Assembly: GCF_002835665.1 (NCBI RefSeq) | Contig: NZ_PIZV01000056.1 | Location: 1-64,000 of the forward strand | Source: Chryseobacterium sp. PMSZPI | Lineage (GTDB): Bacteria > Bacteroidota > Bacteroidia > Flavobacteriales > Weeksellaceae | Length of the DNA: 64,000 nucleotides | Reading direction: 5' to 3' | Part shown: one piece after another, positions 1 through 64,000 of the stretch | How positions within the stretch are numbered: the stretch's first letter is position 1 | How the letters are laid out: each line of letters begins with the position of its first letter | Program-made: the position numbers and the translations under genes | The notes under the pieces: generated by a model | Databases searched by the model: none | Seen by the model: only the letters and a program-made list of their open reading frames with translations | Told to the model about the DNA's origin: nothing

Positions 1-122
1 AAAGCAATAGTAAAATTACTCTGGTTTAATTATTTATTTTTGTAATATAATCTGTATCAGATTTTCAGGACTAGTCATTTTATTAATTTTCAAATTCTCA
101 AATTAATCCATTTTCAAATTAA

Positions 123-2270
123 TTATATTCTCTCAAGCTCATCGGCATCAATCGTCGTCTTGAAGGTGCCGTAGTTGACAATAACTTTGTTTTTGGAAAT
201 CTTCTCAATAGTTCCTACGCTGGTACTTCCGGTAATACGAACACGTTGTCCGATTTTCATCCAAACGGCACGGTCACTTTTGCGTTTTTCTTCCAGCTTT
301 TCATTGGTTTCGGCAATTTTTTCAATTACTTCTTCTTTTTTTAGCTGTTGCGTAATTTTCCTTTTAACAACCTGAAGACGTTTTGATTCATCTTTATCAG
401 CTCCTAGCTTTCTGAATTTTTCCTGTTCAAGAAGCTTCACGAAGTCTTTTACAACATCTTTTCTGGATTTTCCTTTTGTATAGCTGTCAATGAAGGTTTC
501 AATCTTATTTCCAAACTGAAGTTTACGATGTTCTTCTTCATACAGCTTTTGGAAATTGAAGAGTTTCTGCTGAAGCTGATCATTCAGTTTCTGAAGATTA
601 TCCCGCTTGTCTTCAACGGACTCTTTTCTTTCTGCAAGATCGTATTTCAATTTTTCAACTTCGAATTTTTCCTGTTGTAACTTTACAATCGTTTTATCAA
701 GGTTGACAATATCATGTTCTACCTTTTTCTTGGCAGAATGGATGATAAACCTTGGAATCCTGTTCTTTTCAGCTACTTCAAATGTAAATGAACTTCCTGC
801 CTGGCCTACTTCGAGCTTGTACATTGGCTCCAATGTTTCTTCATTGAATAGCATTGCAGCATTCTGAGCATTCGGAAGTTGTTCTACGACCAGTTTAATA
901 TTAGTATAGTGCGTTGTGATAATAGCAAAACTCTTTTTGTCATAGAAATATTCCATGAAGCTCTCCGCCAGGGCACCTCCTAATTCCGGATCAGAACCTG
1001 TTCCAAACTCATCAATTAGTAAAAGAGTATCTGCGTCAGCTTCACGAATGATTCCAGACATTTTCTTTAGCCTTGATGAATAGGTTGATAAATGGTTTTC
1101 AATCGACTGATTGTCCCCAATATCTGTCATGATTTTTTCAAAGAAAAACATTTCAGACTTAGGATGAACAGGCACAAGAATACCACTCTGAATCATCAAT
1201 TGTAACAATCCAACCGTTTTCAATGTAATCGACTTTCCACCGGCATTAGGTCCGGAAATACAGATGATCCTGTTATGTTCCGTTAAAGTCAATGTTTGCG
1301 GATGAATCGTTTTGTTTTCAGCTTTGTTTCTTAACCATAATAATGGATGATAGGCATCTCTTAACCTTAACGTTTTATGATGGTTGATTTTGGGAAGAAC
1401 TCCGTTAATCAGTTCTGCAAACTTTGCTTTTGCTCTCGTAAGGTCAAGATCAAAAATATATACCTGATATCTCCAAAGTTGAGGTTGAAATTCTGCGAGC
1501 TCAGCAGTCAGCTTTCTAAGGACTTTATCAATTTCTTTTTTCTCTTCCTCTTCATTTTCACGGAGTTTGAAGTAATGTTTTACAACACTGTCCGGCTGAA
1601 TGTAAGTAATGGAACCTGTTTTTGATATTCCTAATGTTCTTCCGGGAACTCTTTTTTTGAATCCCGATTTTACCGCTAAAACCCTTTGATCATCAATAAT
1701 CGTTTCTCGTATATCATCCAAAAAGTCGCTTTGTCCGTAAGTGGTAAGCGCACGATTGAAATTTTCCTGAATGGCTTTTTTGGCATGTTGGATTTCTGTT
1801 CTTATCCCTTTTAAAGCCGGAGAAGCCTCACTTTTTACTTCACCAAAACGATTAAAAACTTTATCTACTTTTTCAATGATCTCTTTTCTGAATTCCAGTA
1901 CAGAAACTTCTTCTATTAATGTAGGAAAGGTTTCCGGCATGGTAGGGAAGAACTTTTGTAATCTTCCGATCTGCTCCGTGATGGTTTTTATTTTGATGAA
2001 AGCATTGTTTTCCAGACGGTAGTTCTCAATCAGCATCAATTTCAGCTCACTTTCAATATCTTCATATTCATCAAACGGAATCGCATTTGAACTTTCAAAA
2101 CTCGACAGATATTCTGATGTTTTTTTTAATGAAAGTTCCGCCTCGTCAATTTCCATCGGACGAAGTTGAAGAATTTTTTCTCTTGTTTTCGGAGAATACG
2201 CAAATGGGGAGATTTCCGCGAGCAATTGCGGAAACTCTAATTCGTCTAAATCTTCTTTATCTATATACAC
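123..2270 (-). CDS. mutS2: MutS2-type DNA mismatch/recombination ATPase lacking an Smr domain
   Basis: MutS-family ABC ATPase of 715 aa. Walker A GPNAGGKS lies near residue 340 and Walker B LLLIDEFGTGSDPE near residue 418, followed by a long charged coiled-coil stretch (about residues 510-640) and a short KOW-like beta segment at the C-terminus. The N-terminal LEFPQLLAEIS segment and the lack of a mismatch-binding domain I place it in MutS2, which acts on branched DNA or stalled ribosomes rather than in classical mismatch repair. Typical MutS2 is about 780 aa and ends in an Smr nuclease domain; none is visible here. The start is GTG, placed 4 nt after a TAAATTTG promoter box. Family assignment is firm; function without Smr is inferred. 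Confidence 0.93.
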   Translation of the reverse strand: MYIDKEDLDELEFPQLLAEISPFAYSPKTREKILQLRPMEIDEAELSLKKTSEYLSSFESSNAIPFDEYEDIESELKLMLIENYRLENNAFIKIKTITEQIGRLQKFFPTMPETFPTLIEEVSVLEFRKEIIEKVDKVFNRFGEVKSEASPALKGIRTEIQHAKKAIQENFNRALTTYGQSDFLDDIRETIIDDQRVLAVKSGFKKRVPGRTLGISKTGSITYIQPDSVVKHYFKLRENEEEEKKEIDKVLRKLTAELAEFQPQLWRYQVYIFDLDLTRAKAKFAELINGVLPKINHHKTLRLRDAYHPLLWLRNKAENKTIHPQTLTLTEHNRIICISGPNAGGKSITLKTVGLLQLMIQSGILVPVHPKSEMFFFEKIMTDIGDNQSIENHLSTYSSRLKKMSGIIREADADTLLLIDEFGTGSDPELGGALAESFMEYFYDKKSFAIITTHYTNIKLVVEQLPNAQNAAMLFNEETLEPMYKLEVGQAGSSFTFEVAEKNRIPRFIIHSAKKKVEHDIVNLDKTIVKLQQEKFEVEKLKYDLAERKESVEDKRDNLQKLNDQLQQKLFNFQKLYEEEHRKLQFGNKIETFIDSYTKGKSRKDVVKDFVKLLEQEKFRKLGADKDESKRLQVVKRKITQQLKKEEVIEKIAETNEKLEEKRKSDRAVWMKIGQRVRITGSTSVGTIEKISKNKVIVNYGTFKTTIDADELERI

Positions 2271-2560
2271 ATTGCAAATTTAGTGAGAAAATGTGAATGT
2301 TAGGGAGGTGGAGGTTTGAAAATGAGTGAATTTGATATGTTTTCAACGCACTGCTCACAAAGTAATAGATAGGAATGCTTTTTTCGGTAGCTAAGGCACT
2401 CCGCTTAGCAAAGATTGATTCTTGTTTTTGCTGAGTAAAACGTCCTTGCGAACAGAAAATAAAACATAAGAATATATAACCTTGTGGTCGTTGCATTAAA
2501 ATTATACTATCCTACTTTTTAATCATAGAGAAATGGCTTTGGTTTTATTACATTTGGAAT
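2271..2560. other. Intergenic region between mutS2 and the acetyltransferase gene
   Basis: Divergent spacer. On the minus strand a TAAATTTG box (2275-2282) precedes mutS2. On the plus strand TACATTTG (2549-2556) precedes the GNAT gene by 4 nt. No convincing gene lies between; a 79-codon open frame on the minus strand has no family character and would cover the mutS2 promoter. Confidence 0.5.
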
Positions 2561-3064
2561 ATGAAACTGGAAACCGAAAGATTAATTTTAAAAGAAATCA
2601 ACGAAAGTCATGTGGAAGATATTCTGCGGATCAGAAGTAATGAAGTAACGAATCAATATGTGAAAAGGAATTCTCCGAAAACCAATTATGATTCATTGAA
2701 TTTTATTTTACATATTAAAAAAGAAGTTCAAAACAGAGAAATTGCTTTTTGGGGTATCTCTTTTAAAGATCGGCAAAATTTGATCGGCACCATTTGCCTG
2801 TGGAATTTTTCAGAAGATAAAAAGACTGCAGAAGTAGGATATGAACTATTGCCTGATTACCATAGAAAGGGAATTATGGGTGAAGCACTGACTGCTGTTT
2901 TAGAGTATGGATTTAATACCTTAAATTTACACAAAATTTTAGCATTTACCCACAAACTTAATGAAGCTTCTCAGGCTTTGCTTTTACAACATCAATTTGT
3001 TTTAGAGGAAAACATAAAAGATGAGAAGAATCTTGAAAATGCTATTTTTAGTTTAAAAAAATGA
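2561..3064 (+). CDS. GNAT N-acetyltransferase, RimJ/RimL-like
   Basis: A 167-aa acetyl-CoA-dependent acetyltransferase of the RimJ/RimL (Acetyltransf_3) type. It opens with the typical LETERLILKEIN strand. It carries the acetyl-CoA loop around YHRKGIMGEAL and ends with the NLHKILAFTHKLNEAS segment common to this family. Such enzymes acetylate protein N-termini or small amines, and the substrate cannot be told from sequence. It stands alone between mutS2 (divergent) and ung (60 nt downstream, same strand). A TAnnTTTG box ends 4 nt before the ATG. It lies 6 kb from the graspetide genes, so it is not assigned to them. Confidence 0.9.
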   Translation: MKLETERLILKEINESHVEDILRIRSNEVTNQYVKRNSPKTNYDSLNFILHIKKEVQNREIAFWGISFKDRQNLIGTICLWNFSEDKKTAEVGYELLPDYHRKGIMGEALTAVLEYGFNTLNLHKILAFTHKLNEASQALLLQHQFVLEENIKDEKNLENAIFSLKK

Positions 3065-3123
3065 ATTAATTTGTCAATCTATTTATTTCAAATTATATTC
3101 ATTTTCAAATTTCAAATTGAATT

Positions 3124-3765
3124 ATGACCTGGACAGAAGTTTTAGCACCAATAAAAAGCACGGAATACTTTAAAACCCTATGGGAAAAAGTAAAGAATGA
3201 ATATGCAACAACTCAAGTTTTTCCCCCTAAAAATCAAATCTTCAGAGCATTGGAAATTACTCCTTTTGAAGATATTGAAGTGGTGATTATCGGCCAGGAT
3301 CCTTATCATAACGATTATCAGGCGAATGGGTTGTGTTTTTCTGTTTCAGAACAAGTTGCTGCACCGCCTTCACTTAAAAATATTTTTATTGAGCTGAAAG
3401 ATGATCTTGGTGTGGTAAGAACTTCCAAAGAACTGGATGATTGGGGAAAACAAGGTGTTTTATTGTTGAATGCAACGCTTACTGTTCGTGCTCATTCTCC
3501 CAATTCGCATAAAGATTTGGGTTGGGAAACATTTACCAATTATATCATTAAAGAAATCTCTGATAAAAAAGAAAATGTAGTATTTGTGTTATGGGGTGCT
3601 TTTGCGCAGAAAAAAGCCGAATTCATTGATCCGGCTAAGCATTTTATTTTAAAATCGGCGCACCCGTCACCGTTTTCTGTATACAGAGGATTTTTTGGAA
3701 GCAAGCCTTTTTCAAAGATTAATGAATATCTCATTTCCAAAGGAAAGAAACCTATTTCGTGGTAG
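3124..3765 (+). CDS. ung: Uracil-DNA glycosylase (family 1)
   Basis: A 213-aa UDG that excises uracil from DNA as the first step of base-excision repair. The water-activating loop GQDPYHN is at about residues 57-63, with catalytic Asp near 59. The uracil-binding motif LLLNATLTVR is present, as is the DNA-intercalation loop HPSPFS with catalytic His near residue 180. The length is normal for a complete family-1 enzyme. Its last 14 nt overlap the 3' end of the convergent lipoprotein gene downstream, so the two transcripts are antisense at their ends. Confidence 0.97.
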   Translation: MTWTEVLAPIKSTEYFKTLWEKVKNEYATTQVFPPKNQIFRALEITPFEDIEVVIIGQDPYHNDYQANGLCFSVSEQVAAPPSLKNIFIELKDDLGVVRTSKELDDWGKQGVLLLNATLTVRAHSPNSHKDLGWETFTNYIIKEISDKKENVVFVLWGAFAQKKAEFIDPAKHFILKSAHPSPFSVYRGFFGSKPFSKINEYLISKGKKPISW

Positions 3766-4255
3766 ACGATGGTGCTTCAGCTTTACCTATTGTAATCCCG
3801 ATTTTATATTTTCCGGCAAGTGCTTTTGTCCCTTCTGATTTCGGATAAGGAGTGACTTCCTGTAATGTGAATTGTAATCCGTTGAATCCTGCAGATTGAT
3901 GATAATTTTTTGCAGGGAAATCCATACTGGCCAGATTTAAAATCATTGGTCTTGTGGCTATTCCCATTACTTCAACCTGAGCAACAGCTACTCCTGCCCA
4001 GATACAATTGACTCCTTCAGGGCAACGGCTGTCTTCTGAAATTCCCTTGAAGGTAACATTCATTTTGTACTTCTCCAGAAATTTATTTTCTCCTTCATTG
4101 AAGTAGATGATTTCGTTTTGTGATTGGGTTGGGTTTGTCATATCTGTTTGGGATATCTTTACAGGAGTTTTCGTATCTGTTTTTACTTTTTTTTGAGCAT
4201 CACATCCCGTTAATGCTAAAACTCCCAGACTTAATATAATGGCTTTATGGAACAT
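3752..4255 (-). CDS. Hypothetical lipoprotein
   Basis: A 167-aa exported protein with a clear type II signal: a hydrophobic N-terminus followed by lipobox LTGC (Cys at about residue 18), then a polar K/T/Q-rich linker. The mature domain contains SRCPEGVNCIWAG, with two Cys spaced for a disulfide; this CPxGVxCIWxG pattern recurs in short Bacteroidota lipoproteins of unknown role. It ends convergently over the ung tail and sits 17 nt downstream of the DUF456 gene, so the two are probably cotranscribed. No function is assigned. Confidence 0.8.
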   Translation of the reverse strand: MFHKAIILSLGVLALTGCDAQKKVKTDTKTPVKISQTDMTNPTQSQNEIIYFNEGENKFLEKYKMNVTFKGISEDSRCPEGVNCIWAGVAVAQVEVMGIATRPMILNLASMDFPAKNYHQSAGFNGLQFTLQEVTPYPKSEGTKALAGKYKIGITIGKAEAPSSTTK

Positions 4256-4272
4256 AGTTTCTGTTTTTTTAA

Positions 4273-4764
4273 TTAAATAATATTAAACATATTAAGTAGT
4301 ACTACCAAAAACATTGCCACTCCTACTACAAAGCTGAAGCCGGTTCCGTAAAGAAACCCGATAAGAGCACCTTTGGTAGATTGTAATGCTTTATTCATAT
4401 CCTTGCTGTCGTGCAATAATTCTCCAATAAATACTCCCGCAAACATTCCTATCAAAAAGCCTAAAGGGATAGGAAGGAATATTCCTACAATAGTCCCGAT
4501 AACAGAACCGATGCTTCCCCAACGCGTCCCTCCATATTTTTTATTGGTTCTTGCCGGAATCACATAGCTAAGCACTACTGATGCTGCGGTCAGAATACCA
4601 AATGCCCAGATATAAATCATCGACAGGTCAGCATCTGTTCCGAATTTATATATTAAAAGCCCGCAGATGCTTAATAATAATCCTGGGAGAACAGGAAGGA
4701 AAGTTCCCAATATTCCAATAAATAATAAAATGAGACATAGAATATTAATGACTGTGTTATCCAT
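4273..4764 (-). CDS. DUF456 family membrane protein
   Basis: A 163-aa integral membrane protein with about four to five hydrophobic segments. It has the Gly-rich hairpins typical of DUF456: an early FLPVLPGLL loop, a YGGTRWGSIGSVIGTIVG block, and a second PLGFLIGMFAGVFIGELL segment. The family has no proven function. The gene precedes the lipoprotein gene at 3752-4255 on the same strand with a short gap, suggesting one transcript. Confidence 0.85.
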   Translation of the reverse strand: MDNTVINILCLILLFIGILGTFLPVLPGLLLSICGLLIYKFGTDADLSMIYIWAFGILTAASVVLSYVIPARTNKKYGGTRWGSIGSVIGTIVGIFLPIPLGFLIGMFAGVFIGELLHDSKDMNKALQSTKGALIGFLYGTGFSFVVGVAMFLVVLLNMFNII

Positions 4765-4939
4765 TCTTTAAAAAATATAAGTGCAAGATAAAAAAAGTGA
4801 CTTTATAAAAGTGACTTTTAGGTTGAAGTTAAAAAAAATTATTAAAGATTAAGAGGGACTGAAGGAAGAAAATGAAAAATAAACCAATACACCGCTTTTA
4901 ATGATTATTGCCGGAGATGGATATTTTTCGTATAGAAAC

Positions 4940-5190
4940 GGATTAAGAGCAAAACTTGTGAAGTTAGAGTATTTAAATTTAATACAAAGGATTTCTATTA
5001 TCCGGTGTTGTATTTTATGAAGCAAAGACACTGAATTGTATTGATTCTTTCTAAGCGTACGCATATCTACATCGCTTCATCAGCGACTTTTGTCGCTTTC
5101 TTAGCTCCCTTATCAATAATGAATTGCATCTTGTCTTTGCGTTTATATAAAAATTCAGTATAAAGAAGTCCTAAGTTTTGCATCTGATCC
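4940..5190 (-). mobile_element. MITE copy 1 (deleted form, 251 bp)
   Basis: Non-coding element related over most of its length to 52289-52614 and 63648-63973. The ends are GGATTAAGAGCAAAACTTG and the complement of GGATCAGATGCAAAACTTAG, forming terminal inverted repeats of about 20 bp with few mismatches. It is flanked by a perfect 8-bp direct repeat, ATAGAAAC (4932-4939 and 5191-5198), which is a strong sign of transposition. Compared with the 326-bp copies it lacks about 65-75 bp near the right end. It shares the internal hairpin GCGACTTTTGTCGC. It encodes no transposase, so it would have to be mobilised in trans. Confidence 0.85.
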
Positions 5191-5226
5191 ATAGAAACTA
5201 AGCTTAACCATCAATTATAGTCATAA

Positions 5227-5259
5227 AAACCTAACAGGTTTCTAAAACCTGTTAGGTTT
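5227..5259. repeat. Long palindrome, possible terminator
   Basis: AAACCTAACAGGTTT and its exact reverse complement are separated by 3 nt. The stem is strong but no U-tract follows. This type of palindrome is common between Bacteroidota genes. Confidence 0.6.
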
Positions 5260-5430
5260 GTCAGCAAAATAATATTGTTTTCTTATTAACATTTACAACT
5301 TCCTTCCTTCAGTTCCCGGCTTAAACTATCTGTTTTTTCTTTATAGCTCATTTTCGTTAAATATTTGCTAATAGATGTTTTTTGGGATGAAAATTGATGG
5401 GGAATAGTAAAATCATCACTCTTAATTTCA

Positions 5431-5438
5431 TAAATTTG
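5431..5438 (+). promoter_or_regulatory. Candidate -7 box for the MscS-family gene
   Basis: TAAATTTG matches the Bacteroidota TAnnTTTG box and ends 5 nt before the ATG at 5444. No well-placed TTTG -33 element is seen. Confidence 0.4.
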
Positions 5439-5443
5439 CTGTA

Positions 5444-6712
5444 ATGAATGACCAATTACAAGAAACTAAAAATTTTATACAAGAGCTGAGTGAGCAGCTT
5501 TACATTTATATCACTCAGATTTCACCATCTGGAATGGATTGGATTTTTCATATTATTGTAAAATTAAGTTTACTTGTTGTTCTGTTTTTAGTTACAGATT
5601 TTGTTTTTAAATTTACGATTAATTCTGTTTTTCGCTTATTTCATGACGAAAAAAAGTTTCCGGTCCTCAAATCAATTTATCAAGCTAAAATCACTAATTC
5701 TGTCGCACACTTTGCCGCATTAATTGTTGTTGGGGCAATACAAGGCTCTATATTTCCTGAGAATGCTCTCCCTAAAACAACAATCTTTATTATAAGATGT
5801 GTAAACTTAGGGTTGGTACTGATCCTTGCAGGGATGCTGTATAGATCATTAACTGCTTTCAGAAATTATTTTAGCATAAAGCAAGACTTTTATAAGATTA
5901 TGGCACTTAATGCGATCTCGGAAACTGTTAAAATTCTGGGTCTTTTTGTATTTACTGTAGTGGGAATCTGTGTGGTTTTTGGAATAAAAGGGACTACTAT
6001 CGTAGGTAGTCTGGGGGCGATTACAGCAGTTTTGGTACTTGTTTTCAGGGATACTATTTTGGGATTTGTAACCGGATTGCACGTGGCCACATCTAAGATT
6101 CTGAAGGTAGGTGATTGGGTAAGCATTCCCAAGTACAGTCTTGAAGGGAATATTACGGAAATAAGCCTTCTGACTACCAAAATCACCAATTTTGATAAAA
6201 CGGTTTCTACCATTCCTACCTATGATTTGATGACTACAGAGATTAAAAACCTTCAGATCATGTCTGAATCCAATACAAGAAGGATTAAAAAATCAATCTA
6301 TTTCAATATTAATTCTTTCAAGTTTTTGACGGATGAAGATATTGAACGATTGAAAGATGTAAACCTCATTTCAGATTATCTTGAAGAGAAAAGTATCGAG
6401 ATTAAAAAAGAAAAAGAAAGTCTGGAACACAGTGATAAAATCGTCAATGGAAGACAACTTACCAATATTGGTGTTTTCAGGTATTATGCTCAACGATACA
6501 TAGAAAATGATCCGGATGTTGACAAAAAAGGAACCAGAATGGTTCGCCAGTTGGATATAACGCCACAAGGTCTTCCTCTTGAAATTTATTGCTTTGCCAA
6601 TGATTCAAAATGGGAACGTTTTGAACAGATTCAGGCAGATATTTTTGATCATCTCCTGGTGGCATCAAAGGAATTTGATCTTCAGGTAATGCAGGTAAGC
6701 GTTAAAGTATAA
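5444..6712 (+). CDS. Mechanosensitive ion channel, MscS family (YbdG type)
   Basis: A 422-aa membrane channel. It has about five hydrophobic segments in residues 25-200, a pore helix region around TTIVGSLGAITAVLVLVFRDTILGF, and a cytoplasmic beta domain (GDWVSIPKYSLEGNITEISLLTTKI). The C-terminal half closely matches what I recall of E. coli YbdG (RRIKKSI..., NGRQLTNIGVFRYY, RQLDITPQGLPLEIYCFA, QADIFDHLL), so it is a miniconductance-type channel that releases solutes on hypo-osmotic shock. It is monocistronic, with pdxJ 147 nt downstream. Confidence 0.92.
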   Translation: MNDQLQETKNFIQELSEQLYIYITQISPSGMDWIFHIIVKLSLLVVLFLVTDFVFKFTINSVFRLFHDEKKFPVLKSIYQAKITNSVAHFAALIVVGAIQGSIFPENALPKTTIFIIRCVNLGLVLILAGMLYRSLTAFRNYFSIKQDFYKIMALNAISETVKILGLFVFTVVGICVVFGIKGTTIVGSLGAITAVLVLVFRDTILGFVTGLHVATSKILKVGDWVSIPKYSLEGNITEISLLTTKITNFDKTVSTIPTYDLMTTEIKNLQIMSESNTRRIKKSIYFNINSFKFLTDEDIERLKDVNLISDYLEEKSIEIKKEKESLEHSDKIVNGRQLTNIGVFRYYAQRYIENDPDVDKKGTRMVRQLDITPQGLPLEIYCFANDSKWERFEQIQADIFDHLLVASKEFDLQVMQVSVKV

Positions 6713-6859
6713 AAACAGAAAACTTAACTTTTCTCAAAAAACAAATTCAATTTAAATGATAAAGAAATTAGAAAACAAAAAGAAGTAGTAAGTCTGGATA
6801 AACCTTCAGCTTCTAACTTCCATCTTCTAGTTTCGGATATCTAACATCAAAATAAAAAA

Positions 6860-7579
6860 ATGACAAAACTAAGCGTAAACATTAATAAAATTGCGACATT
6901 AAGAAATGCAAGGGGAGGAGAAACACCGAGTGTTACAGAAGCAGCGATAAAAATTCAGGAATTTGGAGGGCAAGGAATTACCATCCACCCAAGACCTGAT
7001 GAAAGGCATATTACAAGAAAGGATGTCTACGATCTGAAACCATTGGTTACGACTGAGTTTAATATTGAAGGAAATCCCCATCAACACTTTATTGATATGG
7101 TGTTGGACGTGAAGCCCGAGCAGGTGACATTAGTTCCTGATGCGGATGATGCCATTACTTCCAATGCGGGCTGGGACACCAAAAAACATTTGGATTACCT
7201 TACAGAGATTATTGCAGAGTTTAAAAATGCAGGAATCCGTACTTCTATTTTCCTTGATCCTCTACCGGAATTAGTGGAGTATGCTGCCAAAACCGGAACG
7301 GACAGGATTGAATTGTATACCGAAGCATATGCTAAAAACTATGTAAGTAACAAAGAGTTGGCGATAAAACCTTATTACGATACCGCAGTTGTTGCTAATG
7401 AATTTGGAATAGGCATTAATGCTGGCCACGATTTAAGCTTAGAAAATTTAAAATACTTCTCAGATACTATTCCTAATCTATTAGAAGTTTCCATAGGACA
7501 TGCTTTAATTTCTGAAGCATTGTATATGGGATTGGAAAATACGGTTCAGGCTTATTTGAAGAGACTGGCAAAATGGTAA
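6860..7579 (+). CDS. pdxJ: Pyridoxine 5'-phosphate synthase
   Basis: A 239-aa TIM-barrel enzyme. It condenses 1-deoxyxylulose 5-phosphate with 3-amino-2-oxopropyl phosphate to make pyridoxine 5'-phosphate, the last ring-forming step of the DXP-dependent vitamin B6 route. Recognisable blocks are the N-terminal LSVNINKIATLRNARGG, the phosphate/active-site segment HPRPDERHI, TEFNIEGNP, the VTLVPDADDAITSNAGWD loop, GINAGHDLSLENL, and VSIGHALISEAL. Length is normal. It has its own promoter region and precedes an alpha/beta hydrolase gene on the same strand. Confidence 0.97.
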   Translation: MTKLSVNINKIATLRNARGGETPSVTEAAIKIQEFGGQGITIHPRPDERHITRKDVYDLKPLVTTEFNIEGNPHQHFIDMVLDVKPEQVTLVPDADDAITSNAGWDTKKHLDYLTEIIAEFKNAGIRTSIFLDPLPELVEYAAKTGTDRIELYTEAYAKNYVSNKELAIKPYYDTAVVANEFGIGINAGHDLSLENLKYFSDTIPNLLEVSIGHALISEALYMGLENTVQAYLKRLAKW

Positions 7580-7676
7580 AATAGATTAAAAAGCTAGAAA
7601 TCACATTCTATACCCAATTATTAGGGTTGAGTTGATGATCTAAACTTTGATATCTGAAATCTATTATCTAAAAAAT

Positions 7677-8456
7677 ATGGAAATTTTAAACTCAAAAATA
7701 TTCGGTGAAAATTTAACAACAACACCACTTTTAGTATTTCACGGATTGTTTGGAATGCTTGATAACTGGGGAAGTTTCGGAAAAGATCTGGGAGAATATC
7801 TTCCGGTACATTTAATTGATCTTCGAAACCACGGACGAAGCTTTCACTCTGAAAGTATGTCTCATGATGATCTGGCCGATGATATCGCCCATTATATGGA
7901 TCATTACGGAATTCAAAAAGCTCATGTTCTAGGACATTCTTTGGGTGGAAAAGCCGTGATGCAGTTTGCTATAAAATACCCTGAGAGGGTAGAAAAATTA
8001 ATCGTTGTAGACATTTCACCAAAAGCTTATCCTCCACATCACCAAGGGGTCATTAAAGCATTGGAAAGTGTTGATTTTAATATTGTGGGTTCAAGAAATG
8101 AGGTAGAAGCTGTTCTGAATCAATATATCCCGGAAAGATCTACGGTTCAATTTTTAACCAAAAATTTATATTGGGATGATAATAAGAAACTTAATTGGAG
8201 ATTTAATCTTAAAACATTATCCGAAAAATATAATGAATTTGTTTCGAATGCAATAAAGTTCGGAGTCTTTGAAGGAGAAACTTTATTTATTGCCGGAGAT
8301 AGATCTAATTATATTTTACCACAAGATGAATATGGAATTAAGCAGCAATTCCCACATGCGAAAATTATTACAGTAAAAAATGCCGGACATTGGGTGCAAG
8401 CCGAAAACCCTGTTGATTTTGCAAGTGTTGTTAAGAATTTTCTTGATTTAAATTAA
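7677..8456 (+). CDS. Alpha/beta-fold hydrolase (YbfF-like esterase)
   Basis: A 259-aa serine hydrolase. The oxyanion-hole HG lies in VFHGLFGMLDNWG, the nucleophile elbow GHSLGG has Ser at about 88, and the catalytic His is in GHWVQAENP at about 238. The DLRNHGRS segment is typical of YbfF-type acyl esterases. An ATG at 7677 fits the family N-terminus (MEILNSKIFGE); the frame also opens at a TTG at 7647, but those ten extra residues have no family support. Substrate unknown. The graspetide precursors begin 115 nt downstream, but a hairpin at 8461-8478 separates them. Confidence 0.88.
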   Translation: MEILNSKIFGENLTTTPLLVFHGLFGMLDNWGSFGKDLGEYLPVHLIDLRNHGRSFHSESMSHDDLADDIAHYMDHYGIQKAHVLGHSLGGKAVMQFAIKYPERVEKLIVVDISPKAYPPHHQGVIKALESVDFNIVGSRNEVEAVLNQYIPERSTVQFLTKNLYWDDNKKLNWRFNLKTLSEKYNEFVSNAIKFGVFEGETLFIAGDRSNYILPQDEYGIKQQFPHAKIITVKNAGHWVQAENPVDFASVVKNFLDLN

Positions 8457-8460
8457 TTTT

Positions 8461-8478
8461 ATACCTATTTTTAGGTAT
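8461..8478. terminator. Short hairpin after the hydrolase gene
   Basis: ATACCTA and TAGGTAT form a 7-bp stem with a 4-nt T-rich loop, starting 4 nt after the stop codon. No downstream T-run, so it is a weak terminator at best. Confidence 0.35.
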
Positions 8479-8570
8479 TGATGTTAAAATTTTATTAAAA
8501 ATTAATATTATTTCTCTATAAGTTGAAATTTTTGTACTTTGGATTGTCAAAAAAATAAAATTATTAACTT

Positions 8571-8786
8571 ATGGAAAACAAAAATTCAAAAAAGAAACCG
8601 TTTTTCGCAACATTTTTAGAAAAACAACTTAAAGACCCTGAAACAGTGAAAGGGGGAAGTGTTACTTCATTATTGTTAGATGATGTAACTACAGCTCTTA
8701 AAGATGGGGTTACCAAGCCGGATAATGATAATGTGACCATGAAATACCCATCCGATGGGGACGATGATGTTTTAGAAGTTCAATAA
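8571..8786 (+). CDS. Graspetide (microviridin-type) precursor peptide 1
   Basis: A 71-aa RiPP precursor. Residues 10-17 (PFFATFLE) match the PFFA-x-FLE leader helix that ATP-grasp graspetide ligases bind. K27-G28-G29 forms a leader end. T56-x-K58-Y-P-S61-D62-G-D-D-D66 matches the microviridin core TxKYPSDxEE, with Asp in place of the usual Glu pair. Residues 31-55 repeat with an exact 8-residue period: Val at 31, 39, 47, 55; Thr at 32, 40, 48, 56; Asp at 37, 45, 53. A short tail (VLEVQ) follows. An 18-nt gap leads to a paralogous precursor. Product class is well supported; the final ring pattern is not known. Confidence 0.93.
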   Translation: MENKNSKKKPFFATFLEKQLKDPETVKGGSVTSLLLDDVTTALKDGVTKPDNDNVTMKYPSDGDDDVLEVQ

Positions 8787-8804
8787 AACGTAAAAAAGGT
8801 CATT

Positions 8805-9023
8805 ATGGAAAATAAGAACTCTAAAAAGAAACCTTTTTTTGCCTCTTTCTTAGAAAAGCAAATTAAAGATACTGAAACTATAAAAGGAGGAACAGACATC
8901 TCAATTCCTGAAAGAGATGTCGTTACAAAACCGGATTACGATATCGTAACGACTCCACAGGATGATATGATGCACACTTTGAAATATCCTTCTGATGGTG
9001 ACGATGATGTTCAATATGTATAA
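8805..9023 (+). CDS. Graspetide (microviridin-type) precursor peptide 2
   Basis: A 72-aa paralogue of the preceding precursor. The first 29 residues are nearly identical, including PFFASFLE at 10-17 and K27-G28-G29, and the core T58-x-K60-Y-P-S63-D64-G-D-D-D68 is conserved. The linker has diverged but keeps the 8-residue register: Ile/Val at 32, 40, 48; Ser/Thr at 33, 41, 49; Asp at 38, 46, 54. The tail is VQYV. It probably arose by tandem duplication and makes a second, slightly different product with the same ligases. A strong hairpin follows before the ligase genes. Confidence 0.93.
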   Translation: MENKNSKKKPFFASFLEKQIKDTETIKGGTDISIPERDVVTKPDYDIVTTPQDDMMHTLKYPSDGDDDVQYV

Positions 9024-9051
9024 AATAAACAATTAAGTACATAACAAGATC

Positions 9052-9083
9052 AAAGGGAAACTTACTATTTAAGTTTCCCTTTT
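9052..9083 (+). terminator. Intra-operon terminator/attenuator hairpin
   Basis: A perfect 13-bp stem (9052-9064 with 9070-9082), a 5-nt loop and a short T-run lie between precursor 2 and the first ligase gene. It probably lets most transcripts end after the precursors, giving excess substrate over enzyme. Confidence 0.75.
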
Positions 9084-9099
9084 CAATAAAAACCGGCTA

Positions 9100-10056
9100 A
9101 TGATTCTCTGCATCACCCATTCCCAGGATTATTATAATATCGATATTTTTTTCGAATACCTTACCTCTCAAGAAATCCCTTATTTCAGATTAAATTCTGA
9201 TCGTTTGAATCATTTCCAGAAGATCAGTATCCATGAAGATTCTTTTGAATTGACTGATGAATATGGAAATACAATTCATTCTGATCAAATTAAAGGGATA
9301 TGGCATAGAAAAGCCTGGAAAATAAATGTACCTGAAGAACTGGATGATGACTATGAGAGAATATTTCTGAAAGAATACAGAAGTCTTCGATATAATTTAT
9401 TGACCATCTTGGAGCATTTGCCATGGATCAATCCTTATGAGAATGAAAAAAAGATCGACGGGAATAAAATGCTTCAGCTCAAAATAGCACAGAGAAATCA
9501 TTTGACTACTCCTAAGACCATTTTTTCCAACGATGGAGAGCAGGTAACTTCTTTTTTTCATCAGTACTGTAAAGGAAAAGCTATTGCCAAACTTCATGGT
9601 GTAACGACAAAGACAATGAGTGGTGAAAACTTGGTGGCCACTACAATAATCGAAGAAGGCACATTGGAACATCTTTCGGATATCGTGTATTGTCCTATGA
9701 TTTTTCAGCCTTATATTGATAAAGAATATGAGCTAAGAATTGTCTATGTAGATGGTGAATTCTTTACCGGAAAGATCAATAATAATGAAAATTCCGATTG
9801 GAGAATTGCCAGAGAAGGCTATTTCTGGGAAGCTTACGAGTTACCTGGCCTTATCAAAGTAAATCTGACTTCTATGATGAAAGAAATGGGGCTTTATATA
9901 GGAGCCATCGATATCATGAAAGGAATGGATGGACAATATTATTTCCTTGAAGTCAATCCACAGGGAGAATGGGGAATGTTACAGAAAGAATTAGGATTTC
10001 CCATAGCAGAAAGAATTGCCGACAACCTTATCAAAAGAATTAATTTCCATGAATAA
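9100..10056 (+). CDS. mvdC: ATP-grasp graspetide ligase, MvdC/MdnB-like
   Basis: A 318-aa ATP-grasp peptide macrocyclase. It has an N-terminal pre-ATP-grasp fold (MILCITHSQDYYNID), the IWHRKAW segment, the central YELRIVYVDGEFFTGKI strand, and the metal/ATP-binding IGAIDIMK...YYFLEVNPQGEW near the C-terminus. In microviridin pathways two such ligases act in turn; the GEWGML-type ending resembles the MvdC/MdnB branch, which closes the Lys-carboxylate amide. The start ATG is 17 nt after the hairpin. The next ligase gene overlaps it by 8 nt, so the two enzymes are translationally coupled. The branch assignment is from remembered motifs and less certain than the family. Confidence 0.85.
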   Translation: MILCITHSQDYYNIDIFFEYLTSQEIPYFRLNSDRLNHFQKISIHEDSFELTDEYGNTIHSDQIKGIWHRKAWKINVPEELDDDYERIFLKEYRSLRYNLLTILEHLPWINPYENEKKIDGNKMLQLKIAQRNHLTTPKTIFSNDGEQVTSFFHQYCKGKAIAKLHGVTTKTMSGENLVATTIIEEGTLEHLSDIVYCPMIFQPYIDKEYELRIVYVDGEFFTGKINNNENSDWRIAREGYFWEAYELPGLIKVNLTSMMKEMGLYIGAIDIMKGMDGQYYFLEVNPQGEWGMLQKELGFPIAERIADNLIKRINFHE

Positions 10057-11053
10057 AATTTTAATTATAACCCATACCGCAGATAATTTTTCGATTGAAA
10101 AAGTAACAGAATATATTGAACAAAATAATTGTGAAGTCATTCGCTTTGATGTTGATTTATATCCTTTACAAAACAACTTGTCAACTGTTTTCCAGAATGG
10201 AGAATGGGTGAGTATTCTTGAAACTCCAAATACTAAATACCGTTTGGATGATATTTCATCAATTTGGTACAGACGTGCCTACAACATTGGAAAAGGATTG
10301 AAAGATGAAATGGATTCAAAATTTTACGGGGCAGCCATGGGAGAGATCCGTAATACCCTTTTTGGCTTTTTTGAATCGGTGGATGCTTATTCATTAGGCA
10401 AACCTAGTATTTATAGGAGACTTGACAGTAAGGAAGAGCAATTAAAAATCGCTGATAAATTAGGCTTGACCATTCCGGCAACCTGTATCACTAATAATCC
10501 TGAAGAAGCGAAAAAATTTATTGTGAAACATCAAAATGTCGTTGCTAAAATGCAAACCGGCTTTGCTATTTATGAAGACGGCGTGGAAAATGTGGTTTTT
10601 ACAAACGTTGTTAGTGAAGATAAGTTAGAAGAACTGGATTCACTTTTATATTGTCCAATGCAGTTCCAGCAAATGATTCAAAAGAAAAAAGAACTCCGTA
10701 TTACCATTGTAGGGAGAGATGTTTACGCTTTTGAAATCGATTCCCAGCAGTCTGAGGACGCAAAAATTGACTGGAGAAAAGACGGTATTAATCTGATCAA
10801 TAAATGGAACAGAACAGAATTGCCAAGTCATATTGAAGAAAAATTGTTAGAACTTTTGGATGTCTATCACGTAGATTATGGTGCGATAGACATGATTGTT
10901 TCTCCTGAAGATGAATATTATTTCATCGAGATCAATGCAGCAGGAGAATTCTTTTGGTTGGATAATCTTACAGAAGGAAATCTTATTTCTAAAAGTATTG
11001 CAGATGTTCTTTGTGATAAGGCATCAAGAAGAAACAATATGGTGATGGCTTAA
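10049..11053 (+). CDS. mvdD: ATP-grasp graspetide ligase, MvdD/MdnC-like
   Basis: A 334-aa ATP-grasp enzyme. From memory it resembles MdnC/MvdD: MNKILIITHTADNFSIEKV start, IWYRRAYN, LYCPMQFQQMI, ELRITIVGRDVYAFEI, DWRKDG, and YGAIDMIVSP...YFIEINAAGEFFWLD. MdnC-type ligases bind the PFFA-x-FLE leader helix and form the Thr-Asp and Ser-acid side-chain esters. The ATG at 10049 is preferred: a further ATG at 10016 lies deep inside the previous gene and would add eleven unrelated residues. A rho-independent terminator follows, so no dedicated transporter, protease or acetyltransferase belongs to this operon. Confidence 0.88.
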   Translation: MNKILIITHTADNFSIEKVTEYIEQNNCEVIRFDVDLYPLQNNLSTVFQNGEWVSILETPNTKYRLDDISSIWYRRAYNIGKGLKDEMDSKFYGAAMGEIRNTLFGFFESVDAYSLGKPSIYRRLDSKEEQLKIADKLGLTIPATCITNNPEEAKKFIVKHQNVVAKMQTGFAIYEDGVENVVFTNVVSEDKLEELDSLLYCPMQFQQMIQKKKELRITIVGRDVYAFEIDSQQSEDAKIDWRKDGINLINKWNRTELPSHIEEKLLELLDVYHVDYGAIDMIVSPEDEYYFIEINAAGEFFWLDNLTEGNLISKSIADVLCDKASRRNNMVMA

Positions 11054-11072
11054 AAATAAAATTAATATCGTG

Positions 11073-11107
11073 AAAGTCCTGAAAGTTTAATTTCTTTCAG
11101 GACTTTT
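11073..11107 (+). terminator. Terminator of the graspetide operon
   Basis: AAAGTCCTGAAAG pairs with CTTTCAGGACTTT around an 8-nt loop, followed by a T/A-rich tail. It lies 20 nt after the second ligase stop codon and marks the end of the operon. Confidence 0.85.
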
Positions 11108-11109
11108 AT

Positions 11110-11455
11110 ATACATGGATTTACACAGATATCTTAATTTCGCCCGCAGATAAAACAGATTAAGCATATCTACTTAAAAATCTTTGATTTTTAAACTTATG
11201 TGTTCTTCTCAGCACTAAGCTTTTTAACTTCAAAAAACTTAAGTGTTTTATTTCTTTTGTTTTTTTGTTTTTCCCACAGAAGCCACAAATCTTCACAGAA
11301 ATTTTTGCTTGCAGATAAAACAGATCAAGCAGACCTACTTAAAAATCTTTGATTTTTAAAGCTTATGTGACCTTCTCAACACAAAGCTTTAAACTTAAAA
11401 AACTTAAGTGTTTAAAAACTTTTGTGCCTTTTGTGGTTGACCATTAAAGTTTTTG
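11110..11455. repeat. Two dispersed intergenic repeat units (about 166-bp spacing)
   Basis: Two divergent copies of a non-coding repeat lie head to tail; the marker GCAGATAAAACAGAT begins at 11145 and 11311. Each contains the small hairpin AAAAATC-ttt-GATTTTT and an AACTTAAGTG block. The same family occurs in reverse orientation at 23570-24110 and 60055-60500 and, more diverged, at 41790-42120. No open reading frame of note. The remainder up to 11635 is AT-rich and featureless. Confidence 0.75.
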
Positions 11456-11635
11456 TTCTTCAAATTCATCTTTTCTCGTTTTCAGAATGATAATATTGGT
11501 TAAATAAAGTTGAATTATGCTTTAAAAATCGCAAATTTGCAAAAACAGTTTTTCAAAGAATTTTGATAAGAGTTTGAAGAATTGTCGGATAGAAAATATT
11601 GTCATATTTTAGTCAGCAATCAAGTAACATAATTA

Positions 11636-12649
11636 ATGGTTTTTGTAACGGGTGCAACCGGAATCCTGGGGAGGATCATTGTGTTGGAACTTCTTAAGAG
11701 AGGTAAAGACGTACGAGCTTCCAAAAGACCGGGCAGCAATTTAAACGAAGTAAGGCATTCATACAGTTTTTATACGGAAAATCCTGATGATTTTTTTAAT
11801 AAAATTGAATGGGTGGATGTCAATTTTGATGATCAAAACTCTCTGGATAATGCCTTAAGAGGAATTGATGAGGTTTATCACTGTGCCGCAAAAGTAAGTT
11901 TTCATCCTAAAGATGAGAAAGAAATGTACCAGACCAATATCAAAGGTACAGAAAGTCTTTTGTTTGCCTGTGAAGGATCGGGAGTTAAAAAATTTCTGCA
12001 TGTAAGTTCTGTAGCCGTTCTGGATAACTTTAACGAAAAAGGAGAATTGGACGAAGATTCTGATTTTAATCCTAAATTGGAACATTCTGCATATGCAATT
12101 TCTAAACATTTGTCTGAAATGGAAGCCTGGAGAGCCTCTGCGGAAGGATTAAATGTGGCGATTATCAATCCGGGAATGATTGTAGGAAGCGGAAATTGGA
12201 ATCAAAGCAGTGGAGAACTTTTTTCTACTTTTGAAGACAATAGCTTTACATTTGCTGGCGGTTCTACTTACGTAGATGTCAGAGATGTTGCCAAAATTGC
12301 CATAGAACTTTTGGAGCAGAATATTTTTGGGGAGCGTTTTATCATTGTTTCCGAAAATAAAAGATATGCAGAACTTGGAAAACAGATCAGAACGAGACTG
12401 GGATTGAAGGATGCAAAAATTCTTACATCGTCTCAATTGAATATTGGAAGAATAGCCAATACACTCTTTGGGTGGTTGATTCCAAAATTAAGAATGATTA
12501 CCAAATCGAATATTGAAGCAATATCTACCTTCAACACCATTTCCAATCACAAAATCCAAAATAAACTGAATTATCGGTTTATTCCTGTAAAAGAAAGTAT
12601 CGACTTTCACCTGAATAATTATATTAACGACAAAAAGCTGAAGAAATGA
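11636..12649 (+). CDS. NAD(P)-dependent epimerase/dehydratase (extended SDR)
   Basis: A 337-aa extended short-chain dehydrogenase. The N-terminal Rossmann motif TGATGILG binds NAD(P). The adenine-side VDVNFDD and CAAKVSFHP strands, the catalytic YxxxK in YAISKHLSE, and an INPGMIVGSG substrate loop are visible. It resembles dihydroflavonol-reductase/3-beta-HSD-like SDRs; the substrate cannot be deduced. Its stop overlaps the start of the acyl-CoA ligase gene by 4 nt (ATGA), so the pair is translationally coupled and probably acts on related acyl or sterol-like substrates. Confidence 0.9.
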   Translation: MVFVTGATGILGRIIVLELLKRGKDVRASKRPGSNLNEVRHSYSFYTENPDDFFNKIEWVDVNFDDQNSLDNALRGIDEVYHCAAKVSFHPKDEKEMYQTNIKGTESLLFACEGSGVKKFLHVSSVAVLDNFNEKGELDEDSDFNPKLEHSAYAISKHLSEMEAWRASAEGLNVAIINPGMIVGSGNWNQSSGELFSTFEDNSFTFAGGSTYVDVRDVAKIAIELLEQNIFGERFIIVSENKRYAELGKQIRTRLGLKDAKILTSSQLNIGRIANTLFGWLIPKLRMITKSNIEAISTFNTISNHKIQNKLNYRFIPVKESIDFHLNNYINDKKLKK

Positions 12650-14415
12650 ATCTTGCAGAGGCAATTATCCTTAAAAATGTAGAAAAGCATCCAGTAAAAG
12701 CTGCGATTGGATTTAAAAAGAAAGATGAAGCCTGGAAAGAGCTGAGCTGGAAAAAATTCAGTGAAATTGTTTTTAAAACAGCCAATGCATTAAAAAATGC
12801 AGGTGTTCAGGAAGATGATAAAGTGGCCATCTATTCGGATAATTCTTCGGAATGGATGATTTTTGACTTGGCTACTATGGCGGTCGGAGCAATTACGGTC
12901 CCTATTTATTCCACAAATAATGCTGAGCAGGCAGAATATATCATTAACGATTCCGGAGCTAAAGTTGTTTTAGTAGGAAATCAGGTTCAATACGATGCTT
13001 GCCTTGAGTTTTTACATAAAGAAGAAAATAATCTGGAAACGATTGTCGTTTCTAAGAAAGCGGTTTGGATCAAGAAAGAGTTCAATAGCTTTTATCTTGA
13101 AGATTTTATAGCGAAAGCTTCTCCCAAATTGGAAATCTGTAAAAAAGAATACGAAGATACAGCGACGTTAATTTATACTTCCGGAACAACCGGGACACCT
13201 AAAGGAGTAATGCTTACTCATGGGAACTTCATCAAAGCTTTTGATTCCCATTTTGAATTTTTTAAATTTAAAAACTTTGAAGAAGAGCTTTCATTGGCAT
13301 TTTTACCTTTAAGTCATGTTTTTGAAAGAAGCTGGAGCTTACTTTGCCTGTATGGTGGAGCAAGAGTTTATTTCCTCGAAGATCCGAAAAATGTGGCCAA
13401 AGCATTGGAAGAGGTTAAGCCTACAACGATGTGTGCCGTTCCTAGATTCTTCCAGAAAGTTTATGCCGGAGTTTTGGAAAAAGCAGAAGAAAGTTCTTCA
13501 TTGAAGAAAAAAATCTTTAATTGGGCTCTAAAAACCGGATGGGAAACCGCAGAATTGAGAAGAAATGAAAAGCCGATTTCTTTTGGATTAAAGTTCAAAG
13601 AATCTATTGCCGATATGTTGGTCTTCAGTAAGATCAAAGAGAAAATGGGTGGGAGATTATGGTTCTTACCTTGCGGAGGAGCTTCTTTATCTCCTGAAGT
13701 GACCAGATTCTTTGAATCTGTGGGAATTCACGTAACAGTAGGATATGGGTTAACAGAAACAACGGCTACTTTAACTCTTTTTCCTCTGACTCATTTTGAA
13801 CATGGAACCAGTGGAAAACCGCTACCCGGAGTAGAACTTCGTATCGGAGAAAGTGATGAAATTCAGGCGAGAGGAAATGGGATTATGAAAGGGTATTACA
13901 ATAGACCTGAAGAAACACAAAAAGTTTTTACAGAAGACGGATGGTTCAAGACAGGGGATGCCGGTAAATTTGATGAAAAAGGTAATCTGATCATTACGGA
14001 CAGAATCAAAGATCTGATGAAGACCTCCAATGGAAAATATATTGCTCCACAACAGATTGAAAACCTTTTAACCAATAATAATTTCATCCAGCAGATTATG
14101 CTGATTGCAGAAGGTAGACAATTTGTTTCTGCCCTGATCGTTCCTAACTTCGAATTTTTGCATGACTTTATCAAAAATAATAATATTGCTTTTACCAATT
14201 GGGAAGAGATTGTAAAAAATGATAAAGTGATCAATTTTTATAAAGAAAAAGTGAAAGAGCTACAAAATCACCTTGCTGATTATGAGAAAGTGAAAAAATT
14301 CACATTGATGCCTGCAGAATTTGATATCAATACCGGAGAAATCACCCCAACATTGAAAGTTAAGCGAAATGTGGTTCTTAAGAAATATGCAGATATTATA
14401 GAAAAGATGTATTAA
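12646..14415 (+). CDS. Long-chain fatty acid--CoA ligase (AMP-forming)
   Basis: A 589-aa adenylate-forming enzyme that activates long-chain fatty acids to acyl-CoA through acyl-AMP. The P-loop TLIYTSGTTGTPKGVMLTH is near residues 175-193. VGYGLTETTATLT (A5), the GWFKTGDAG motif (A7), ITDRIKDLMKTSNGKYIAPQQIE (A8 hinge) and a final TLKVKRNVV (A10 Lys) are all present, so it looks catalytically complete. It resembles FadD15-type ligases. It overlaps the SDR gene by 4 nt. Confidence 0.94.
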   Translation: MNLAEAIILKNVEKHPVKAAIGFKKKDEAWKELSWKKFSEIVFKTANALKNAGVQEDDKVAIYSDNSSEWMIFDLATMAVGAITVPIYSTNNAEQAEYIINDSGAKVVLVGNQVQYDACLEFLHKEENNLETIVVSKKAVWIKKEFNSFYLEDFIAKASPKLEICKKEYEDTATLIYTSGTTGTPKGVMLTHGNFIKAFDSHFEFFKFKNFEEELSLAFLPLSHVFERSWSLLCLYGGARVYFLEDPKNVAKALEEVKPTTMCAVPRFFQKVYAGVLEKAEESSSLKKKIFNWALKTGWETAELRRNEKPISFGLKFKESIADMLVFSKIKEKMGGRLWFLPCGGASLSPEVTRFFESVGIHVTVGYGLTETTATLTLFPLTHFEHGTSGKPLPGVELRIGESDEIQARGNGIMKGYYNRPEETQKVFTEDGWFKTGDAGKFDEKGNLIITDRIKDLMKTSNGKYIAPQQIENLLTNNNFIQQIMLIAEGRQFVSALIVPNFEFLHDFIKNNNIAFTNWEEIVKNDKVINFYKEKVKELQNHLADYEKVKKFTLMPAEFDINTGEITPTLKVKRNVVLKKYADIIEKMY

Positions 14416-14465
14416 AAGTTTTTTGATCTCCAGTTTTCACTTTCATTACAACTGAAGTGTGAAAA

Positions 14466-14518
14466 TTCCCCTCCTCCGGAGGGGTGGCAAAAATTCAAAG
14501 AATTTTTGACGGGGTGGT
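14466..14518. repeat. Interspersed GGGGTGG hairpin repeat
   Basis: Two adjacent hairpins: CCCCTCC-tcc-GGAGGGG (14468-14484) and AAAAATTC-aaa-GAATTTTT, the second followed by GACGGGGTGG. I recall this composite sequence as a common dispersed intergenic repeat in Chryseobacterium. It lies inside the open frame upstream of mvaD, which argues for the later mvaD start. Confidence 0.65.
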
Positions 14519-14549
14519 TAAAAAGAAGTTTTATCACTTAAATCAAACT

Positions 14550-15605
14550 ATGACAACACAATTTATAGGAAAACAAAATTTTACAGTTCATACACAAACG
14601 GTTTCAGAAAGCTGTCCGTCTAATATTGCTTTGATTAAATATTGGGGCAAATATGACTATCAGATTCCGGCAAATCCAAGTATCAGTTATACTTTAAATC
14701 ATTGTAAAACGAATACTTCAATGGAATTTATAGCTGATGAGCCTTTTTCTGTTCAAACTTATCTGGTTGGAAATGAAGAAGTGAAATTTGCTGAAAAAAT
14801 CGAAAAATATTTCAAAAATATTGAACAATACCTCCCTTGGATTTTAAAGGGTAAATATATCATCAGAACAGAAAATACCTTTCCGCATAGTTCAGGAATA
14901 GCGAGCTCTGCTTCAGGATTCGGAGCGATTGCAAAATGCCTGATGAAATTGGATGAAACTTTTACAGGAAAAGTTTCTGAAGAAGAAACTTTGAAAAAAG
15001 CTTCATTTTTAGCAAGATTAGGAAGTGGAAGTGCCTGCAGAAGTTTATATAACGGACTTATTGTCTGGGGAGAAACTACGGAGGTTGAAGGAAGTTCCGA
15101 TCTGTTTGCAGTGCCATATCCCGATTCTGAAATACATGAAGTATTCAAGAATTTTAACGATTGGGTTTTATTAATTCACGAAGGGCAAAAAAGTGTTTCT
15201 TCAACAGTAGGACATGGCCTGATGAAAACGAATCCTTATGCAGAAAGAAGATTTCAGGAAGCAAGAGAAAATTTTGTTCCTATGAAAGAAATTCTGAAGA
15301 ATGGTGATATGGAACGCTTCATGAAATTGGTGGAACACGAAGCACTTACTCTCCATGCCATGATGATGATGAGTGATCCTGCTTTTATTTTAATGAAAAC
15401 AGGAACATTGGAAGTCATCAATAAGATCTGGGATTTTAGAAAAGAAACCGGACTTCCTCTATTCTTTACACTGGATGCCGGAGCAAACGTACACCTTCTA
15501 TTTCCGAATGATAGCTCTCGAGAGAAGATCCAATCATTTATCGAAGCAGAATTACTACAACATACCCAGAAGAATGGAGTAGTAAAAGATATGATGAGGT
15601 TTTAA
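14550..15605 (+). CDS. mvaD: Diphosphomevalonate decarboxylase
   Basis: A 351-aa GHMP-fold enzyme. It phosphorylates and decarboxylates mevalonate 5-diphosphate to isopentenyl diphosphate, the last step of the mevalonate isoprenoid pathway used by flavobacteria. Recognisable are CPSNIALIKYWGKYD, the ATP-binding SSGIASSASGFGAIAKC, ARLGSGSACRSLYNG, and TLDAGANVHLLF near the catalytic Asp. The ATG at 14550 matches the family N-terminus; the in-frame ATG at 14484 lies in repeat DNA. No other mevalonate-pathway gene is in the window. Confidence 0.94.
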   Translation: MTTQFIGKQNFTVHTQTVSESCPSNIALIKYWGKYDYQIPANPSISYTLNHCKTNTSMEFIADEPFSVQTYLVGNEEVKFAEKIEKYFKNIEQYLPWILKGKYIIRTENTFPHSSGIASSASGFGAIAKCLMKLDETFTGKVSEEETLKKASFLARLGSGSACRSLYNGLIVWGETTEVEGSSDLFAVPYPDSEIHEVFKNFNDWVLLIHEGQKSVSSTVGHGLMKTNPYAERRFQEARENFVPMKEILKNGDMERFMKLVEHEALTLHAMMMMSDPAFILMKTGTLEVINKIWDFRKETGLPLFFTLDAGANVHLLFPNDSSREKIQSFIEAELLQHTQKNGVVKDMMRF

Positions 15606-15624
15606 AACGAAAAAAATATAAAGT

Positions 15625-15656
15625 AATCCTTGGTAATTTTTTACCAGGGATTTTTT
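15625..15656 (+). terminator. Terminator of mvaD
   Basis: AATCCTTGGTAA pairs with TTACCAGGGATT (one internal mismatch region), then a T-run. It lies 19 nt after the stop codon. Confidence 0.75.
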
Positions 15657-15676
15657 GATTGTTATAAAAATGAACT

Positions 15677-15740
15677 CAATAGAGGTGGGCTTTAGCCCAC
15701 CTTTTTATGAAGAATAAAGTCCCATGGCTTTAGCCAAAAC
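15677..15740. repeat. Bipartite GGGCTTTAGCCC palindromic repeat, copy 1
   Basis: Starts CAATAGA, then the hairpin AGGTGGGC-ttta-GCCCACCT (15683-15702), about 22 nt later a second palindrome ATGGCTTTAGCCA, then AAAC. The same two-part arrangement and length occur at 50550-50612. Confidence 0.7.
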
Positions 15741-15776
15741 ATATTTTCCTTATTTTTATCCTATAAACCCACGTAT

Positions 15777-16217
15777 ATGAATAAAATAGTAGTAAGTTTT
15801 CTCTTGTTCAGTGGTTTTTGTTTCGGGCAGCAGAATCAGGAAATAGAAAAACCTATTCGTAACCTGTTTCTTGCTATGAGAAATGCAGATGCTGAACTTT
15901 TAAAATCTGTATTTACAGAAAATGCGATTCTCCAAACCATAACGAAAGAAGGAATAGTGAAGACTGATAGTATACAGGATTTTATAACATCAGTTTCCCA
16001 ATTTTCAAAAGGAGATCTGGATGAGAGAATTACGATAGAAGCTATACACACCGATGGAAATCTGACAAGTGTATTCACTCCTTACTCTTTTTATTTGAAG
16101 GGAAAATTGTCGCATTGTGGTGCTAATAGTTTTCAGTTAGTACAACAGAATAATGACTGGAAGATCCAATATATCATTGATACCAGAAGAAAGGAAAAGT
16201 GTAGAGAAATTAAATAA
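15777..16217 (+). CDS. Exported NTF2-like (SnoaL/DUF4440-type) protein
   Basis: A 146-aa protein with an N-terminal signal peptide (hydrophobic to about residue 18, cleavage near CFGQ). The mature part has NTF2-like character: IEKPIRNLFLAMRNADAELLKSVFTENAILQTI, then beta strands ending in SFQLVQQNNDWKIQYIIDTR. The family includes polyketide cyclases and many small binding or enzymatic folds, so no reaction is assigned. It precedes the VOC gene by 32 nt on the same strand. Confidence 0.8.
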   Translation: MNKIVVSFLLFSGFCFGQQNQEIEKPIRNLFLAMRNADAELLKSVFTENAILQTITKEGIVKTDSIQDFITSVSQFSKGDLDERITIEAIHTDGNLTSVFTPYSFYLKGKLSHCGANSFQLVQQNNDWKIQYIIDTRRKEKCREIK

Positions 16218-16249
16218 AGAAACCCATTATAAAACAAACCATTTTTAAA

Positions 16250-16627
16250 ATGAAAATCCATCATATTGCCATTATTTGTTCAGATTACAAAATTTCAAAA
16301 AAATTCTATACAGAAGTATTGGGATTGAATATCATTCGTGAAGTGTATCGTGAAGAAAGACAATCTTATAAGCTTGATCTGGCTATTGGGGATCATTATG
16401 TCATTGAGTTGTTTTCTTTTCCGGCCCCTCCTCATAGACCTTCCCGCCCGGAAGCTTGTGGTTTAAGGCATCTGGCTTTTTCTGTTGAGAATGTCACAGA
16501 GAAAAGAAACGAGCTGGTAAAAAAAGGACTACACTGTGAAGACATCAGGATAGACGAATTTACCGGAAAAGAATTTTTCTTTACTCAGGATCCCGACCAG
16601 TTACCACTGGAGTTTTATGAAATGTAA
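16250..16627 (+). CDS. VOC-family glyoxalase-like protein
   Basis: A 125-aa vicinal-oxygen-chelate protein with the paired beta-alpha-beta-beta-beta modules of glyoxalase I-like enzymes. Metal ligands are likely His in KIHHIAIICSDY, Glu in HYVIELFSFP, His in CGLRHLAFSVENV, and Glu in LPLEFYEM, so the site appears complete. It resembles the YaeR/GloA2 group of lactoylglutathione lyase-like proteins of uncertain substrate. Its stop is 3 nt from the end of the convergent DUF1634 gene. Confidence 0.9.
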   Translation: MKIHHIAIICSDYKISKKFYTEVLGLNIIREVYREERQSYKLDLAIGDHYVIELFSFPAPPHRPSRPEACGLRHLAFSVENVTEKRNELVKKGLHCEDIRIDEFTGKEFFFTQDPDQLPLEFYEM

Positions 16628-16630
16628 TCA

Positions 16631-17014
16631 TTAATGAGCGTAACCCGCGAAAAAACTGACAGCCATAATTGTCAGAACAATGGAAGAAATGACTACATAT
16701 ACGTAGTCTTTTTCTTTTAAATAACCTATTAAAGCGAAAATAATCCTCATTAAAGGAGTGAAAATCAATAAAAGAATTCCCAATTGAATGATTGCCATAC
16801 CTTCCCCTTTACATAGGGAATACCAAAAGTGTGACCATACCTTTTCTGATGAAGAACCTACATCTAATGAAGTGTATTTTTTAGGCATTTCAAAACCTTC
16901 GGTAAATAGCTTGATAAATCCAATCAATGAAGTTGCCACAGACAGAATAACACCTAGTCTCAGAAGATTTCCTACGGAACGGTTCAGATCAACGTCTGTA
17001 AAATTCTTTTTCAT
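16631..17014 (-). CDS. DUF1634 family membrane protein
   Basis: A 127-aa membrane protein with three hydrophobic segments: LGVILSVATSLIGFI, GMAIIQLGILLLIFTPLMRIIFALIGYL, and YVVISSIVLTIMAVSFF. DUF1634 genes are usually found next to TauE/SafE transporter genes, and here its start overlaps the stop of that gene by one base. It probably encodes an accessory subunit of the anion exporter; its specific role is not known. Confidence 0.88.
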   Translation of the reverse strand: MKKNFTDVDLNRSVGNLLRLGVILSVATSLIGFIKLFTEGFEMPKKYTSLDVGSSSEKVWSHFWYSLCKGEGMAIIQLGILLLIFTPLMRIIFALIGYLKEKDYVYVVISSIVLTIMAVSFFAGYAH

Positions 17015-17844
17015 TATCTGAAGCTTTTATTGATACCATTATACATCATATAAATTGACAAAATCGTGATCACAATGGCAAAAAAGACTTTTAACTTTTT
17101 TGTTTTAGATACCATCAATGTTTTAGAACCGATAAAACTTCCAACAACCACACCGATCAAAACAGGGGCTACGATTACCGGGATAATCTCACCTCTTTGG
17201 AAATAGATCAGTGCACTGGCCACTGCTGTTACTCCGATCATAAAATTACTTGTCGTGGTAGAAACTTTGAAAGGAAGCTTCATCATATTGTCCATAGCCA
17301 ATACTTTTAAAGCTCCGGAACCTATTCCTAAGAGCCCGGACATGGCACCGGCAAACATCATCATTAAAAATCCCGGAACTGTATTTCTTGCAGAATAACT
17401 TTTTAATACTCCCTTGTCCGGAAAAGTGCCGTAAAGTTTAAGCTTTTCTTCCAGACTTCCTTTTATTAAAGGTTCCTGATGGTCAGGTTTCCCTTTAAGG
17501 TTTAAAACAACAGTTAAAAGAAGGATACTCGCAAAAATAATTCCGATCGTATTAGGATTAAGCATCCCCGAAACAAGAGCGCCAATAATAGCTCCGGCTG
17601 TAGTAGCTATTTCGAGAAACATTCCAATTCGCATATTGGTAAAGCCTTCTTTAACAAAAGCTACTGCTGCACCGGAAGAAGTTCCGATAACAGAGATTAA
17701 GGATGCTCCGATGGCATAATGCATTGGAACACCGAACCCAAGGGTTAATAAAGGAATGATAATAACTCCCCCCCCTAAACCTGTAAGTGATCCTAAAAGA
17801 CCGGCGGAAATTGCGCCAAGGAAGAGAATGATGATTTCTGACAT
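17014..17844 (-). CDS. Sulfite exporter TauE/SafE family membrane protein
   Basis: A 276-aa permease with about eight hydrophobic segments in two related halves, each beginning with a Gly-rich turn (GLLGSLTGLGGGVIIIPLL and SGLLGIGSGALKVLAM). This is the signature of the TauE/SafE family, which moves sulfite, sulfoacetate or other organosulfur anions across the inner membrane. The substrate is not determined by sequence. It is translationally coupled to the DUF1634 gene and transcribed from a promoter back-to-back with that of the DUF1543 gene. Confidence 0.92.
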   Translation of the reverse strand: MSEIIILFLGAISAGLLGSLTGLGGGVIIIPLLTLGFGVPMHYAIGASLISVIGTSSGAAVAFVKEGFTNMRIGMFLEIATTAGAIIGALVSGMLNPNTIGIIFASILLLTVVLNLKGKPDHQEPLIKGSLEEKLKLYGTFPDKGVLKSYSARNTVPGFLMMMFAGAMSGLLGIGSGALKVLAMDNMMKLPFKVSTTTSNFMIGVTAVASALIYFQRGEIIPVIVAPVLIGVVVGSFIGSKTLMVSKTKKLKVFFAIVITILSIYMMYNGINKSFR

Positions 17845-17860
17845 GATACAATTAATGTTA

Positions 17861-17924
17861 CAAATATAAAATTATTGTAGTAGTCTGCCAAACATTTGAA
17901 AAAGATAAATTTAACGTATTTTTG
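17861..17924. promoter_or_regulatory. Back-to-back promoters for the tauE-like and DUF1543 genes
   Basis: Minus strand: TTTG (17892-17889), N20, TATATTTG (17868-17861), 16 nt before the transporter ATG. Plus strand: TTTG (17895-17898), N18, TATTTTTG (17917-17924), 5 nt before the ATG at 17930. Both match the Bacteroidota TTTG/TAnnTTTG promoter, and the two -33 elements are 2 nt apart. Confidence 0.75.
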
Positions 17925-17929
17925 TATGC

Positions 17930-18493
17930 ATGAAAAGTGAAATGAAATTATTTTATGTTATCCTTGGGGCAACACCTAAAGGACGAAACATTGAGCAACA
18001 CGATGTGTTTTTTGGAATTGCGGAAAGTCTTAAAGACTTGGTTCCGAATATGAAAGAATTCTGGCCTGAGGCGGATGGAAAAATTCACGTAGATTGCCAT
18101 CAGGAAGTGAAATTTGCCGATGGTTATGAAGTGAAAATTGTAGAGAAAGGCGAAAATTCTTCTGAAGAACAGTTGTTTTTTCTCAATTTAGGTGGTTATA
18201 AACCAGGTTTTTTTGAAGAGTTTCATGAGCAACATTTAATGGTGGGACCTTCTATGGGAGAAATCATTAAGAGGGCAAAAGCTACCGAGTTTTACAAAAC
18301 AATGGGATTTGAAGGAGCTGTGAGCCATATTGATGATAAACATGGTGTGGATATCGATGATATTTTCAATGTGAATGATATTCTTCCCGAAAAAATGAAA
18401 GAAAAATATTCAATCGTTCTTAAAAAGTCTGATGCAGAAAATCAGGTAAATCCAATGGGACTTGGATATTTAAAAATTGATAAAATTCAATAA
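17930..18493 (+). CDS. DUF1543 domain protein
   Basis: A 187-aa soluble protein. The N-terminal domain has the DUF1543 signature LGATPKGRNIEQHDVFFGIAESL, followed by LNLGGYKPGFFEEFHEQHLMVG, a putative second half of the fold. No enzymatic function is known. Two starts are possible: ATG 17930, only 5 nt after the -7 box, and ATG 17942, which begins MKLFYVILG and fits the fold equally well. purK starts 24 nt downstream on the same strand, so they may be cotranscribed. Confidence 0.85.
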   Translation: MKSEMKLFYVILGATPKGRNIEQHDVFFGIAESLKDLVPNMKEFWPEADGKIHVDCHQEVKFADGYEVKIVEKGENSSEEQLFFLNLGGYKPGFFEEFHEQHLMVGPSMGEIIKRAKATEFYKTMGFEGAVSHIDDKHGVDIDDIFNVNDILPEKMKEKYSIVLKKSDAENQVNPMGLGYLKIDKIQ

Positions 18494-18517
18494 GAGATAA
18501 ATCTAATAAAAATAAAA

Positions 18518-19630
18518 ATGAAAATAGGAATTCTGGGAGGCGGACAGCTGGGAAGAATGCTGATACAGAGTGCTTTGAAGTATGATGATGAGTTTTATAC
18601 TCTGGATCCTGCTTCTGATGCACCATGTCATAATATATCGTATTTTACACAAGGAAACTTCAATGATTATGAAACCGTTTTAAACTTTGGGAAGGATAAA
18701 GATGTGGTTACCATTGAAATTGAACATGTAAATGCCGATGCATTGGCTGAACTTGAAAAACAGGGAATAAGAGTGGTTCCCAATGCCAATATTATTAAAA
18801 CGATTCAGCAGAAAATTCTTCAGAAAGAGTTTTATAAGGCTCATGATATCCCAAGTCCGGAATTTCAGGTGGTATGGAATAGTGATGAAAAGATCATGAT
18901 GCCATTGCCATTTGTTCAGAAAATGAATACGGGTGGATATGACGGAAAGGGAGTACAGGTCATCAAAACTGAAGATGATTATCAGCACCTTTGGACAGAA
19001 GCTTCTGTGATTGAAAGTCTCGTGGATATTGATAAAGAACTTTCTGTAATTGTAGCCAGGAATGAAAGAGGGGAAACCAATACTTTTCCTGTGACTGAAA
19101 TGGTTGCCGATCCAAAATTGAATCTATTAGACTTCAATGTTTGTCCGGTTCTTCTGACGGAAGACGTTCAAGAACAAATTGATACTATTACAGCCAAGTT
19201 TTTGAACGCTGTAAATTCTCCGGGCTTATTTGCTATCGAATTATTTTTAGATAAAGAAGGAAAGGTTTGGGTGAACGAAACGGCTCCAAGATTACACAAT
19301 TCCGGGCATCAGAGCCAGGAAGGGAACACCAATTCACAGTTTGAGCAGATGTATCGCGTGGTGAAGAATTTACCTTTGGCAGATACGGATGCCATCACTT
19401 ACAGCGGAATGCTAAATCTGGTAGGAGCAGAAGGATATGCCGGAAAAGTAATATATGAAGGAATAGAAGATGTGCTAAGACTTCCTGAAACATATATTCA
19501 TTTATATGGAAAAACAGAAACCAAACCAGGGAGAAAAATGGGACACATTAATGTTCTTGCTGATTCCAGAGAAGAATTGATGGAGAAGCTTGTGATGGTG
19601 AAAGGTATGGTGAGAGTGATTGCGGAATAA
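18518..19630 (+). CDS. purK: 5-(carboxyamino)imidazole ribonucleotide synthase
   Basis: A 370-aa ATP-grasp enzyme that carboxylates AIR with bicarbonate and ATP to N5-CAIR in purine synthesis. It begins MKIGILGGGQLGRML, the typical PurK nucleotide-fold motif. It carries MNTGGYDGKGVQVI (ATP-lid glycines), KELSVIVARN, and the C-terminal ETAPRLHNSGHQSQEG active-site block. The partner mutase PurE is encoded separately at 25305-25808. A strong bidirectional-looking terminator follows. Confidence 0.97.
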   Translation: MKIGILGGGQLGRMLIQSALKYDDEFYTLDPASDAPCHNISYFTQGNFNDYETVLNFGKDKDVVTIEIEHVNADALAELEKQGIRVVPNANIIKTIQQKILQKEFYKAHDIPSPEFQVVWNSDEKIMMPLPFVQKMNTGGYDGKGVQVIKTEDDYQHLWTEASVIESLVDIDKELSVIVARNERGETNTFPVTEMVADPKLNLLDFNVCPVLLTEDVQEQIDTITAKFLNAVNSPGLFAIELFLDKEGKVWVNETAPRLHNSGHQSQEGNTNSQFEQMYRVVKNLPLADTDAITYSGMLNLVGAEGYAGKVIYEGIEDVLRLPETYIHLYGKTETKPGRKMGHINVLADSREELMEKLVMVKGMVRVIAE

Positions 19631-19647
19631 TCAAGCTATAAAAATAC

Positions 19648-19687
19648 AAAAAGAGAGCTGTTTCTATCTTGAAATAGCTCTCTTTTT
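19648..19687. terminator. Terminator after purK
   Basis: AAAAAGAGAGCT and AGCTCTCTTTTT flank a partly paired TTTC/GAAA segment. The A-run before and T-run after let it act in both directions. Confidence 0.85.
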
Positions 19688-19826
19688 GTATTTAAATGCT
19701 CTTATGACTCTTACGGATGATTCAGATTTTGCAAATGTTTGTGTATTATTTTATCTGCTTAATCTATAGAATCTGCGAGCGATTATTCTGATTTTTATAA
19801 TCTGCTAAACTTGTGAGAAGCAAACA

Positions 19827-20510
19827 TTAAAAAGGAATCTTTAAAATCCTTTCTTTATATTCTCCTTTCTCAATTTTAAAAAGAGCAACATAGGCACCGG
19901 CTCCATCTGAATTGTTCATTGTGATATACAACGTATCATTTTTGCGGTCATAATAACAGGTGGTCGATTTGTTATTTACTTCAAACAGGTTTTCGATTTC
20001 TTTTGTGGGAATCTGGATCGTTTTGTTACCAATTTTTGCAGTGATGGAGAGATAATGAGTTTTAGGAATCGTTCCGTCTATTCCCCAAATTTGCTGTTCT
20101 TTATAAAAATCACCCTGTAATGTAGAGGAAAAGTCCTTTTCATTTTCCTTAAAATTAAATTTTCCAGAGGCAATATCTACTTTTATATTTCCGGATTTAA
20201 AAATAGCTTTGTTTCCATCACGAACAATGGGAGGAACAGGTTCATAAGATCCTATATATTTCACTCTTGAATTGTGGATGTATCCTCCGGTTTCATGATG
20301 GTCTACATTAAGCCAGTTTTTATCAGAGGGGGCATGTTCAAGGATATAAACGATTTCTTCCGAATTGATCTTTCCTATAACTTTACTTTTTGCATCTGCA
20401 TTTTCCCTTAGATTCACGTAGCCGTCTTTATCTACAATCTTTGCAAACTGAGCAAATGATAATTGTGCGCTTAAAGCGGCTGTTAAAAGGAATATCTTCT
20501 TTGTTTTCAA
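19827..20510 (-). CDS. Exported SH3-domain protein
   Basis: A 227-aa protein with a signal peptide (hydrophobic core LLTAALSAQLSFAQ). Next comes a bacterial SH3 module (about residues 25-85: DGYVNLRENADAKSKVIGKI...VYILEHAPSDKNWLNVDHHETGGYIHNSRV) that probably binds cell-wall peptide or ligand in the periplasm. The C-terminal 130 aa are beta-rich and unfamiliar. The frame starts with TTG; no ATG lies near enough upstream to replace it. Monocistronic by position. Confidence 0.78.
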   Translation of the reverse strand: MKTKKIFLLTAALSAQLSFAQFAKIVDKDGYVNLRENADAKSKVIGKINSEEIVYILEHAPSDKNWLNVDHHETGGYIHNSRVKYIGSYEPVPPIVRDGNKAIFKSGNIKVDIASGKFNFKENEKDFSSTLQGDFYKEQQIWGIDGTIPKTHYLSITAKIGNKTIQIPTKEIENLFEVNNKSTTCYYDRKNDTLYITMNNSDGAGAYVALFKIEKGEYKERILKIPF

Positions 20511-20545
20511 TGAATTTTAATTTTGGATAAAAATAGGTAAAAAGA

Positions 20546-20680
20546 CTGGAAACTGGAAAAGTGAGGCAGGAAGTTACTTATAGACGGGTAATTATCTCCC
20601 GATTTTCTTAAGAAAAAAATAAACAAAATAAGAATCATTTATTCTTTATCCTATTCAATAACTTCCAGCCTCCAGTTTCC
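20546..20680. repeat. Inverted copies of the GGAAACTGGAAG repeat
   Basis: GGAAACTGGAAAAG near 20546 faces CTTCCAGCCTCCAGTTTCC near 20662 in opposite orientation. The same motif family builds the tandem array at 40126-40392. It lies between the antiporter and SH3 genes. Confidence 0.5.
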
Positions 20681-20696
20681 TTTCTCCCTTTCTTCC

Positions 20697-22820
20697 TTAC
20701 TTGAATATCTTCTGAATCACATTTCCGATTTCCATAAAATCGCCATGATTACCCACAGACCGTATCTCAGGGCTGTTTTTATCATATTCGGAGAATGGAA
20801 AAATCAGTAAATAATTGTTATCATTCAGATATCTGTTCAGCAGTTCCGGAATCAGTCTCATTCTAGGAATATAAGACTGCATTCCACGTTTAGCCATGAA
20901 AATGATAAGGGCTTCATCATCTTTAAGCTGGGCAGCGGTTTGTTCACCATCCTGCCAGGTATTCATAACGATAAATTCTGCTTCTATATTGGCTTTTTTA
21001 ATGATTTTCTGAAGAATGTCCAGAATGTTTTCAGGAGCATAAAAAACTACTGTGGCTCCGGAATTTCTGGCAATGTTCCAGACTCTTAGAAGAGCGTGGA
21101 AGAACCCGGCCTCTTTATGGGCATTTTCCGGAATCATAACCGCATATTTTTTAATGGTAGATAATGGCTGTGCAGCATGGTATACCAATACATTTACATC
21201 ATCATTCTGAAGGTAACCATTGTACAAATTGTACACAAAGGACGGAGAGAATCCCTTTTCATCCTCTAGTCCAATAATAAGATCTGTGATTTTTTGTTCT
21301 TTAATGACATTGTTTACCCCGTTGATGACGTCATTATCATATCTTTTGAGTGATTGTAATTTGACATCGGCTGCGGCTGCGGCGTCTGCTGCCTGATGAA
21401 GAAGCTTTTCCGCATTTTTTACGGAAGATTCATTTTTATCTTCATTAATAACATTCAATGCAAATAAATCTTCTGTATTGGAATGGGCTTTGATCAGAAT
21501 CCCCAGATTGACCATTCTTTCCACCGTTTCTTCATGATTAATAGCCAATAAGATACTTTCTTCTTCATGACTGTTGCCGGAAACAGTATCTTCATTGTCG
21601 GTTTCCGCAATTTTCTGAGCACTAGCCATAGAAATGAATGACGATATTGTACATGAAATTAAAATCAATAAAATACTACCGTTCAGTACATGTTCGTTCA
21701 ATAGTCTTACGGGTTCTCCGGTTTCGGTCTCAGAAATAATAATGTTGTAGCCAACCATTACTGAAGCCAGGGTGGCAGCGGCTGAAGCAGAACTTAATCC
21801 AAAGATCAGTTTTCCTTCTTCTTTGGTTAATCTGAATGTTTTTTGGGTGGCCACAGCAGAAAGATATTTTCCCCCGATAGAAGCTACCAGCATAATTCCG
21901 GCTACCTCAAGGGTTTCCCAACTTTGAACAAAGACTTTGAAGTCGATTAGCATTCCTACACTAATCAGGAAAAAAGGAATAAAGATGGCATTTCCTACAA
22001 ATTCAACCCTGTTCATTAAAGATGAGGTATGAGGAATAAGTCTATTTAATGCCAGTCCTGCGAAGAAGGCCCCAATAATGGCTTCTACACCTGCTAATTC
22101 GGCAAGCATGGCAGCCAGATAAATCATTACCAATACAAAAATATATTGTGAAATTTTATCATCCACTTTTTTGAAAAACCAACGGCCTATAATAGGAAAG
22201 ACAATTAATACAATCAATGCAAACAGAATAAAGGAAACAGATAGTTTTACCCAAAACTCCGTACCTACATCTCCCTGAGACATTCCTACAATTACCGCAA
22301 GAACCAATAAAGCAAGGATATCGGTGATCATTGTACCTCCAACCGTTATATTGACAGCTTTATTTTTGGCAATTCCCAACTTGCTGACTAACGGATAGGC
22401 AATTAAGGTATGAGAAGAAAAAAGACTGGCAAATAGGATCGAGGTAAGCATTGAAAAATGCAAAATATAATATCCTCCTAAATATCCTAAAACGAAAGGA
22501 ACAATAAAGGTGTAAAGTCCAAACGTGAGGCTTTTCCATTTGTTCTTTTTAAAATCACCCATATCAATTTCCAGTCCGGCCAGAAACATGATGTAAAGCA
22601 GCCCGGTAGTTCCGGTTACCACAATGCTGCTGTCTCTTGATAATACATTAAAACCATTGGGACCTATAATGGCTCCGGCGATAATGAGTCCAAGTAAATG
22701 AGGAACTTTAATTTTATTCAGCAGTAGGGGAGCCGCAAGAATAATGACCAGTACCAATAGGAACTTTAGTACGGGATCTTCTATAGGAAGACTCAGATTG
22801 TGTATACTCAGTAAAATCAT
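20697..22820 (-). CDS. Cation:proton antiporter (CPA2/KefB type) with cytoplasmic USP-like tail
   Basis: A 707-aa protein. Residues about 15-400 form a 12-13-helix CPA2 exchanger (VPHLLGLIIAGAIIGPNGFN, FLAGLEIDMGDFKKNKWKSL, and GVEAIIGAFFAGLALNRLIP). Residues about 430-700 form soluble universal-stress-protein-like domains (ILLAINHEETVERMVNLGILIKAH) that may regulate transport. It exchanges Na+ or K+ for H+ at the inner membrane; which ion is unknown. The upstream lipoprotein gene ends 6 nt before it, so the two form an operon. Confidence 0.9.
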   Translation of the reverse strand: MILLSIHNLSLPIEDPVLKFLLVLVIILAAPLLLNKIKVPHLLGLIIAGAIIGPNGFNVLSRDSSIVVTGTTGLLYIMFLAGLEIDMGDFKKNKWKSLTFGLYTFIVPFVLGYLGGYYILHFSMLTSILFASLFSSHTLIAYPLVSKLGIAKNKAVNITVGGTMITDILALLVLAVIVGMSQGDVGTEFWVKLSVSFILFALIVLIVFPIIGRWFFKKVDDKISQYIFVLVMIYLAAMLAELAGVEAIIGAFFAGLALNRLIPHTSSLMNRVEFVGNAIFIPFFLISVGMLIDFKVFVQSWETLEVAGIMLVASIGGKYLSAVATQKTFRLTKEEGKLIFGLSSASAAATLASVMVGYNIIISETETGEPVRLLNEHVLNGSILLILISCTISSFISMASAQKIAETDNEDTVSGNSHEEESILLAINHEETVERMVNLGILIKAHSNTEDLFALNVINEDKNESSVKNAEKLLHQAADAAAAADVKLQSLKRYDNDVINGVNNVIKEQKITDLIIGLEDEKGFSPSFVYNLYNGYLQNDDVNVLVYHAAQPLSTIKKYAVMIPENAHKEAGFFHALLRVWNIARNSGATVVFYAPENILDILQKIIKKANIEAEFIVMNTWQDGEQTAAQLKDDEALIIFMAKRGMQSYIPRMRLIPELLNRYLNDNNYLLIFPFSEYDKNSPEIRSVGNHGDFMEIGNVIQKIFK

Positions 22821-22826
22821 ATGTGC

Positions 22827-23393
22827 TTATTTTGTAGAACGTACTAATTCAACAGAGAACTTAGCAGTACAGCCGTCAGAGGTAACGCTTCTTGTCCCTT
22901 TGATTTTGTTGGCAGAAATATCATTCAGCAGAACATTCATTTCTACATTTTTTTTAGCCGTAGAGTCAGTTTTAAAGGAAAGTTTAATTTCGTTATTTTC
23001 AAATTTACCGGAATATACCCTTACAAGATTATTGTTGTTGATAATCTTGGCAATAGGTTGAGTGGAATCATTATCAAATTCCCAGATGTCTGTACGCTGA
23101 TCTCCTATAGCATAATCACTACAATTGGATTCTGTGCAGATTACTTTTCCATTCCAGGCTCCTGAAATTTCTGTTGGCCATATAGCCGTAGCAATCACTG
23201 AATCTTTTTTGGTAAAAATGCTGTCTCTCATTTTTAAAAGTGATTGATATTCGGATTCTTTTTTTGCAAATAATTGTTCTTTCTCGAGGAGTTGTTTTTC
23301 TCTATCCGTCAGATTCTTTTCTTTTTCTTTGTAATCACAGCTTACCAAAAGAAAAGAGCCTGCAAGAAGAATAAAAAATGTGTTTTTTAGCAT
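22827..23393 (-). CDS. Hypothetical lipoprotein with coiled coil
   Basis: A 188-aa protein with a lipoprotein signal (hydrophobic FFILLAGSFLLVSC, lipid-modified Cys at about 19), then a charged heptad-like coiled coil (residues about 22-60, KEKEKNLTDREKQLLEKEQL). A beta-rich C-terminal domain contains two Cys (ICTESNCSDYAIGDQ). It sits immediately upstream of the antiporter gene with a 6-nt gap and is likely cotranscribed. Function not recognised. Confidence 0.8.
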   Translation of the reverse strand: MLKNTFFILLAGSFLLVSCDYKEKEKNLTDREKQLLEKEQLFAKKESEYQSLLKMRDSIFTKKDSVIATAIWPTEISGAWNGKVICTESNCSDYAIGDQRTDIWEFDNDSTQPIAKIINNNNLVRVYSGKFENNEIKLSFKTDSTAKKNVEMNVLLNDISANKIKGTRSVTSDGCTAKFSVELVRSTK

Positions 23394-23569
23394 GTTGTAT
23401 GGGTTGAGTATACAATATAAGGAAAAAATGGAAATGAGGCAAATTACGACTGTACAGATGTTCCTGTCCTTCGTTCTCTGAAAAGAGGAGAAATAGAATA
23501 ATTCATGATCTTAAAATCTTTTTTTGAAGGAAGGGATGTGATGTGTTTTTTGTATGAAGATTTGTGAAA

Positions 23570-24110
23570 ATTTGTACTATCTGTGGGAAAGATTTAACCA
23601 CAAAAGTCGCAAAAGTTTCTGAACACTTAAGTTTTTTAAGTGACAAGCTTTGTGCATAGAAGTTCACTTAAGCTTTAAAAATCAAGGATTTTTATGTAGA
23701 TCTGCTTTATCTGTTTAATCTGCGAGTCTCAAATTATGCGGTAATATCTGTGTAAATCCGTGGCATCTGTGGGAAAAGAATAACCGCAAAAGGGACAAAA
23801 GTTTCTGAACACTTAAGTTTTTTAAGTGACAAGCTTTGTGCATAGAAGTTCACTTAAGCTTTAAAAATCAAGGATTTTTATGTAGATCTGCTTTATCTGT
23901 TTAATCTGCGAGTCTCAAATTATGCGGTAATATCTGTGTAAATCCGTGGCATCTGTGGGAAAAGAATAACCGCAAAAGGGACAAAAGTTTCTGAACACTT
24001 AAGTTTTTTAAGTGACAAGCTTTGTGCATAGAAGTTCACTTAAGCTTTAAAAATCAAAGATTTTTTATGAATCTGCTGCATCTGCTTAATCAGCGAGCGA
24101 AAAAATATAC
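23570..24110. repeat. 186-bp tandem repeat array (about 2.8 copies)
   Basis: Equivalent points recur at 23595, 23781 and 23967, an exact 186-bp period. The first two units are almost identical and the third is truncated and diverged. Each unit has the hairpins CACTTAA-gtttt-TTAAGTG and AAAAATC-aag/aaa-GATTTTT. There is no coding potential. With the flanks it fills the 770-bp gap between the lipoprotein and DMT transporter genes; nothing else is seen there. Confidence 0.9.
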
Positions 24111-24164
24111 AAGCATCTTTGGGCATTTAGCTGTAAAAAACAGGGTGCTAGATTGAATATGAAA

Positions 24165-25070
24165 TTATTCGATGCTCTGTCTTTTAAACATTCCGGGTTT
24201 GTAATTGATAATGAAAACTCCACAAATAATTAATGCTGTAGCAAGAATAAATTTAAAGGAAATCTTTTCATCCATAATAAGCCAACCCAAAAATATTGCA
24301 ATGATGGTATTGATATAGGCAAGAATAGAAACCTGTACCGGTGAAATTTTAGTTAAAGCATAATGAAATGCAAAAAATGCAGTTACAGACCCAAATACAG
24401 AAAGATATAGCATAGCAGAAATGCTTTTCAATGTCCAGTTTCCAAAATTGTAATTCTCTGAAAACAGAAACGCAAAGATTACCTGAACAATTCCTGCAAA
24501 TAAAAACTGATAAAATAGGTTTAAAGTGATATTTCCACTCTGGATATTCAATTTTTTAGTAAAAATGGTTCCCGATGCCCATCCTGAAATGGCACAAAAA
24601 AGAAAAAGCATTCCTGTTCTGTAGTCAGGGTTGGCCAAATCTTTAAGTCCGTCCCAGAAAACAAAAAGTACCCCACTGAAACATATTAGTACTCCGGACA
24701 TAGCGCGAAAACTGAATTTTTGTAATCCGATAGCAAGACTTCCCAAAAAGACTAAAATAGGAGCACAGGCACTGATGAGTGATGCCAGACTACTGGATAC
24801 ACTTTCTTCGGCTACTGTAACCATACCGTTAGCGATGATCAACATAAGGGAAGAAAAAATAATCTGATATTTCAGATTTTTCCATCCAATCCATTTAAAC
24901 TCTTTTCTTGAAAGGAGTATAACAAGCATAATAATTGAAGCGAATAGCTGGCGGATTCCAGCAACAAACCATGCAGGGATGGTTTCTACAGCAATACGGA
25001 TAGCTAAAAATGTGGTTCCCCAGACAATAGCAACAGTAAAAACAGCAAAAATAAGTTTATAATCTTTCAA
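24165..25070 (-). CDS. DMT-superfamily permease (EamA type)
   Basis: A 301-aa membrane protein with ten hydrophobic helices in two EamA repeats (first repeat TVAIVWGTTFLAIRIAVETIP, second beginning near FCAISGWASGTIFTKKL). EamA proteins of the RhaT/YdcZ kind export amino acids or metabolites; substrate unknown. The only start at the family N-terminus is TTG at 25070. A TAAATTTG box (25098-25091, minus strand) lies 20 nt upstream. Confidence 0.9.
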   Translation of the reverse strand: MKDYKLIFAVFTVAIVWGTTFLAIRIAVETIPAWFVAGIRQLFASIIMLVILLSRKEFKWIGWKNLKYQIIFSSLMLIIANGMVTVAEESVSSSLASLISACAPILVFLGSLAIGLQKFSFRAMSGVLICFSGVLFVFWDGLKDLANPDYRTGMLFLFCAISGWASGTIFTKKLNIQSGNITLNLFYQFLFAGIVQVIFAFLFSENYNFGNWTLKSISAMLYLSVFGSVTAFFAFHYALTKISPVQVSILAYINTIIAIFLGWLIMDEKISFKFILATALIICGVFIINYKPGMFKRQSIE

Positions 25071-25276
25071 GGAAAATGTGGTGTAATAGGCAAATTTACC
25101 TGTTTTAAAATAAATGTTATGGATGCAGATGGTTTATTTTTCACAGATACAGATTGTAGATAAGTAGATTTTTATTGTACAGTGGTGAATGGTGTTTATT
25201 ATTTACGTTGAAAAAATTATTTTTAATGTAAATTTTAAACTTTTACACTAAATTTTAACGTCAGTTTTAAATTTTT

Positions 25277-25284
25277 TATCTTTG
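25277..25284 (+). promoter_or_regulatory. Candidate -7 box of purE
   Basis: TATCTTTG matches TAnnTTTG and lies 20 nt before the preferred ATG at 25305. The -33 position holds TTTT rather than TTTG. Confidence 0.5.
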
Positions 25285-25304
25285 AACATCTAATAAAATT
25301 GAAG

Positions 25305-25808
25305 ATGGTAGGAATTATTATGGGCAGTCAGAGTGATCTGCCGATCATGGAACAGGCCGCAAATTTTCTAAAAAGCCTGGATATCCCTTATGAATTGACT
25401 GTTGTTTCAGCACACAGAACGCCGGAAAGAATGTTCGATTATGCTAAAACAGCTAAGGAAAGAGGCTTAAAAGTGATTATTGCCGGAGCAGGAGGGGCTG
25501 CACATCTTCCAGGGATGGTAGCGAGCTGTACGACGCTTCCCGTAATCGGAGTACCTATTTTATCCAGTAATTCTATTGACGGATGGGATTCTGTTTTGTC
25601 TATTCTTCAGATGCCGGGTGGAATTCCGGTAGCCACAGTAGCTTTGAACGGAGCTTTAAATGCAGGGATTTTAGCTGCTAAAATTTTAGGAAGTGCAGAT
25701 GTTCAGGTGGCTGAAAATCTTCAAAAATATCAGGACTCTTTGAAAGATAAAGTATTGGGGACAGTAGATGATATCAAAAATCAACACCCTAATCATTTTG
25801 ATCAATAA
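25305..25808 (+). CDS. purE: 5-(carboxyamino)imidazole ribonucleotide mutase
   Basis: A 167-aa class I PurE that converts N5-CAIR (made by PurK) to CAIR in purine synthesis. The hallmark blocks are GIIMGSQSDLPIMEQA, VVSAHRTPERMFDYAK with the catalytic His, IIAGAGGAAHLPGMVAS, and LQMPGGIPVATVALN. ATG 25305 (MVGIIMG) is preferred; a TTG two codons upstream is also in frame. A terminator follows directly. Confidence 0.97.
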   Translation: MVGIIMGSQSDLPIMEQAANFLKSLDIPYELTVVSAHRTPERMFDYAKTAKERGLKVIIAGAGGAAHLPGMVASCTTLPVIGVPILSSNSIDGWDSVLSILQMPGGIPVATVALNGALNAGILAAKILGSADVQVAENLQKYQDSLKDKVLGTVDDIKNQHPNHFDQ

Positions 25809-25824
25809 TTTGAAGTAAATTATG

Positions 25825-25854
25825 AAAAAACTCTCCAAAAATGGAGAGTTTTTT
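25825..25854. terminator. Terminator between purE and the YiaA/B gene
   Basis: AAAAAACTCTCCA and TGGAGAGTTTTTT form a perfect stem with a 4-nt A loop. It is symmetric, so it serves both convergent genes. Confidence 0.9.
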
Positions 25855-25855
25855 A

Positions 25856-26248
25856 TTATTCCTGAATCATATTGTCTCGTGTATTTTTCTGTACGGCAAT
25901 TGCTCCGAAAAGAGCGAGGAGAAATGCAAATGCATAGAATCCTTTTTCACTTGGAAGTATGGTTGCATTCCAAAGTCCGATAGCGAGTAGAACAATTGAA
26001 GATAAGGTAGCAAACCAGCAAATTCCATAATAAATATCTGTTACCTGAATATTCTCTAGTTTATCACGAACGGCTTTCTGCAATGAAACTACGGCAAATA
26101 AGCCATAAAGGAGGATGGTAAAATAATAACCTTTTTCATTCAGCAGCATTTCAGCTCTTGCAAGACCTACAATATAGCCGATCATTCCTGCTCCTAATGC
26201 GACCCACGATGCTGCGACGAATGCATTCGATACTCTTTGTTTTTTCAT
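25856..26248 (-). CDS. YiaA/YiaB-family inner membrane protein
   Basis: A 130-aa membrane protein made of two related halves, each with two helices and a conserved GLxxAxxxLxEKGYY/F turn (IGYIVGLARAEMLLNEKGYYF and LAIGLWNATILPSEKGFYAF). That is the YiaAB two-helix domain in duplicate. The role is unknown. It is transcribed toward purE and separated from it by a bidirectional terminator. Confidence 0.88.
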   Translation of the reverse strand: MKKQRVSNAFVAASWVALGAGMIGYIVGLARAEMLLNEKGYYFTILLYGLFAVVSLQKAVRDKLENIQVTDIYYGICWFATLSSIVLLAIGLWNATILPSEKGFYAFAFLLALFGAIAVQKNTRDNMIQE

Positions 26249-26424
26249 GTATTTAATGTTTTATTTAAAAGGCTAAATATATCCATTTTTTATAAACTTA
26301 GCTATAATAAAGGGAAAATATGGGTAAAATACGGATGAAGCAACAGCTTTAAAAGTGAACGTATTGTGCTCTGGATCGTTACTTTATCATAAGTTTAAAG
26401 CCAACGGAATTTTGTTTTTAATGA

Positions 26425-26556
26425 GAGGCTGTCTAAAAAGTGTCATTCTGAACGAAATGAAGTGGAGTGAAGAATCTCAAATGAATGATAATCAATGAGA
26501 TTTTTCCTACGTCAGAATGACAAAAGCCAAAATTATTTGACTTTTTAGACAACCTC
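26425..26556. mobile_element. MITE-like inverted-repeat element, 132 bp
   Basis: The left end GAGGCTGTCTAAAAAGT and right end ACTTTTTAGACAACCTC are inverted with one mismatch. Inside them GTCATTCTGA and TCAGAATGAC, then GAATCTCA and TGAGATT, form nested arms, so the whole element folds as one hairpin. GAGGCTGTCTnAAAA-type ends resemble transposon ends as I recall them in Bacteroidota. No clear target duplication and no second full copy in the window. Confidence 0.6.
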
Positions 26557-26874
26557 CAATGTTTATAATAGAAAAGGAGTATGAGGAAAATAAAGAAGCG
26601 TAGAGAAAATTTATTTTGATGATTTTAGATCAACCACGGATTACACAGATTTTCACAGATGTTTACGGATATGCAACGTTTACTTTTTTGTATGGAATGT
26701 CTGCTGTTGTTTTCATTCACTAGCGCTCATCATTCATCAATTATCAATGATTATTCATTACTCATTACTCATCATCCTAGCCTCGATAGTAGCGGTTACC
26801 CCGCAGCATGTCTTGGTGTTAGCTTTGGAGCGAGGAGTATGAGCGGATAGCGAGAATAGCTTCTTAAAGAAAAT

Positions 26875-26906
26875 AAAAGACTTTCCAAAATATTGAAAAG
26901 TCTTTT
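26875..26906 (-). terminator. Terminator of ahcY
   Basis: AAAAGACTTT pairs with AAAGTCTTTT around a 12-nt loop, 22 nt after the ahcY stop on the minus strand. Confidence 0.75.
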
Positions 26907-26927
26907 GTATTATAAAGATTAAAAATC

Positions 26928-28241
26928 TTAGTATCTGTAGTACTCAGGTTTGAATGGTCCTTTTACATCTACTCCAATGTACTCAGCTTGTTCAGGAGAA
27001 AGAGTTTCTAGCTCTACGCTTAATTTCTTAAGGTGTAAAGCAGCTACTTTTTCATCTAAGTGCTTAGGAAGCATGTATACTTCGTTTTTATAAGCAGCAG
27101 AGTTGTTCCATAATTCGATCTGAGCCAAAGTCTGGTTAGAGAAAGAGTTAGACATTACGAAACTTGGGTGTCCTGTTGCACATCCTAAGTTTACCAATCT
27201 TCCTTCTGCAAGGATGATTACTTCTTTTCCTTCTACGTTGTAGATGTCTACTTGTGGCTTCACTTCAGATTTAGTGTGACCGTAGTTTTGGTTTAACCAA
27301 GCCATATCGATTTCATTATCGAAGTGTCCGATGTTACAAACGATCGCTTTATCTTTCATTTTAAGGAAGTGCTCTCCTCTTACGATGTTAAAGTTACCGG
27401 TTGTAGTAATGATGATATCTGCGTTATCTACTACAGTATCCAATCTTTTTACTTCATAACCGTCCATAGCAGCCTGAAGGGCACAGATCGGGTCGATTTC
27501 TGTAACCGTAACAATAGATCCTGCTCCTCTGAAAGATGCAGCAGTACCTTTACCTACGTCTCCGTATCCGCAAACTACCACTCTTTTTCCTGCTAACATT
27601 ACGTCTGTAGCTCTTCTTACAGCATCTACTGCAGATTCTTTACATCCGTATTTGTTATCAAACTTAGATTTAGTTACTGAATCGTTTACGTTGATTGCAG
27701 GCATTACTAAAGTTCCATTCTTCATTCTTTCGTACAATCTGTGTACTCCTGTCGTTGTTTCTTCAGAAAGACCTTTAATATCTTTAGTGAATTGAGGGTA
27801 TCTGTCAAAAACCATGTTTGTCAAATCACCACCATCATCTAAGATCATGTTTAATGGTTTTCTGTCTTCTCCGAAGAATAAAGTCTGCTCAATACACCAG
27901 TCAAATTCTTCTTCATTTAGACCTTTCCAAGCGTAAACCGGAATTCCTGCAGCAGCGATAGCAGCAGCAGCGTGATCCTGAGTAGAGAAAATATTACAAG
28001 AAGACCAAGTAACTTCAGCTCCTAAAGCGACTAATGTCTCGATAAGTACCGCTGTTTGGATTGTCATGTGAAGACATCCCGCAATTCTTGCTCCTTTAAG
28101 GGGTTGAGACGGTCCGTATTCTTCACGGATAGCCATTAGACCGGGCATTTCAGCCTCTGCAAGAGTAATTTCTTTTCTTCCCCATTCTGCTAGGGAGATA
28201 TCCTTAACTTTATAAGGAAGGTATTGAGTTGTTGATTCCAT
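26928..28241 (-). CDS. ahcY: Adenosylhomocysteinase
   Basis: A 437-aa NAD-dependent enzyme that splits S-adenosylhomocysteine into adenosine and homocysteine, relieving product inhibition of methyltransferases. Characteristic blocks are [51 protein letters not shown], the NAD-binding [16 protein letters not shown], and the C-terminal [22 protein letters not shown]...PFKPEYYRY, with the Lys-Tyr pair that caps NAD. Complete and typical. A textbook promoter precedes it. Confidence 0.98.
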
Positions 28242-28260
28242 CTATCTGAAAAATTTTTCG

Positions 28261-28292
28261 CAAATTTACAAACTAAAATCCTGCTGACCAAA
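28261..28292 (-). promoter_or_regulatory. Promoter of ahcY
   Basis: On the minus strand, TTTG (28292-28289), N20, TAAATTTG (28268-28261), ending 19 nt before the ahcY start. It matches the Bacteroidota consensus exactly and nearly abuts the divergent phosphopantetheinyl transferase start at 28296. Confidence 0.8.
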
Positions 28293-28295
28293 AAT

Positions 28296-28910
28296 ATGCC
28301 CCTTTACCGAGATTTTTCAGATGACAATGCCACAATCCTTGTTTGGAAGTATGATGAGAGCGACGAACTTGATATCAATGAGCTTCTTGAGCCGGAAAAT
28401 GCCGAAAAAGTAAAGGATTACCATCCTAAGAAGCTATTGGAGGTATTGATGGTGCGTAAACTTTTGAAGGGTTTAAAGCCCAATTCTAAGATTTTATACA
28501 AAGAAAGGGAACCTTTTCTTTCTCCCAAAGATGCGGAAATTTCCATTACTCATTCTTTTCCTTTTGCTGCAATTGCTATTTCCAGGAATAAAATTGGGAT
28601 TGATGTAGAAAAGTTTAACGCTAAAATTATGAGGGTAATTGATAAATTCACGTATGAAAATGAGCGTGGATTTATTCCTGAGGATAAGGCTGATACTTTT
28701 TATACCATTATCTGGAGTGTAAAGGAGAGTATGTACAAGATTCACCACTCAAAATACTGGTCTTTGAAAAAAAATTATGAAGTAAAGCCTTTTGAGTTGA
28801 AGCATCTTCATAAAATAAGCTGCAGAGTTTATGATGATCAGTTTTCGGATGAATTTAAAGCGAGAGTTGAATTTTTTGACGACTACTGTTTTACGATTGT
28901 GGAGGAGTAG
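28296..28910 (+). CDS. 4'-phosphopantetheinyl transferase superfamily protein
   Basis: A 204-aa protein of the Sfp/AcpT type that moves phosphopantetheine from CoA to carrier proteins. The Mg-binding motif IGIDVE and the WSVKESMYK motif (consensus W-x-x-KEA-x-x-K) are present, with ISITHSFPFAAIAIS providing the CoA-contact His. It could modify the fatty-acid ACP or a secondary-metabolite carrier; no synthase lies nearby. It is divergent from ahcY. Its last 20 nt overlap the 3' end of the FUSC gene on the other strand. Confidence 0.88.
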   Translation: MPLYRDFSDDNATILVWKYDESDELDINELLEPENAEKVKDYHPKKLLEVLMVRKLLKGLKPNSKILYKEREPFLSPKDAEISITHSFPFAAIAISRNKIGIDVEKFNAKIMRVIDKFTYENERGFIPEDKADTFYTIIWSVKESMYKIHHSKYWSLKKNYEVKPFELKHLHKISCRVYDDQFSDEFKARVEFFDDYCFTIVEE

Positions 28911-31155
28911 CGTGTTTCTCATTTCTATATTTTTCAATCACTTTTCGTTGTTCTTTGGCAACATCATAGATCAGTTCGAGGATATCCAGGATATTTTTAA
29001 GTTCTGTTAAATGTGAAATCTTATCCGGATCCCTTCTGTCGACGATATCATTTTCCTCGATCTCTGTTTTTCTTTTCATGAGCATATCTTCAATGAAAGA
29101 ATCTTCTGGTTCCAGGCGGCTTTCCATTTTAAGGGTTTCGCTGATGTCCTCTCCATTTAATAACGTTGAGGTTTGCTGCATTTCTGCTTCAATTTTTCTG
29201 CTCCAGTTTTCTGCATCTACTTCAGGGTATTGTTCATTGCTTTTAGAGTATTGAGAAAGAGAAGCTGTATAAGCTGTAATAAGATGTGAGGTGGCTACAA
29301 ACTGGTGGACAACTTCTAATTTTTTTTGCTGGTTTTTAGGATCCGAAATCATCCTTTGGAAATTATCCGAAAGATTGGCCAAAGAAATAATAGCATTCTT
29401 TCGCTTTACTTTATAATCTTCAATATCGAAATTTCCTTTTAAGAATTTAGAAATCACACTCTGAAAATAGATGAGGTTATCTTCAGCCGACTTTTTCATC
29501 AGATCCAGGTTCTGGGTATGCTCCCAAACCGGCAATACAATATAAGAAACAGCAAAAGCTATAATTCCGGCAATCGCTGTATCTAGAACTCTGTCTTTGA
29601 AAATAATATTTACTTTTCCCGGATTTAAGAAATTAAAACTAAGGAAAACATAGATGGTCATGAATAATACAGCCCAAAAATATCGTCCTTTCAAAAAGCT
29701 GAAGCACATGATCATACTGATCAGGAGAATGGCTAATAACACACTATTAATGTGTATGAAATGCAGGATGATATAAGCAATTGTAGCCCCGGTAACTGTT
29801 CCGTAAAGTCGAAGCAGGTTTCGTTGTTTGGTAATGGAGTATGCGGGTTTTAAGATCGCTGTAATGGTAATTAATATCCAATAGGTGTGGCCTAGTCCCA
29901 GAAAGTCAAACATAGAGAAAAGATATCCTAGCAATAAAGCAGTGGTAATCCTTATCGCATGGCGAAAGTGGGAGGAGGACAGTGATATATTATTTCTTAA
30001 AACTTTGGCATTAAGTTTAGGCTCATTGGGCATAAATTTTTTCAAGTCTAATCCGGTGGATAAACTTTTTGCCAGTTTTACGTTTTGAGAAAATACTTTA
30101 TAAATCTCATTGATCTCTTTGGTAATTTCATTGATGCGCATCAGAATTTGACGCAGGATCATGAAGTTTTCCAGATTATCAGAAGACAGTTGTTTATTTC
30201 TAAGTTCGAAATAATTGTAATTAAGATTCTTTAATTCAAGTTCCAGATTGAACATTGGTTTTGCTCTGGTTCCGCTTTGGAGGGCAATTCCGATATTGGT
30301 AATTTCTTCGGCTAAAAGGTTGAGGTAATCGTGGATGTTGACCAGAATCATGCTGTCCTCAAAACTCTGTTGTAGCTTTTGGTAATCACTTTCGGAAGTC
30401 ATCAGCTTCTCATGAAGGTCCATAGAATTCAGAAACATCAACATTAATAGACGACTGGTGGTCGTAGATTCATTGACAATCGTTCTGGTTTTAAAAACAG
30501 TCTCTCTGGTATCTTCCTGAAGATTTTTGATTTCTATTTGTTTCGCAATAACCTGCGTTGTAAGCTTATCGAAATCCGGGCTTTTTTGGTAATAGTTGGC
30601 TTTAATTTTTAAGAACTCTGCGAGTTGAAGATAATTTTCTCCAATCATTTGTCCTGCCAGTTTGTATGGACGGATAGTGGTTACTACAAGGAAGATAAGT
30701 AAAAACCATATACAACCGCTGGCGAAGATTAATAAACTTTTTAAAATATTGTTTCCTGTAAGGTGACCGTCAATAAAAATGGCAAGTACTACCAGGGATA
30801 ATGACCCTACAGCAGCCAATCTTTGGCCATAGACACCAATCAGCGAGAAGAACATTCCAAAAGCAACGATTTCAAGAAGAACTAATATTTTGAAGTTCAT
30901 TACCAGACTGGCAATGGTGGCGACAAAAACAAAACAGCAAATAGCAAAAGCAAGGGCGTTTCTTCTTCGAATGAAAGGTCCGGGTTGATCGGTAAGGGCT
31001 ACAAAACTGGTTCCAAGCGGGAAAAGGAAGTATTCCTTTAGAATTCCAAAGTGGGCAAGGACTAAACAAGGCAGAACGGTGGCTAATGTAATTCTGATGG
31101 CAGAATATACATATTGACTCGTTACAAATTTTTTTAGCTCCGCCGAATAGTTCAT
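28891..31155 (-). CDS. FUSC/YccS-family membrane protein
   Basis: A 754-aa inner-membrane protein. Two six-helix bundles (about residues 15-165 and 395-540) each precede a soluble helical domain, the arrangement of YccS/YhfK and the aromatic-acid exporter AaeB (FUSC superfamily). The second bundle starts SHFRHAIRITTALLLGYLF, the usual FUSC signature. It is predicted to export organic acids or toxic compounds; no substrate is known. A TATTTTTG box ends 4 nt before the ATG. Confidence 0.88.
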   Translation of the reverse strand: MNYSAELKKFVTSQYVYSAIRITLATVLPCLVLAHFGILKEYFLFPLGTSFVALTDQPGPFIRRRNALAFAICCFVFVATIASLVMNFKILVLLEIVAFGMFFSLIGVYGQRLAAVGSLSLVVLAIFIDGHLTGNNILKSLLIFASGCIWFLLIFLVVTTIRPYKLAGQMIGENYLQLAEFLKIKANYYQKSPDFDKLTTQVIAKQIEIKNLQEDTRETVFKTRTIVNESTTTSRLLMLMFLNSMDLHEKLMTSESDYQKLQQSFEDSMILVNIHDYLNLLAEEITNIGIALQSGTRAKPMFNLELELKNLNYNYFELRNKQLSSDNLENFMILRQILMRINEITKEINEIYKVFSQNVKLAKSLSTGLDLKKFMPNEPKLNAKVLRNNISLSSSHFRHAIRITTALLLGYLFSMFDFLGLGHTYWILITITAILKPAYSITKQRNLLRLYGTVTGATIAYIILHFIHINSVLLAILLISMIMCFSFLKGRYFWAVLFMTIYVFLSFNFLNPGKVNIIFKDRVLDTAIAGIIAFAVSYIVLPVWEHTQNLDLMKKSAEDNLIYFQSVISKFLKGNFDIEDYKVKRKNAIISLANLSDNFQRMISDPKNQQKKLEVVHQFVATSHLITAYTASLSQYSKSNEQYPEVDAENWSRKIEAEMQQTSTLLNGEDISETLKMESRLEPEDSFIEDMLMKRKTEIEENDIVDRRDPDKISHLTELKNILDILELIYDVAKEQRKVIEKYRNEKHATPPQS

Positions 31156-31322
31156 ACTACAAAAATAACTATTGAAAACAAAAAATGCCCTATAAAGAAG
31201 ATACTTTTATACACTTAAATGTTATATTTTTTTAATAATTGTTTTTTGTAATTATTAATGGGCGGGCTTTTGTCTGTAAAGGGATATTGAAAATTAACTG
31301 ACAAAGCAGACTGACCATTCAT

Positions 31323-31739
31323 CTATTGAACTTTTTCAAAGGTATATTCAATCATTTCGTCTTGCCAGTCTTTTCTGTATCCAAGTAAGGTATTCCCTTT
31401 TTGTTGTAAACGGAATCCATGTAAAAAACTCTCTTTAGAAGGTGGAGAAGAGTAGGAGAATATAATTTCACCGTTTGAATTCAATTTCCAGGTTGCATTA
31501 ATCTGATATTTGATAAATTCCTTGCAGGATCTTACATTTTTTTCGGTGATGTTCACATGATTTTTTTGAAAATCTAATACCAGGTAAATCATATATCCGG
31601 CACACGGGTCCGGTTTTGTCGTTTCTTCACATACACTTCCTATGACGGCTCTAAAACTTTTTCCAACCAGATTGGTCTGTGCTAAGTAGTATTGACAGCA
31701 GCTTAAAAAGAACAAAAGTATAATGGAACGTTTTTTCAT
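31323..31739 (-). CDS. Hypothetical exported protein
   Basis: A 138-aa protein with a signal peptide (MKKRSIILLFFLSCCQYYLAQ). The mature part is beta-rich and contains three to four Cys (SVCEETTKPDPC, NVRSCKEF), probably disulfide-linked in the periplasm. Not recognised. The ATG at 31739 is chosen because the longer open frame (to 31772) would run into the porV terminator hairpin. It lies downstream of porV but beyond that terminator. Confidence 0.7.
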   Translation of the reverse strand: MKKRSIILLFFLSCCQYYLAQTNLVGKSFRAVIGSVCEETTKPDPCAGYMIYLVLDFQKNHVNITEKNVRSCKEFIKYQINATWKLNSNGEIIFSYSSPPSKESFLHGFRLQQKGNTLLGYRKDWQDEMIEYTFEKVQ

Positions 31740-31759
31740 AAGCTTTATTTGATTCCAAC

Positions 31760-31787
31760 AAAAAAGCCTCATGATGATGAGGCTTTT
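31760..31787 (-). terminator. Terminator of the porU-porV unit
   Basis: AAAAAGCCTCAT and ATGAGGCTTTT form a strong stem around a 4-nt loop, 18 nt after the porV stop. Confidence 0.85.
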
Positions 31788-31804
31788 ATATAATTGATGT
31801 TATT

Positions 31805-32968
31805 TTAACGATCATTGTTTGATGTTTCATCTCCGATGTTCCATGTAAGACCGAAACGAAGTGTATTGTCTAGAGCAGTATTGATCTTAGACATATTAAT
31901 CAGGTAAGAAAGATCCAGTCCGAAAGAACGGTATTTTAGGCCAATACCAGCTGTAGCAAACTGTCTTGCTCCTTGCTCTGCACTTTCATTGAAGTAACCT
32001 CCTCTTACGGAAAAAGCATTATCATATGAATATTCAATAGCGCCGCTATACATGATACTGTTCTTATTTTTGAAAGATTTTCCAATACCTGCCATTACCC
32101 CTACGTTGGGAATCTGGTAATCAGGTTGTCTTGTATTAGGGTTTATTCCTACATATTCAGCTCCCGGAACTAAAAGCTTTGAACCTTCAACGCTGATTCC
32201 GATTCTGTTCATATCATCCAGATACATATCATATCCAACCCCTAATCTTGCCATAGTCGGAAGATAGGATCTTGATTCTTCATTTCCAGTATAATCCAAT
32301 TTCGGACCCAGGTTCTGGATGGCAAAACCTGCATTTACTTTTCCGTCATATCCTCCGATACTTGAGAATCTTGGTGAAGTATAGTATCCTGAAACATCTA
32401 CTGCGAAAGAGTTAGCAGCTTTAAGTGTTGTATCTGTATTGAACCCACCGGCTAAGTCTGAACGGATGAATCTACCTGTAACAGCCATTGAGTAGGAATC
32501 AGAAAGTTTCAAACCATAGGCAACGTCAATAGAGAATTCATTTGGTTTTGATGTACCCATTGAAGCTACTTCGGTACCTACCAACTGGGTAAGATCCACT
32601 TGCCCCATATTGAAATAATAGATACTTGCGGAAATGGTAGACCTTTCTTCCTGCCCCAAGAATTTATGGAATGATCCATAAAGTAAAAATACGTCATTGG
32701 TAAGTTTTCCCATATAAGGTGTATAGTTAAGACCTATGGAAGAACTTGTTCTGCTAAAAGGATATTTTGCAGCATTCCAGAATTGTGAAAATGCATCCGG
32801 AGATGTTACTACCCCTTGATCTCCCATACCTCCAGATCTTGCATCCGGTGCAATTCTTAGAAAAGGAGCTCCGGTAAGTACTGGGCCAACTTTACCTAAA
32901 TCTTGCGAATAGCCTAGAAAACCAGCACTTAAACCAAATCCTAAAAGCAGTTTAGTAGTTAAATTCAT
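31805..32968 (-). CDS. porV: Type IX secretion system outer-membrane protein PorV
   Basis: A 387-aa outer-membrane beta-barrel (FadL-like) with a signal peptide. Characteristic N-terminal sequence is FLRIAPDARSGGMGDQGVVTSPDAFSQFWNAAKYPFS. PorV (LptO) carries T9SS cargo from the translocon to the PorU sortase at the cell surface. It follows porU by 59 nt on the same strand, the usual flavobacterial arrangement. Length is typical. Confidence 0.95.
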   Translation of the reverse strand: MNLTTKLLLGFGLSAGFLGYSQDLGKVGPVLTGAPFLRIAPDARSGGMGDQGVVTSPDAFSQFWNAAKYPFSRTSSSIGLNYTPYMGKLTNDVFLLYGSFHKFLGQEERSTISASIYYFNMGQVDLTQLVGTEVASMGTSKPNEFSIDVAYGLKLSDSYSMAVTGRFIRSDLAGGFNTDTTLKAANSFAVDVSGYYTSPRFSSIGGYDGKVNAGFAIQNLGPKLDYTGNEESRSYLPTMARLGVGYDMYLDDMNRIGISVEGSKLLVPGAEYVGINPNTRQPDYQIPNVGVMAGIGKSFKNKNSIMYSGAIEYSYDNAFSVRGGYFNESAEQGARQFATAGIGLKYRSFGLDLSYLINMSKINTALDNTLRFGLTWNIGDETSNNDR

Positions 32969-33027
32969 ATGTTGTCTTTTATATATTATCAGTTTTTTAT
33001 TAATTTTATTGTCTATGTATTATTCAA

Positions 33028-36000
33028 TTATTTCAAAAGTACCATTTTTTCTACAGCTGTAGCACTTCCTTTGCATTTTTCTTGATTTTGACTTTTTGCA
33101 AATATCTTAAAAATATACGTACCTTTTGCTACTGTAGACCCAAAATCATCTCTTCCATCCCATTCTATAGCTTGTCGAGGGGTTCTAAAGCCTTGTAGGA
33201 ATGGTTCTGCAACTACGGGTTGTGATAATGTTCTTACCAATCTTCCGGTAATTGTATAAATCTGTACATTCACATTCAGGATATCATCACAGTTATGCTC
33301 AAACTGAATGTAAGTCTTATTTGTAAAAGGATTTGGCCAGTTCAACGGTCGGTTGATCACTAAGTGTTGATCGGATTCATCCTTAACTTCAAAATTTAAC
33401 GTAGCAGTTGTCGAATTATTGTTTATATCCCAAACTTTAAATGTTAACTGATGTTGGCCAATTGCCAGATTTTTGAATGGGTAGGTTACATTTCCTTTTT
33501 GATAGTCGGCAAGACTTGGATTTAAACATCCGTTTCCTTCCCCTGCAGAATAGAAATCATTTAACACAACTGTATTGATGATTTGTCCATCCAAGTAAGT
33601 GGTAATGTCATGACCAACTCCTGATCCGGTAGAGTTAATTCCCGTATCATCTGTAAGACATGCCAAAAGCATTGGGTTTTGATTGGTAATTCCACCATCA
33701 GCAAAGTTGGTGTTATTCATGTATAATTTTACTTTTGGAGGTTGGTTGTCATTCACTCCGTTAGGATTGATATCACCTACCTGTACAGCCTGATTGTTGA
33801 AAACATCCGACACCTTGTTATCGGCATAGGCTAATATCCTGCCTTGTCCTACAGCATAATTGATGTCTTTTGGAACATAGAATTCAGCAGTGAAAACTCC
33901 ATTTACTGCTGTTCCGGCAGCTTTTACAATCGGGCTTCCTTCTTCGGTATAACTTAATACGGGAGAGAGGGCTCCATTGTTGTTTAAGGTTTGTTTGTTT
34001 AATCTTTTATCAAAAATATTGATGGAAACTCTTCCGTTAAAAGTATTGTTTAATGTCCCGTTAGGGTTGTTGATATGTCCTTTTACTTTTACAAAATCCA
34101 ATCCTCTGATTAAACCTGGAACTGGAGTTTCAATATTATCTATTACCAAAAATCTTTGAGGTCTGCTCAATTTCATAGCAGGATCTCCCAGAAGATTTAC
34201 TTTTAAGTGATTACTGTTGGCTCCGTATTGTTTTTTTGCATTTAAATGAGAATATCCTAAAGAACTGAAGTCATCGTTGGTTAATTTAAAAATATTCTTG
34301 ATATAAGAATCTGTGAAAGTTCGTCCGTAATCTACACCAATAGCCCGGCTGGAGGTAATCATTGTTGTAGCACCTCCTTGTTTTGTTTTAATAAATTGCT
34401 CACCGACTGAGTTGATAGCCGGATCATCCCATAATGTAAAGTCACAGGTAATTGTAGATACAAACGGGAATCTACTGTATACGTTAGAATAGTTGTTGAC
34501 GTTTTGAACTTCCGTAGCTGTTAATACTCTGGCTTGAGCCCACCCATTGATTCCTCCGTGTCCGAAATATAATAAATATAAGCTGTTTCCGATTGCATTG
34601 GAAATGGCTTGATTGACTTGTGGATATCTTGGTCCTGCAGCTGTACTCTGAGCAGGGAAAGCATCCAGGTAAAGTTTTTTTACATTGTATTCCTTAAGTT
34701 CCTGTTGCCCGGGCTGCTCAAATGTATCTACTAATGTACTGTTTACCACATTATGAAACGGACCGCCTCCATCAGCTGCATCGTCTACCACAAAATCCAG
34801 TTTCATACGCCATTCACCAAATGGACTGGATTGCCCCGGTTGTGCATTGTAATAAGCCAGTGTTTTGTTGATCATGTCTCCTGCTTCAGTAACATTGGCT
34901 GCCGGAATCCTTCCTACAGGTAAATCTGGTAAATTATTTTCAATAATAGCTGCAGTTTGTGGCTGGGTCATGACTATATAATCATCTGTAATAAATGAAG
35001 ATATAAGATCATTGGAATATTCACTTTCGTATCCGCTTACAATATTATTGTTGTTAGAAATTCTGTTTTTATAATCATAGGACGCATCTCCAAGAATAAA
35101 CACATATTTAAGCCTCCCTTGAGGAGCATTTAATTTGGTGACAAAATCTCTTACAGCGGTAAGGTCTTTACTTCCGCTTCCGAATTCTTCATAGATTTTA
35201 TTAACATCTACAACTTCTACCTTATAATTGTTTTTGTTCTGATGATAATTGGCAAGTCTTTGTGCCTGTCCCATCATTTCAGGAACTGTAAGTATCAAAT
35301 AATCTATATTTTGCAAAGCGGAAAGGTTCTGATTACCGATTCTGCCTACAAATTGTGGACTGAAAGCCGCATCAGCCCGGAATGCTACGAATTCATTATT
35401 AAAATTCTGATCAGCAGCGATATAAGCAAAATTGAAAGATCCTGCACCTGCTTTATTAACAGTTCTTTTAGCATTGGTAATATCGGTAACATCCCATACC
35501 TGTTCTATATTAGATGCATTGGAAATACTGAATCCATAGTTTTCATTACTGCCACTTACAATGGAATAATCCCTGAAGTTCATCTGTGAACCATTGAAGG
35601 CAAGGTTTTCTTTATACTGTACTTCAGCATAATCCAAATAAAACGTTCCGTTAGGATTTACAGAAATATTCGGGGTATATTTAAATGTAATTTGATTCCC
35701 TGTCAGGTTTGTGATCTGATTCGCAGTCCTGGGGTATTTCATGGGATAGAAAACAAACTGATAGGTAGACTGATCTGCAGGGACTGTAAATGTAGTTGGG
35801 TTTTGATCGTTGATTTTGAACTCAAGTGTATTTTGTTGTGCAGTATAACCTATTACGCGTGTGCCATATCTGATGACATCAGTAGCTTGTATCGGAGATT
35901 TGGTAGTAAAGGTAACGGTCTTTTCAGTTGTAAAAGGGGTATCTTCTACCCATGTTCTTCCTATTTTTAAGAGATTTTTCTGATCGTTATTGATGACTTG

Positions 36001-36933
36001 ATAGTCATCATATCTTGTAATAAGCTGAGCGGGCAGGTTACCGTCAATGGTTTGAACTCTTTTACCCAGACCTTTGTCGAAGTTAATATAATAATATGAA
36101 AAGTCTTCGTATATATTTTTTACGTTGTTACTTCTATCGGATCTGGTATCTGTTCTTTTGAAGCCATTTCCATTCGTGGTACTATAAATATTATATCCGT
36201 TCGGACCTTGAGCGTAGAAAAGAGCATAGTCGTTATCATTCCATACCCCGTCATCTTCACCTACTACCTGAATGGCATTTTCCTGTAAAGCATCAAACCT
36301 TGGGTCCTGGTTAAATTCAGGAAGCATAATTCCTCCATTTCCATAAATTCTGAAATTTTTAGGATTTACAGAAGACGGATTAATTCCATTATCTCTTAAA
36401 AATTGAGACGTAATTTTAAATATCCCGGATTTGTCAACTTTTATTTTATAAAAATTACCACTGGATAGAGGATTGTTTGTTGTTCCTATTTTATTGATTC
36501 CGCCTGAAGTGTTTAATGGGGCAGAAGATTCGGTAATATTAAAAGAAGATAATCTTTGAACACGTCCATTAATGTTTTTAAATAATGCTACATTGATGGC
36601 GGCATATCTTTCTCCTTCCAAAGTAAAATAAGAAACATCAGCAATATCATGATCAGGTAAAGTTTCTTTACTCAATTCAAATAAATCTTTGTTGGAAACT
36701 GTCTCCCAGGCAAGATCTGAAACTTTCAATTGCTTTTCTCCGATTTTTTGCTTGGTTGCTATAAAAACGTTATTTTGGCTGAAAGAAAAACCTTCATTTT
36801 TGAAAATGGGAAGATTTAATTTTGTGTCACCAAAGTCTTGAATTTTTGAGCCGTTCCATTCGATCGTGTTTCTTTGAGCGTAAAGCGCTGAAGTAAAGGC
36901 GATTAAGGATAGGAGCGTTATTTTTCGTCTCAT
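33028..36933 (-). CDS. porU: Type IX secretion system sortase PorU (C25 gingipain-like)
   Basis: A 1301-aa exported protein. After a signal peptide and a large beta-rich N-terminal region comes a C25 peptidase domain with catalytic His at about 792 (LLYFGHGGINGW) and Cys at about 830 (TITCDFTLWDDP). The end (from about residue 1190) is an Ig/FlgD-like domain (NWPNPFTNKTYIQFEHN...GTYIFKIFAK). PorU cleaves the C-terminal signal of T9SS cargo and joins it to surface lipopolysaccharide. Both catalytic residues are intact. porV follows and gldJ is divergent, a conserved gene neighbourhood. Confidence 0.96.
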   Translation of the reverse strand: MRRKITLLSLIAFTSALYAQRNTIEWNGSKIQDFGDTKLNLPIFKNEGFSFSQNNVFIATKQKIGEKQLKVSDLAWETVSNKDLFELSKETLPDHDIADVSYFTLEGERYAAINVALFKNINGRVQRLSSFNITESSAPLNTSGGINKIGTTNNPLSSGNFYKIKVDKSGIFKITSQFLRDNGINPSSVNPKNFRIYGNGGIMLPEFNQDPRFDALQENAIQVVGEDDGVWNDNDYALFYAQGPNGYNIYSTTNGNGFKRTDTRSDRSNNVKNIYEDFSYYYINFDKGLGKRVQTIDGNLPAQLITRYDDYQVINNDQKNLLKIGRTWVEDTPFTTEKTVTFTTKSPIQATDVIRYGTRVIGYTAQQNTLEFKINDQNPTTFTVPADQSTYQFVFYPMKYPRTANQITNLTGNQITFKYTPNISVNPNGTFYLDYAEVQYKENLAFNGSQMNFRDYSIVSGSNENYGFSISNASNIEQVWDVTDITNAKRTVNKAGAGSFNFAYIAADQNFNNEFVAFRADAAFSPQFVGRIGNQNLSALQNIDYLILTVPEMMGQAQRLANYHQNKNNYKVEVVDVNKIYEEFGSGSKDLTAVRDFVTKLNAPQGRLKYVFILGDASYDYKNRISNNNNIVSGYESEYSNDLISSFITDDYIVMTQPQTAAIIENNLPDLPVGRIPAANVTEAGDMINKTLAYYNAQPGQSSPFGEWRMKLDFVVDDAADGGGPFHNVVNSTLVDTFEQPGQQELKEYNVKKLYLDAFPAQSTAAGPRYPQVNQAISNAIGNSLYLLYFGHGGINGWAQARVLTATEVQNVNNYSNVYSRFPFVSTITCDFTLWDDPAINSVGEQFIKTKQGGATTMITSSRAIGVDYGRTFTDSYIKNIFKLTNDDFSSLGYSHLNAKKQYGANSNHLKVNLLGDPAMKLSRPQRFLVIDNIETPVPGLIRGLDFVKVKGHINNPNGTLNNTFNGRVSINIFDKRLNKQTLNNNGALSPVLSYTEEGSPIVKAAGTAVNGVFTAEFYVPKDINYAVGQGRILAYADNKVSDVFNNQAVQVGDINPNGVNDNQPPKVKLYMNNTNFADGGITNQNPMLLACLTDDTGINSTGSGVGHDITTYLDGQIINTVVLNDFYSAGEGNGCLNPSLADYQKGNVTYPFKNLAIGQHQLTFKVWDINNNSTTATLNFEVKDESDQHLVINRPLNWPNPFTNKTYIQFEHNCDDILNVNVQIYTITGRLVRTLSQPVVAEPFLQGFRTPRQAIEWDGRDDFGSTVAKGTYIFKIFAKSQNQEKCKGSATAVEKMVLLK

Positions 36934-37040
36934 GTTTATTATTGAAATTGCTAAATTACAAAATAAATGAAAATTTTAGAATTAAATTGTGATACAATAA
37001 AATTAATTTGTTAACGTTTTTCAAAAAAATCAAATCTTTA

Positions 37041-37072
37041 TTTGATTTATTGAATAATTTATTTTTTCTTTG
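37041..37072 (+). promoter_or_regulatory. Candidate promoter of gldJ
   Basis: TTTG (37041-37044), N20, TTTCTTTG (37065-37072), one mismatch from TAnnTTTG. It lies 26 nt before the preferred ATG at 37099. Confidence 0.5.
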
Positions 37073-37098
37073 TACTCTTGAAAATATTTATATCGACT

Positions 37099-38700
37099 AT
37101 GAAAAAACTAAAGTTGTTTTCATTAATAGCATTAAGTTCTACACTTGCATTAACCAGCTGTGGCGGATCAGGAACCAGCAAAGGTGGCGGTACCAAAAAA
37201 TTTGTCAGTAAAACAGGTTGGAAACCAAACGAAAAACAGGGTTGGTTTTTTGCAGGAAAGCAACAGAAGCAGAAAGGTTGGCCGGGAATGGTATATGTAG
37301 AAGGTGGAACTTTTACAATGGGATTAGTGAAAGATGATGTTATGCATGATTGGAATAACACGCCTCGCAGAATGCAGGTAAGTTCATTCTTTATCGGAGA
37401 AACTGAGATTACTAACTACGAATACCGCGAATACCTTACATGGTTGAAGTATGTATTCCCACCAAGTGACCCTAGCTTTAAGGAAATCTATAACGGTGCT
37501 TTGCCGGATACCTTATTATGGGACAACAAATTAGCTAGAAACGATTATAATGAAACATACCTGCGTTCTCCGGAATTCGATTACTATCCGGTAGTAGGAG
37601 TTTCCTGGACTCAAGCAAACAGATACTGCGAATGGTTGACAGACAGAGCCAACGAAAAAGCTTTGATGCAAGCAGGTATTATTGCTAAGGATTTGTACAT
37701 CAACGAATCCAACAACCAGGGAGGAACTGCATTTAACATGGATAAATTCAAATCGAATGATCCTGAAATGCAAGGATATATCAATGAAAAAAGAATGCAG
37801 CAAAAATCTGGTATGAAAACTACTAACCAGAGATTATTATCTGCTAACAGAGCTCCGAATGCTGCAATGGTTCAGAAGTTCAGACTTCCTACTGAAGTTG
37901 AATGGGAATATGCTGCTCTTGGAATGGCTAAAAACAGAGAATACAACCAATACCTGGGTAAGAAACCTCAAATTGAAAGATTAAGAGGTACCAAAGGAAA
38001 AGAAAGAGGAATGTTCCTTGAAAACTTTAAAATGGGTAAAGGAGATTATTCCGGTATTGCAGGATGGAAAAACGACGGATCTGCACAAACTTCAGATGTA
38101 AGACAATATCCATCTAACGATTTAGGAATCTATGGTATGTATGGTAACGTTTCCGAATGGACGGCAGATGTTTACAGACCTATCATTGATGAAGATTACA
38201 ATGACTTCAACTATTATAGAGGAAATATGCCTCAGACGATTGTAAGAAACGGTGACGGAACTTACAAAATGATCGATGAAGGTACTATTAAATATGATAC
38301 TCTGGCAGATGGAAGATTAGTATATAAAGGCCTTCCTGGACAATTCGAAAGAGAAACAATCGCTGACTACAGAAACTTCAGAGACGGTGACAGACAATCT
38401 TCTTTAGAATATTACAGAGCTTCAGATTCTGCTTCATCTTTCGATATGTACAATTCTCCTAAAAAGAGATTTATCGTAGATGGCAGCGGTAGAGTTAAAA
38501 TGCAGAAAGACTCTAAAGACAGAACTTCAGCAATGTCTAACGACATCAGAGTTGTAAAAGGAGGTTCTTGGCAAGATACTGCATATTGGCTGGATCCGGG
38601 GCAAAGAAGATATAAAAATCAAGGCAAAGCTTATGGTTGGATTGGTTTCCGTGTTGCACAGGATGCCAGAACAAACGATAAGAGTAGAACAAGAAGATAA
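37099..38700 (+). CDS. gldJ: Gliding motility/T9SS lipoprotein GldJ
   Basis: A 533-aa lipoprotein. The signal MKKLKLFSLIALSSTLALTSC has its lipid-modified Cys at about 21. The rest is a formylglycine-generating-enzyme-like (SUMF1) domain: VYVEGGTFTMGL, FFIGETEITNYEYREYL, FRLPTEVEWEYAA, YGMYGNVSEWTADVY, VVKGGSWQD, and GFRVAQD. GldJ is an essential T9SS/gliding component, with GldK/N, at the outer-membrane periplasmic face. The ATG at 37099 gives the correct signal; a TTG at 37078 would prefix a hydrophilic tail. Divergent from porU; murF follows. Confidence 0.95.
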   Translation: MKKLKLFSLIALSSTLALTSCGGSGTSKGGGTKKFVSKTGWKPNEKQGWFFAGKQQKQKGWPGMVYVEGGTFTMGLVKDDVMHDWNNTPRRMQVSSFFIGETEITNYEYREYLTWLKYVFPPSDPSFKEIYNGALPDTLLWDNKLARNDYNETYLRSPEFDYYPVVGVSWTQANRYCEWLTDRANEKALMQAGIIAKDLYINESNNQGGTAFNMDKFKSNDPEMQGYINEKRMQQKSGMKTTNQRLLSANRAPNAAMVQKFRLPTEVEWEYAALGMAKNREYNQYLGKKPQIERLRGTKGKERGMFLENFKMGKGDYSGIAGWKNDGSAQTSDVRQYPSNDLGIYGMYGNVSEWTADVYRPIIDEDYNDFNYYRGNMPQTIVRNGDGTYKMIDEGTIKYDTLADGRLVYKGLPGQFERETIADYRNFRDGDRQSSLEYYRASDSASSFDMYNSPKKRFIVDGSGRVKMQKDSKDRTSAMSNDIRVVKGGSWQDTAYWLDPGQRRYKNQGKAYGWIGFRVAQDARTNDKSRTRR

Positions 38701-38721
38701 TATTTATCAAAAAATACTTAT

Positions 38722-38754
38722 AAAAAACCTTCCGGATTTCCGGAAGGTTTTTTT
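38722..38754 (+). terminator. Terminator of gldJ
   Basis: AAAAAACCTTCCGG pairs with CCGGAAGGTTTTTTT around a 4-nt loop, 21 nt after the stop. Confidence 0.9.
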
Positions 38755-38847
38755 ATTTTTGAACCATGAAATCGCTTTGACCAAAAGTATAAAACACTCG
38801 TGTAAATTTGGTGATTGCATGTGACCTCTTAAAAAATATATTTCCAA

Positions 38848-40119
38848 ATGAATATAGAACATTTTTATCCTTTATTTTTACAGGCAAATAAAGTAACGAT
38901 CGATAGCAGAAAAATAGCAGAGAATGATATTTTCTTTGCCTTTTCAGGAGAAAACTTTAATGCGGCAACCTTGGCAGAAAAAGCCATAGATGGTGGTGCT
39001 TTGGCAGCGATTGTTGAGCAGCCTGAATTTGAAAATAAAGATAAAAATATTTTCTGTGTATCTTCCACTCTTGAGTTTTTGCAGGAATTGGCTATTTACC
39101 ATAGAAGTAAGCTAACGATTCCTTTTATCGGACTTACGGGAAGTAATGGAAAAACCACAACAAAAGAATTGATCCATGCTGTGCTTTCGGAGAAATTTAA
39201 CGTTCAATATACCGCAGGAAATCTGAATAATCATATCGGAGTTCCTTTAACCATTCTCTCCATTAAACCGGAACATGAAATGGCGGTGATAGAAATGGGA
39301 GCAAACCATCAAAAGGAAATTGAATTCTTATGTACAATTTCCCAACCTAATTTCGGATATATTACCAATTTTGGAAAAGCGCATCTTGAAGGTTTTGGAG
39401 GTTTTGAAGGAGTGATTAAAGGAAAATCTGAACTGTATGATTATCTTAAAAACCATCACCAGACAATTCTTGTCAATGAAAAGGATTCTATTCAGGTTGA
39501 AAAAACGAAAGGATATTCTCCTATCATTAGTTTTGGAAAAGAAAGATCAGATTATAATTTTGAATCTTTCTCAGAAGATCATTTTGTAGGAATGGCTTAT
39601 CAGGGGGTGAAAGCGGTTTCAAAACTGACAGGGGAGTATAATTTTACCAACCTTTGTGCTGCGGCAAGTCTCGGACTTCATTTCGGAATCGACTTTACGA
39701 AAATAAAACACGCTATTGAACAGTACACCCCAACCAATATGCGTTCTCAGGTTGTTAAAAAAGAAAATAAAACGTTGGTATTAGATACTTATAATGCCAA
39801 TCCAAGTTCAATGACAGCTTCATTGCATAACTTTGTTACTTTTGAAGGTCGTAAAACCATTATTATTGGTGATATGTTGGAATTGGGTATAGAAAGTGAG
39901 AAAGAGCACCAAAACATCTTAAAACTGGCACAAGAACTCAATTTTGACGAGATCATTACGGTAGGTAAACACTTTAAAGCAGTGAATTCTTCTCATCTTG
40001 CTTTTGAAGATACTGGTGCATTAATAGAATATCTGAAGCATAATACCATTCAGACGGATAATATTTTGCTGAAAGGATCCAGGGGAGTGGCTTTGGAAAA
40101 GGTGATTGAGTTTATCTGA
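38848..40119 (+). CDS. murF: UDP-MurNAc-tripeptide--D-Ala-D-Ala ligase
   Basis: A 423-aa Mur ligase that adds D-Ala-D-Ala to the UDP-MurNAc-tripeptide, the last cytoplasmic step of peptidoglycan precursor synthesis. The N-terminal domain begins VTIDSRKIAENDIFFAF. The ATP loop is GLTGSNGKTTTKELIHAVL. The central domain has NLNNHIGVPLTIL and EMGANHQKEIEFL. The C-terminal VLDTYNANPSSMTASL...IIIGDMLELG is diagnostic of MurF. Complete. It lies about 150 nt after gldJ, beyond a terminator. Confidence 0.96.
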   Translation: MNIEHFYPLFLQANKVTIDSRKIAENDIFFAFSGENFNAATLAEKAIDGGALAAIVEQPEFENKDKNIFCVSSTLEFLQELAIYHRSKLTIPFIGLTGSNGKTTTKELIHAVLSEKFNVQYTAGNLNNHIGVPLTILSIKPEHEMAVIEMGANHQKEIEFLCTISQPNFGYITNFGKAHLEGFGGFEGVIKGKSELYDYLKNHHQTILVNEKDSIQVEKTKGYSPIISFGKERSDYNFESFSEDHFVGMAYQGVKAVSKLTGEYNFTNLCAAASLGLHFGIDFTKIKHAIEQYTPTNMRSQVVKKENKTLVLDTYNANPSSMTASLHNFVTFEGRKTIIIGDMLELGIESEKEHQNILKLAQELNFDEIITVGKHFKAVNSSHLAFEDTGALIEYLKHNTIQTDNILLKGSRGVALEKVIEFI

Positions 40120-40532
40120 TTGTGAAGGGAAGTTAGAAGCTGGAAGAAGGAAGTTCTTGAGAGCAGAGTATAGCTGGTTTTTCTTTTGATTCAATTTTAG
40201 TTTTTTGAATATAGAAAGGAAGCTGGGAGCTGGAGGACGGAAGTTCTTGAGAGCAGAGTATAGCTGGTTTTCTTTTGATTCAATTTTAGTTTTTTGAATA
40301 TAGAAAGGAAGCTGGGAGCTGGAGGATGGAAGTTCTTGAGAGCAGAGTGTAGCCGGTCGTCTTTTGATTTAATTTTATCATATAGAAATATGAAGCTTGG
40401 GATGGGGGAAATCTTAAAGGTGAATCAAGAAGAGCTATCTTTTTTGTCCACCTTTAAAATTATTATGATCACTGGAAGTAAACCGTCAAGTATAACTTCC
40501 GGCTTCATTCTTCCAGCTTCCAGCTCAGGGCA
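40120..40532. other. Intergenic region filled by a tandem array
   Basis: Contains the 89-90 bp tandem repeat (40126-40392). An inverted copy of its GGAAGCTGGAAG motif (CTTCCAGCTTCCAGCTC, about 40509-40526) lies just beyond the end of the convergent NUDIX gene. Open frames across it are repeat-derived. Confidence 0.6.
40126..40392. repeat. 89-90 bp tandem repeat (about 2.8 copies)
   Basis: The marker AAGTTCTTGAGAGCAGAGT begins at 40151, 40241 and 40330, giving 90- and 89-bp spacing. The first two units are nearly identical and the third drifts at its end. Each unit opens with a GGAAGCTGGGAGCTGGAGG-like purine-rich segment found singly elsewhere in the window. Confidence 0.88.
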
Positions 40533-41141
40533 CTATTTCTTCGAATCCCAGAATTCTTTTACAATAAGCTTAATATTTTGGAATGTGCTTGGAAAGACCT
40601 CGTTCTCAATTTGTGAAACATTTTTCCAGGCAACTTCTGTGATACCTTCTTCAATCTGAGGTTTAGAAGTATCCTTTCCATTAAAGTTCATTTCAAACCA
40701 GTGGGTACATTTTAATATTTTTTCACCGTTTCTTTCTACATAGATATGGTAAGTAGTATTAATGAACTTTACCAGTTCTACATCTCTAAGACCGGTCTCC
40801 TCTTCAATTTCCCTTACGGCAGATTCTTCTCTGGATTCTCCTTTTTCCATTTTTCCTTTTGGAAGGTCCCATTTGCCTAGTCTTTTGATGAAAAGCGTAT
40901 CACCTTCCGGATTGTTAACGACGCCTCCTGCAGCTTCTATGATTCTGAAAAGCTTCTGGAATTCCTGCCAGATTTCATCAATATTCTCACCAAAAACATT
41001 CAGTTCCTGGACAGAAGTATTTTCTAAAAGATCCAATGCAATCTCTAAAGTCATGTAACTTTCATACCCAAGCTTTTTTTCAAGTTCTTCAGGATGCTTA
41101 GATAGTAATAATTTTTTTTCGTTGACAAAAACTTTATACAT
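40533..41141 (-). CDS. NUDIX hydrolase
   Basis: A 202-aa protein. About 70 N-terminal residues lack a recognised domain. The NUDIX domain has the catalytic box GKMEKGESREESAVREIEEETGL (consensus G-x5-E-x7-REUxEExGU). The upstream WDLPKGK is typical of NUDIX pyrophosphatases acting on nucleotide derivatives or diphosphoinositol-like substrates. Exact substrate unknown. Divergent from the SRPBCC gene; a TATTTTTG box (41173-41166) precedes its start by 24 nt. Confidence 0.9.
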   Translation of the reverse strand: MYKVFVNEKKLLLSKHPEELEKKLGYESYMTLEIALDLLENTSVQELNVFGENIDEIWQEFQKLFRIIEAAGGVVNNPEGDTLFIKRLGKWDLPKGKMEKGESREESAVREIEEETGLRDVELVKFINTTYHIYVERNGEKILKCTHWFEMNFNGKDTSKPQIEEGITEVAWKNVSQIENEVFPSTFQNIKLIVKEFWDSKK

Positions 41142-41177
41142 TTGTAAGAATTAAGAATTTAAATACAAAAATAAAAA

Positions 41178-41567
41178 ATGAATTTAGAAGGACGAAAAAT
41201 TATTGTCAATAAATCATCCAAAGAGCTTACGGAATTACTGAAATCTCCTGAAAATTACAAAGAATTTATGCCGGACGGTCTTCAGAAATTTGAAACAAGA
41301 GATAATGGTTTTAAATTTGGATTACAGGGAATGCCTGAAATCGCATTAAAAATAGATGAAGTAGACGATCAGAAAGCTGTTTTGAGATCGGCAAGTTCAA
41401 GTTTAGATTTCTCATTAACGGCGACTTTGAATCCGATCGGTGAAAACCAAACAGAAGTTCAGATGTTATTTGAAGGGAAATTTAACCCGTTCATCAAAAT
41501 GATGGTAGAAAAACCACTCCAGAACTTTATCAATACTTTGACCGATAAAATCGAAGCCTATAAATAA
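41178..41567 (+). CDS. SRPBCC/START-like domain protein
   Basis: A 129-aa protein with the START-like helix-grip pattern. It starts LEGRKIIVNKSSKELTELLKSPENYKEFMPDGLQKFE, has an alternating beta sheet, and ends in a long amphipathic helix (PFIKMMVEKPLQNFINTLTDKIEAYK). Such proteins bind hydrophobic ligands in a cavity. Frequently found in flavobacteria as a short single-domain gene; function unknown. Divergent from the NUDIX gene and followed by a terminator. Confidence 0.83.
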   Translation: MNLEGRKIIVNKSSKELTELLKSPENYKEFMPDGLQKFETRDNGFKFGLQGMPEIALKIDEVDDQKAVLRSASSSLDFSLTATLNPIGENQTEVQMLFEGKFNPFIKMMVEKPLQNFINTLTDKIEAYK

Positions 41568-41568
41568 G

Positions 41569-41595
41569 AAAACCTTCAAAATTTGAAGGTTTTTT
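41569..41595 (+). terminator. Terminator of the SRPBCC gene
   Basis: AAAACCTTCAAA pairs with TTTGAAGGTTTT, then more T. It starts 1 nt after the stop codon. Confidence 0.85.
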
Positions 41596-42277
41596 ATTTT
41601 ATTCTCTCGGATACTTTAACTTGCAAGCAAATATGTCATAGAATCGGAAAATTCTATGGCAAAAGTAAGTTGATTTCAAGAAATAATGTGGAGAAACAAA
41701 CATTATCATTCCATAAGAATCTGGCCCATTTTATTTGCAAGCATTAAAAACACGAGCAATTACCCTCCAAAAATTATGCGTAAACATCTGTGGAAATCGA
41801 TTTTATCTGTGGGGAAAAATTAACCACAAAAGTCACAAAAGTTTTTATTTAAAACACTTTAGTTCACTTAAGTTAGTTTAAAATGATGCTGTATCAAAGT
41901 ACACATAAGAAGAAAATCAAAGATTTTCAAAAAACTTTAGTGTGCTTCCTATGTGCAAAGCTTGTCACTTAAAATTACTAAAGTGTTAAAAAATGATTGT
42001 ACTTCAACTATATTTTTAAAACCATTAAGTTATTAAGGATAGTTAAGATGAAAATCAAAGATTTTCTTTAGCCGTAGCCTTAAAGCGAAGCTTCTCTTAA
42101 TATTCTTATCCTCTTAATTTCTTCTTAATGGTTTAAAATAAAAGATAGAATATATAAGGTTAGGTTCCTTCGGAATGACAATGTTTGTGTGTATCACATT
42201 ATTTGGTGAGACTAACCTATTTTTATATTTTCATGTGATTTCAGCAAATAATAGGATAAAGTCTGGTTTAAAATCCT
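41596..42277. repeat. Diverged copies of the dispersed intergenic repeat
   Basis: A 680-bp non-coding gap. From about 41790 it carries the repeat family of 23570-24110: CTGTGGGGAAAAATTAACCACAAAAG, then two hairpins. Here these read GAAAATC-aaa-GATTTTC instead of AAAAATC-aaa-GATTTTT (near 41914 and 42052), so both sides of the stem have changed together. A short GTTCCTTCGGAATGACA fragment follows near 42165. Confidence 0.7.
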
Positions 42278-43321
42278 CTAGGCCATCAATCCCGAGCAAT
42301 GGTCATGAGTACTTCCTGTAGCGGAAGAAAGAACATTGATTTCATTATTTAATTTTAAAACACCCATAAAGCCGAAAATAAGGGCTTCTTTATAATTGAT
42401 GATTTCTTGGTGAGGAACTATAATTTCAGCTTCAGTTTTGGCTCTTATGGTATCAACTAAAAACGTGTTATATGCTCCGCCGCCGGTGAAAAGAATATTT
42501 TTCACTTTATGCTCATTGATAATTTTTGAAATCTGTTGGGCAATATGTTCTGTACAGGTTGCCAATGAATCCAAAGGGTCCTGGTTTTCCAGCAATGGAA
42601 ATACATATTGATTGCACCATTCTATACCTAAAGACTTTGGATGGGGCTGATGATAAAAGTTCAGAGAATTAAGTTGTTGTAATAATTCGTCATTTATATT
42701 TCCTTTTCGGGCCAGATCACCATTTTCATCAAAATTTTTATTGAGCTGTTGAGCCAATCTATTCAAAACAATATTGACGGGTGCAATATCGAAGGCTATT
42801 CTTTGACCTTGAGATGTTAAGGAAATATTAGAAAATCCACCTAAATTAAGGCATGCGTGATAGTCGGAAAAAAGAAGTTGATCTCCAATAGGAACCAAAG
42901 GAGCTCCATTTCCGTTCATGAGTACATCCTGACTTCTGAAATCAAAGGCTACAGGTAGTTTAGCAACGAGTTTGATTGCTCTGCCATCCCCAATTTGCAG
43001 GGTGAATTTTTTTTGAGGTTGGTGGAAAACCGTATGTCCGTGCGATGCAATAAGGTCGATGTTGTCAAGCCGGTGTTTTTGGATGAAATCTGTAACTTGT
43101 TCTCCGAGGTAAAACCCATATTCGGTATGCAATTCCAGTAATTCTTCTGCAGATAAATGAATGGAATGTCTAAGCTTATTTTCCCAAACGTTAGAGTAGG
43201 GAAGGGTTTCAGCTTTTAGAATCTGAAAAGTCCATTGATCTAGCTTTTCAAACTCTGCGAAGCAGATATCCAAACCATCCAGACTTGTTCCGGACATAAG
43301 CCCAATCACTCGAAATTTCAT
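42278..43321 (-). CDS. anmK: Anhydro-N-acetylmuramic acid kinase
   Basis: A 347-aa sugar kinase of the ASKHA fold. It converts 1,6-anhydro-MurNAc from cell-wall turnover into MurNAc-6-phosphate. The start has the diagnostic GLMSGTSLDGLDICF; other blocks are IASHGHTVFHQP, LQIGDGRAI, FRSQDVLMNGNGAPLVPIGD, NLGGFSNIS, and ILFTGGGAYNTFL. The ATG at 43321 is preferred: the longer open frame (to 43408) would overlap the upstream LptC-like gene by 77 nt and adds non-family sequence. Confidence 0.95.
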   Translation of the reverse strand: MKFRVIGLMSGTSLDGLDICFAEFEKLDQWTFQILKAETLPYSNVWENKLRHSIHLSAEELLELHTEYGFYLGEQVTDFIQKHRLDNIDLIASHGHTVFHQPQKKFTLQIGDGRAIKLVAKLPVAFDFRSQDVLMNGNGAPLVPIGDQLLFSDYHACLNLGGFSNISLTSQGQRIAFDIAPVNIVLNRLAQQLNKNFDENGDLARKGNINDELLQQLNSLNFYHQPHPKSLGIEWCNQYVFPLLENQDPLDSLATCTEHIAQQISKIINEHKVKNILFTGGGAYNTFLVDTIRAKTEAEIIVPHQEIINYKEALIFGFMGVLKLNNEINVLSSATGSTHDHCSGLMA

Positions 43322-43331
43322 CGTTATGGAA

Positions 43332-43922
43332 TTATTTTTTGTTTTCGGAAATCCTTTTCGAATTAAAGTTTCCTGAATTATTATAGAAAGTATATTCGGA
43401 AAAGTCATCTTTGGCAGTCATCCCATTGGCTCCTACCAATGTAGAACCGTCTTCCATTGTTACATATACTGTATCTTTTGTATAAATTCTGTTTTTCTTC
43501 TGATCCCAGTAGATGCTCTGCATGGCAAATCGCTGGCCTTCATTAGTAGTAATTCTTACATCGCCTTTGGCTTCATAGAATTTTTTATATTCAAAAATAC
43601 GAGCATATTTGGCTGTAATTTTTCCCGGAATTTTCGGTTTCTTTTTATCGAAAAATTCAATATTGATCCCTTTTCTGGCCACTACATACGGACTATCAAT
43701 CAATTCATATTTTTCAATGATGGGAGCTTTAGCTTTCAATGTGACAAAACCGGAATCCCTTTGAATGATATTGGCGTTATTAATGATTTGCGAGGGAAAA
43801 TTTTTACTTTGATTACCTTTTGCTTTGGTAAGATCTTCCTCACAAGAAGTCAATATAAAAAATATAGCACAACTAAAAAGGTATGCTATATTTTTATATG
43901 ATATTTTTTTTGAAAATTTCAT
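43332..43922 (-). CDS. lptC: LptC-like LPS-export lipoprotein
   Basis: A 196-aa protein with a membrane/lipoprotein signal (IAYLFSCAIFFILTSC, Cys at about 26) and a mature beta-jellyroll segment. The latter covers IIQRDSGFVTLKAKAPIIEKYELIDSPYVVARKGINIEFFDKK through KNRIYTKDTVYVTMEDGSTLVGANGMTAKDDFSEYTFYN, the LptC-type pattern. LptC passes lipopolysaccharide from LptB2FG to LptA. The ATG at 43922 overlaps nothing and begins 1 nt after the upstream stop, so it is translationally coupled to the barrel gene. anmK starts 10 nt later: a three-gene operon. Confidence 0.85.
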   Translation of the reverse strand: MKFSKKISYKNIAYLFSCAIFFILTSCEEDLTKAKGNQSKNFPSQIINNANIIQRDSGFVTLKAKAPIIEKYELIDSPYVVARKGINIEFFDKKKPKIPGKITAKYARIFEYKKFYEAKGDVRITTNEGQRFAMQSIYWDQKKNRIYTKDTVYVTMEDGSTLVGANGMTAKDDFSEYTFYNNSGNFNSKRISENKK

Positions 43923-43923
43923 T

Positions 43924-45216
43924 CTAGTTATAAAGAGCCTTTCTGAACCATTTATCAGCAAAATTAAAGCCGATTTTAAGATTGATATAGTTCTGGTTGA
44001 TCAGGTTATCCTTAAGAGTTCCTCTTTTACCAATTTCTAAACCTAATTCAAGACCGCTCATTCTTGTAATACTGCTGTTCTTGAATGGAAGCATTACTCC
44101 GGCAGTAATACCGAATTTGTTGATGCTGTTTCCGTCTAATTTTAGATTTCCTCTTTCATAGAAGGCACCATATCTGTAAATTACCCTTGAGAAATAACTT
44201 CTGAAGTTGTTATAGTTAGGAAGATACCATCCTCCGGCGGAAATTCTGTAAGTATCCTGGAAGTCGAAGGTCTTTCCAAAGTAAGAGATGTTTTCTCCTT
44301 TTTTATAATCAATCTGTCCGGAAAGGAACCAGTGGTTTTCACTTCCATATCCAACCCCGACAGAAGCCTGTAGAGGAAGAAGGTTTTTGGAACTTACACT
44401 TTGTTGTTCGATAATCGTCTCATTCGCTTTTGTTCCTGCCGCATCAGTATATCGATAAGTACTGTTGGTATAATCCGTAGTCATATTGCTGGTATTACCA
44501 AAAGTAGCGGTAGCACCAATCGTTAATTTCTTATCTGTACGGGTATTCAGTTTTTGATAGCTGGTACCAAGTGTAAAGTTGAAATTTCTGACTCTGTTTT
44601 TCGTTTCATAACCATTGATGAATTCTGAATTTGAAGCACGGAATTCATTAAGGTCATACAAATCTCCAAAATATAGGTTAGCTTTTGCTCCTACAGAAAA
44701 TTCCTGATTGATTTTGTAAGATAATGCTACTTGTGCCGTATTTAATGTACCGCTTCCTTTAAATCCGTTCTGATAGATAATGTTATTATTATTTTCATCT
44801 TTGAAGGTAGTATTCGTTACCACGTCATAGCTTTTAGAACTGTAAGGCTGGTAAGAAATCCCCATTTTCATCTTTGCAGATAAAGGAAACGCCAAAGCAA
44901 TATTAGAAAGATACGTAGAATGCTTTGTAGATTTCATATCGTTATAATTCGATTTGAAATAATTGTTTTCGTTGGTTGCTTCCAGTCTGATACTTGTAAG
45001 CTCGAAATTCGCGTTGTTTGCAGGGTTAGCAAAATTGAAACTACTCGTGAAGTCACTTATAAAAGCGGTTGATATCCCTCCCATAGAAGCAGTTTCGATC
45101 GTATTATCATATTTTACATCTCCAATTCCGTATGTCGCATAAGGAGAGTTGCTTAGACTCTGTGCATTCAGAAAATATCCAACTGATATGAATGATACTA
45201 CAAAGATTTTTTTCAT
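43924..45216 (-). CDS. Outer-membrane beta-barrel protein (FadL/OmpP1-like)
   Basis: A 430-aa protein with a signal peptide (FVVSFISVGYFLNAQ). It starts SNSPYATYGIGDVKYDNTIETASMGGISTAF, followed by many alternating amphipathic beta strands and a C-terminal aromatic end typical of porin barrels. It resembles the FadL/OmpP1-like proteins found beside lptC in flavobacteria. It may move hydrophobic compounds or help LPS assembly; the coupled downstream lptC-like gene favours an envelope role. No specific substrate is supported. Confidence 0.8.
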   Translation of the reverse strand: MKKIFVVSFISVGYFLNAQSLSNSPYATYGIGDVKYDNTIETASMGGISTAFISDFTSSFNFANPANNANFELTSIRLEATNENNYFKSNYNDMKSTKHSTYLSNIALAFPLSAKMKMGISYQPYSSKSYDVVTNTTFKDENNNNIIYQNGFKGSGTLNTAQVALSYKINQEFSVGAKANLYFGDLYDLNEFRASNSEFINGYETKNRVRNFNFTLGTSYQKLNTRTDKKLTIGATATFGNTSNMTTDYTNSTYRYTDAAGTKANETIIEQQSVSSKNLLPLQASVGVGYGSENHWFLSGQIDYKKGENISYFGKTFDFQDTYRISAGGWYLPNYNNFRSYFSRVIYRYGAFYERGNLKLDGNSINKFGITAGVMLPFKNSSITRMSGLELGLEIGKRGTLKDNLINQNYINLKIGFNFADKWFRKALYN

Positions 45217-45592
45217 TCTTTCTTTTTAAAACAATGCGCAAATATCTTAAATATTAATGAATTGTAAAAATTATATGTGGTTAAAGTTTGTTAAGGGCTG
45301 TATAATGGGGAATTTTTAATCATTCTATATTATTTATCTCAATTGTGAATCACAAATTTGCCTTGTTTTGTCAACTTTGATGCTCAGTCTTATAATTCAC
45401 TACTGGACGTGATGTGAATAGTGAATAGTCAATCCGCTTGCTCGTGAATTTTTATCGGATACCTATTCACTATTGACTTTGCGAAGCAAAAATTGACCAT
45501 TGCCTCAACTTAATGGAATTCTAAACTGACAATCCACATTACTCATCAATTTCTTTACCCAAAATTTACTCCCGATTTCTTATCTTTGAAAC
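45217..45592. other. Intergenic region with hairpin
   Basis: A 376-bp divergent spacer. AATAGTGAATAG (45417-45428) and CTATTCACTATT (45463-45474) form an inverted repeat with a 34-nt loop. TATCTTTG (45581-45588) is the holB -7 box and ends 4 nt before the ATG. No gene is seen. Confidence 0.6.
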
Positions 45593-46711
45593 ATGAATTG
45601 GGAGAACATCGCCGGACAGGAAAACCTGAAAAAACTTCTTAGAGAAAGCATTGCCGAAAACAGAGTAAGCCATGCCCAACTTTTTGTAGGAAAAGAAGGA
45701 TATGGAACACTGCCTATGGTATTGGCCTATGCCAGAGAAATTTTAAGTCAGGAAAATGAACATGCTGCATCAAAAGTAGAGCATCTTAATCACCTGGATC
45801 TGCATTTCAGTTTTCCCGTTTTTACAGATAATAAAAACTCTTTAAGTAAAAATAAATTTGAAGAATTCAGGGAAATGATCCTTGCGTCTCCCTATGCCAG
45901 TTATGATGACTGGACAGCCTTCCTGGAGTCAGAAAATAAACAACTTTTTATTTCTGCTGATGAGATTGATGATCAAAACCAAAAATTCTCTTTAAAAAGT
46001 TTTGAAGGAGGAACCAAAATTCTCATCGTTTGGCGTGCCGATAAAATGAATATTGCCGCTTCCAACAAGTTTCTGAAGTTTTTGGAAGAACCTCCCGCGA
46101 AAACCATTATCCTTCTTACAGCTGAAAGTAGCAATGATATGCTTCCAACAATTCTATCCAGAACACAAATTGTAGAAGTTCCTAGAATTAATGACGAAGA
46201 TATTGAGACTTATCTTAAACATAATTTTTCTGTTTCTGGGGAAAAGGTCAGAGAAATTGTGCATGAAGCTCAAGGGAACCTTAATGAAGCCGTAAAGCTG
46301 TTGAATTCAGGAGACAAAACCAATGAGTTTGAAAAGCTTTTTGTACAATGGGTGCGTGATGCCTTTATGGTAAAAAAGAAACCAGAATACCTTAGAAGTA
46401 TTATTTTTTGGGCAAGAGAAATAGCAGGATGGAACAGGGAAAAGCAAAAGAATTTCTTAAATTACTGCTCAGAAATTTTCAGATTAGCACTACTTCAGAA
46501 TTATCAGTCTGAAAATTTGGTCTACAAAAAGATCAATGCAAATGGATTCAATTGGGCAGGATTTTCAAAATTTATCAGCGGGGCCAATATTGAAAGTATT
46601 TTAGAAGAAATCAATGCTGCTGATCTGCATTTAACAAGAAACGGGAATCCTAAAATTGTATGGACGGATCTTGGAATTAAATTATCGAGGTATATTCATA
46701 AAAATTCATAG
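45593..46711 (+). CDS. holB: DNA polymerase III delta' subunit
   Basis: A 372-aa AAA+ clamp-loader subunit. The start MNWENIAGQENLKKLLRESIAENRVSHAQLFVGKEGYG is the family signature. The degenerate P-loop (GKEGYGTLP) lacks a normal Lys-Thr, as expected for delta', which does not hydrolyse ATP. KILIVWRADKMNIAASNKFLKFLEEPPAKT and ILSRTQ carry the sensor/SRC region. It works with delta and gamma/tau to load the sliding clamp. Length is normal. A -7 box sits immediately before the ATG. Confidence 0.93.
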   Translation: MNWENIAGQENLKKLLRESIAENRVSHAQLFVGKEGYGTLPMVLAYAREILSQENEHAASKVEHLNHLDLHFSFPVFTDNKNSLSKNKFEEFREMILASPYASYDDWTAFLESENKQLFISADEIDDQNQKFSLKSFEGGTKILIVWRADKMNIAASNKFLKFLEEPPAKTIILLTAESSNDMLPTILSRTQIVEVPRINDEDIETYLKHNFSVSGEKVREIVHEAQGNLNEAVKLLNSGDKTNEFEKLFVQWVRDAFMVKKKPEYLRSIIFWAREIAGWNREKQKNFLNYCSEIFRLALLQNYQSENLVYKKINANGFNWAGFSKFISGANIESILEEINAADLHLTRNGNPKIVWTDLGIKLSRYIHKNS

Positions 46712-47037
46712 ATAAGACTTGTTGATAGATCAAGTGCAATTGTAAAAGTCTTAATCTGTTATAGTGAGGGCTCAATTATGCTTTGTTCTTAAATTTTGAG
46801 ATTTGTCCATTATCATTACTGTTCTGATCTACTGTGATTGTCATCCTGTAAGGATCCAGACCCTTGGAAGACGGCATTCTAAAAAACAGAATGTGAAAAT
46901 GCTGCCTGGATCTCTACGAGATGACAAGGTGGGTGAATGTGTGTCCAACCCATCAAATACCAATAAGGTATATTACTAAGTAGATAGCCTTAATCTTGAT
47001 CTTATAAGTTTTTTAATGTCTTAAAATTAAAAGCTTT
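46712..47037. other. Intergenic region with imperfect hairpin element
   Basis: A 326-bp gap. The arms 46840-46859 (GTCATCCTGTAAGGATCCAG) and 46906-46925 (CTGGATCTCTACGAGATGAC) pair at 16 of 20 positions and enclose a smaller GGCATTCT/AGAATG stem. It resembles the small GTCATTC-type palindromic elements also seen near 26441. No gene. Confidence 0.55.
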
Positions 47038-47271
47038 TTAGGCTGTTTTTTTCACTTTTGCAGCTTTTTTATCCTTTATTTTAGATGTGTTTTCTGCAGT
47101 TTTTGTTTTTGCATCACAGCCTTTATGATGAGCATCAGAACATGCTTTTTTATCTTTTACAGAACATTCTTTCTTGTCTTTGCCTGCACAACATCCTCCT
47201 TCTTTGGGTGTTTCCTGAGCGTAGTTTAGTGAGAATAAGCCGATTGCTAAAATTGAGATGAGTTTTTTCAT
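47038..47271 (-). CDS. Small exported Cys-rich protein
   Basis: A 77-aa protein. The signal peptide MKKLISILAIGLFSLNYAQ is followed by a 58-aa mature part with five Cys and a His-His pair (GGCCAGKDKKECSVKDKKACSDAHHKGC) and a Lys-rich tail. The repeated C-x5/6-C spacing and HH suggest metal binding or redox protection in the periplasm, but no family is recognised. The ATG at 47271 is chosen over a longer open frame (to 47355) because it gives a clean signal peptide. Divergent from the TetR efflux operon. Confidence 0.75.
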   Translation of the reverse strand: MKKLISILAIGLFSLNYAQETPKEGGCCAGKDKKECSVKDKKACSDAHHKGCDAKTKTAENTSKIKDKKAAKVKKTA

Positions 47272-47376
47272 GATCATAAAATTTTTAAAGTAAGTAAATG
47301 TAATATTTTTTTTGAAATTGTTTTTCGATAGAAATTTTCTTCTGTGCATCATCAATTAAATCTATATTAAAAAATC

Positions 47377-47416
47377 AATCAATCGTTTGATTTGAATAAA
47401 AACTTATGTAAATTTG
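47377..47416 (+). promoter_or_regulatory. tetR promoter with overlapping palindromic operator candidate
   Basis: TTTG (47386-47389), N19, TAAATTTG (47409-47416) is an exact consensus promoter 21 nt before the ATG at 47438. The palindrome AATCAA-tcgt-TTGATT (47377-47392) covers the -33 element, a suitable site for autorepression by the TetR protein. Confidence 0.75.
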
Positions 47417-47437
47417 CGCCCTGAAAATGGAAGTGAT

Positions 47438-48064
47438 ATGATTTCAAAAGAAGAAAATATATTATTTGCTGCCGAAAAACTTTTTGCTGAAAAAGGTTTT
47501 GAAGGAACTTCCACCAGAGAAATTTCTAAAGCAGCGAATGTAAACATCTCTATGATCTCTTACTATTTTGGATCTAAAGAAAAGCTTTATGAAAAATTAG
47601 TTGAATACAGAATGAATGAAGGACAGTTTTTCTCAAAAGATATCGTGGAGAGAACAGACCTTAATGAATGGGAAAAGATTGTTAAGATAATAGACCAGTT
47701 TTCCAGCAGAATTCGAGATCAGAAATGTTTTTACAGGATTATGCAGAGAGAGCAACTTCATGCTGAAAACCCACAGATTGTAGAATTTTTGAAACAAACA
47801 AAAATGGGATTCATCTCTATGTATTCCCAAATATTGGAAAGCGGATTGAAGAATGGTATCTTCACCAAAAATCCTCCTATTTATCTACTGCATGCAACAG
47901 TAAGCGGAACTTTGTTTTACGCTTTCAATGCCAAAGAAATGTACAAAGAATTCCTCAAAGATACCGATGAAGAGGAAGTTTTTGATGCAACCTATTACAC
48001 AGAACTTAATAAACATATTAAACATTTACTAAAAGACCTTTTAGGTTATGAAGAGAATAAATAA
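47438..48064 (+). CDS. TetR-family transcriptional regulator
   Basis: A 208-aa repressor. The N-terminal helix-turn-helix spans ENILFAAEKLFAEKGFEGTSTREISKAANVNISMISYYFGSKEKLYEKL (about residues 5-55). The C-terminal helical ligand domain is of the TetR_C type. It is the first gene of an operon with tolC-, hlyD- and emrB-type genes, so it most likely represses this efflux pump until a toxic ligand binds. The ATG at 47438 is chosen because an upstream ATG (47414) lies inside the promoter box. The last 17 nt overlap the tolC-like gene. Confidence 0.92.
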   Translation: MISKEENILFAAEKLFAEKGFEGTSTREISKAANVNISMISYYFGSKEKLYEKLVEYRMNEGQFFSKDIVERTDLNEWEKIVKIIDQFSSRIRDQKCFYRIMQREQLHAENPQIVEFLKQTKMGFISMYSQILESGLKNGIFTKNPPIYLLHATVSGTLFYAFNAKEMYKEFLKDTDEEEVFDATYYTELNKHIKHLLKDLLGYEENK

Positions 48065-49364
48065 CTCAGTGATTGCATTATCACTATTCGTAGGAATAGC
48101 AAATGCAAATGCTCAGGAGAAAAAAACACTTTCTCTTGACGAAGCTGTGCAGCTGGGAATCCAGAACAGCAAGAATCTTAAGATCGACGCAGCCAAGATC
48201 GAAGAGGCGACTGCTAATCTTTTGGAAGCTAAAAACAGACAACTTCCCGAATTGAAAGTGTCCGGGAGCTATATGTACCTTCCCATAAAACCGAATGTTG
48301 ATATAAAACTACCAGGACTTTCTGGTGGAGCAGGCGGTCCGGAAGTACATCAGGTTCTTTATGGTTCGGCTAACCTTAGTGTTCCCATCTATAGCGGAGG
48401 AAGAATTAAATACGGAATTCAATCTGCAAAATATTTGGTAGAAGCATCTAAGCTGAGTACAGAAAATGATAAAGTTGCGATAGCTTATAATGTAGCTCAG
48501 GCTTATAATAATTTATTTAAAGCTAATCAATCCATTAAAGTTTTTGAAGAAAACCTTGTCGCTTCTCAAAAAAGAGATGAGACTTTCCTTAAAATGGAAA
48601 ATAACGGATTGATTGCCAGAAATGACAGATTAAAAGCAAACCTTCAGACTTCAAATATTGAATTACAGTTATTAGAGGCTAGAAATAATTATAATATTGC
48701 TAACATCAATATGGATTTGTTATTAGGTCTTCCTGAAACCACAGCGCTTGAAGTAGATCAAAATTATATCGATGAAGGCACAGACGTAAAGCCTGTCGAT
48801 TTTTATGTAAATGAAGCGAAAGAAAATCGTAAGGATTTGCAAGCTTTAGCGCAACAGAGAAAAGCTGCGGAGCTGGGAACTAAATCGGCAAAAGCAGAAA
48901 ATCTTCCGTCAATAGCATTTACAGGAGGATATGTAGCCGCTGATATTCCTAAGTTTCTTACCGTGTACAACGCGATAAATGTAGGAGTAGGTATTTCTTA
49001 CAATTTATCCAACATCTGGAAAGAAAACTCATCTTTGAGACAGTCTCAGGCCAGAGAAAAACAATTGGCTGCTACTGATGAGCTTTTGAACGATAACATC
49101 AAGCTTGATGTCAACAGAGAATATCAGAATACAGATTATTCTAAAAAGAGGATTGCTGTATTTGAAAAATCGGCTGAACAGGCTAATGAAAACTACAGAA
49201 TCACAAAAAACAAATATGACAACGGCCTTGCAACCATGACGGAACTATTGGATGCAGATGCAGCTCAGATTGCAGCTAATGTAGGCGTAATCAATGCAAA
49301 AGCCGATGCTGCCTTAGCTTATAGAAAACTATTACAAACAACAGGAACTTTAACAATTAAATAA
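48048..49364 (+). CDS. TolC-family outer-membrane efflux protein
   Basis: A 438-aa exported protein. The signal peptide ends near ANANAQ. Two outer-membrane efflux repeats follow, rich in long heptad helices: LSLDEAVQLGIQNSKNLKIDAAKIEEA and a second repeat ending YRITKNKYDNGLATMTELLDADAAQIAA. It forms the trimeric channel-tunnel of a tripartite pump with the HlyD and MFS proteins encoded next. It starts inside the tetR coding region, so translation is coupled. Confidence 0.95.
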   Translation: MKRINNSVIALSLFVGIANANAQEKKTLSLDEAVQLGIQNSKNLKIDAAKIEEATANLLEAKNRQLPELKVSGSYMYLPIKPNVDIKLPGLSGGAGGPEVHQVLYGSANLSVPIYSGGRIKYGIQSAKYLVEASKLSTENDKVAIAYNVAQAYNNLFKANQSIKVFEENLVASQKRDETFLKMENNGLIARNDRLKANLQTSNIELQLLEARNNYNIANINMDLLLGLPETTALEVDQNYIDEGTDVKPVDFYVNEAKENRKDLQALAQQRKAAELGTKSAKAENLPSIAFTGGYVAADIPKFLTVYNAINVGVGISYNLSNIWKENSSLRQSQAREKQLAATDELLNDNIKLDVNREYQNTDYSKKRIAVFEKSAEQANENYRITKNKYDNGLATMTELLDADAAQIAANVGVINAKADAALAYRKLLQTTGTLTIK

Positions 49365-49380
49365 TCAGATCGAAACCAAA

Positions 49381-50484
49381 ATGGAAAATAATAATACACA
49401 AGCAGCTGAACCTAAAAAGAAAAAAAGTTTAGTTTTTCCTATCATTTTAGCAGCTGTTGTAATCGGAGGAGGAATCTATGGTTACAGAGCATATACTTAT
49501 GGACAATATCACGAAGAAACTGATGATGCTCAGATTACTTCCAATATGGCACCGGTAATTTCTAAAATTTCAGGATACGTTGCTGAAGTAAAAGTGAAAG
49601 ATAACCAGTTCGTAAAAAAAGGTGATACGCTAGTGATTTTGGATAACAGAGATCAGAAAATGGCTCTTGATCAATCACAAGCCGCTTTATCAACGGCAAG
49701 AAGCAATATCTCGACTGCAGAAGCAACAACAACTGCCACTTCGAAAAATATCAACAGCTCTGAGGCTGCTGTAGCTACGGCAAATGCTCAGATCGAAGCA
49801 GCAAAAGTAAATGTATGGAAAACTTCTCAGGATTTGAAGAGATATGCTAACCTTGTAAAAGATCATTCTATCACAGAACAACAATACGAGCAAGCTTTAG
49901 CGGCTAAACAGTCTGCAGACAAACAGCTTCAGGTATTGGTGGAGCAAAGAAATCAAATTGCTCAACAAACGACAATCGCTTCTTCACAGACAGCAGCTAG
50001 CTCTCAACAGATCAGTGTCGCTAATTCCGTGGCCAAACAAAGAGAAGTAGATGTTGAAAATGCAAGATTGAACTTATCATACACTGTTATCTTAGCTCCT
50101 GAGGACGGATATGTAGGAAAAGTACCTACACAAGCCGGTCAATATTTGCAAGCTGGAGCACAATTGTTTGCTTTGGTTAAAAATGATCAGAAATGGGTAG
50201 TGGCCAATTTCAAAGAAACACAGGTAGATAAAATGGTAGAAGGACAAAAAGTGAAAATTGAGATTGATGCCTTCCCTGATCAGAAATTTGATGGTGTGGT
50301 AAGTTCATTCTCTCCTGCAACAGGAGCAACTTTTTCAATTCTTCCACCGGATAATGCGAGTGGTAACTTCGTAAAAGTGGTTCAAAGACTTCCTGTAAAA
50401 ATTGATTTTGTAAACCTTGACAAAAACATTGCAAAAAGATTAAGAACAGGAATGAACGTGAAAGCAGAGGTTTCACTTAAATAG
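49381..50484 (+). CDS. emrA: HlyD/EmrA-type membrane fusion protein
   Basis: A 367-aa periplasmic adaptor with one N-terminal membrane helix (about residues 17-36, SLVFPIILAAVVIGGGIYGY). Then follow the lipoyl/biotinyl half-motif ISGYVAEVKVKDNQFVKKGDTLVILD, an alpha-hairpin coiled coil (residues about 75-215), and beta-barrel segments (VILAPEDGYVGKVPTQAGQYLQAGAQLFALV). The ETDDAQITSNMAPVIS start is typical of EmrA adaptors that pair with DHA2 transporters. It bridges the MFS pump and the TolC-like channel. Confidence 0.93.
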   Translation: MENNNTQAAEPKKKKSLVFPIILAAVVIGGGIYGYRAYTYGQYHEETDDAQITSNMAPVISKISGYVAEVKVKDNQFVKKGDTLVILDNRDQKMALDQSQAALSTARSNISTAEATTTATSKNINSSEAAVATANAQIEAAKVNVWKTSQDLKRYANLVKDHSITEQQYEQALAAKQSADKQLQVLVEQRNQIAQQTTIASSQTAASSQQISVANSVAKQREVDVENARLNLSYTVILAPEDGYVGKVPTQAGQYLQAGAQLFALVKNDQKWVVANFKETQVDKMVEGQKVKIEIDAFPDQKFDGVVSSFSPATGATFSILPPDNASGNFVKVVQRLPVKIDFVNLDKNIAKRLRTGMNVKAEVSLK

Positions 50485-50549
50485 TATTCATGTACTTACG
50501 TAAAATGTATTAATAATTGATTTTGAAAATAAAAATCAGACAGGTGAAT

Positions 50550-50612
50550 CAATAGAAATGGGCTTTAGCCCATTTAATAAAAGAGAAAACTTCAATTGGC
50601 TTTAGCCCAAAC
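50550..50612. repeat. Bipartite GGGCTTTAGCCC palindromic repeat, copy 2
   Basis: CAATAGA, palindrome ATGGGCTTTAGCCCAT (50558-50573), spacer, second palindrome TTGGCTTTAGCCCAA (50596-50610), then ACC. Same design and size as 15677-15740. It lies between the hlyD and emrB-type genes, so it may also affect operon mRNA stability. Confidence 0.7.
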
Positions 50613-50671
50613 CTATTAAGATCATTAATACATTGTACATTTTACATTAATACAAACTCGTAAAAAAACTT

Positions 50672-52249
50672 ATGCAAGATTCATTAGTAGAATATGGAGC
50701 CCGAAGAGTAATCATTACGATTACAGCGATCCTTTGTGCTTTGCTTGAAATTGTGGATTCCACGATTGTGAATGTTGCCCTGAACGAAATGAAGGGTAAC
50801 CTGGGAGCTACACTTTCCGAAGTAGGTTGGGTGATTACGGCTTATGCCATCGGAAACGTAATTATCGTACCGATGACGAGTTGGCTTTCTCAGCAGTTCG
50901 GACGTAGAAATTACTTTGCGGCTTCCATTATTATATTCACGGTATTTTCATTTTTATGTGGAAATGCCACAAATATCTGGGAATTGGTATTTTTCAGATT
51001 GATGCAGGGAATCGGTGGAGGAGCCTTATTGGTAACTTCACAGACGATCATTACGGAATCTTATCCGATTGAAAAGAGAAGTATGGCTCAGGCGATTTAT
51101 GGGCTTGGAGTAATTATTGGCCCTACATTAGGTCCGCCGCTAGGAGGATATATCGTTGATAATTTCAGCTGGCCATATATTTTCTATATCAATATTCCGA
51201 TTGGTATTGCGGCGACTTTGATGACGCTTCAATTTGTAAGAAGTCCGAAATATGCAGAGAAACGAAAAGTATCTGACGTAGACTGGATTGGAATTGCTCT
51301 ATTGGCCGTTACCGTAGGCTCACTACAGTTTATTTTGGAAAGAGGACATGAAGAAGACTGGTTTGCCAGTGGAATGATTGTAGCGTTTACCGTAGCAGCG
51401 GTTTTAGGATTTATATTATTCCTTTGGAGAGAACTTACTTTCAAGTATCCGATTGTGGAGCTTAGAGTATTAAAAAATGGTAACTTAAGAATCGGAACGG
51501 TAATGTCGTTTGTATTAGGATTTGGGTTGTATGGGTCGACCTTTATCGTTCCGCTTTATACACAGAGTATCTTAGGATGGACGGCCCTGCAATCCGGAGC
51601 ATTGATGATTCCGGCTGCTTTAACGACTGCTTTCATGATGCCTATTATCGGTAGATTATTATCAAAAGGGGCAAAACAACAGATTTTGGTTTCTCTGGGG
51701 CTGTTTATCTTCTTTATTTATAGTTTCTGGGGGTACAAAATTTTGACACCGGATACAAGTAAAGACGCATTTTTCTGGATGTTGATTGTGAGAGGTGCCG
51801 GTCTGGGATTATTATTTATTCCGATTACTTCCCTATCATTAAGTACTCTGAAAGGTCAGGAAATTGGACAAGGTGCAGCCTTTACAGGGATGATGAGACA
51901 GTTGGGAGGATCTTTCGGGATCGCGGCCATTACTACTTTTATTGCGAATGCAAGCCAGAAGTATAGGGTCAACTTAATTTCCCATCTGGATTCGAACAGT
52001 TTTGATGTTCAACAAAGGGTAAATGCATTAAAGGCTAATTTTATAGCAAAGGGAATGACTCCTGATGCCGCATTGAATGCCGCCTATAAAATGCTTGATT
52101 TATCTGTAACAAAACAGGCAACGGTATTATCTTATATGGATGTATTTCTTTATCTCGGGGTTATATTTTTAATATGTATTCCGTTTATCTTATTCATTAA
52201 AGAAAGAAAGAGTAAAGAAAAGATAGATTTGAGTGAAGCCATGCACTAA
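50672..52249 (+). CDS. emrB: DHA2-family MFS multidrug transporter (EmrB type)
   Basis: A 525-aa permease with 14 predicted membrane helices. Early motif D1 LEIVDSTIVNVALNEMKGNLGA and GWVITAYAIGNVIIVPMTSWLSQQFGRRNYF (motif A) identify the DHA2 drug:H+ antiporter subfamily. GLGVIIGPTLGPPLGGYIVDNFSWPYIFYINIPIG is motif C and its continuation. It powers the tripartite efflux pump with the upstream adaptor and channel genes. A 187-nt gap with a palindromic repeat precedes it; a terminator follows. Confidence 0.94.
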   Translation: MQDSLVEYGARRVIITITAILCALLEIVDSTIVNVALNEMKGNLGATLSEVGWVITAYAIGNVIIVPMTSWLSQQFGRRNYFAASIIIFTVFSFLCGNATNIWELVFFRLMQGIGGGALLVTSQTIITESYPIEKRSMAQAIYGLGVIIGPTLGPPLGGYIVDNFSWPYIFYINIPIGIAATLMTLQFVRSPKYAEKRKVSDVDWIGIALLAVTVGSLQFILERGHEEDWFASGMIVAFTVAAVLGFILFLWRELTFKYPIVELRVLKNGNLRIGTVMSFVLGFGLYGSTFIVPLYTQSILGWTALQSGALMIPAALTTAFMMPIIGRLLSKGAKQQILVSLGLFIFFIYSFWGYKILTPDTSKDAFFWMLIVRGAGLGLLFIPITSLSLSTLKGQEIGQGAAFTGMMRQLGGSFGIAAITTFIANASQKYRVNLISHLDSNSFDVQQRVNALKANFIAKGMTPDAALNAAYKMLDLSVTKQATVLSYMDVFLYLGVIFLICIPFILFIKERKSKEKIDLSEAMH

Positions 52250-52259
52250 ATTTAAACGT

Positions 52260-52288
52260 AAACCTTCGAAATTTTCGGAGGTTTTTTT
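52260..52288 (+). terminator. Terminator of the efflux operon
   Basis: AAACCTTCGAAA and TTTTCGGAGGTTTTTTT form the stem and T-tract. The MITE at 52289 begins exactly at the end of this T-tract. Confidence 0.8.
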
Positions 52289-52614
52289 GGATCAGGTGCA
52301 AAACTTGGGACTAGGTAAAAAATCAGTTAATCTGAAGAAAAAAAGAATTATCTTTTTACTTCTCTAAGCTTTACACTGAAATTTTATTTAAACGCAAAGA
52401 CAAGATGCAATTGATTATTGATAAGGGAGCTAAGAAAGCGACAAAGGTCGCTGATGAAGCGATGTAGATATGCATACGCTTAGAAAGAATCAATACAATT
52501 GATTCAGTCTTTGCTTCCTAAAATACAACATAGGATAATAGAAATCCTTTGCGTTAAATTTTATAATTAAACAGATTTAAATATTCTAAGCCCCACAACT
52601 TTTGCGCTTGATCC
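52289..52614 (+). mobile_element. MITE copy 2 (326 bp)
   Basis: Full-length element. The left end GGATCAGGTGCAAAACTTGG and the complement of the right end (GGATCAAGCGCAAAAGTTGT) form imperfect terminal inverted repeats. It is the reverse complement of the 63648-63973 copy along its length. Flanks are T-runs (52282-52288 and 52616-52621), compatible with an A/T target duplication but too simple to prove it. The internal GCGACAAAGGTCGC-type hairpin is conserved. No transposase. Confidence 0.85.
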
Positions 52615-53073
52615 ATTTTTTATGAATTATTTTAATTCAATTAGGGGAATGTTCTATGAATTCTAATATTTATTTTTGATATAAAATATTTATAACGAAC
52701 TATTTATATTTTTAAAATAAAATTAATCTCACTTGTTGGAGAATTTGTTTATTTTTTTTAGCTTTACATTACCAAATGTAAAAAATATGAATAGTTTCCC
52801 TCATCTAGATAATTCCTTGTGCAAAGGAAAAAGCCGGAGCATAATACCAATCTCTTATCGACACAGCTCTTAAGATTGCATCGATTTTAATGTAACCATT
52901 CCTTGGACGGTATACTTGTTTTTATATTAAAATAAAAACATTCTACTTTGTTTTCCCCGAAATCATATCGGGATATTGACATTCTACATCAGTGAGATGA
53001 TCAGATCATTACTGATGACTTTCGACATTAATGTTTATTCCTCCTATCCATCAAAAACTAATGAATTTATACC
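52615..53073. other. Intergenic region with three dyads upstream of an orphan gene pair
   Basis: Contains TTTACATT-acca-AATGTAAA (52763-52782), CCCGA-aatcata-TCGGG (about 52956-52972), and a 31-nt near-palindrome (52987-53017, arms CATCAGT...ACTGATG with inner ATGATC-a-GATCAT). A 28-codon ATG frame starts at 52788, directly after the first dyad. These are candidate operator or leader structures for the 53074 gene. Confidence 0.5.
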
Positions 53074-53328
53074 ATGAAAAGAACTCATAATACAATTCCG
53101 GATCAGAATTTTACGGAATCAAATAGTACAGAATCGGATAGAATTAACAATAAAAATATATTCTCTCCATCATCAATACTAACGGAAGATGATCAGGAAA
53201 TACCAGTAAATAATTATAGGTTTATATCACATGTGTTAATGGATTTTGATTCTGATTCAGCCCATGAACAATATGTGTTTTATGAAATTAAAGAACCTTT
53301 GAAAACCACCAATTTTTACAATGAATAA
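53074..53328 (+). CDS. Hypothetical small polar protein
   Basis: An 84-aa protein with no signal peptide or membrane helix. The N-terminal half is polar and probably disordered (N/T/S/D-rich). The second half (NNYRFISHVLMDFDSDSAHEQYVFYEIKEPL) looks folded. Not recognised. Its stop overlaps the next start by 8 nt, a strong sign that both are real and made together. Confidence 0.6.
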   Translation: MKRTHNTIPDQNFTESNSTESDRINNKNIFSPSSILTEDDQEIPVNNYRFISHVLMDFDSDSAHEQYVFYEIKEPLKTTNFYNE

Positions 53329-53923
53329 TAATTTACAACTACCGGAAACTTTCATTGCATTGTCCGATTTTAGAAAAAAAGATATTTATCTTCCTGAAAT
53401 GGATCAGGATCAAATCATTTCAGACTTCTTTCCCGGAACTTTTACAGAATTAGTTCAACGGTTATCCGATATTACAGGAGCGTTTTACGGAGGTTTGCTT
53501 AAACAATCAGGTAAGCTTTTTGGGCCCGAAGCAATTGAGCAGTTATCGAGTGCTTTTATGTATGATCTGGGAAGTAAAATGACCTTAAGAACTCTTGGCC
53601 TAAAGCCTGATTTGCAACTCGAAATTCCGACAGTCGCTAAAATACTTATAGGAGCAATTTTTACATCCAGTCCCGAATATAGTTTCGAATTTAAAGAATT
53701 AAATGATCAAAAAGTTGAAATGTTGATAAAAGGGGTAGACCGCTACCACAGAATTACACAAAGTTTTGAAATTGCCGGACTGTTGAAATGGCCGGTAATA
53801 AAACCTTTTGTGCAAGGAGTATGCGACACTATGGGACTGGATGTTTTATTAAATATAGAAGTACTAGAACTTAATCCAGACAGTTCTTGTGTTTATCTTG
53901 TCAAGCTGTCAAAAAGAAATTAA
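53321..53923 (+). CDS. Hypothetical protein, possible V4R/DUF2378-like ligand-binding fold
   Basis: A 200-aa soluble protein without signal peptide. The pattern is a helical start (DFFPGTFTELVQRLSDITGAFYGGLLKQSGKLFGPEAIEQLSSAFMYDLGSKM), a middle alpha-beta part, and a C-terminal Cys-x-x-x-Gly strand pair (VCDTMGLDVLLNIEVLELNPDSSCVYLVKL). It loosely resembles 4-vinyl-reductase-like or L-2-amino-thiazoline hydrolase-like binding folds, but this is only an impression. Translationally coupled to the preceding gene; a terminator follows. Confidence 0.65.
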   Translation: MNNNLQLPETFIALSDFRKKDIYLPEMDQDQIISDFFPGTFTELVQRLSDITGAFYGGLLKQSGKLFGPEAIEQLSSAFMYDLGSKMTLRTLGLKPDLQLEIPTVAKILIGAIFTSSPEYSFEFKELNDQKVEMLIKGVDRYHRITQSFEIAGLLKWPVIKPFVQGVCDTMGLDVLLNIEVLELNPDSSCVYLVKLSKRN

Positions 53924-53951
53924 GAAGATTTTCATTAAACTTCAATAGAAG

Positions 53952-53992
53952 AGGCTGTCTCCTACATCAATACAAATATAGGAGACAGTCTT
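53952..53992 (+). terminator. Terminator of the orphan pair
   Basis: AGGCTGTCTCCTA pairs with TAGGAGACAGTCT (one G-U), followed by a T/C-rich tail, 28 nt after the stop. Confidence 0.8.
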
Positions 53993-54047
53993 CTTTCTTT
54001 ATATTTTTCTACATTAAGCTTTAGCAAAACTTAAAATACTATTGATT

Positions 54048-55061
54048 TTACTCAACTTTTGCCGTCCATTCAATACCACTAATGTCGATAAGTTTCAAGG
54101 TATGAATCTCATTTTTTTGAAGAATATCCCGAATATCGATATTAATATCGGCTTTTGCTCCAAGAGGGATAATAAGACTATGTTTTCCGGATTTTACCTT
54201 AGCCACATAATGATTTTTAATATGTTCCTTAGGAAATTTTGAAAGCTTCGTTTGATTCAATTCTTTTATGATATTCCCACTTTTATCTAAGACTTGAATG
54301 CCGATGAGAAATGAACCATAGACATCTGCTCCTTCAGTTCGGAAAATTTCAAATTTTAAATCAGAATGACTTTGTGAAATATGGGAAATTTCAACCTTCG
54401 GTTTTACAGATTTATTGTGTAATGTTCCCCAAACTCCTCCATGGAAATATTGATTTGTATAAAGCGTAAGTCCGAAAATAGCCAGAGAACCGGTTAATAC
54501 AAGATCTTTTGGATTGGAAACAGGAAGGCTCCCGGAACCTAACCATTTAAACCAATTTTTGTGGGTGAAGCTTTTATTCTTCTTTATGAAAAAATAATCC
54601 AGGGAATAAGGGCCGCTTCCGGTAAGAAACAGGACAAATCCACCTGCTAATCCGAGAACTCCTATTTGCCATTCATCTACACAAGTTGTACCCAGCCAAC
54701 CTGACCCCAAAAGAATTCCCAATGCAAGACTGAAGATTCCGATGCTCATTAACCGGGTAAATAAACCTAAAATGATCAGTAATCCAACGATGGCTTCAAT
54801 AATGGTAAAGATCATCATCGATCTCTGTAAAGCATCCGGATGGGTAACCAGATATTCGATGACAGGTTTTATTCCTAAAGCATTAGGGAGGAAATGATTG
54901 AATTTTTCCCCAATATATCCCTTTTCATCCGGGATTAATTTGTTTTCAAGGATAAGTCTGCGCCAAAAAGCTGAAAAGTAAGTCCATCCGATAACCATAC
55001 GGAGGGATAAAGTATATAAACCGGCCAGATCAGAAGATTGGCTGTTGAAGGTATGTTTCAT
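54048..55061 (-). CDS. DoxD-DoxA fusion (thiosulfate:quinone oxidoreductase-like)
   Basis: A 337-aa protein. Residues about 10-155 form a DoxX/DoxD-type four-helix membrane domain (SLRMVIGWTYFSAFWRRLILENKL, then TIIEAIVGLLIILGLFTRLMSIGIF, and WLGTTCVDEWQIGVLGLAGGFVLFL). After a further membrane helix, the C-terminal part resembles the DoxA subunit (YTNQYFHGGVWGTLHNKSVKPKVEIS...). In archaea DoxD and DoxA are separate subunits that pass thiosulfate electrons to quinone; fused forms occur in Bacteroidota. The true substrate here is not shown. Confidence 0.85.
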   Translation of the reverse strand: MKHTFNSQSSDLAGLYTLSLRMVIGWTYFSAFWRRLILENKLIPDEKGYIGEKFNHFLPNALGIKPVIEYLVTHPDALQRSMMIFTIIEAIVGLLIILGLFTRLMSIGIFSLALGILLGSGWLGTTCVDEWQIGVLGLAGGFVLFLTGSGPYSLDYFFIKKNKSFTHKNWFKWLGSGSLPVSNPKDLVLTGSLAIFGLTLYTNQYFHGGVWGTLHNKSVKPKVEISHISQSHSDLKFEIFRTEGADVYGSFLIGIQVLDKSGNIIKELNQTKLSKFPKEHIKNHYVAKVKSGKHSLIIPLGAKADINIDIRDILQKNEIHTLKLIDISGIEWTAKVE

Positions 55062-55118
55062 TGAATTTGATATGTTTTTATTTAAAAATGATTGATGCTG
55101 TTTGATTGTAAGGGCGTG

Positions 55119-55472
55119 CTAAACCATGCTTAGTTTCAATCTTTTAAATAAAATATATTTCGGAGGACTGTTTCCGGTCGTATGTCCTGAATATTCATTG
55201 AGGAAAGTCTTTTTTTTAGGACTTTTGACAATCAGTTTTACATAGAGAAAATCCTTATTTTTTAGCTTAGTTTCAGCTTTTGAAATAGAGATTCCGGATG
55301 AGGTATTGGAGTTGGCATCACAGCTTACAGAAAAACCTGATGTTGCTTTAACTTTATTTAAACCACTGATATATTGAATGTCAAAAATGTCAAGAACATC
55401 CCTTTTTACAGAACACGGAGATAATGAAAATACCAATACAAGCATCATTATGATTGCTTTATAGGTTTTCAT
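55119..55472 (-). CDS. Hypothetical exported protein
   Basis: A 117-aa protein with a signal-like N-terminus (MKTYKAIIMMLVLVFSLSPCSVKRD); the Cys after LSP could be a lipobox, though the fit is poor. The mature part is short and beta-rich with one more Cys (FSVSCDANSNTSS). ATG 55472 is chosen over an ATG seven codons upstream, as it starts the signal peptide. It lies 57 nt upstream of the DoxDA gene on the same strand. Not recognised. Confidence 0.6.
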   Translation of the reverse strand: MKTYKAIIMMLVLVFSLSPCSVKRDVLDIFDIQYISGLNKVKATSGFSVSCDANSNTSSGISISKAETKLKNKDFLYVKLIVKSPKKKTFLNEYSGHTTGNSPPKYILFKRLKLSMV

Positions 55473-55510
55473 ATGGAATCTGACGTTTGACATTTCTACA
55501 AAACTACATT

Positions 55511-56425
55511 TTATTTTAATTTCAGCTTAATAAACTTTAAAAATTCATCCTGTTGATCCACAAATAAATAATGAGAACAATTATCAACCAGTTTAAAATT
55601 TTCCTCGCCAACCATATTTTTAAGATCACTCAATTGCTTCTTGGAAAATATTCCGTCATTTTTACCGTAAATAGCAAAAAGAGGAATTTTTTTCTTTCTA
55701 ATTTCTTTTAAAGCAGAGGTATTATCCAAGTTATTAAGAGGTTCATTTTGGTAAAATTTAATAGGAGAATTAGGATTTCGGATGTTGTTTTTGTAAAATT
55801 CACCGGCTTCATATTGAGCCCTTAAACCTTTGCTTTCAGGAGTAGGAGAGGGCATATCAAAAAAATTGAGTTTGCCGGCTGTTTCGTAACATCTTTTTCG
55901 GTAAGAAGCAGAATTTTTATCTAAATTTTCTATTTCAGTAATTAATTTAAGTTCGGCAGGATCATTTTTGAAATGTTCTTTGGCCTGTTTCAGAATATGA
56001 TCATAGGTTTCTTGTTGAGTAAATAATGCTCCGGCTAAAGTCAGGGAGCGTACTCTTTCCGGAAACTGATTCGTAAAGAGTGTTCCTATAATTCCTCCAA
56101 AACTATGGGCAATAATGTTTGCTTTTTTAATGTGGTAGTTTTGATAAATTTGTTGTAAATCATCAAAACTTTCTTTAAAGGTCATCGTTGCGTTTTCATC
56201 CTTAGATCTTCCTTCTCCGCGTCGGTCATAGACAATTACATAAAATCCCTTATCAGCAAGTTGTTGTGCTGTGGTCCCTTCAAATAAAGTAGCATTTCCA
56301 CTTGGTCCGCCATGAATAAAAATAACGGAAGGATTCTTTTGATTTCCATAAGCTTTAGAATAAATATCCTGTGCATGAAAAGAAATAAAAAGTATAAGAA
56401 AAAGCGTGCAGAATAATGATTTCAT
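55511..56425 (-). CDS. Exported alpha/beta hydrolase (proline iminopeptidase-like)
   Basis: A 304-aa protein with a signal peptide ending near SFHAQ. The hydrolase domain has the oxyanion loop FIHGGPSGNATLF, YDRRGEGRS, the nucleophile elbow IAHSFGGIIG, and a C-terminal His in NCSHYLFVDQ. The HGGP motif is typical of the proline iminopeptidase (S33) branch; the substrate is probably a peptide or ester in the periplasm. It precedes the small exported protein and DoxDA genes on the same strand. Confidence 0.88.
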   Translation of the reverse strand: MKSLFCTLFLILFISFHAQDIYSKAYGNQKNPSVIFIHGGPSGNATLFEGTTAQQLADKGFYVIVYDRRGEGRSKDENATMTFKESFDDLQQIYQNYHIKKANIIAHSFGGIIGTLFTNQFPERVRSLTLAGALFTQQETYDHILKQAKEHFKNDPAELKLITEIENLDKNSASYRKRCYETAGKLNFFDMPSPTPESKGLRAQYEAGEFYKNNIRNPNSPIKFYQNEPLNNLDNTSALKEIRKKKIPLFAIYGKNDGIFSKKQLSDLKNMVGEENFKLVDNCSHYLFVDQQDEFLKFIKLKLK

Positions 56426-56619
56426 AGCATTAGTTTTACAGCCTCTAAGCTACTGAATATTCTTTAACGGATAGAAGGGAAAATAGTAAGGATGTGAATT
56501 TAATGGAAAGAAATAAGCTAATTTCATATCTTTCTTTTCGGAAAAATAAAACAGACTACTGACTAACTGTTGTCAAAATCCTGTCTTATCTTTATCCCAT
56601 TAATAAAACAGATATTAAA

Positions 56620-57180
56620 ATGAGTTATTGTTTAGCCATCGACGGAATGCAACCCGAAAGCAGAAAGGAACTACACAAAAGATATCATGATAACTATTAT
56701 GGATTTCCTATTCATGATGATAATGAATTGTTTGGAAGGTTGATTTTAGAAATCAATCAGGCAGGTTTAAGTTGGGAAACTGTTTTAAAAAAAGAAGAAA
56801 GTTTTAGGAAAGCTTATCATAATTTCAATATTCAAAAAATTGCTGCATATACGGAAGAAGATCGTGAAAGACTTTTGAACGATAGTGGGATTATCAGAAA
56901 TAAACTAAAGGTAAATGCAGCCATTGAAAACGCTAAAACAATTGTTGAACTTCAAGAAGAATTCGGATCCTTTGAAAAATGGCTGGAACATCATCATCCC
57001 AAAACACTGCAAGAGTGGATGAAGCTTTTCAAAAAGACCTTCAAATTTACCGGTGGTGAAATTGTTAATGAATTTCTGATGAGTACGGGATATCTTAGAG
57101 GGGCTCATGCCGAAAGTTGTCCGATTCACACGAAAGTATTGGCCCAAAAACCTTTGTGGAAAGAAAAGGAAGCGAAATAA
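56620..57180 (+). CDS. tag: DNA-3-methyladenine glycosylase I
   Basis: A 186-aa helix-hairpin-helix glycosylase that removes 3-methyladenine from alkylated DNA. The N-terminal MSYC and the C-terminal AHAESCPIH supply the zinc-binding Cys/His set of the Tag family. YHDNYYGFPIHDDNELFGRLILEINQAGLSWETVLKKEESFRKAY is the typical substrate-pocket region with catalytic Glu. Complete. It has its own promoter region (TATCTTTA near 56587). Confidence 0.94.
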   Translation: MSYCLAIDGMQPESRKELHKRYHDNYYGFPIHDDNELFGRLILEINQAGLSWETVLKKEESFRKAYHNFNIQKIAAYTEEDRERLLNDSGIIRNKLKVNAAIENAKTIVELQEEFGSFEKWLEHHHPKTLQEWMKLFKKTFKFTGGEIVNEFLMSTGYLRGAHAESCPIHTKVLAQKPLWKEKEAK

Positions 57181-57232
57181 GTTTTTAAGTTTACATGATA
57201 TGAAATAAGCCACAAAAGTTTTGTGGTCAAAA

Positions 57233-57613
57233 TCAATCAGTTTTGTTGTTATCTTTTTCAACAAGTGATTGATGTTCTCTTCCCCATTTTTCAAACGCAA
57301 GAATAATAGGTTTTAATTTATATCCGATCTCTGTAAGTTCATATTCTACTCGTGGAGGAACTTCTGCAAAGATCGTTCTGGTGATAATTTTGTCTTCTTC
57401 CAACCGGCGAAGCTGAAGGGTAAGCATACGTTCGGTGATGTTAGGAAGCTTTTTTCTGAGCTCTCCAAATCTCAATTTCCCATTAATCAGGTAACAGCAG
57501 ATGGCCAAGGTCCATTGCCCGCCAATAAGATTAGAAGTATAGACTTCCGGACATTCGCTAGCAAGAACCTTTTTATTAGAGAAATTGGTGGATGTTTCCT
57601 TTATTTTGGTCAT
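57233..57613 (-). CDS. HxlR-family transcriptional regulator
   Basis: A 126-aa winged-helix regulator with the HxlR signature IGGQWTLAICCYLINGKLRFGELRKKLPNITERMLTLQLRRLEEDKIITR. The N-terminal Cys (SECPEVYTS, about residue 20) is where redox-sensing HxlR proteins such as YodB carry their reactive thiol. It is divergent from an NAD(P)H oxidoreductase gene and probably controls it in response to quinones or electrophiles. Confidence 0.92.
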   Translation of the reverse strand: MTKIKETSTNFSNKKVLASECPEVYTSNLIGGQWTLAICCYLINGKLRFGELRKKLPNITERMLTLQLRRLEEDKIITRTIFAEVPPRVEYELTEIGYKLKPIILAFEKWGREHQSLVEKDNNKTD

Positions 57614-57704
57614 TACTTACATTTTTTATAGTACCATACAATTGGTAGCTAAGGTACAAAATGTAAGTTATACATTGTATTTTTGTGACAGAAATTTAAA
57701 CTCA
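57614..57704. promoter_or_regulatory. Divergent hxlR/oxidoreductase control region with nested dyads
   Basis: ACTTACATTTT (57615-57625) and AAAATGTAAGT (57658-57668) form a perfect 11-bp inverted repeat. It encloses a smaller dyad TACCA (57632-57636)/TGGTA (57643-57647). TATTTTTG (57678-57685) is a -7 box for the oxidoreductase. The dyads are likely HxlR binding sites. Confidence 0.65.
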
Positions 57705-58235
57705 ATGAAGACCTTAATTATTATCATCCATCCGGATATAGAAAAATCAGTAATCAATAAAAAATGGATTGAAGCATTAGCAAAACACCCTGAAAAATAT
57801 ACAATACATCAATTATATAAAGCTTATCCCGAAGGAAAAATCGACATTCTTAAAGAACAGCAATTGATGGAATCTTATGATAAAATTGTATTCCAGTTTC
57901 CTTTTTACTGGTTTAGCAGTCCGCCACTTTTAAAACAATGGTTAGATGAAGTGGTTCTGTACGGTTGGGCCTATGGAAGTAATAGCGGATATAAGCTTGA
58001 AGGTAAAAAAATGACCCTGGCGGTTACCACAGGAATTGATGAAGAAGGTTACAGTGCTTCCGGAGAATACAAGTACACTATGAATGAGCTTTTCAGACCT
58101 TATGAGCTGACCTTTGATTATATAAAAGCAGAATACAAAGAACCCTTTGTCTACTACGGAATAGAAAGAGATTCCTCTGATGAATGGATCGAAAGAAGTG
58201 TTCCAATGTATTTGGAGTTTATCGATCAATTATAA
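57705..58235 (+). CDS. NAD(P)H oxidoreductase, flavodoxin-like (KefF/MdaB type)
   Basis: A 176-aa flavoprotein with a flavodoxin-like fold. It has LIIIIHPDIEKSVINKKWIEAL, YDKIVFQFPFYWFSSPPLLKQWLDEVVLYGWAYG (FMN/FAD and quinone site), and KKMTLAVTTGIDEEGYS. Such enzymes reduce quinones with two electrons, avoiding semiquinone radicals. ATG 57705 gives the family N-terminus; the longer open frame from 57585 crosses the promoter and part of hxlR. Probably regulated by the divergent HxlR. Confidence 0.9.
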   Translation: MKTLIIIIHPDIEKSVINKKWIEALAKHPEKYTIHQLYKAYPEGKIDILKEQQLMESYDKIVFQFPFYWFSSPPLLKQWLDEVVLYGWAYGSNSGYKLEGKKMTLAVTTGIDEEGYSASGEYKYTMNELFRPYELTFDYIKAEYKEPFVYYGIERDSSDEWIERSVPMYLEFIDQL

Positions 58236-58253
58236 GATCTGTAATAAAATTTG

Positions 58254-58304
58254 AAGAGGGGTATCTTAAAAGCCAAATTACCTGACTTTTGAGCCCTCTT
58301 TTTA
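58254..58304. terminator. Bidirectional terminator
   Basis: AAGAGGG/CCCTCTT with inner CTTAAAAG/CTTTTGAG (one G-U) form a two-part stem and a T-rich tail, between the convergent oxidoreductase and patatin genes. Confidence 0.75.
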
Positions 58305-58307
58305 TTT

Positions 58308-59894
58308 TTATCCCACCGTTGGTGTATCCTCTTCCTTCAATATTTTCTTTTCCTTCATAGAAAGCAGCATTCTTTCGTATTTATATTTTTCCCAATCAAA
58401 CTGATTGAGGAAATCCAAGGCAGCCTGAAAACCTCTGTTGAAGAGATCCTCTTTTTCTTCTTTTTTCATAAAGAAATTCAGCCAGCTGCTCGTTCCGCAA
58501 TTAATGGTTTGTATACTATATAAGCGGTAAAAACTATGTTTGGTAAGAAAAGTTTTATCGTTAAAGCCTTTTAGAGTATTGATGATGTTTCCAGCATAAG
58601 TAAAAGGCGTTTTCATGATTTCTTCACTGGTTTTTCCTCTTTCCGAAAGAATATCGGAATCACTGGTTAATTGTACTGCAAAAAGCGGCAGTCTTGGATG
58701 GAAGACTTCATCAGCATGAAAAAGATCAATAGGAAAGTTGGAAATACTGCCCCCGTCAATAAAAATACCAACCGGATTAATATCTTCCTTTTTAGTATTC
58801 AACCAGAATTTCCATGCGTATTTTACAGAATCTTCCTCTTTATTGATTCTTTTCTGAAAGGGTTCAAAAAAGAAAGGAACAGACATGGAGGCCCTTACAA
58901 ACTCGGCAGGACTGGTATGTTTTAATTCTTCTTCTGACCAATATAAATTGGCCATTGTAGGAAGCTCTACTTTTATTTTAGCATTGATATCTGTAGTAAT
59001 GACTACATACTCGGATCTTAATTGATAAAAAGGGTTGTTTTTATAATAATCATTATTCGCTGCACTGTCATAAAAAATTTTATACCTGGTCTGATCGATG
59101 TGTTCCAGATTTTTGGTTTTAATTTTTTCGATGCTTTGGAGCGTTATGGTATAATACTCTTGTTTGTTTCCATAACGGTAATTGAGGTTAAGGTCATATT
59201 CTTTGCGAATAAACTTTTCATTAAGGCTGGCGACTGTTTTTATTCCAAAACCATCCAATGCGTTTTGCATGGTGTTTAGAAATACGGTTCCGGGATTCAA
59301 TCCGCTATTCTCCTTTCTGAAGTTATTGTAAAGCTTTTTGATGCAAAAAAATAAAATGATAGCAGGAATCAAGGGAATAAGAAACATCAGTTTGGCATTG
59401 AATGTCGTTTCTGAAGGAATAACAAAAGGAGTTGCAACCAAAATAGCAATAAATATCGCGATAATAATCGCATTAATTTTAAAGAAATTTTTGTTGTTCA
59501 GCATCGCATGAAGGGTCGTTTTTACATATGTCTTTCCATCCATGAAATCTGCGAAATCCCAATTGAACAAAATATCCTTAATCACATCACTCTTAGCATC
59601 TTCTTTTGTTCTGCAAGCTGCGATAAGCATTGTATTGATCGCTCCTGCACTCGTTCCCGCTACTTTTAAAAAACGAATTCCAAAGACTTCCAATCCATAA
59701 AGATAACCTACCAGAGCACTTCCCCAAACACCACCTCCTTCCTGTACAAATTCTACATACTGATGACCGTATTCATCCAGAAGATCCGAAAATTCTTTAG
59801 ATGAAATCTTTTGATGTAAAGCAGCAAGCTTATCCTTGGAATTCTTTGAAAGAGAAGGGTCTTCCAGGATTTTATAAAGGTCTTCAGTTTTCAT
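58308..59894 (-). CDS. Patatin-like phospholipase with inserted membrane helices
   Basis: A 528-aa lipid hydrolase. The oxyanion loop is QEGGGVWGSALVGYL, the nucleophile elbow GTSAG has Ser at about 82, and the catalytic Asp lies in FIDGGSISNFPID, so the Ser-Asp dyad is intact. Unusually, two hydrophobic helices (about residues 142-160 and 170-188) interrupt the patatin domain between Ser and Asp and would anchor it in a membrane. The ATG at 59894 begins MKTEDLYKI; a longer frame to 59945 adds a proline-rich stretch with no support. Confidence 0.88.
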   Translation of the reverse strand: MKTEDLYKILEDPSLSKNSKDKLAALHQKISSKEFSDLLDEYGHQYVEFVQEGGGVWGSALVGYLYGLEVFGIRFLKVAGTSAGAINTMLIAACRTKEDAKSDVIKDILFNWDFADFMDGKTYVKTTLHAMLNNKNFFKINAIIIAIFIAILVATPFVIPSETTFNAKLMFLIPLIPAIILFFCIKKLYNNFRKENSGLNPGTVFLNTMQNALDGFGIKTVASLNEKFIRKEYDLNLNYRYGNKQEYYTITLQSIEKIKTKNLEHIDQTRYKIFYDSAANNDYYKNNPFYQLRSEYVVITTDINAKIKVELPTMANLYWSEEELKHTSPAEFVRASMSVPFFFEPFQKRINKEEDSVKYAWKFWLNTKKEDINPVGIFIDGGSISNFPIDLFHADEVFHPRLPLFAVQLTSDSDILSERGKTSEEIMKTPFTYAGNIINTLKGFNDKTFLTKHSFYRLYSIQTINCGTSSWLNFFMKKEEKEDLFNRGFQAALDFLNQFDWEKYKYERMLLSMKEKKILKEEDTPTVG

Positions 59895-59945
59895 AGTATT
59901 GTTATGATGTGGTGATGGCAAAGCCCTTTCATCTCTCGTCATCAA

Positions 59946-60555
59946 GAACCGTAGATGAAGCAGTCTCTAAATTAATATTTATTTATGAACTTAGGAACAA
60001 TTCACTAATTATTAGTTGCAGATAATATTTTTGCTAGCATGCTTTGGTCAAAAAATACAAACCACAAAAGTCACAAAAGAATTAAAACACTTAAGTAATT
60101 TTTAAGTTTAAAACTTTATGTATAGAAGTTCACATAAGTTTAAAAAATCAAAGATTTTTAAGTAGATCAGCTTTATTAGTTTAATCTGCGAGCAAAAACA
60201 TCTGTGCAGATTCGTGTTATCTGTGGGAAACCAAACCACAAAAGTCACAAAAGAATTAAGCACTTAAGTAATTTTTTAAGTTTAAAGCTTTATGCATAGA
60301 AGTTCACATAAGTTTTAAAAATCAAAGATTTTTAAGTAGATCAACTTTATCAGTTTAATCTGCGAGCAAAAACATCTGTGTAGATTCGTGTTATCTGTGG
60401 GAAAACCAAACCACAAAAGTCACAAAAAAATTAGAGCACTTAAGTTTTAAAAATCAAGGATTTTTTATTATAATCATCTGCGAAATCAGCAAAATTAGCG
60501 AGAGATGAAATCTTTAGCGTCTTAAAAAATAATATACGATCGTATACCTACAAAA
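59946..60555. repeat. Tandem intergenic repeat (period about 174 bp, 2.5 copies)
   Basis: The marker AACCACAAAAGTCACAAAA starts at 60061, 60234 and 60409 (spacing 173 and 175 bp). Units share the AAAAATC-aaa-GATTTTT hairpin and CACTTAAGTAA/TTTAAGTTT arms with the 23570-24110 array, in the same orientation. No gene in the rest of the gap. Confidence 0.85.
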
Positions 60556-61455
60556 TTACCACTGTCTGCGTCTCACATAAATAAACGTACTGATCACTAC
60601 TGTCGCCATTACCCCTAATGTGATAAAATAACCGTGCTTATGATGAAGTTCCGGCATATTTTCAAAGTTCATTCCATACACACCGGCAATAAAAGTTATT
60701 GGTAAAAAGTAAACGGAATAGATTGCCAAGACTTTCATGACCTGGTTAGCCTTTTGATCCGAAAGAGCCAAAAACATGGAGATAAGGTTGGTAATCTGTA
60801 TATTTAAATGATCAAAATCCGCAACCACATCCTTGTGTTTATCTTTTAAATCCACAATTTCGGAATCCTGTAAATCCAATAATTTGAATTTATCAATGGC
60901 ATCCGTCGAAATTACCAATACCCGGGAATTCAATCCAGATTTTCGTTTTAGTTTATACAATCTTCGAATCTGGCTTGTATGATTGGTATTTTTAAGGAAA
61001 ATTTCATTTTCAATATTATCCATGGTTTCCAGTAAACTTACTGATTCGTCATCAAAACTTTTCATGATCAATATGGCAATCATTAAAGCTATTTTTTGAG
61101 GACTAGCATCTTCCTGTACCATAGAAAGCCTCTTTTTGGTCTCCGTGATACTTCGGGTTTTCATCCTGTGAATGGTAATAATCGTATTACCCAGTAGGAA
61201 AATTCCTATCTTGGTACTGATATCACTAATGGTGTTAAGGTTTTTCCTTTCCAGTTCTGTACTTTCACGGAGTAAGAAAAATTTTACATTTCCGTCTTCT
61301 TCATATTTAGGGAGATGATTAGGGTCTATGGTATCTTCTAAAAGAAGATTATTAATCTCATATCTTTCATGAAGAAATTTCAGGTCTTCTGCTGTAGGAG
61401 ACTCTACATCTACCCATTCACATTGGGAGCTTCTGTATATCGTATCAATTGGCAT
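60556..61455 (-). CDS. corA: CorA-family divalent cation transporter
   Basis: A 299-aa channel. The N-terminal cytoplasmic alpha/beta domain and long stalk helices lead to two C-terminal membrane helices. The first ends in the universally conserved YGMN motif (TFIAGVYGMNFENMPEL), which forms the pore entrance and selects hydrated Mg2+ or Co2+. Length is normal. The region upstream also holds the fabH promoter in the other direction. Confidence 0.95.
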   Translation of the reverse strand: MPIDTIYRSSQCEWVDVESPTAEDLKFLHERYEINNLLLEDTIDPNHLPKYEEDGNVKFFLLRESTELERKNLNTISDISTKIGIFLLGNTIITIHRMKTRSITETKKRLSMVQEDASPQKIALMIAILIMKSFDDESVSLLETMDNIENEIFLKNTNHTSQIRRLYKLKRKSGLNSRVLVISTDAIDKFKLLDLQDSEIVDLKDKHKDVVADFDHLNIQITNLISMFLALSDQKANQVMKVLAIYSVYFLPITFIAGVYGMNFENMPELHHKHGYFITLGVMATVVISTFIYVRRRQW

Positions 61456-61502
61456 AAAGTAAAAATACTAATATTTTGAAATACTATGTTTTAAATAAGT
61501 TT

Positions 61503-61510
61503 TATCTTTG
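61503..61510 (+). promoter_or_regulatory. Candidate -7 box of fabH
   Basis: TATCTTTG matches TAnnTTTG, 18 nt before the ATG at 61529. A TTTG lies at 61475-61478 but the spacing (24) is longer than usual. Confidence 0.5.
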
Positions 61511-61528
61511 CCAAAATTAAAAAACTAT

Positions 61529-62551
61529 ATGATTAAAAGTACAATAAAAGGAGTCGGATTTTATGTTCCAGATAACGTTGTTACAAATGATGATCTAGCT
61601 AAACTAATGACTACTAATGATGAATGGATCACAGAAAGAACAGGTATCAAGGAGAGAAGACATAGAAAAAACAGATATGATTCTCAGGAAACCAGTGCTT
61701 ATTTAGGATATAAGGCTGCTGAAAAAGCAATTCAGAATGCAGGTCTTACTTCAAAAGACATCGATTACATTGTTTTTGCAACACTTTCTCCGGATTATTA
61801 TTTTCCAGGATGTGGAGTTTTACTTCAGGATATGTTAGGATGTGATACTATCGGAGCTTTGGATGTCAGAAATCAATGTTCAGGATTTGTATATTCTATG
61901 AGTGTGGCCAATGCATTTATTAAGTCCGGAACTTACAAGAATATTCTTGTTGTAGGTGCGGAAGTCCATTCTTTCGGATTGGATTTTTCTGATGAAGGTA
62001 GAGGGGTTTCTGTCATTTTTGGTGATGGTGCCGGAGCTATTGTTCTTTCTGCAACAGAAGATGATAATGCAGGGGACGTTCTGGCTGTAAATATGCATTC
62101 TGAAGGAAAATATGCAGATGATCTTTGTACCCAATTCCCTGGTTCTAAATTCGGTTGGAGCGACAGAATGAGAAAAGACCCTGAAAATGTTACCAATAAA
62201 GAAGTATATCCGATCATGAATGGAAATTTTGTATTCAAACATGCAGTGACAAGATTCCCGGAAACCATGATGGAAGCTTTGAATAAAGCCGGAAAAACGA
62301 TTGAAGATCTTGATATGTTTATTCCACATCAGGCGAATTTGAGAATAGCTCAGTTTGTTCAGGAAAAATTCGGACTACCCAATGAAAAAGTTTTCAATAA
62401 TATCCAGAAATACGGAAATACAACAGCTGCTTCTATTCCGATTGCTTTAAGTGAAGCGATTGAACAAGGTAAAATCAAAAGAGGAGACCTTGTCCTTCTT
62501 TCAGCCTTTGGAAGTGGATTCACTTGGGGAAGTGTTTTATTTGAATACTAA
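61529..62551 (+). CDS. fabH: 3-oxoacyl-ACP synthase III
   Basis: A 340-aa thiolase-fold enzyme that condenses acetyl- or branched acyl-CoA with malonyl-ACP to start fatty-acid synthesis. Catalytic Cys at about 117 (VRNQCSGFVYS), His at about 267 (IPHQANLRI) and Asn in KYGNTTAASIPIAL form the complete FabH triad. Flavobacterial FabH normally starts iso-branched acids. ATG 61529 is preferred; the TTG at 61508 overlaps the promoter box. Confidence 0.96.
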   Translation: MIKSTIKGVGFYVPDNVVTNDDLAKLMTTNDEWITERTGIKERRHRKNRYDSQETSAYLGYKAAEKAIQNAGLTSKDIDYIVFATLSPDYYFPGCGVLLQDMLGCDTIGALDVRNQCSGFVYSMSVANAFIKSGTYKNILVVGAEVHSFGLDFSDEGRGVSVIFGDGAGAIVLSATEDDNAGDVLAVNMHSEGKYADDLCTQFPGSKFGWSDRMRKDPENVTNKEVYPIMNGNFVFKHAVTRFPETMMEALNKAGKTIEDLDMFIPHQANLRIAQFVQEKFGLPNEKVFNNIQKYGNTTAASIPIALSEAIEQGKIKRGDLVLLSAFGSGFTWGSVLFEY

Positions 62552-62571
62552 TCTCTTTATAATATATAATG

Positions 62572-62600
62572 AAAAGCGGGCATTTTTGTTCGCTTTTTTT
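62572..62600 (+). terminator. Terminator of fabH
   Basis: AAAAGCG and CGCTTTT arms with a 12-nt loop and a T-run, 20 nt after the stop. Confidence 0.65.
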
Positions 62601-62725
62601 ATTTGTAGCATTAATTGGATATTGTTTGTCAATATACTTGTTATGATTTTGTAATATACTTCTATACAGTTTGTTATTGTTTTTTATGCTTGAAATTTAA
62701 TTTTGTATAACTAATAAGAAAAACC

Positions 62726-63616
62726 ATGAAAAAGAAAAGTTTATTACCTTGTTTGTTATTGGCACAGGCTTTATTTGGTCAGATAGGTCTTAATACCAAT
62801 GTTCCAAAATCAACACTTGATGTTGTTGCAAAGACAACGGATGGCAGCAAACCGGAAGGGTTTATTGCTCCGCGGCTCACCGGTGATCAGATTAAAGCAG
62901 GAGATGCACAGTATACCACCGATCAGAAAGGGAATATGGTGTATGCAACATCGGAAGTAGGTATACCCTCAGCAAAAACAATGAATATTCAGTCCGAAGG
63001 TTATTATTATTTTGATGGAAAAGTATGGCAAAGTATGCAATCCCGACCCGGTTTGTTTACAACGTATCATGTAGGGGACATAAAAAATTCTCTACAGATA
63101 ACAGATCATGACAATTGGTATTTATTAAATGGAAGGCAGGTTTCTTCACTTCCGACAAATGCTCAGTCTGCAGCTAATTTTTTAGGATTTACCATTAATA
63201 TTCCTGATGCAACAGACAGAGTTTTGAAAACAAAAAGTATAATAGAAAATCTTGGTGATATTGGAGGTACTAATGTGCTGAAGCTGACCCAAGCTAATTT
63301 ACCTGCTGTCAACCTGTCCGGAATTGTATCAGGGACAACAGCGGATGCAGGGAGTCATAATCATGCTGCAGGAGCAGGTGGCTTTCTGCTGGGAGGAACT
63401 ACGGTAGGTAATAATGGTACCGGAAATTTAGTAGGTAATGCACCGAACAATGCTGCCTGGGGAGGAATTGGATCATTGCCGAATACTGCTGTTGGCGGTG
63501 TCCATAATCATAACTTTTCAGCTACGGCCAATGTTCCGACAGGAGGGTCTTCCCAAGCATTGGATAATAGATCAGCCTATCTGACTGTGAATACTTTTAT
63601 ATACTTAGGACAATAA
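62726..63616 (+). CDS. Exported protein with phage tail-collar-like C-terminus
   Basis: A 296-aa protein with a signal peptide (LLPCLLLAQALFGQ). The mature start IGLNTNVPKSTLDVVAKTTDGSKPEGFIAPRLTGDQI recurs at the start of many Chryseobacterium exported proteins. The C-terminal half (ATDRVLKTK..., GGTNVLKLTQANLPAVNLSGIVSG, AGSHNHAAGAGGF, and LDNRSAYLTVNTFIYLG) matches the pattern of phage tail-collar/short-tail-fibre domains, where His-x-His sites bind metal. No other phage genes are near, so it is probably a domesticated surface adhesin-like protein. No T9SS sorting domain is seen. Confidence 0.78.
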   Translation: MKKKSLLPCLLLAQALFGQIGLNTNVPKSTLDVVAKTTDGSKPEGFIAPRLTGDQIKAGDAQYTTDQKGNMVYATSEVGIPSAKTMNIQSEGYYYFDGKVWQSMQSRPGLFTTYHVGDIKNSLQITDHDNWYLLNGRQVSSLPTNAQSAANFLGFTINIPDATDRVLKTKSIIENLGDIGGTNVLKLTQANLPAVNLSGIVSGTTADAGSHNHAAGAGGFLLGGTTVGNNGTGNLVGNAPNNAAWGGIGSLPNTAVGGVHNHNFSATANVPTGGSSQALDNRSAYLTVNTFIYLGQ

Positions 63617-63647
63617 TAATCCTCGATCTATATACATATTTTTAAAT

Positions 63648-63973
63648 GGATCAAGAGCAAGAGTTGTGGGGCTTAGAAATTTAGATCTGTTTAATTTTAA
63701 AATTTCACGCAAAGGATTTCTATTATCCGGTGTTGTATTTTAGGAAGCGAAGACTGAATCAATTGTATTGATTCTTTCTAAGCGTACGTATATCTACATC
63801 GCTTCATCAGCGACTTTTGTCGCTTTCTTAGCTCCCTTATTAATAATGAATTGAATCTTGTCTTTGCGTTTAAATCAAATTTCAGTATAAAGCTTAGAGG
63901 AGTAAAAAGATAATTCTTTTTTTCTTCAGATTAACTAATTTTTTATCTAGTCCCCAAGTTTTGCAACTGATCC
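63648..63973 (-). mobile_element. MITE copy 3 (326 bp)
   Basis: Full-length inverted copy of 52289-52614, same length. The ends GGATCAAGAGCAAGAGTTGT and the complement of GGATCAGTTGCAAAACTTGG are terminal inverted repeats. Flanking 8-mers TTTTAAAT (63640-63647) and TTTTAAAC (63974-63981) agree at 7 of 8 positions. Contains the conserved GCGACTTTTGTCGC hairpin. No coding frame. Confidence 0.87.
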
Positions 63974-64000
63974 TTTTAAACACAAAATAAAAGAGGCAGT

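What the first reader, a model, noticed from the sequence alone, without database searches (positions are those of the whole stretch)
8571..11107. Compact two-precursor graspetide (microviridin-type) cluster
Seen: two tandem small genes with PFFA-x-FLE leaders and TxKYPSDGDDD cores, then two overlapping ATP-grasp ligase genes, closed by a terminator. Known: in microviridins one ligase makes two side-chain esters and the other an amide. Inference: this strain makes two related multicyclic peptides, possibly protease inhibitors. No dedicated transporter, leader peptidase or N-acetyltransferase is in the operon, so export and trimming must use outside enzymes. A graspetide called chryseoviridin has been described from this genus; I cannot tell how close this one is.
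Basis: partly seen in the sequence, partly recalled or inferred. Interest (0 to 1): 0.78.

Follow-up and report, generated by a model that had tools for sequence, protein, structure and literature searches.

The report
Chryseoviridin-type ring-peptide gene cluster
These four small genes encode two short proteins and two enzymes that should tie the proteins into chains of rings; clusters of this type were already described in Chryseobacterium, so this is a new member of a known kind.

Summary
In detail: two graspetide precursor genes (8571-8786, 8805-9023) and two overlapping ATP-grasp ligase genes (9100-10056, 10049-11053) end at a terminator-like hairpin. It is a chryseoviridin (cdn) locus: the second ligase matches solved CdnC (PDB 7mgv, E 2e-188) and is 82% identical to the C. 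gregarium product. PMC8939145 surveyed such loci and names the same flanking hydrolase and epimerase.

(1) The peptides are multicore: each has three T/S-x4-D single-ring modules before the TxKYPSDGDDD cage, so six predicted rings. In 153 distinct pre-cage segments T..D is enriched only at offset 5 (491 versus 96 in shuffles). (2) A hairpin 14-22 nt before cdnB is present in 73 of 73 loci; ligase expression probably needs read-through. (3) The cluster is an optional cassette: hydrolase and epimerase are adjacent in 19 of 19 testable genomes without cdnC. (4) Nine of those 19 keep the hairpin without the genes, with better-conserved sequence upstream and at the hairpin than in between.

Ring chemistry, export and leader removal are inferred. 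New member of a known kind; modest interest, the gene-free hairpin units being the open lead.

The parts
8482..8541 (+). Upstream element TGTTAAAATTTTATTAAA (8482-8499) plus TACTTTG box (8535-8541), presumed operon promoter
   Evidence: Element found by a strict pattern upstream of the first precursor in 64 of 73 loci; TA[CT]TTT[AG] within 60 nt upstream in 57 of 73. In this genome one exact match and five with one mismatch, reversed-pattern control 1. Promoter role inferred.
8571..8786 (+). Precursor 1 (71 aa): leader to ...VKGG; three single-ring modules TSLLLD, TTALKD, TKPDND; cage core TMKYPSDGDDD
   Evidence: six best-scoring relatives are all position-1 precursors of two-precursor loci
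8805..9023 (+). Precursor 2 (72 aa): leader to ...IKGG; modules SIPERD (Ser donor, weaker), TKPDYD, TTPQDD; cage core TLKYPSDGDDD
   Evidence: six best-scoring relatives are all cdnB-adjacent precursors
9052..9082 (+). Conserved hairpin (13 pairs) followed by TCAATA, 17 nt before the cdnB start; read here as a leaky terminator
   Evidence: stem of 11 or more pairs (G-T allowed) in 73 of 73 loci, 0 of 1440 shuffled spacers
9100..10056 (+). cdnB: ATP-grasp ligase of the MvdC/MdnB type, predicted lactam former
   Evidence: TIGR04185 403 bits, cut-off 425; AMdnB 7m4s E 9e-55; 5ig8 E 3e-47
10049..11053 (+). cdnC: ATP-grasp ligase of the MvdD/MdnC type, predicted lactone former
   Evidence: TIGR04184 490 bits, cut-off 475; CdnC 7mgv E 2e-188; 82% to C. 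gregarium
11070..11109 (+). Terminator-like hairpin closing the operon (16 pairs, 5 G-C)
   Evidence: a hairpin of 8 or more pairs downstream of cdnC in 57 of 73 loci, with differing sequences
7677..8456 (+). Flanking alpha/beta hydrolase: fixed neighbour, not part of the pathway by this evidence
11636..12649 (+). Flanking NAD-dependent epimerase/dehydratase-like gene: fixed neighbour

Best explanation
This is a chryseoviridin-type graspetide operon. One promoter drives two precursor genes; part of the transcripts probably end at the hairpin after precursor 2 and the rest read through into cdnB-cdnC, giving more substrate than enzyme. Each precursor binds the ligases through its PFFAxFLE leader. 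CdnC then makes Thr/Ser-to-Asp esters: three single rings in the T/S-x4-D modules, then the two esters of the cage (T1-D7, S6-D9). CdnB closes the Lys3-to-Asp10 lactam. After removal of the leader, probably behind the Gly-Gly, the product is a chain of single rings ending in a microviridin-like cage, exported by a transporter encoded elsewhere. Shown here: gene content, homology, modular core statistics, conserved hairpin, fixed site. Inferred: ring connectivity, read-through, order of reactions, cleavage site, export, protease inhibition.
For: Precursor families. CdnC match to 7mgv over residues 1-333 of 334; 82% identity to the C. gregarium locus L057. CdnB matches MdnB-type lactam ligases; roles of MdnB and MdnC as stated in PMC7823629 (passages). 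Core statistics: 174 precursors from 73 loci, window included; in all, Gly-Gly ends at residue 20 counted from the P of PFFA. In 153 distinct pre-cage segments T..D occurs 491 times at offset 5 (shuffle mean 95.6, sd 8.3); no other offset from 1 to 11 exceeds its shuffle maximum. Of 509 spacings between modules, or from the last module to the cage, 355 are 8 and 136 are 9. Double changes: all 171 cores with Lys3 have Asp/Glu10, the 3 with Arg3 have Ala/Ser10; all seven Arg3 precursors found in a pattern scan of 173 genomes have Ala10 (two of the seven repeat cores already among the three). Hairpin in 73 of 73 loci. Same locus and flanks in PMC8939145.
Against: No mass or structural data for this strain. 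CdnB falls just below the NCBIfam MvdC equivalog cut-off (403 versus 425 bits). The first module of precursor 2 has Ser rather than Thr. The window's hairpin has a weak T-tract (TTTTCAATA) and the consensus scan does not call it a plus-strand terminator. The same hairpin persists in genomes without the cluster, so its function need not concern the ligases. The leader has Val/Ile at -4 but Lys at -12 in 169 of 174, so the C39 signal recalled from other peptides is only partly met. The Arg3 precursors look related and may be one event.
Confidence: 0.9

Rival explanations
1. Ordinary microviridin-type products: only the TxKYPSDGDDD cage is cyclised (three rings), and the segment between Gly-Gly and the cage is an unmodified spacer.
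For: The NCBIfam model is called a tricyclic inhibitor family; P5, S6, D7 and D9 of the cage are invariant in 174 of 174, the upstream segment is not.
Against: T..D at offset 5 is 491 observed versus 96 expected, with an 8-9 residue period; a closely related ligase is described in the title of the JACS 2021 paper (title seen in a reference list) as installing single and bicyclic esters in a multicore product.
Confidence: 0.06
2. The hairpin before cdnB does not set the precursor-to-ligase ratio. It is a processing or stability element, or the terminator of the upstream pdxJ-hydrolase unit or of a short transcript of its own, and the ligase genes are simply transcribed through it or from a promoter inside precursor 2.
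For: The window's U-tract is short; no transcript data exist here; the hairpin persists, with 7-8 T behind it, between hydrolase and epimerase in 9 of 19 genomes that lack the cluster.
Against: Stem followed by 4 or more T in 70 of 73 cluster loci, the other three having CTTTTT; only 14-22 nt lie between stem and cdnB start, little room for a separate promoter; it sits behind the last precursor in 73 of 73 loci.
Confidence: 0.35
3. A silent or decaying cluster that makes no product in this strain.
For: Decay is seen elsewhere: a frameshifted cdnB-adjacent precursor in L019, a cdnC with an internal stop in G038, gene-free remnants.
Against: All four genes are open here, with upstream element and both hairpins present.
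Confidence: 0.07

Closest known systems
Chryseoviridin (cdn) system of Chryseobacterium gregarium, and the chryseoviridin loci surveyed in PMC8939145
   Same: CdnC 82% identical, precursors-cdnB-cdnC order, same flanking hydrolase and epimerase, multicore precursors with TxxxxD modules ending in TxKxPSDxD[DE].
   Different: Two precursors here, four in C. gregarium; precursor sequences differ (six best relatives of each 73-82% identical over the whole precursor).
Microviridins of cyanobacteria (mdn/mvd)
   Same: PFFAxFL leader motif, two paralogous ATP-grasp ligases (MdnC-like lactone, MdnB-like lactam), TxKYPSD cage.
   Different: Extra single-ring modules; Asp instead of Glu at the second ester and lactam acceptor positions (microviridin core recalled; Glu as lactam acceptor also); no mdnD acetyltransferase or mdnE transporter in the operon.
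Grasp-with-spasm systems (TIGR04192)
   Same: ATP-grasp peptide maturase, Gly-Gly-type precursor.
   Different: Both window ligases score far below its cut-off (113 and 126 versus 230 bits). A separate cluster of this appearance lies on contig C6 (the label is recalled, not scored).

Membership tests
Chryseoviridin (cdn) system | CdnC orthologue | tested here: met
   E 2e-188 to 7mgv over residues 1-333; 82% identity to the C. gregarium locus
Chryseoviridin (cdn) system | Two ATP-grasp genes cdnB-cdnC directly after the precursors | tested here: met
Chryseoviridin (cdn) system | Multicore precursor: TxxxxD single-ring modules before a TxKxPSDxD[DE] cage | tested here: met
   motif as given in PMC8939145. 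The published spacing TxxxxDxxxTxK fits precursor 2; precursor 1 has one residue fewer between D and T.
Chryseoviridin (cdn) system | Flanked by alpha/beta hydrolase and epimerase | tested here: met
Chryseoviridin (cdn) system | Product with single and bicyclic omega-ester rings | not testable with these tools
   needs mass spectrometry
Microviridin (mdn/mvd) pathway | PFFAxFL leader and TxKYPSD core | tested here: met
   NF033738 69.7 and 70.2 bits, cut-off 26
Microviridin (mdn/mvd) pathway | MvdD-family ligase | tested here: met
   TIGR04184 490.5 bits, cut-off 475
Microviridin (mdn/mvd) pathway | MvdC-family ligase at equivalog level | tested here: not met
   TIGR04185 403.2 bits, cut-off 425, full-length match; related but below NCBI's threshold
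Microviridin (mdn/mvd) pathway | GNAT acetyltransferase and ABC transporter in the cluster | tested here: not met
   none in the operon; a GNAT gene at 2561-3064 is about 5.5 kb away; no ABC transporter among the 20 neighbouring ORFs scanned
Gly-Gly leader peptides processed by C39 transporters | Gly-Gly with hydrophobic -4, acidic -8 and hydrophobic -12 (recalled consensus) | tested here: inconclusive
   V/I at -4 in 174 of 174, D/E at -8 in 166 of 174, but K at -12 in 169 of 174
Grasp-with-spasm | Ligase above TIGR04192 cut-off | tested here: not met
   113.2 and 125.7 bits, cut-off 230

The most novel reading that the evidence does not exclude
The promoter and hairpin that bracket the precursors form a functional unit of their own, for example a short regulatory RNA also released from the precursor mRNA as its 3' end. 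It outlives the peptide genes: in nine of 19 examined genomes without the cluster, in two sequence groups (four and five genomes), a hairpin of the same sequence at the same site persists. Sequence upstream of it and at the hairpin is better conserved than the interior and, in most comparisons, than fourfold sites of the gene next door.
Probability: 0.2. Interest if true: 0.6.

Novelty: new member of a known kind. Interest (0 to 1): 0.33.

Why it matters
It turns 'two tricyclic peptides' into a sharper prediction, two six-ring peptides with stated masses. The genus-wide comparison adds three testable points: a site-specific conserved hairpin between substrate and enzyme genes, natural precursors that lost both partners of the lactam together, and hairpin units that persist after the genes are gone. 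The cluster itself would not surprise a graspetide specialist.

Tried and rejected
Rejected: grasp-with-spasm membership. Hydrolase and epimerase as pathway genes, because the hydrolase is next to the epimerase in 19 of 19 testable genomes without cdnC (pdxJ also in view in 18 of the 19 pieces).

C39 co-occurrence as proof of the exporter, not convincing: C39 genes are in 145 of 148 genomes, and the 3 without (G057, G079, G099) lack a cdnC match (G099 inferred from its absence from the match list). All 120 cdnC genomes have one, but the family is near-universal and species are not independent. The two C39 transporters of this genome (contigs C75 and C68) showed no graspetide genes among the ORFs listed around them (by eye, not by family search).

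Led nowhere: Rfam (0 matches) and tRNA scan (0 genes) of the window; sigma-70 promoter scan, 27 found versus 21.6 in shuffles, and terminator scan, 4 versus 3.0; a two-sequence consensus fold of the gene-free unit (L088, L090), where outside the terminal hairpin only one of the predicted pairs had changes on both sides.

Literature: 'graspetide terminator precursor' listed 4 papers; in PMC13097080 'terminator' occurs once, as a species name in a reference; the other three were not opened. PMC8939145 has 0 'terminator', 0 'attenuat', 0 'promoter', and 'hairpin' once in a reference title. 'microviridin lactam arginine bicyclic' listed 4 papers; none was opened for that question. So I found no report of the hairpin or the Arg variant, after only these searches. 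The original chryseoviridin paper (PMC9353652) is not held; its content is recall, its title was seen. PMC13003496 and PMC12291112: passages only; PMC13039773: abstract and outline only.

Rows dropped: one of 175 ORFs was a chance PSD match (174 kept); the frameshifted precursor of L019 is not counted; L019 was left out of the hairpin shuffle test; 21 duplicate pre-cage segments were collapsed (174 to 153). Precursors were kept only if they had the PFFA-type leader, so that motif's conservation is built in; Gly-Gly and the cage were not required. The epimerase search was given 20 of the 28 genomes without a cdnC match. One of these (G021) holds precursors on a short contig, as does G124, so 120 of 148 is a lower bound. 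The segment borders were chosen by eye after seeing the alignment; the bins are fixed 50-column bins.

Full report
What is there. Window 8571-11053 holds four co-directional genes: two precursors of 71 and 72 aa, and two ATP-grasp ligases of 318 and 334 aa whose ORFs overlap by 8 nt. The same 8-nt overlap was measured in 56 of 73 loci; the others gave other values, not checked one by one. The precursors pass the NCBIfam microviridin/marinostatin model and Pfam Inhibitor_I10. The first ligase is of the MvdC/MdnB kind, full-length but below NCBI's equivalog cut-off (403 versus 425 bits). The second passes the MvdD model (490 versus 475).

Identity of the system. Against solved structures the second ligase matches CdnC (7mgv) at E 2e-188 over residues 1-333. 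A scan of one genome per species returned 72 further loci, all but one titled Chryseobacterium (one Weeksellaceae MAG), with identities of 75-93%; the scan reaches close relatives only. C. gregarium, source of chryseoviridin according to PMC8939145, is at 82%. PMC8939145 (section on evolution of the loci read in full; [quoted passage not shown] These are the neighbours here (7677-8456 and 11636-12649). The window is a member of that described system.

The precursors are multicore. I collected 174 precursors from 73 loci, the window included. In all, Gly-Gly ends at residue 20 from the P of PFFA, with Val or Ile at -4. All have P5, S6, D7 and D9 in the cage; T1 or S1 (165 and 9); K3 in 171; an acid at 10 in 171. 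Between Gly-Gly and the cage, 153 distinct segments contain T..D at offset 5 491 times against 95.6 (sd 8.3) in composition-preserving shuffles; no other offset from 1 to 11 exceeds its shuffle maximum. Spacings between modules, or from the last module to the cage, are 8 residues in 355 of 509 and 9 in 136. Precursor 1 reads VTSLLLDD-VTTALKDG-VTKPDNDN-VTMKYPSDGDDD: three single-ring modules then the cage. Precursor 2 has SIPERD, TKPDYD and TTPQDD, then the cage.

Natural test of the lactam pair. Three of the 174 cores (L053, L054, L055) have Arg instead of Lys3, and the same three have Ala or Ser instead of the acid at 10. A pattern scan of 173 genomes found seven with such an Arg core; all seven have Ala10, and the other precursors printed from those loci keep Lys. 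Two of the seven carry the same core peptides as L053 and L055, so the sets overlap; the pattern covers only some Ser codons and missed the L054 type. All Arg cores are the first precursor seen in their locus and look related, so this may be one event. It fits Lys3 and residue 10 being the lactam partners, and predicts natural lactam-free products.

The hairpin between substrates and enzymes. All 73 loci have a stem of at least 11 pairs (G-T allowed) with at least 3 G-C between the last precursor and cdnB, ending 14-22 nt before the cdnB start (median 18), followed by 4 or more T in 70 of 73; the other three have CTTTTT. None of 1440 shuffled spacers (72 loci, L019 left out) reached 11 pairs. 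Most of the stem is conserved in sequence (GGAAACTTA/TAAGTTTCC), with some G-C/A-T/G-T exchange in the outer pairs. A pattern for it matches 124 of 148 genomes, nearly always once per genome, so it is not a common terminator sequence; the reversed control matched once in all. With so little room before cdnB the ligases are probably made by read-through, so precursors would outnumber enzymes. This is inference: no transcript data, and in the window itself the T-tract is short.

Site and history. 120 of 148 genus genomes have cdnC at E 1e-60 or better; two more hold precursors. Matches to pdxJ and the hydrolase lie in all 72 related loci and to the epimerase in 68 of 72; two of the four without it end soon after cdnC. 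I gave 20 of the 28 genomes without a cdnC match to an epimerase search. In 19 the hydrolase is adjacent, with 120-476 bp between; the twentieth was cut off. The cluster is an optional cassette at a fixed site between housekeeping-type neighbours.

Gene-free hairpin units. Nine of those 19 sites keep the hairpin sequence without precursor motif or ligase; the other ten do not. In L088-L091 the strict upstream element is kept too, 132-139 nt separate the TTAG of a -7-like box from the hairpin, and no open stretch from a Met exceeds 28 codons or recurs in the four. In L092, L093, L094, L096 and L097 a similar TGTTAAA-TTAG stretch is seen by eye (ORFs not listed). L088-L091: identity 0.85-0.95 upstream, 0.89-0.96 at the hairpin, 0.60-0.77 in the middle, fourfold sites of the hydrolase 0.64-0.70 (borders chosen by eye). 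The five: fixed bins give 0.88-0.98 upstream (columns 51-100), 0.86-0.98 at the hairpin, 0.48-0.88 between, fourfold 0.63-0.85. Against a special role: the stretch before the epimerase is equally conserved (0.90-0.94; 0.78-1.0), as promoters are, and the hairpin could simply end the upstream pdxJ-hydrolase transcript. By the pattern, 14 of the 28 genomes without a cdnC match have the hairpin: these nine, G021 and G124 (which hold precursors), and G126, G132 and G140 (site not looked at).

Export and trimming. No ABC transporter or C39 peptidase is in the operon or among the 20 neighbouring ORFs scanned. The genome has two C39-peptidase ABC transporters on other contigs. C39 genes occur in 145 of 148 genomes; the three without lack cdnC. 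That is compatible with C39 export but weak, since the family is nearly universal here and the leader meets the recalled C39 consensus only in part. PMC8939145 also leaves the protease open.

Assignment of chemistry. PMC7823629 (passages) states that MdnC/MvdD makes both esters and MdnB/MvdC then the amide. By homology CdnC makes the esters, including the single rings, and CdnB the amide. The title of the 2021 JACS paper, seen in a reference list, says the ligase installs 'single and bicyclic' esters in a multicore product; its details are recall. Protease inhibition is inferred from the class: PMC8939145 says all characterised graspetides so far are protease inhibitors.

Verdict. Observation confirmed, interpretation partly supported. 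New member of a known and already surveyed kind. Added value: the six-ring prediction, the site-specific hairpin, the lactam double changes and the gene-free units.

Noticed in passing
L088-L094, L096, L097 (genomes G055, G080, G092, G028, G059, G061, G001, G074, G018), between hydrolase and epimerase: Genomes without the cluster keep its hairpin, and a similar upstream stretch, around a poorly conserved interior of some 110-140 nt. Possible small RNA, scar of a lost operon, or plain terminator of the upstream genes.
   Followed up: partly
L053, L054, L055 and L081-L087, first precursor seen in each locus: Cage motif with Arg in place of the lactam Lys, always together with Ala or Ser in place of the acid at position 10: natural lactam-free variants.
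   Followed up: partly
G000 contig C6 about 26471-30205 (L003): Separate one-ligase peptide cluster of grasp-with-spasm appearance: 300-aa ATP-grasp, 357-aa cysteine-rich partner, 97-aa Gly-Gly precursor-like ORF.
   Followed up: no
window 8482-8499: TGTTAAAATTTTATTAAA, a near-palindromic AT-rich element upstream of the first precursor in 64 of 73 loci by a strict pattern, occurs exactly only once in this assembly; possible operator.
   Followed up: partly
L019, cdnB-adjacent precursor; G038:C1:1041974-1042792: Broken members: a frameshifted precursor in L019 and a cdnC with an internal stop in G038 (could be sequencing errors).
   Followed up: no
L061 upstream of its first counted precursor: The sequence before the first intact precursor looks like the remains of another precursor (leader-like stretch ending in Gly-Gly).
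   Followed up: no
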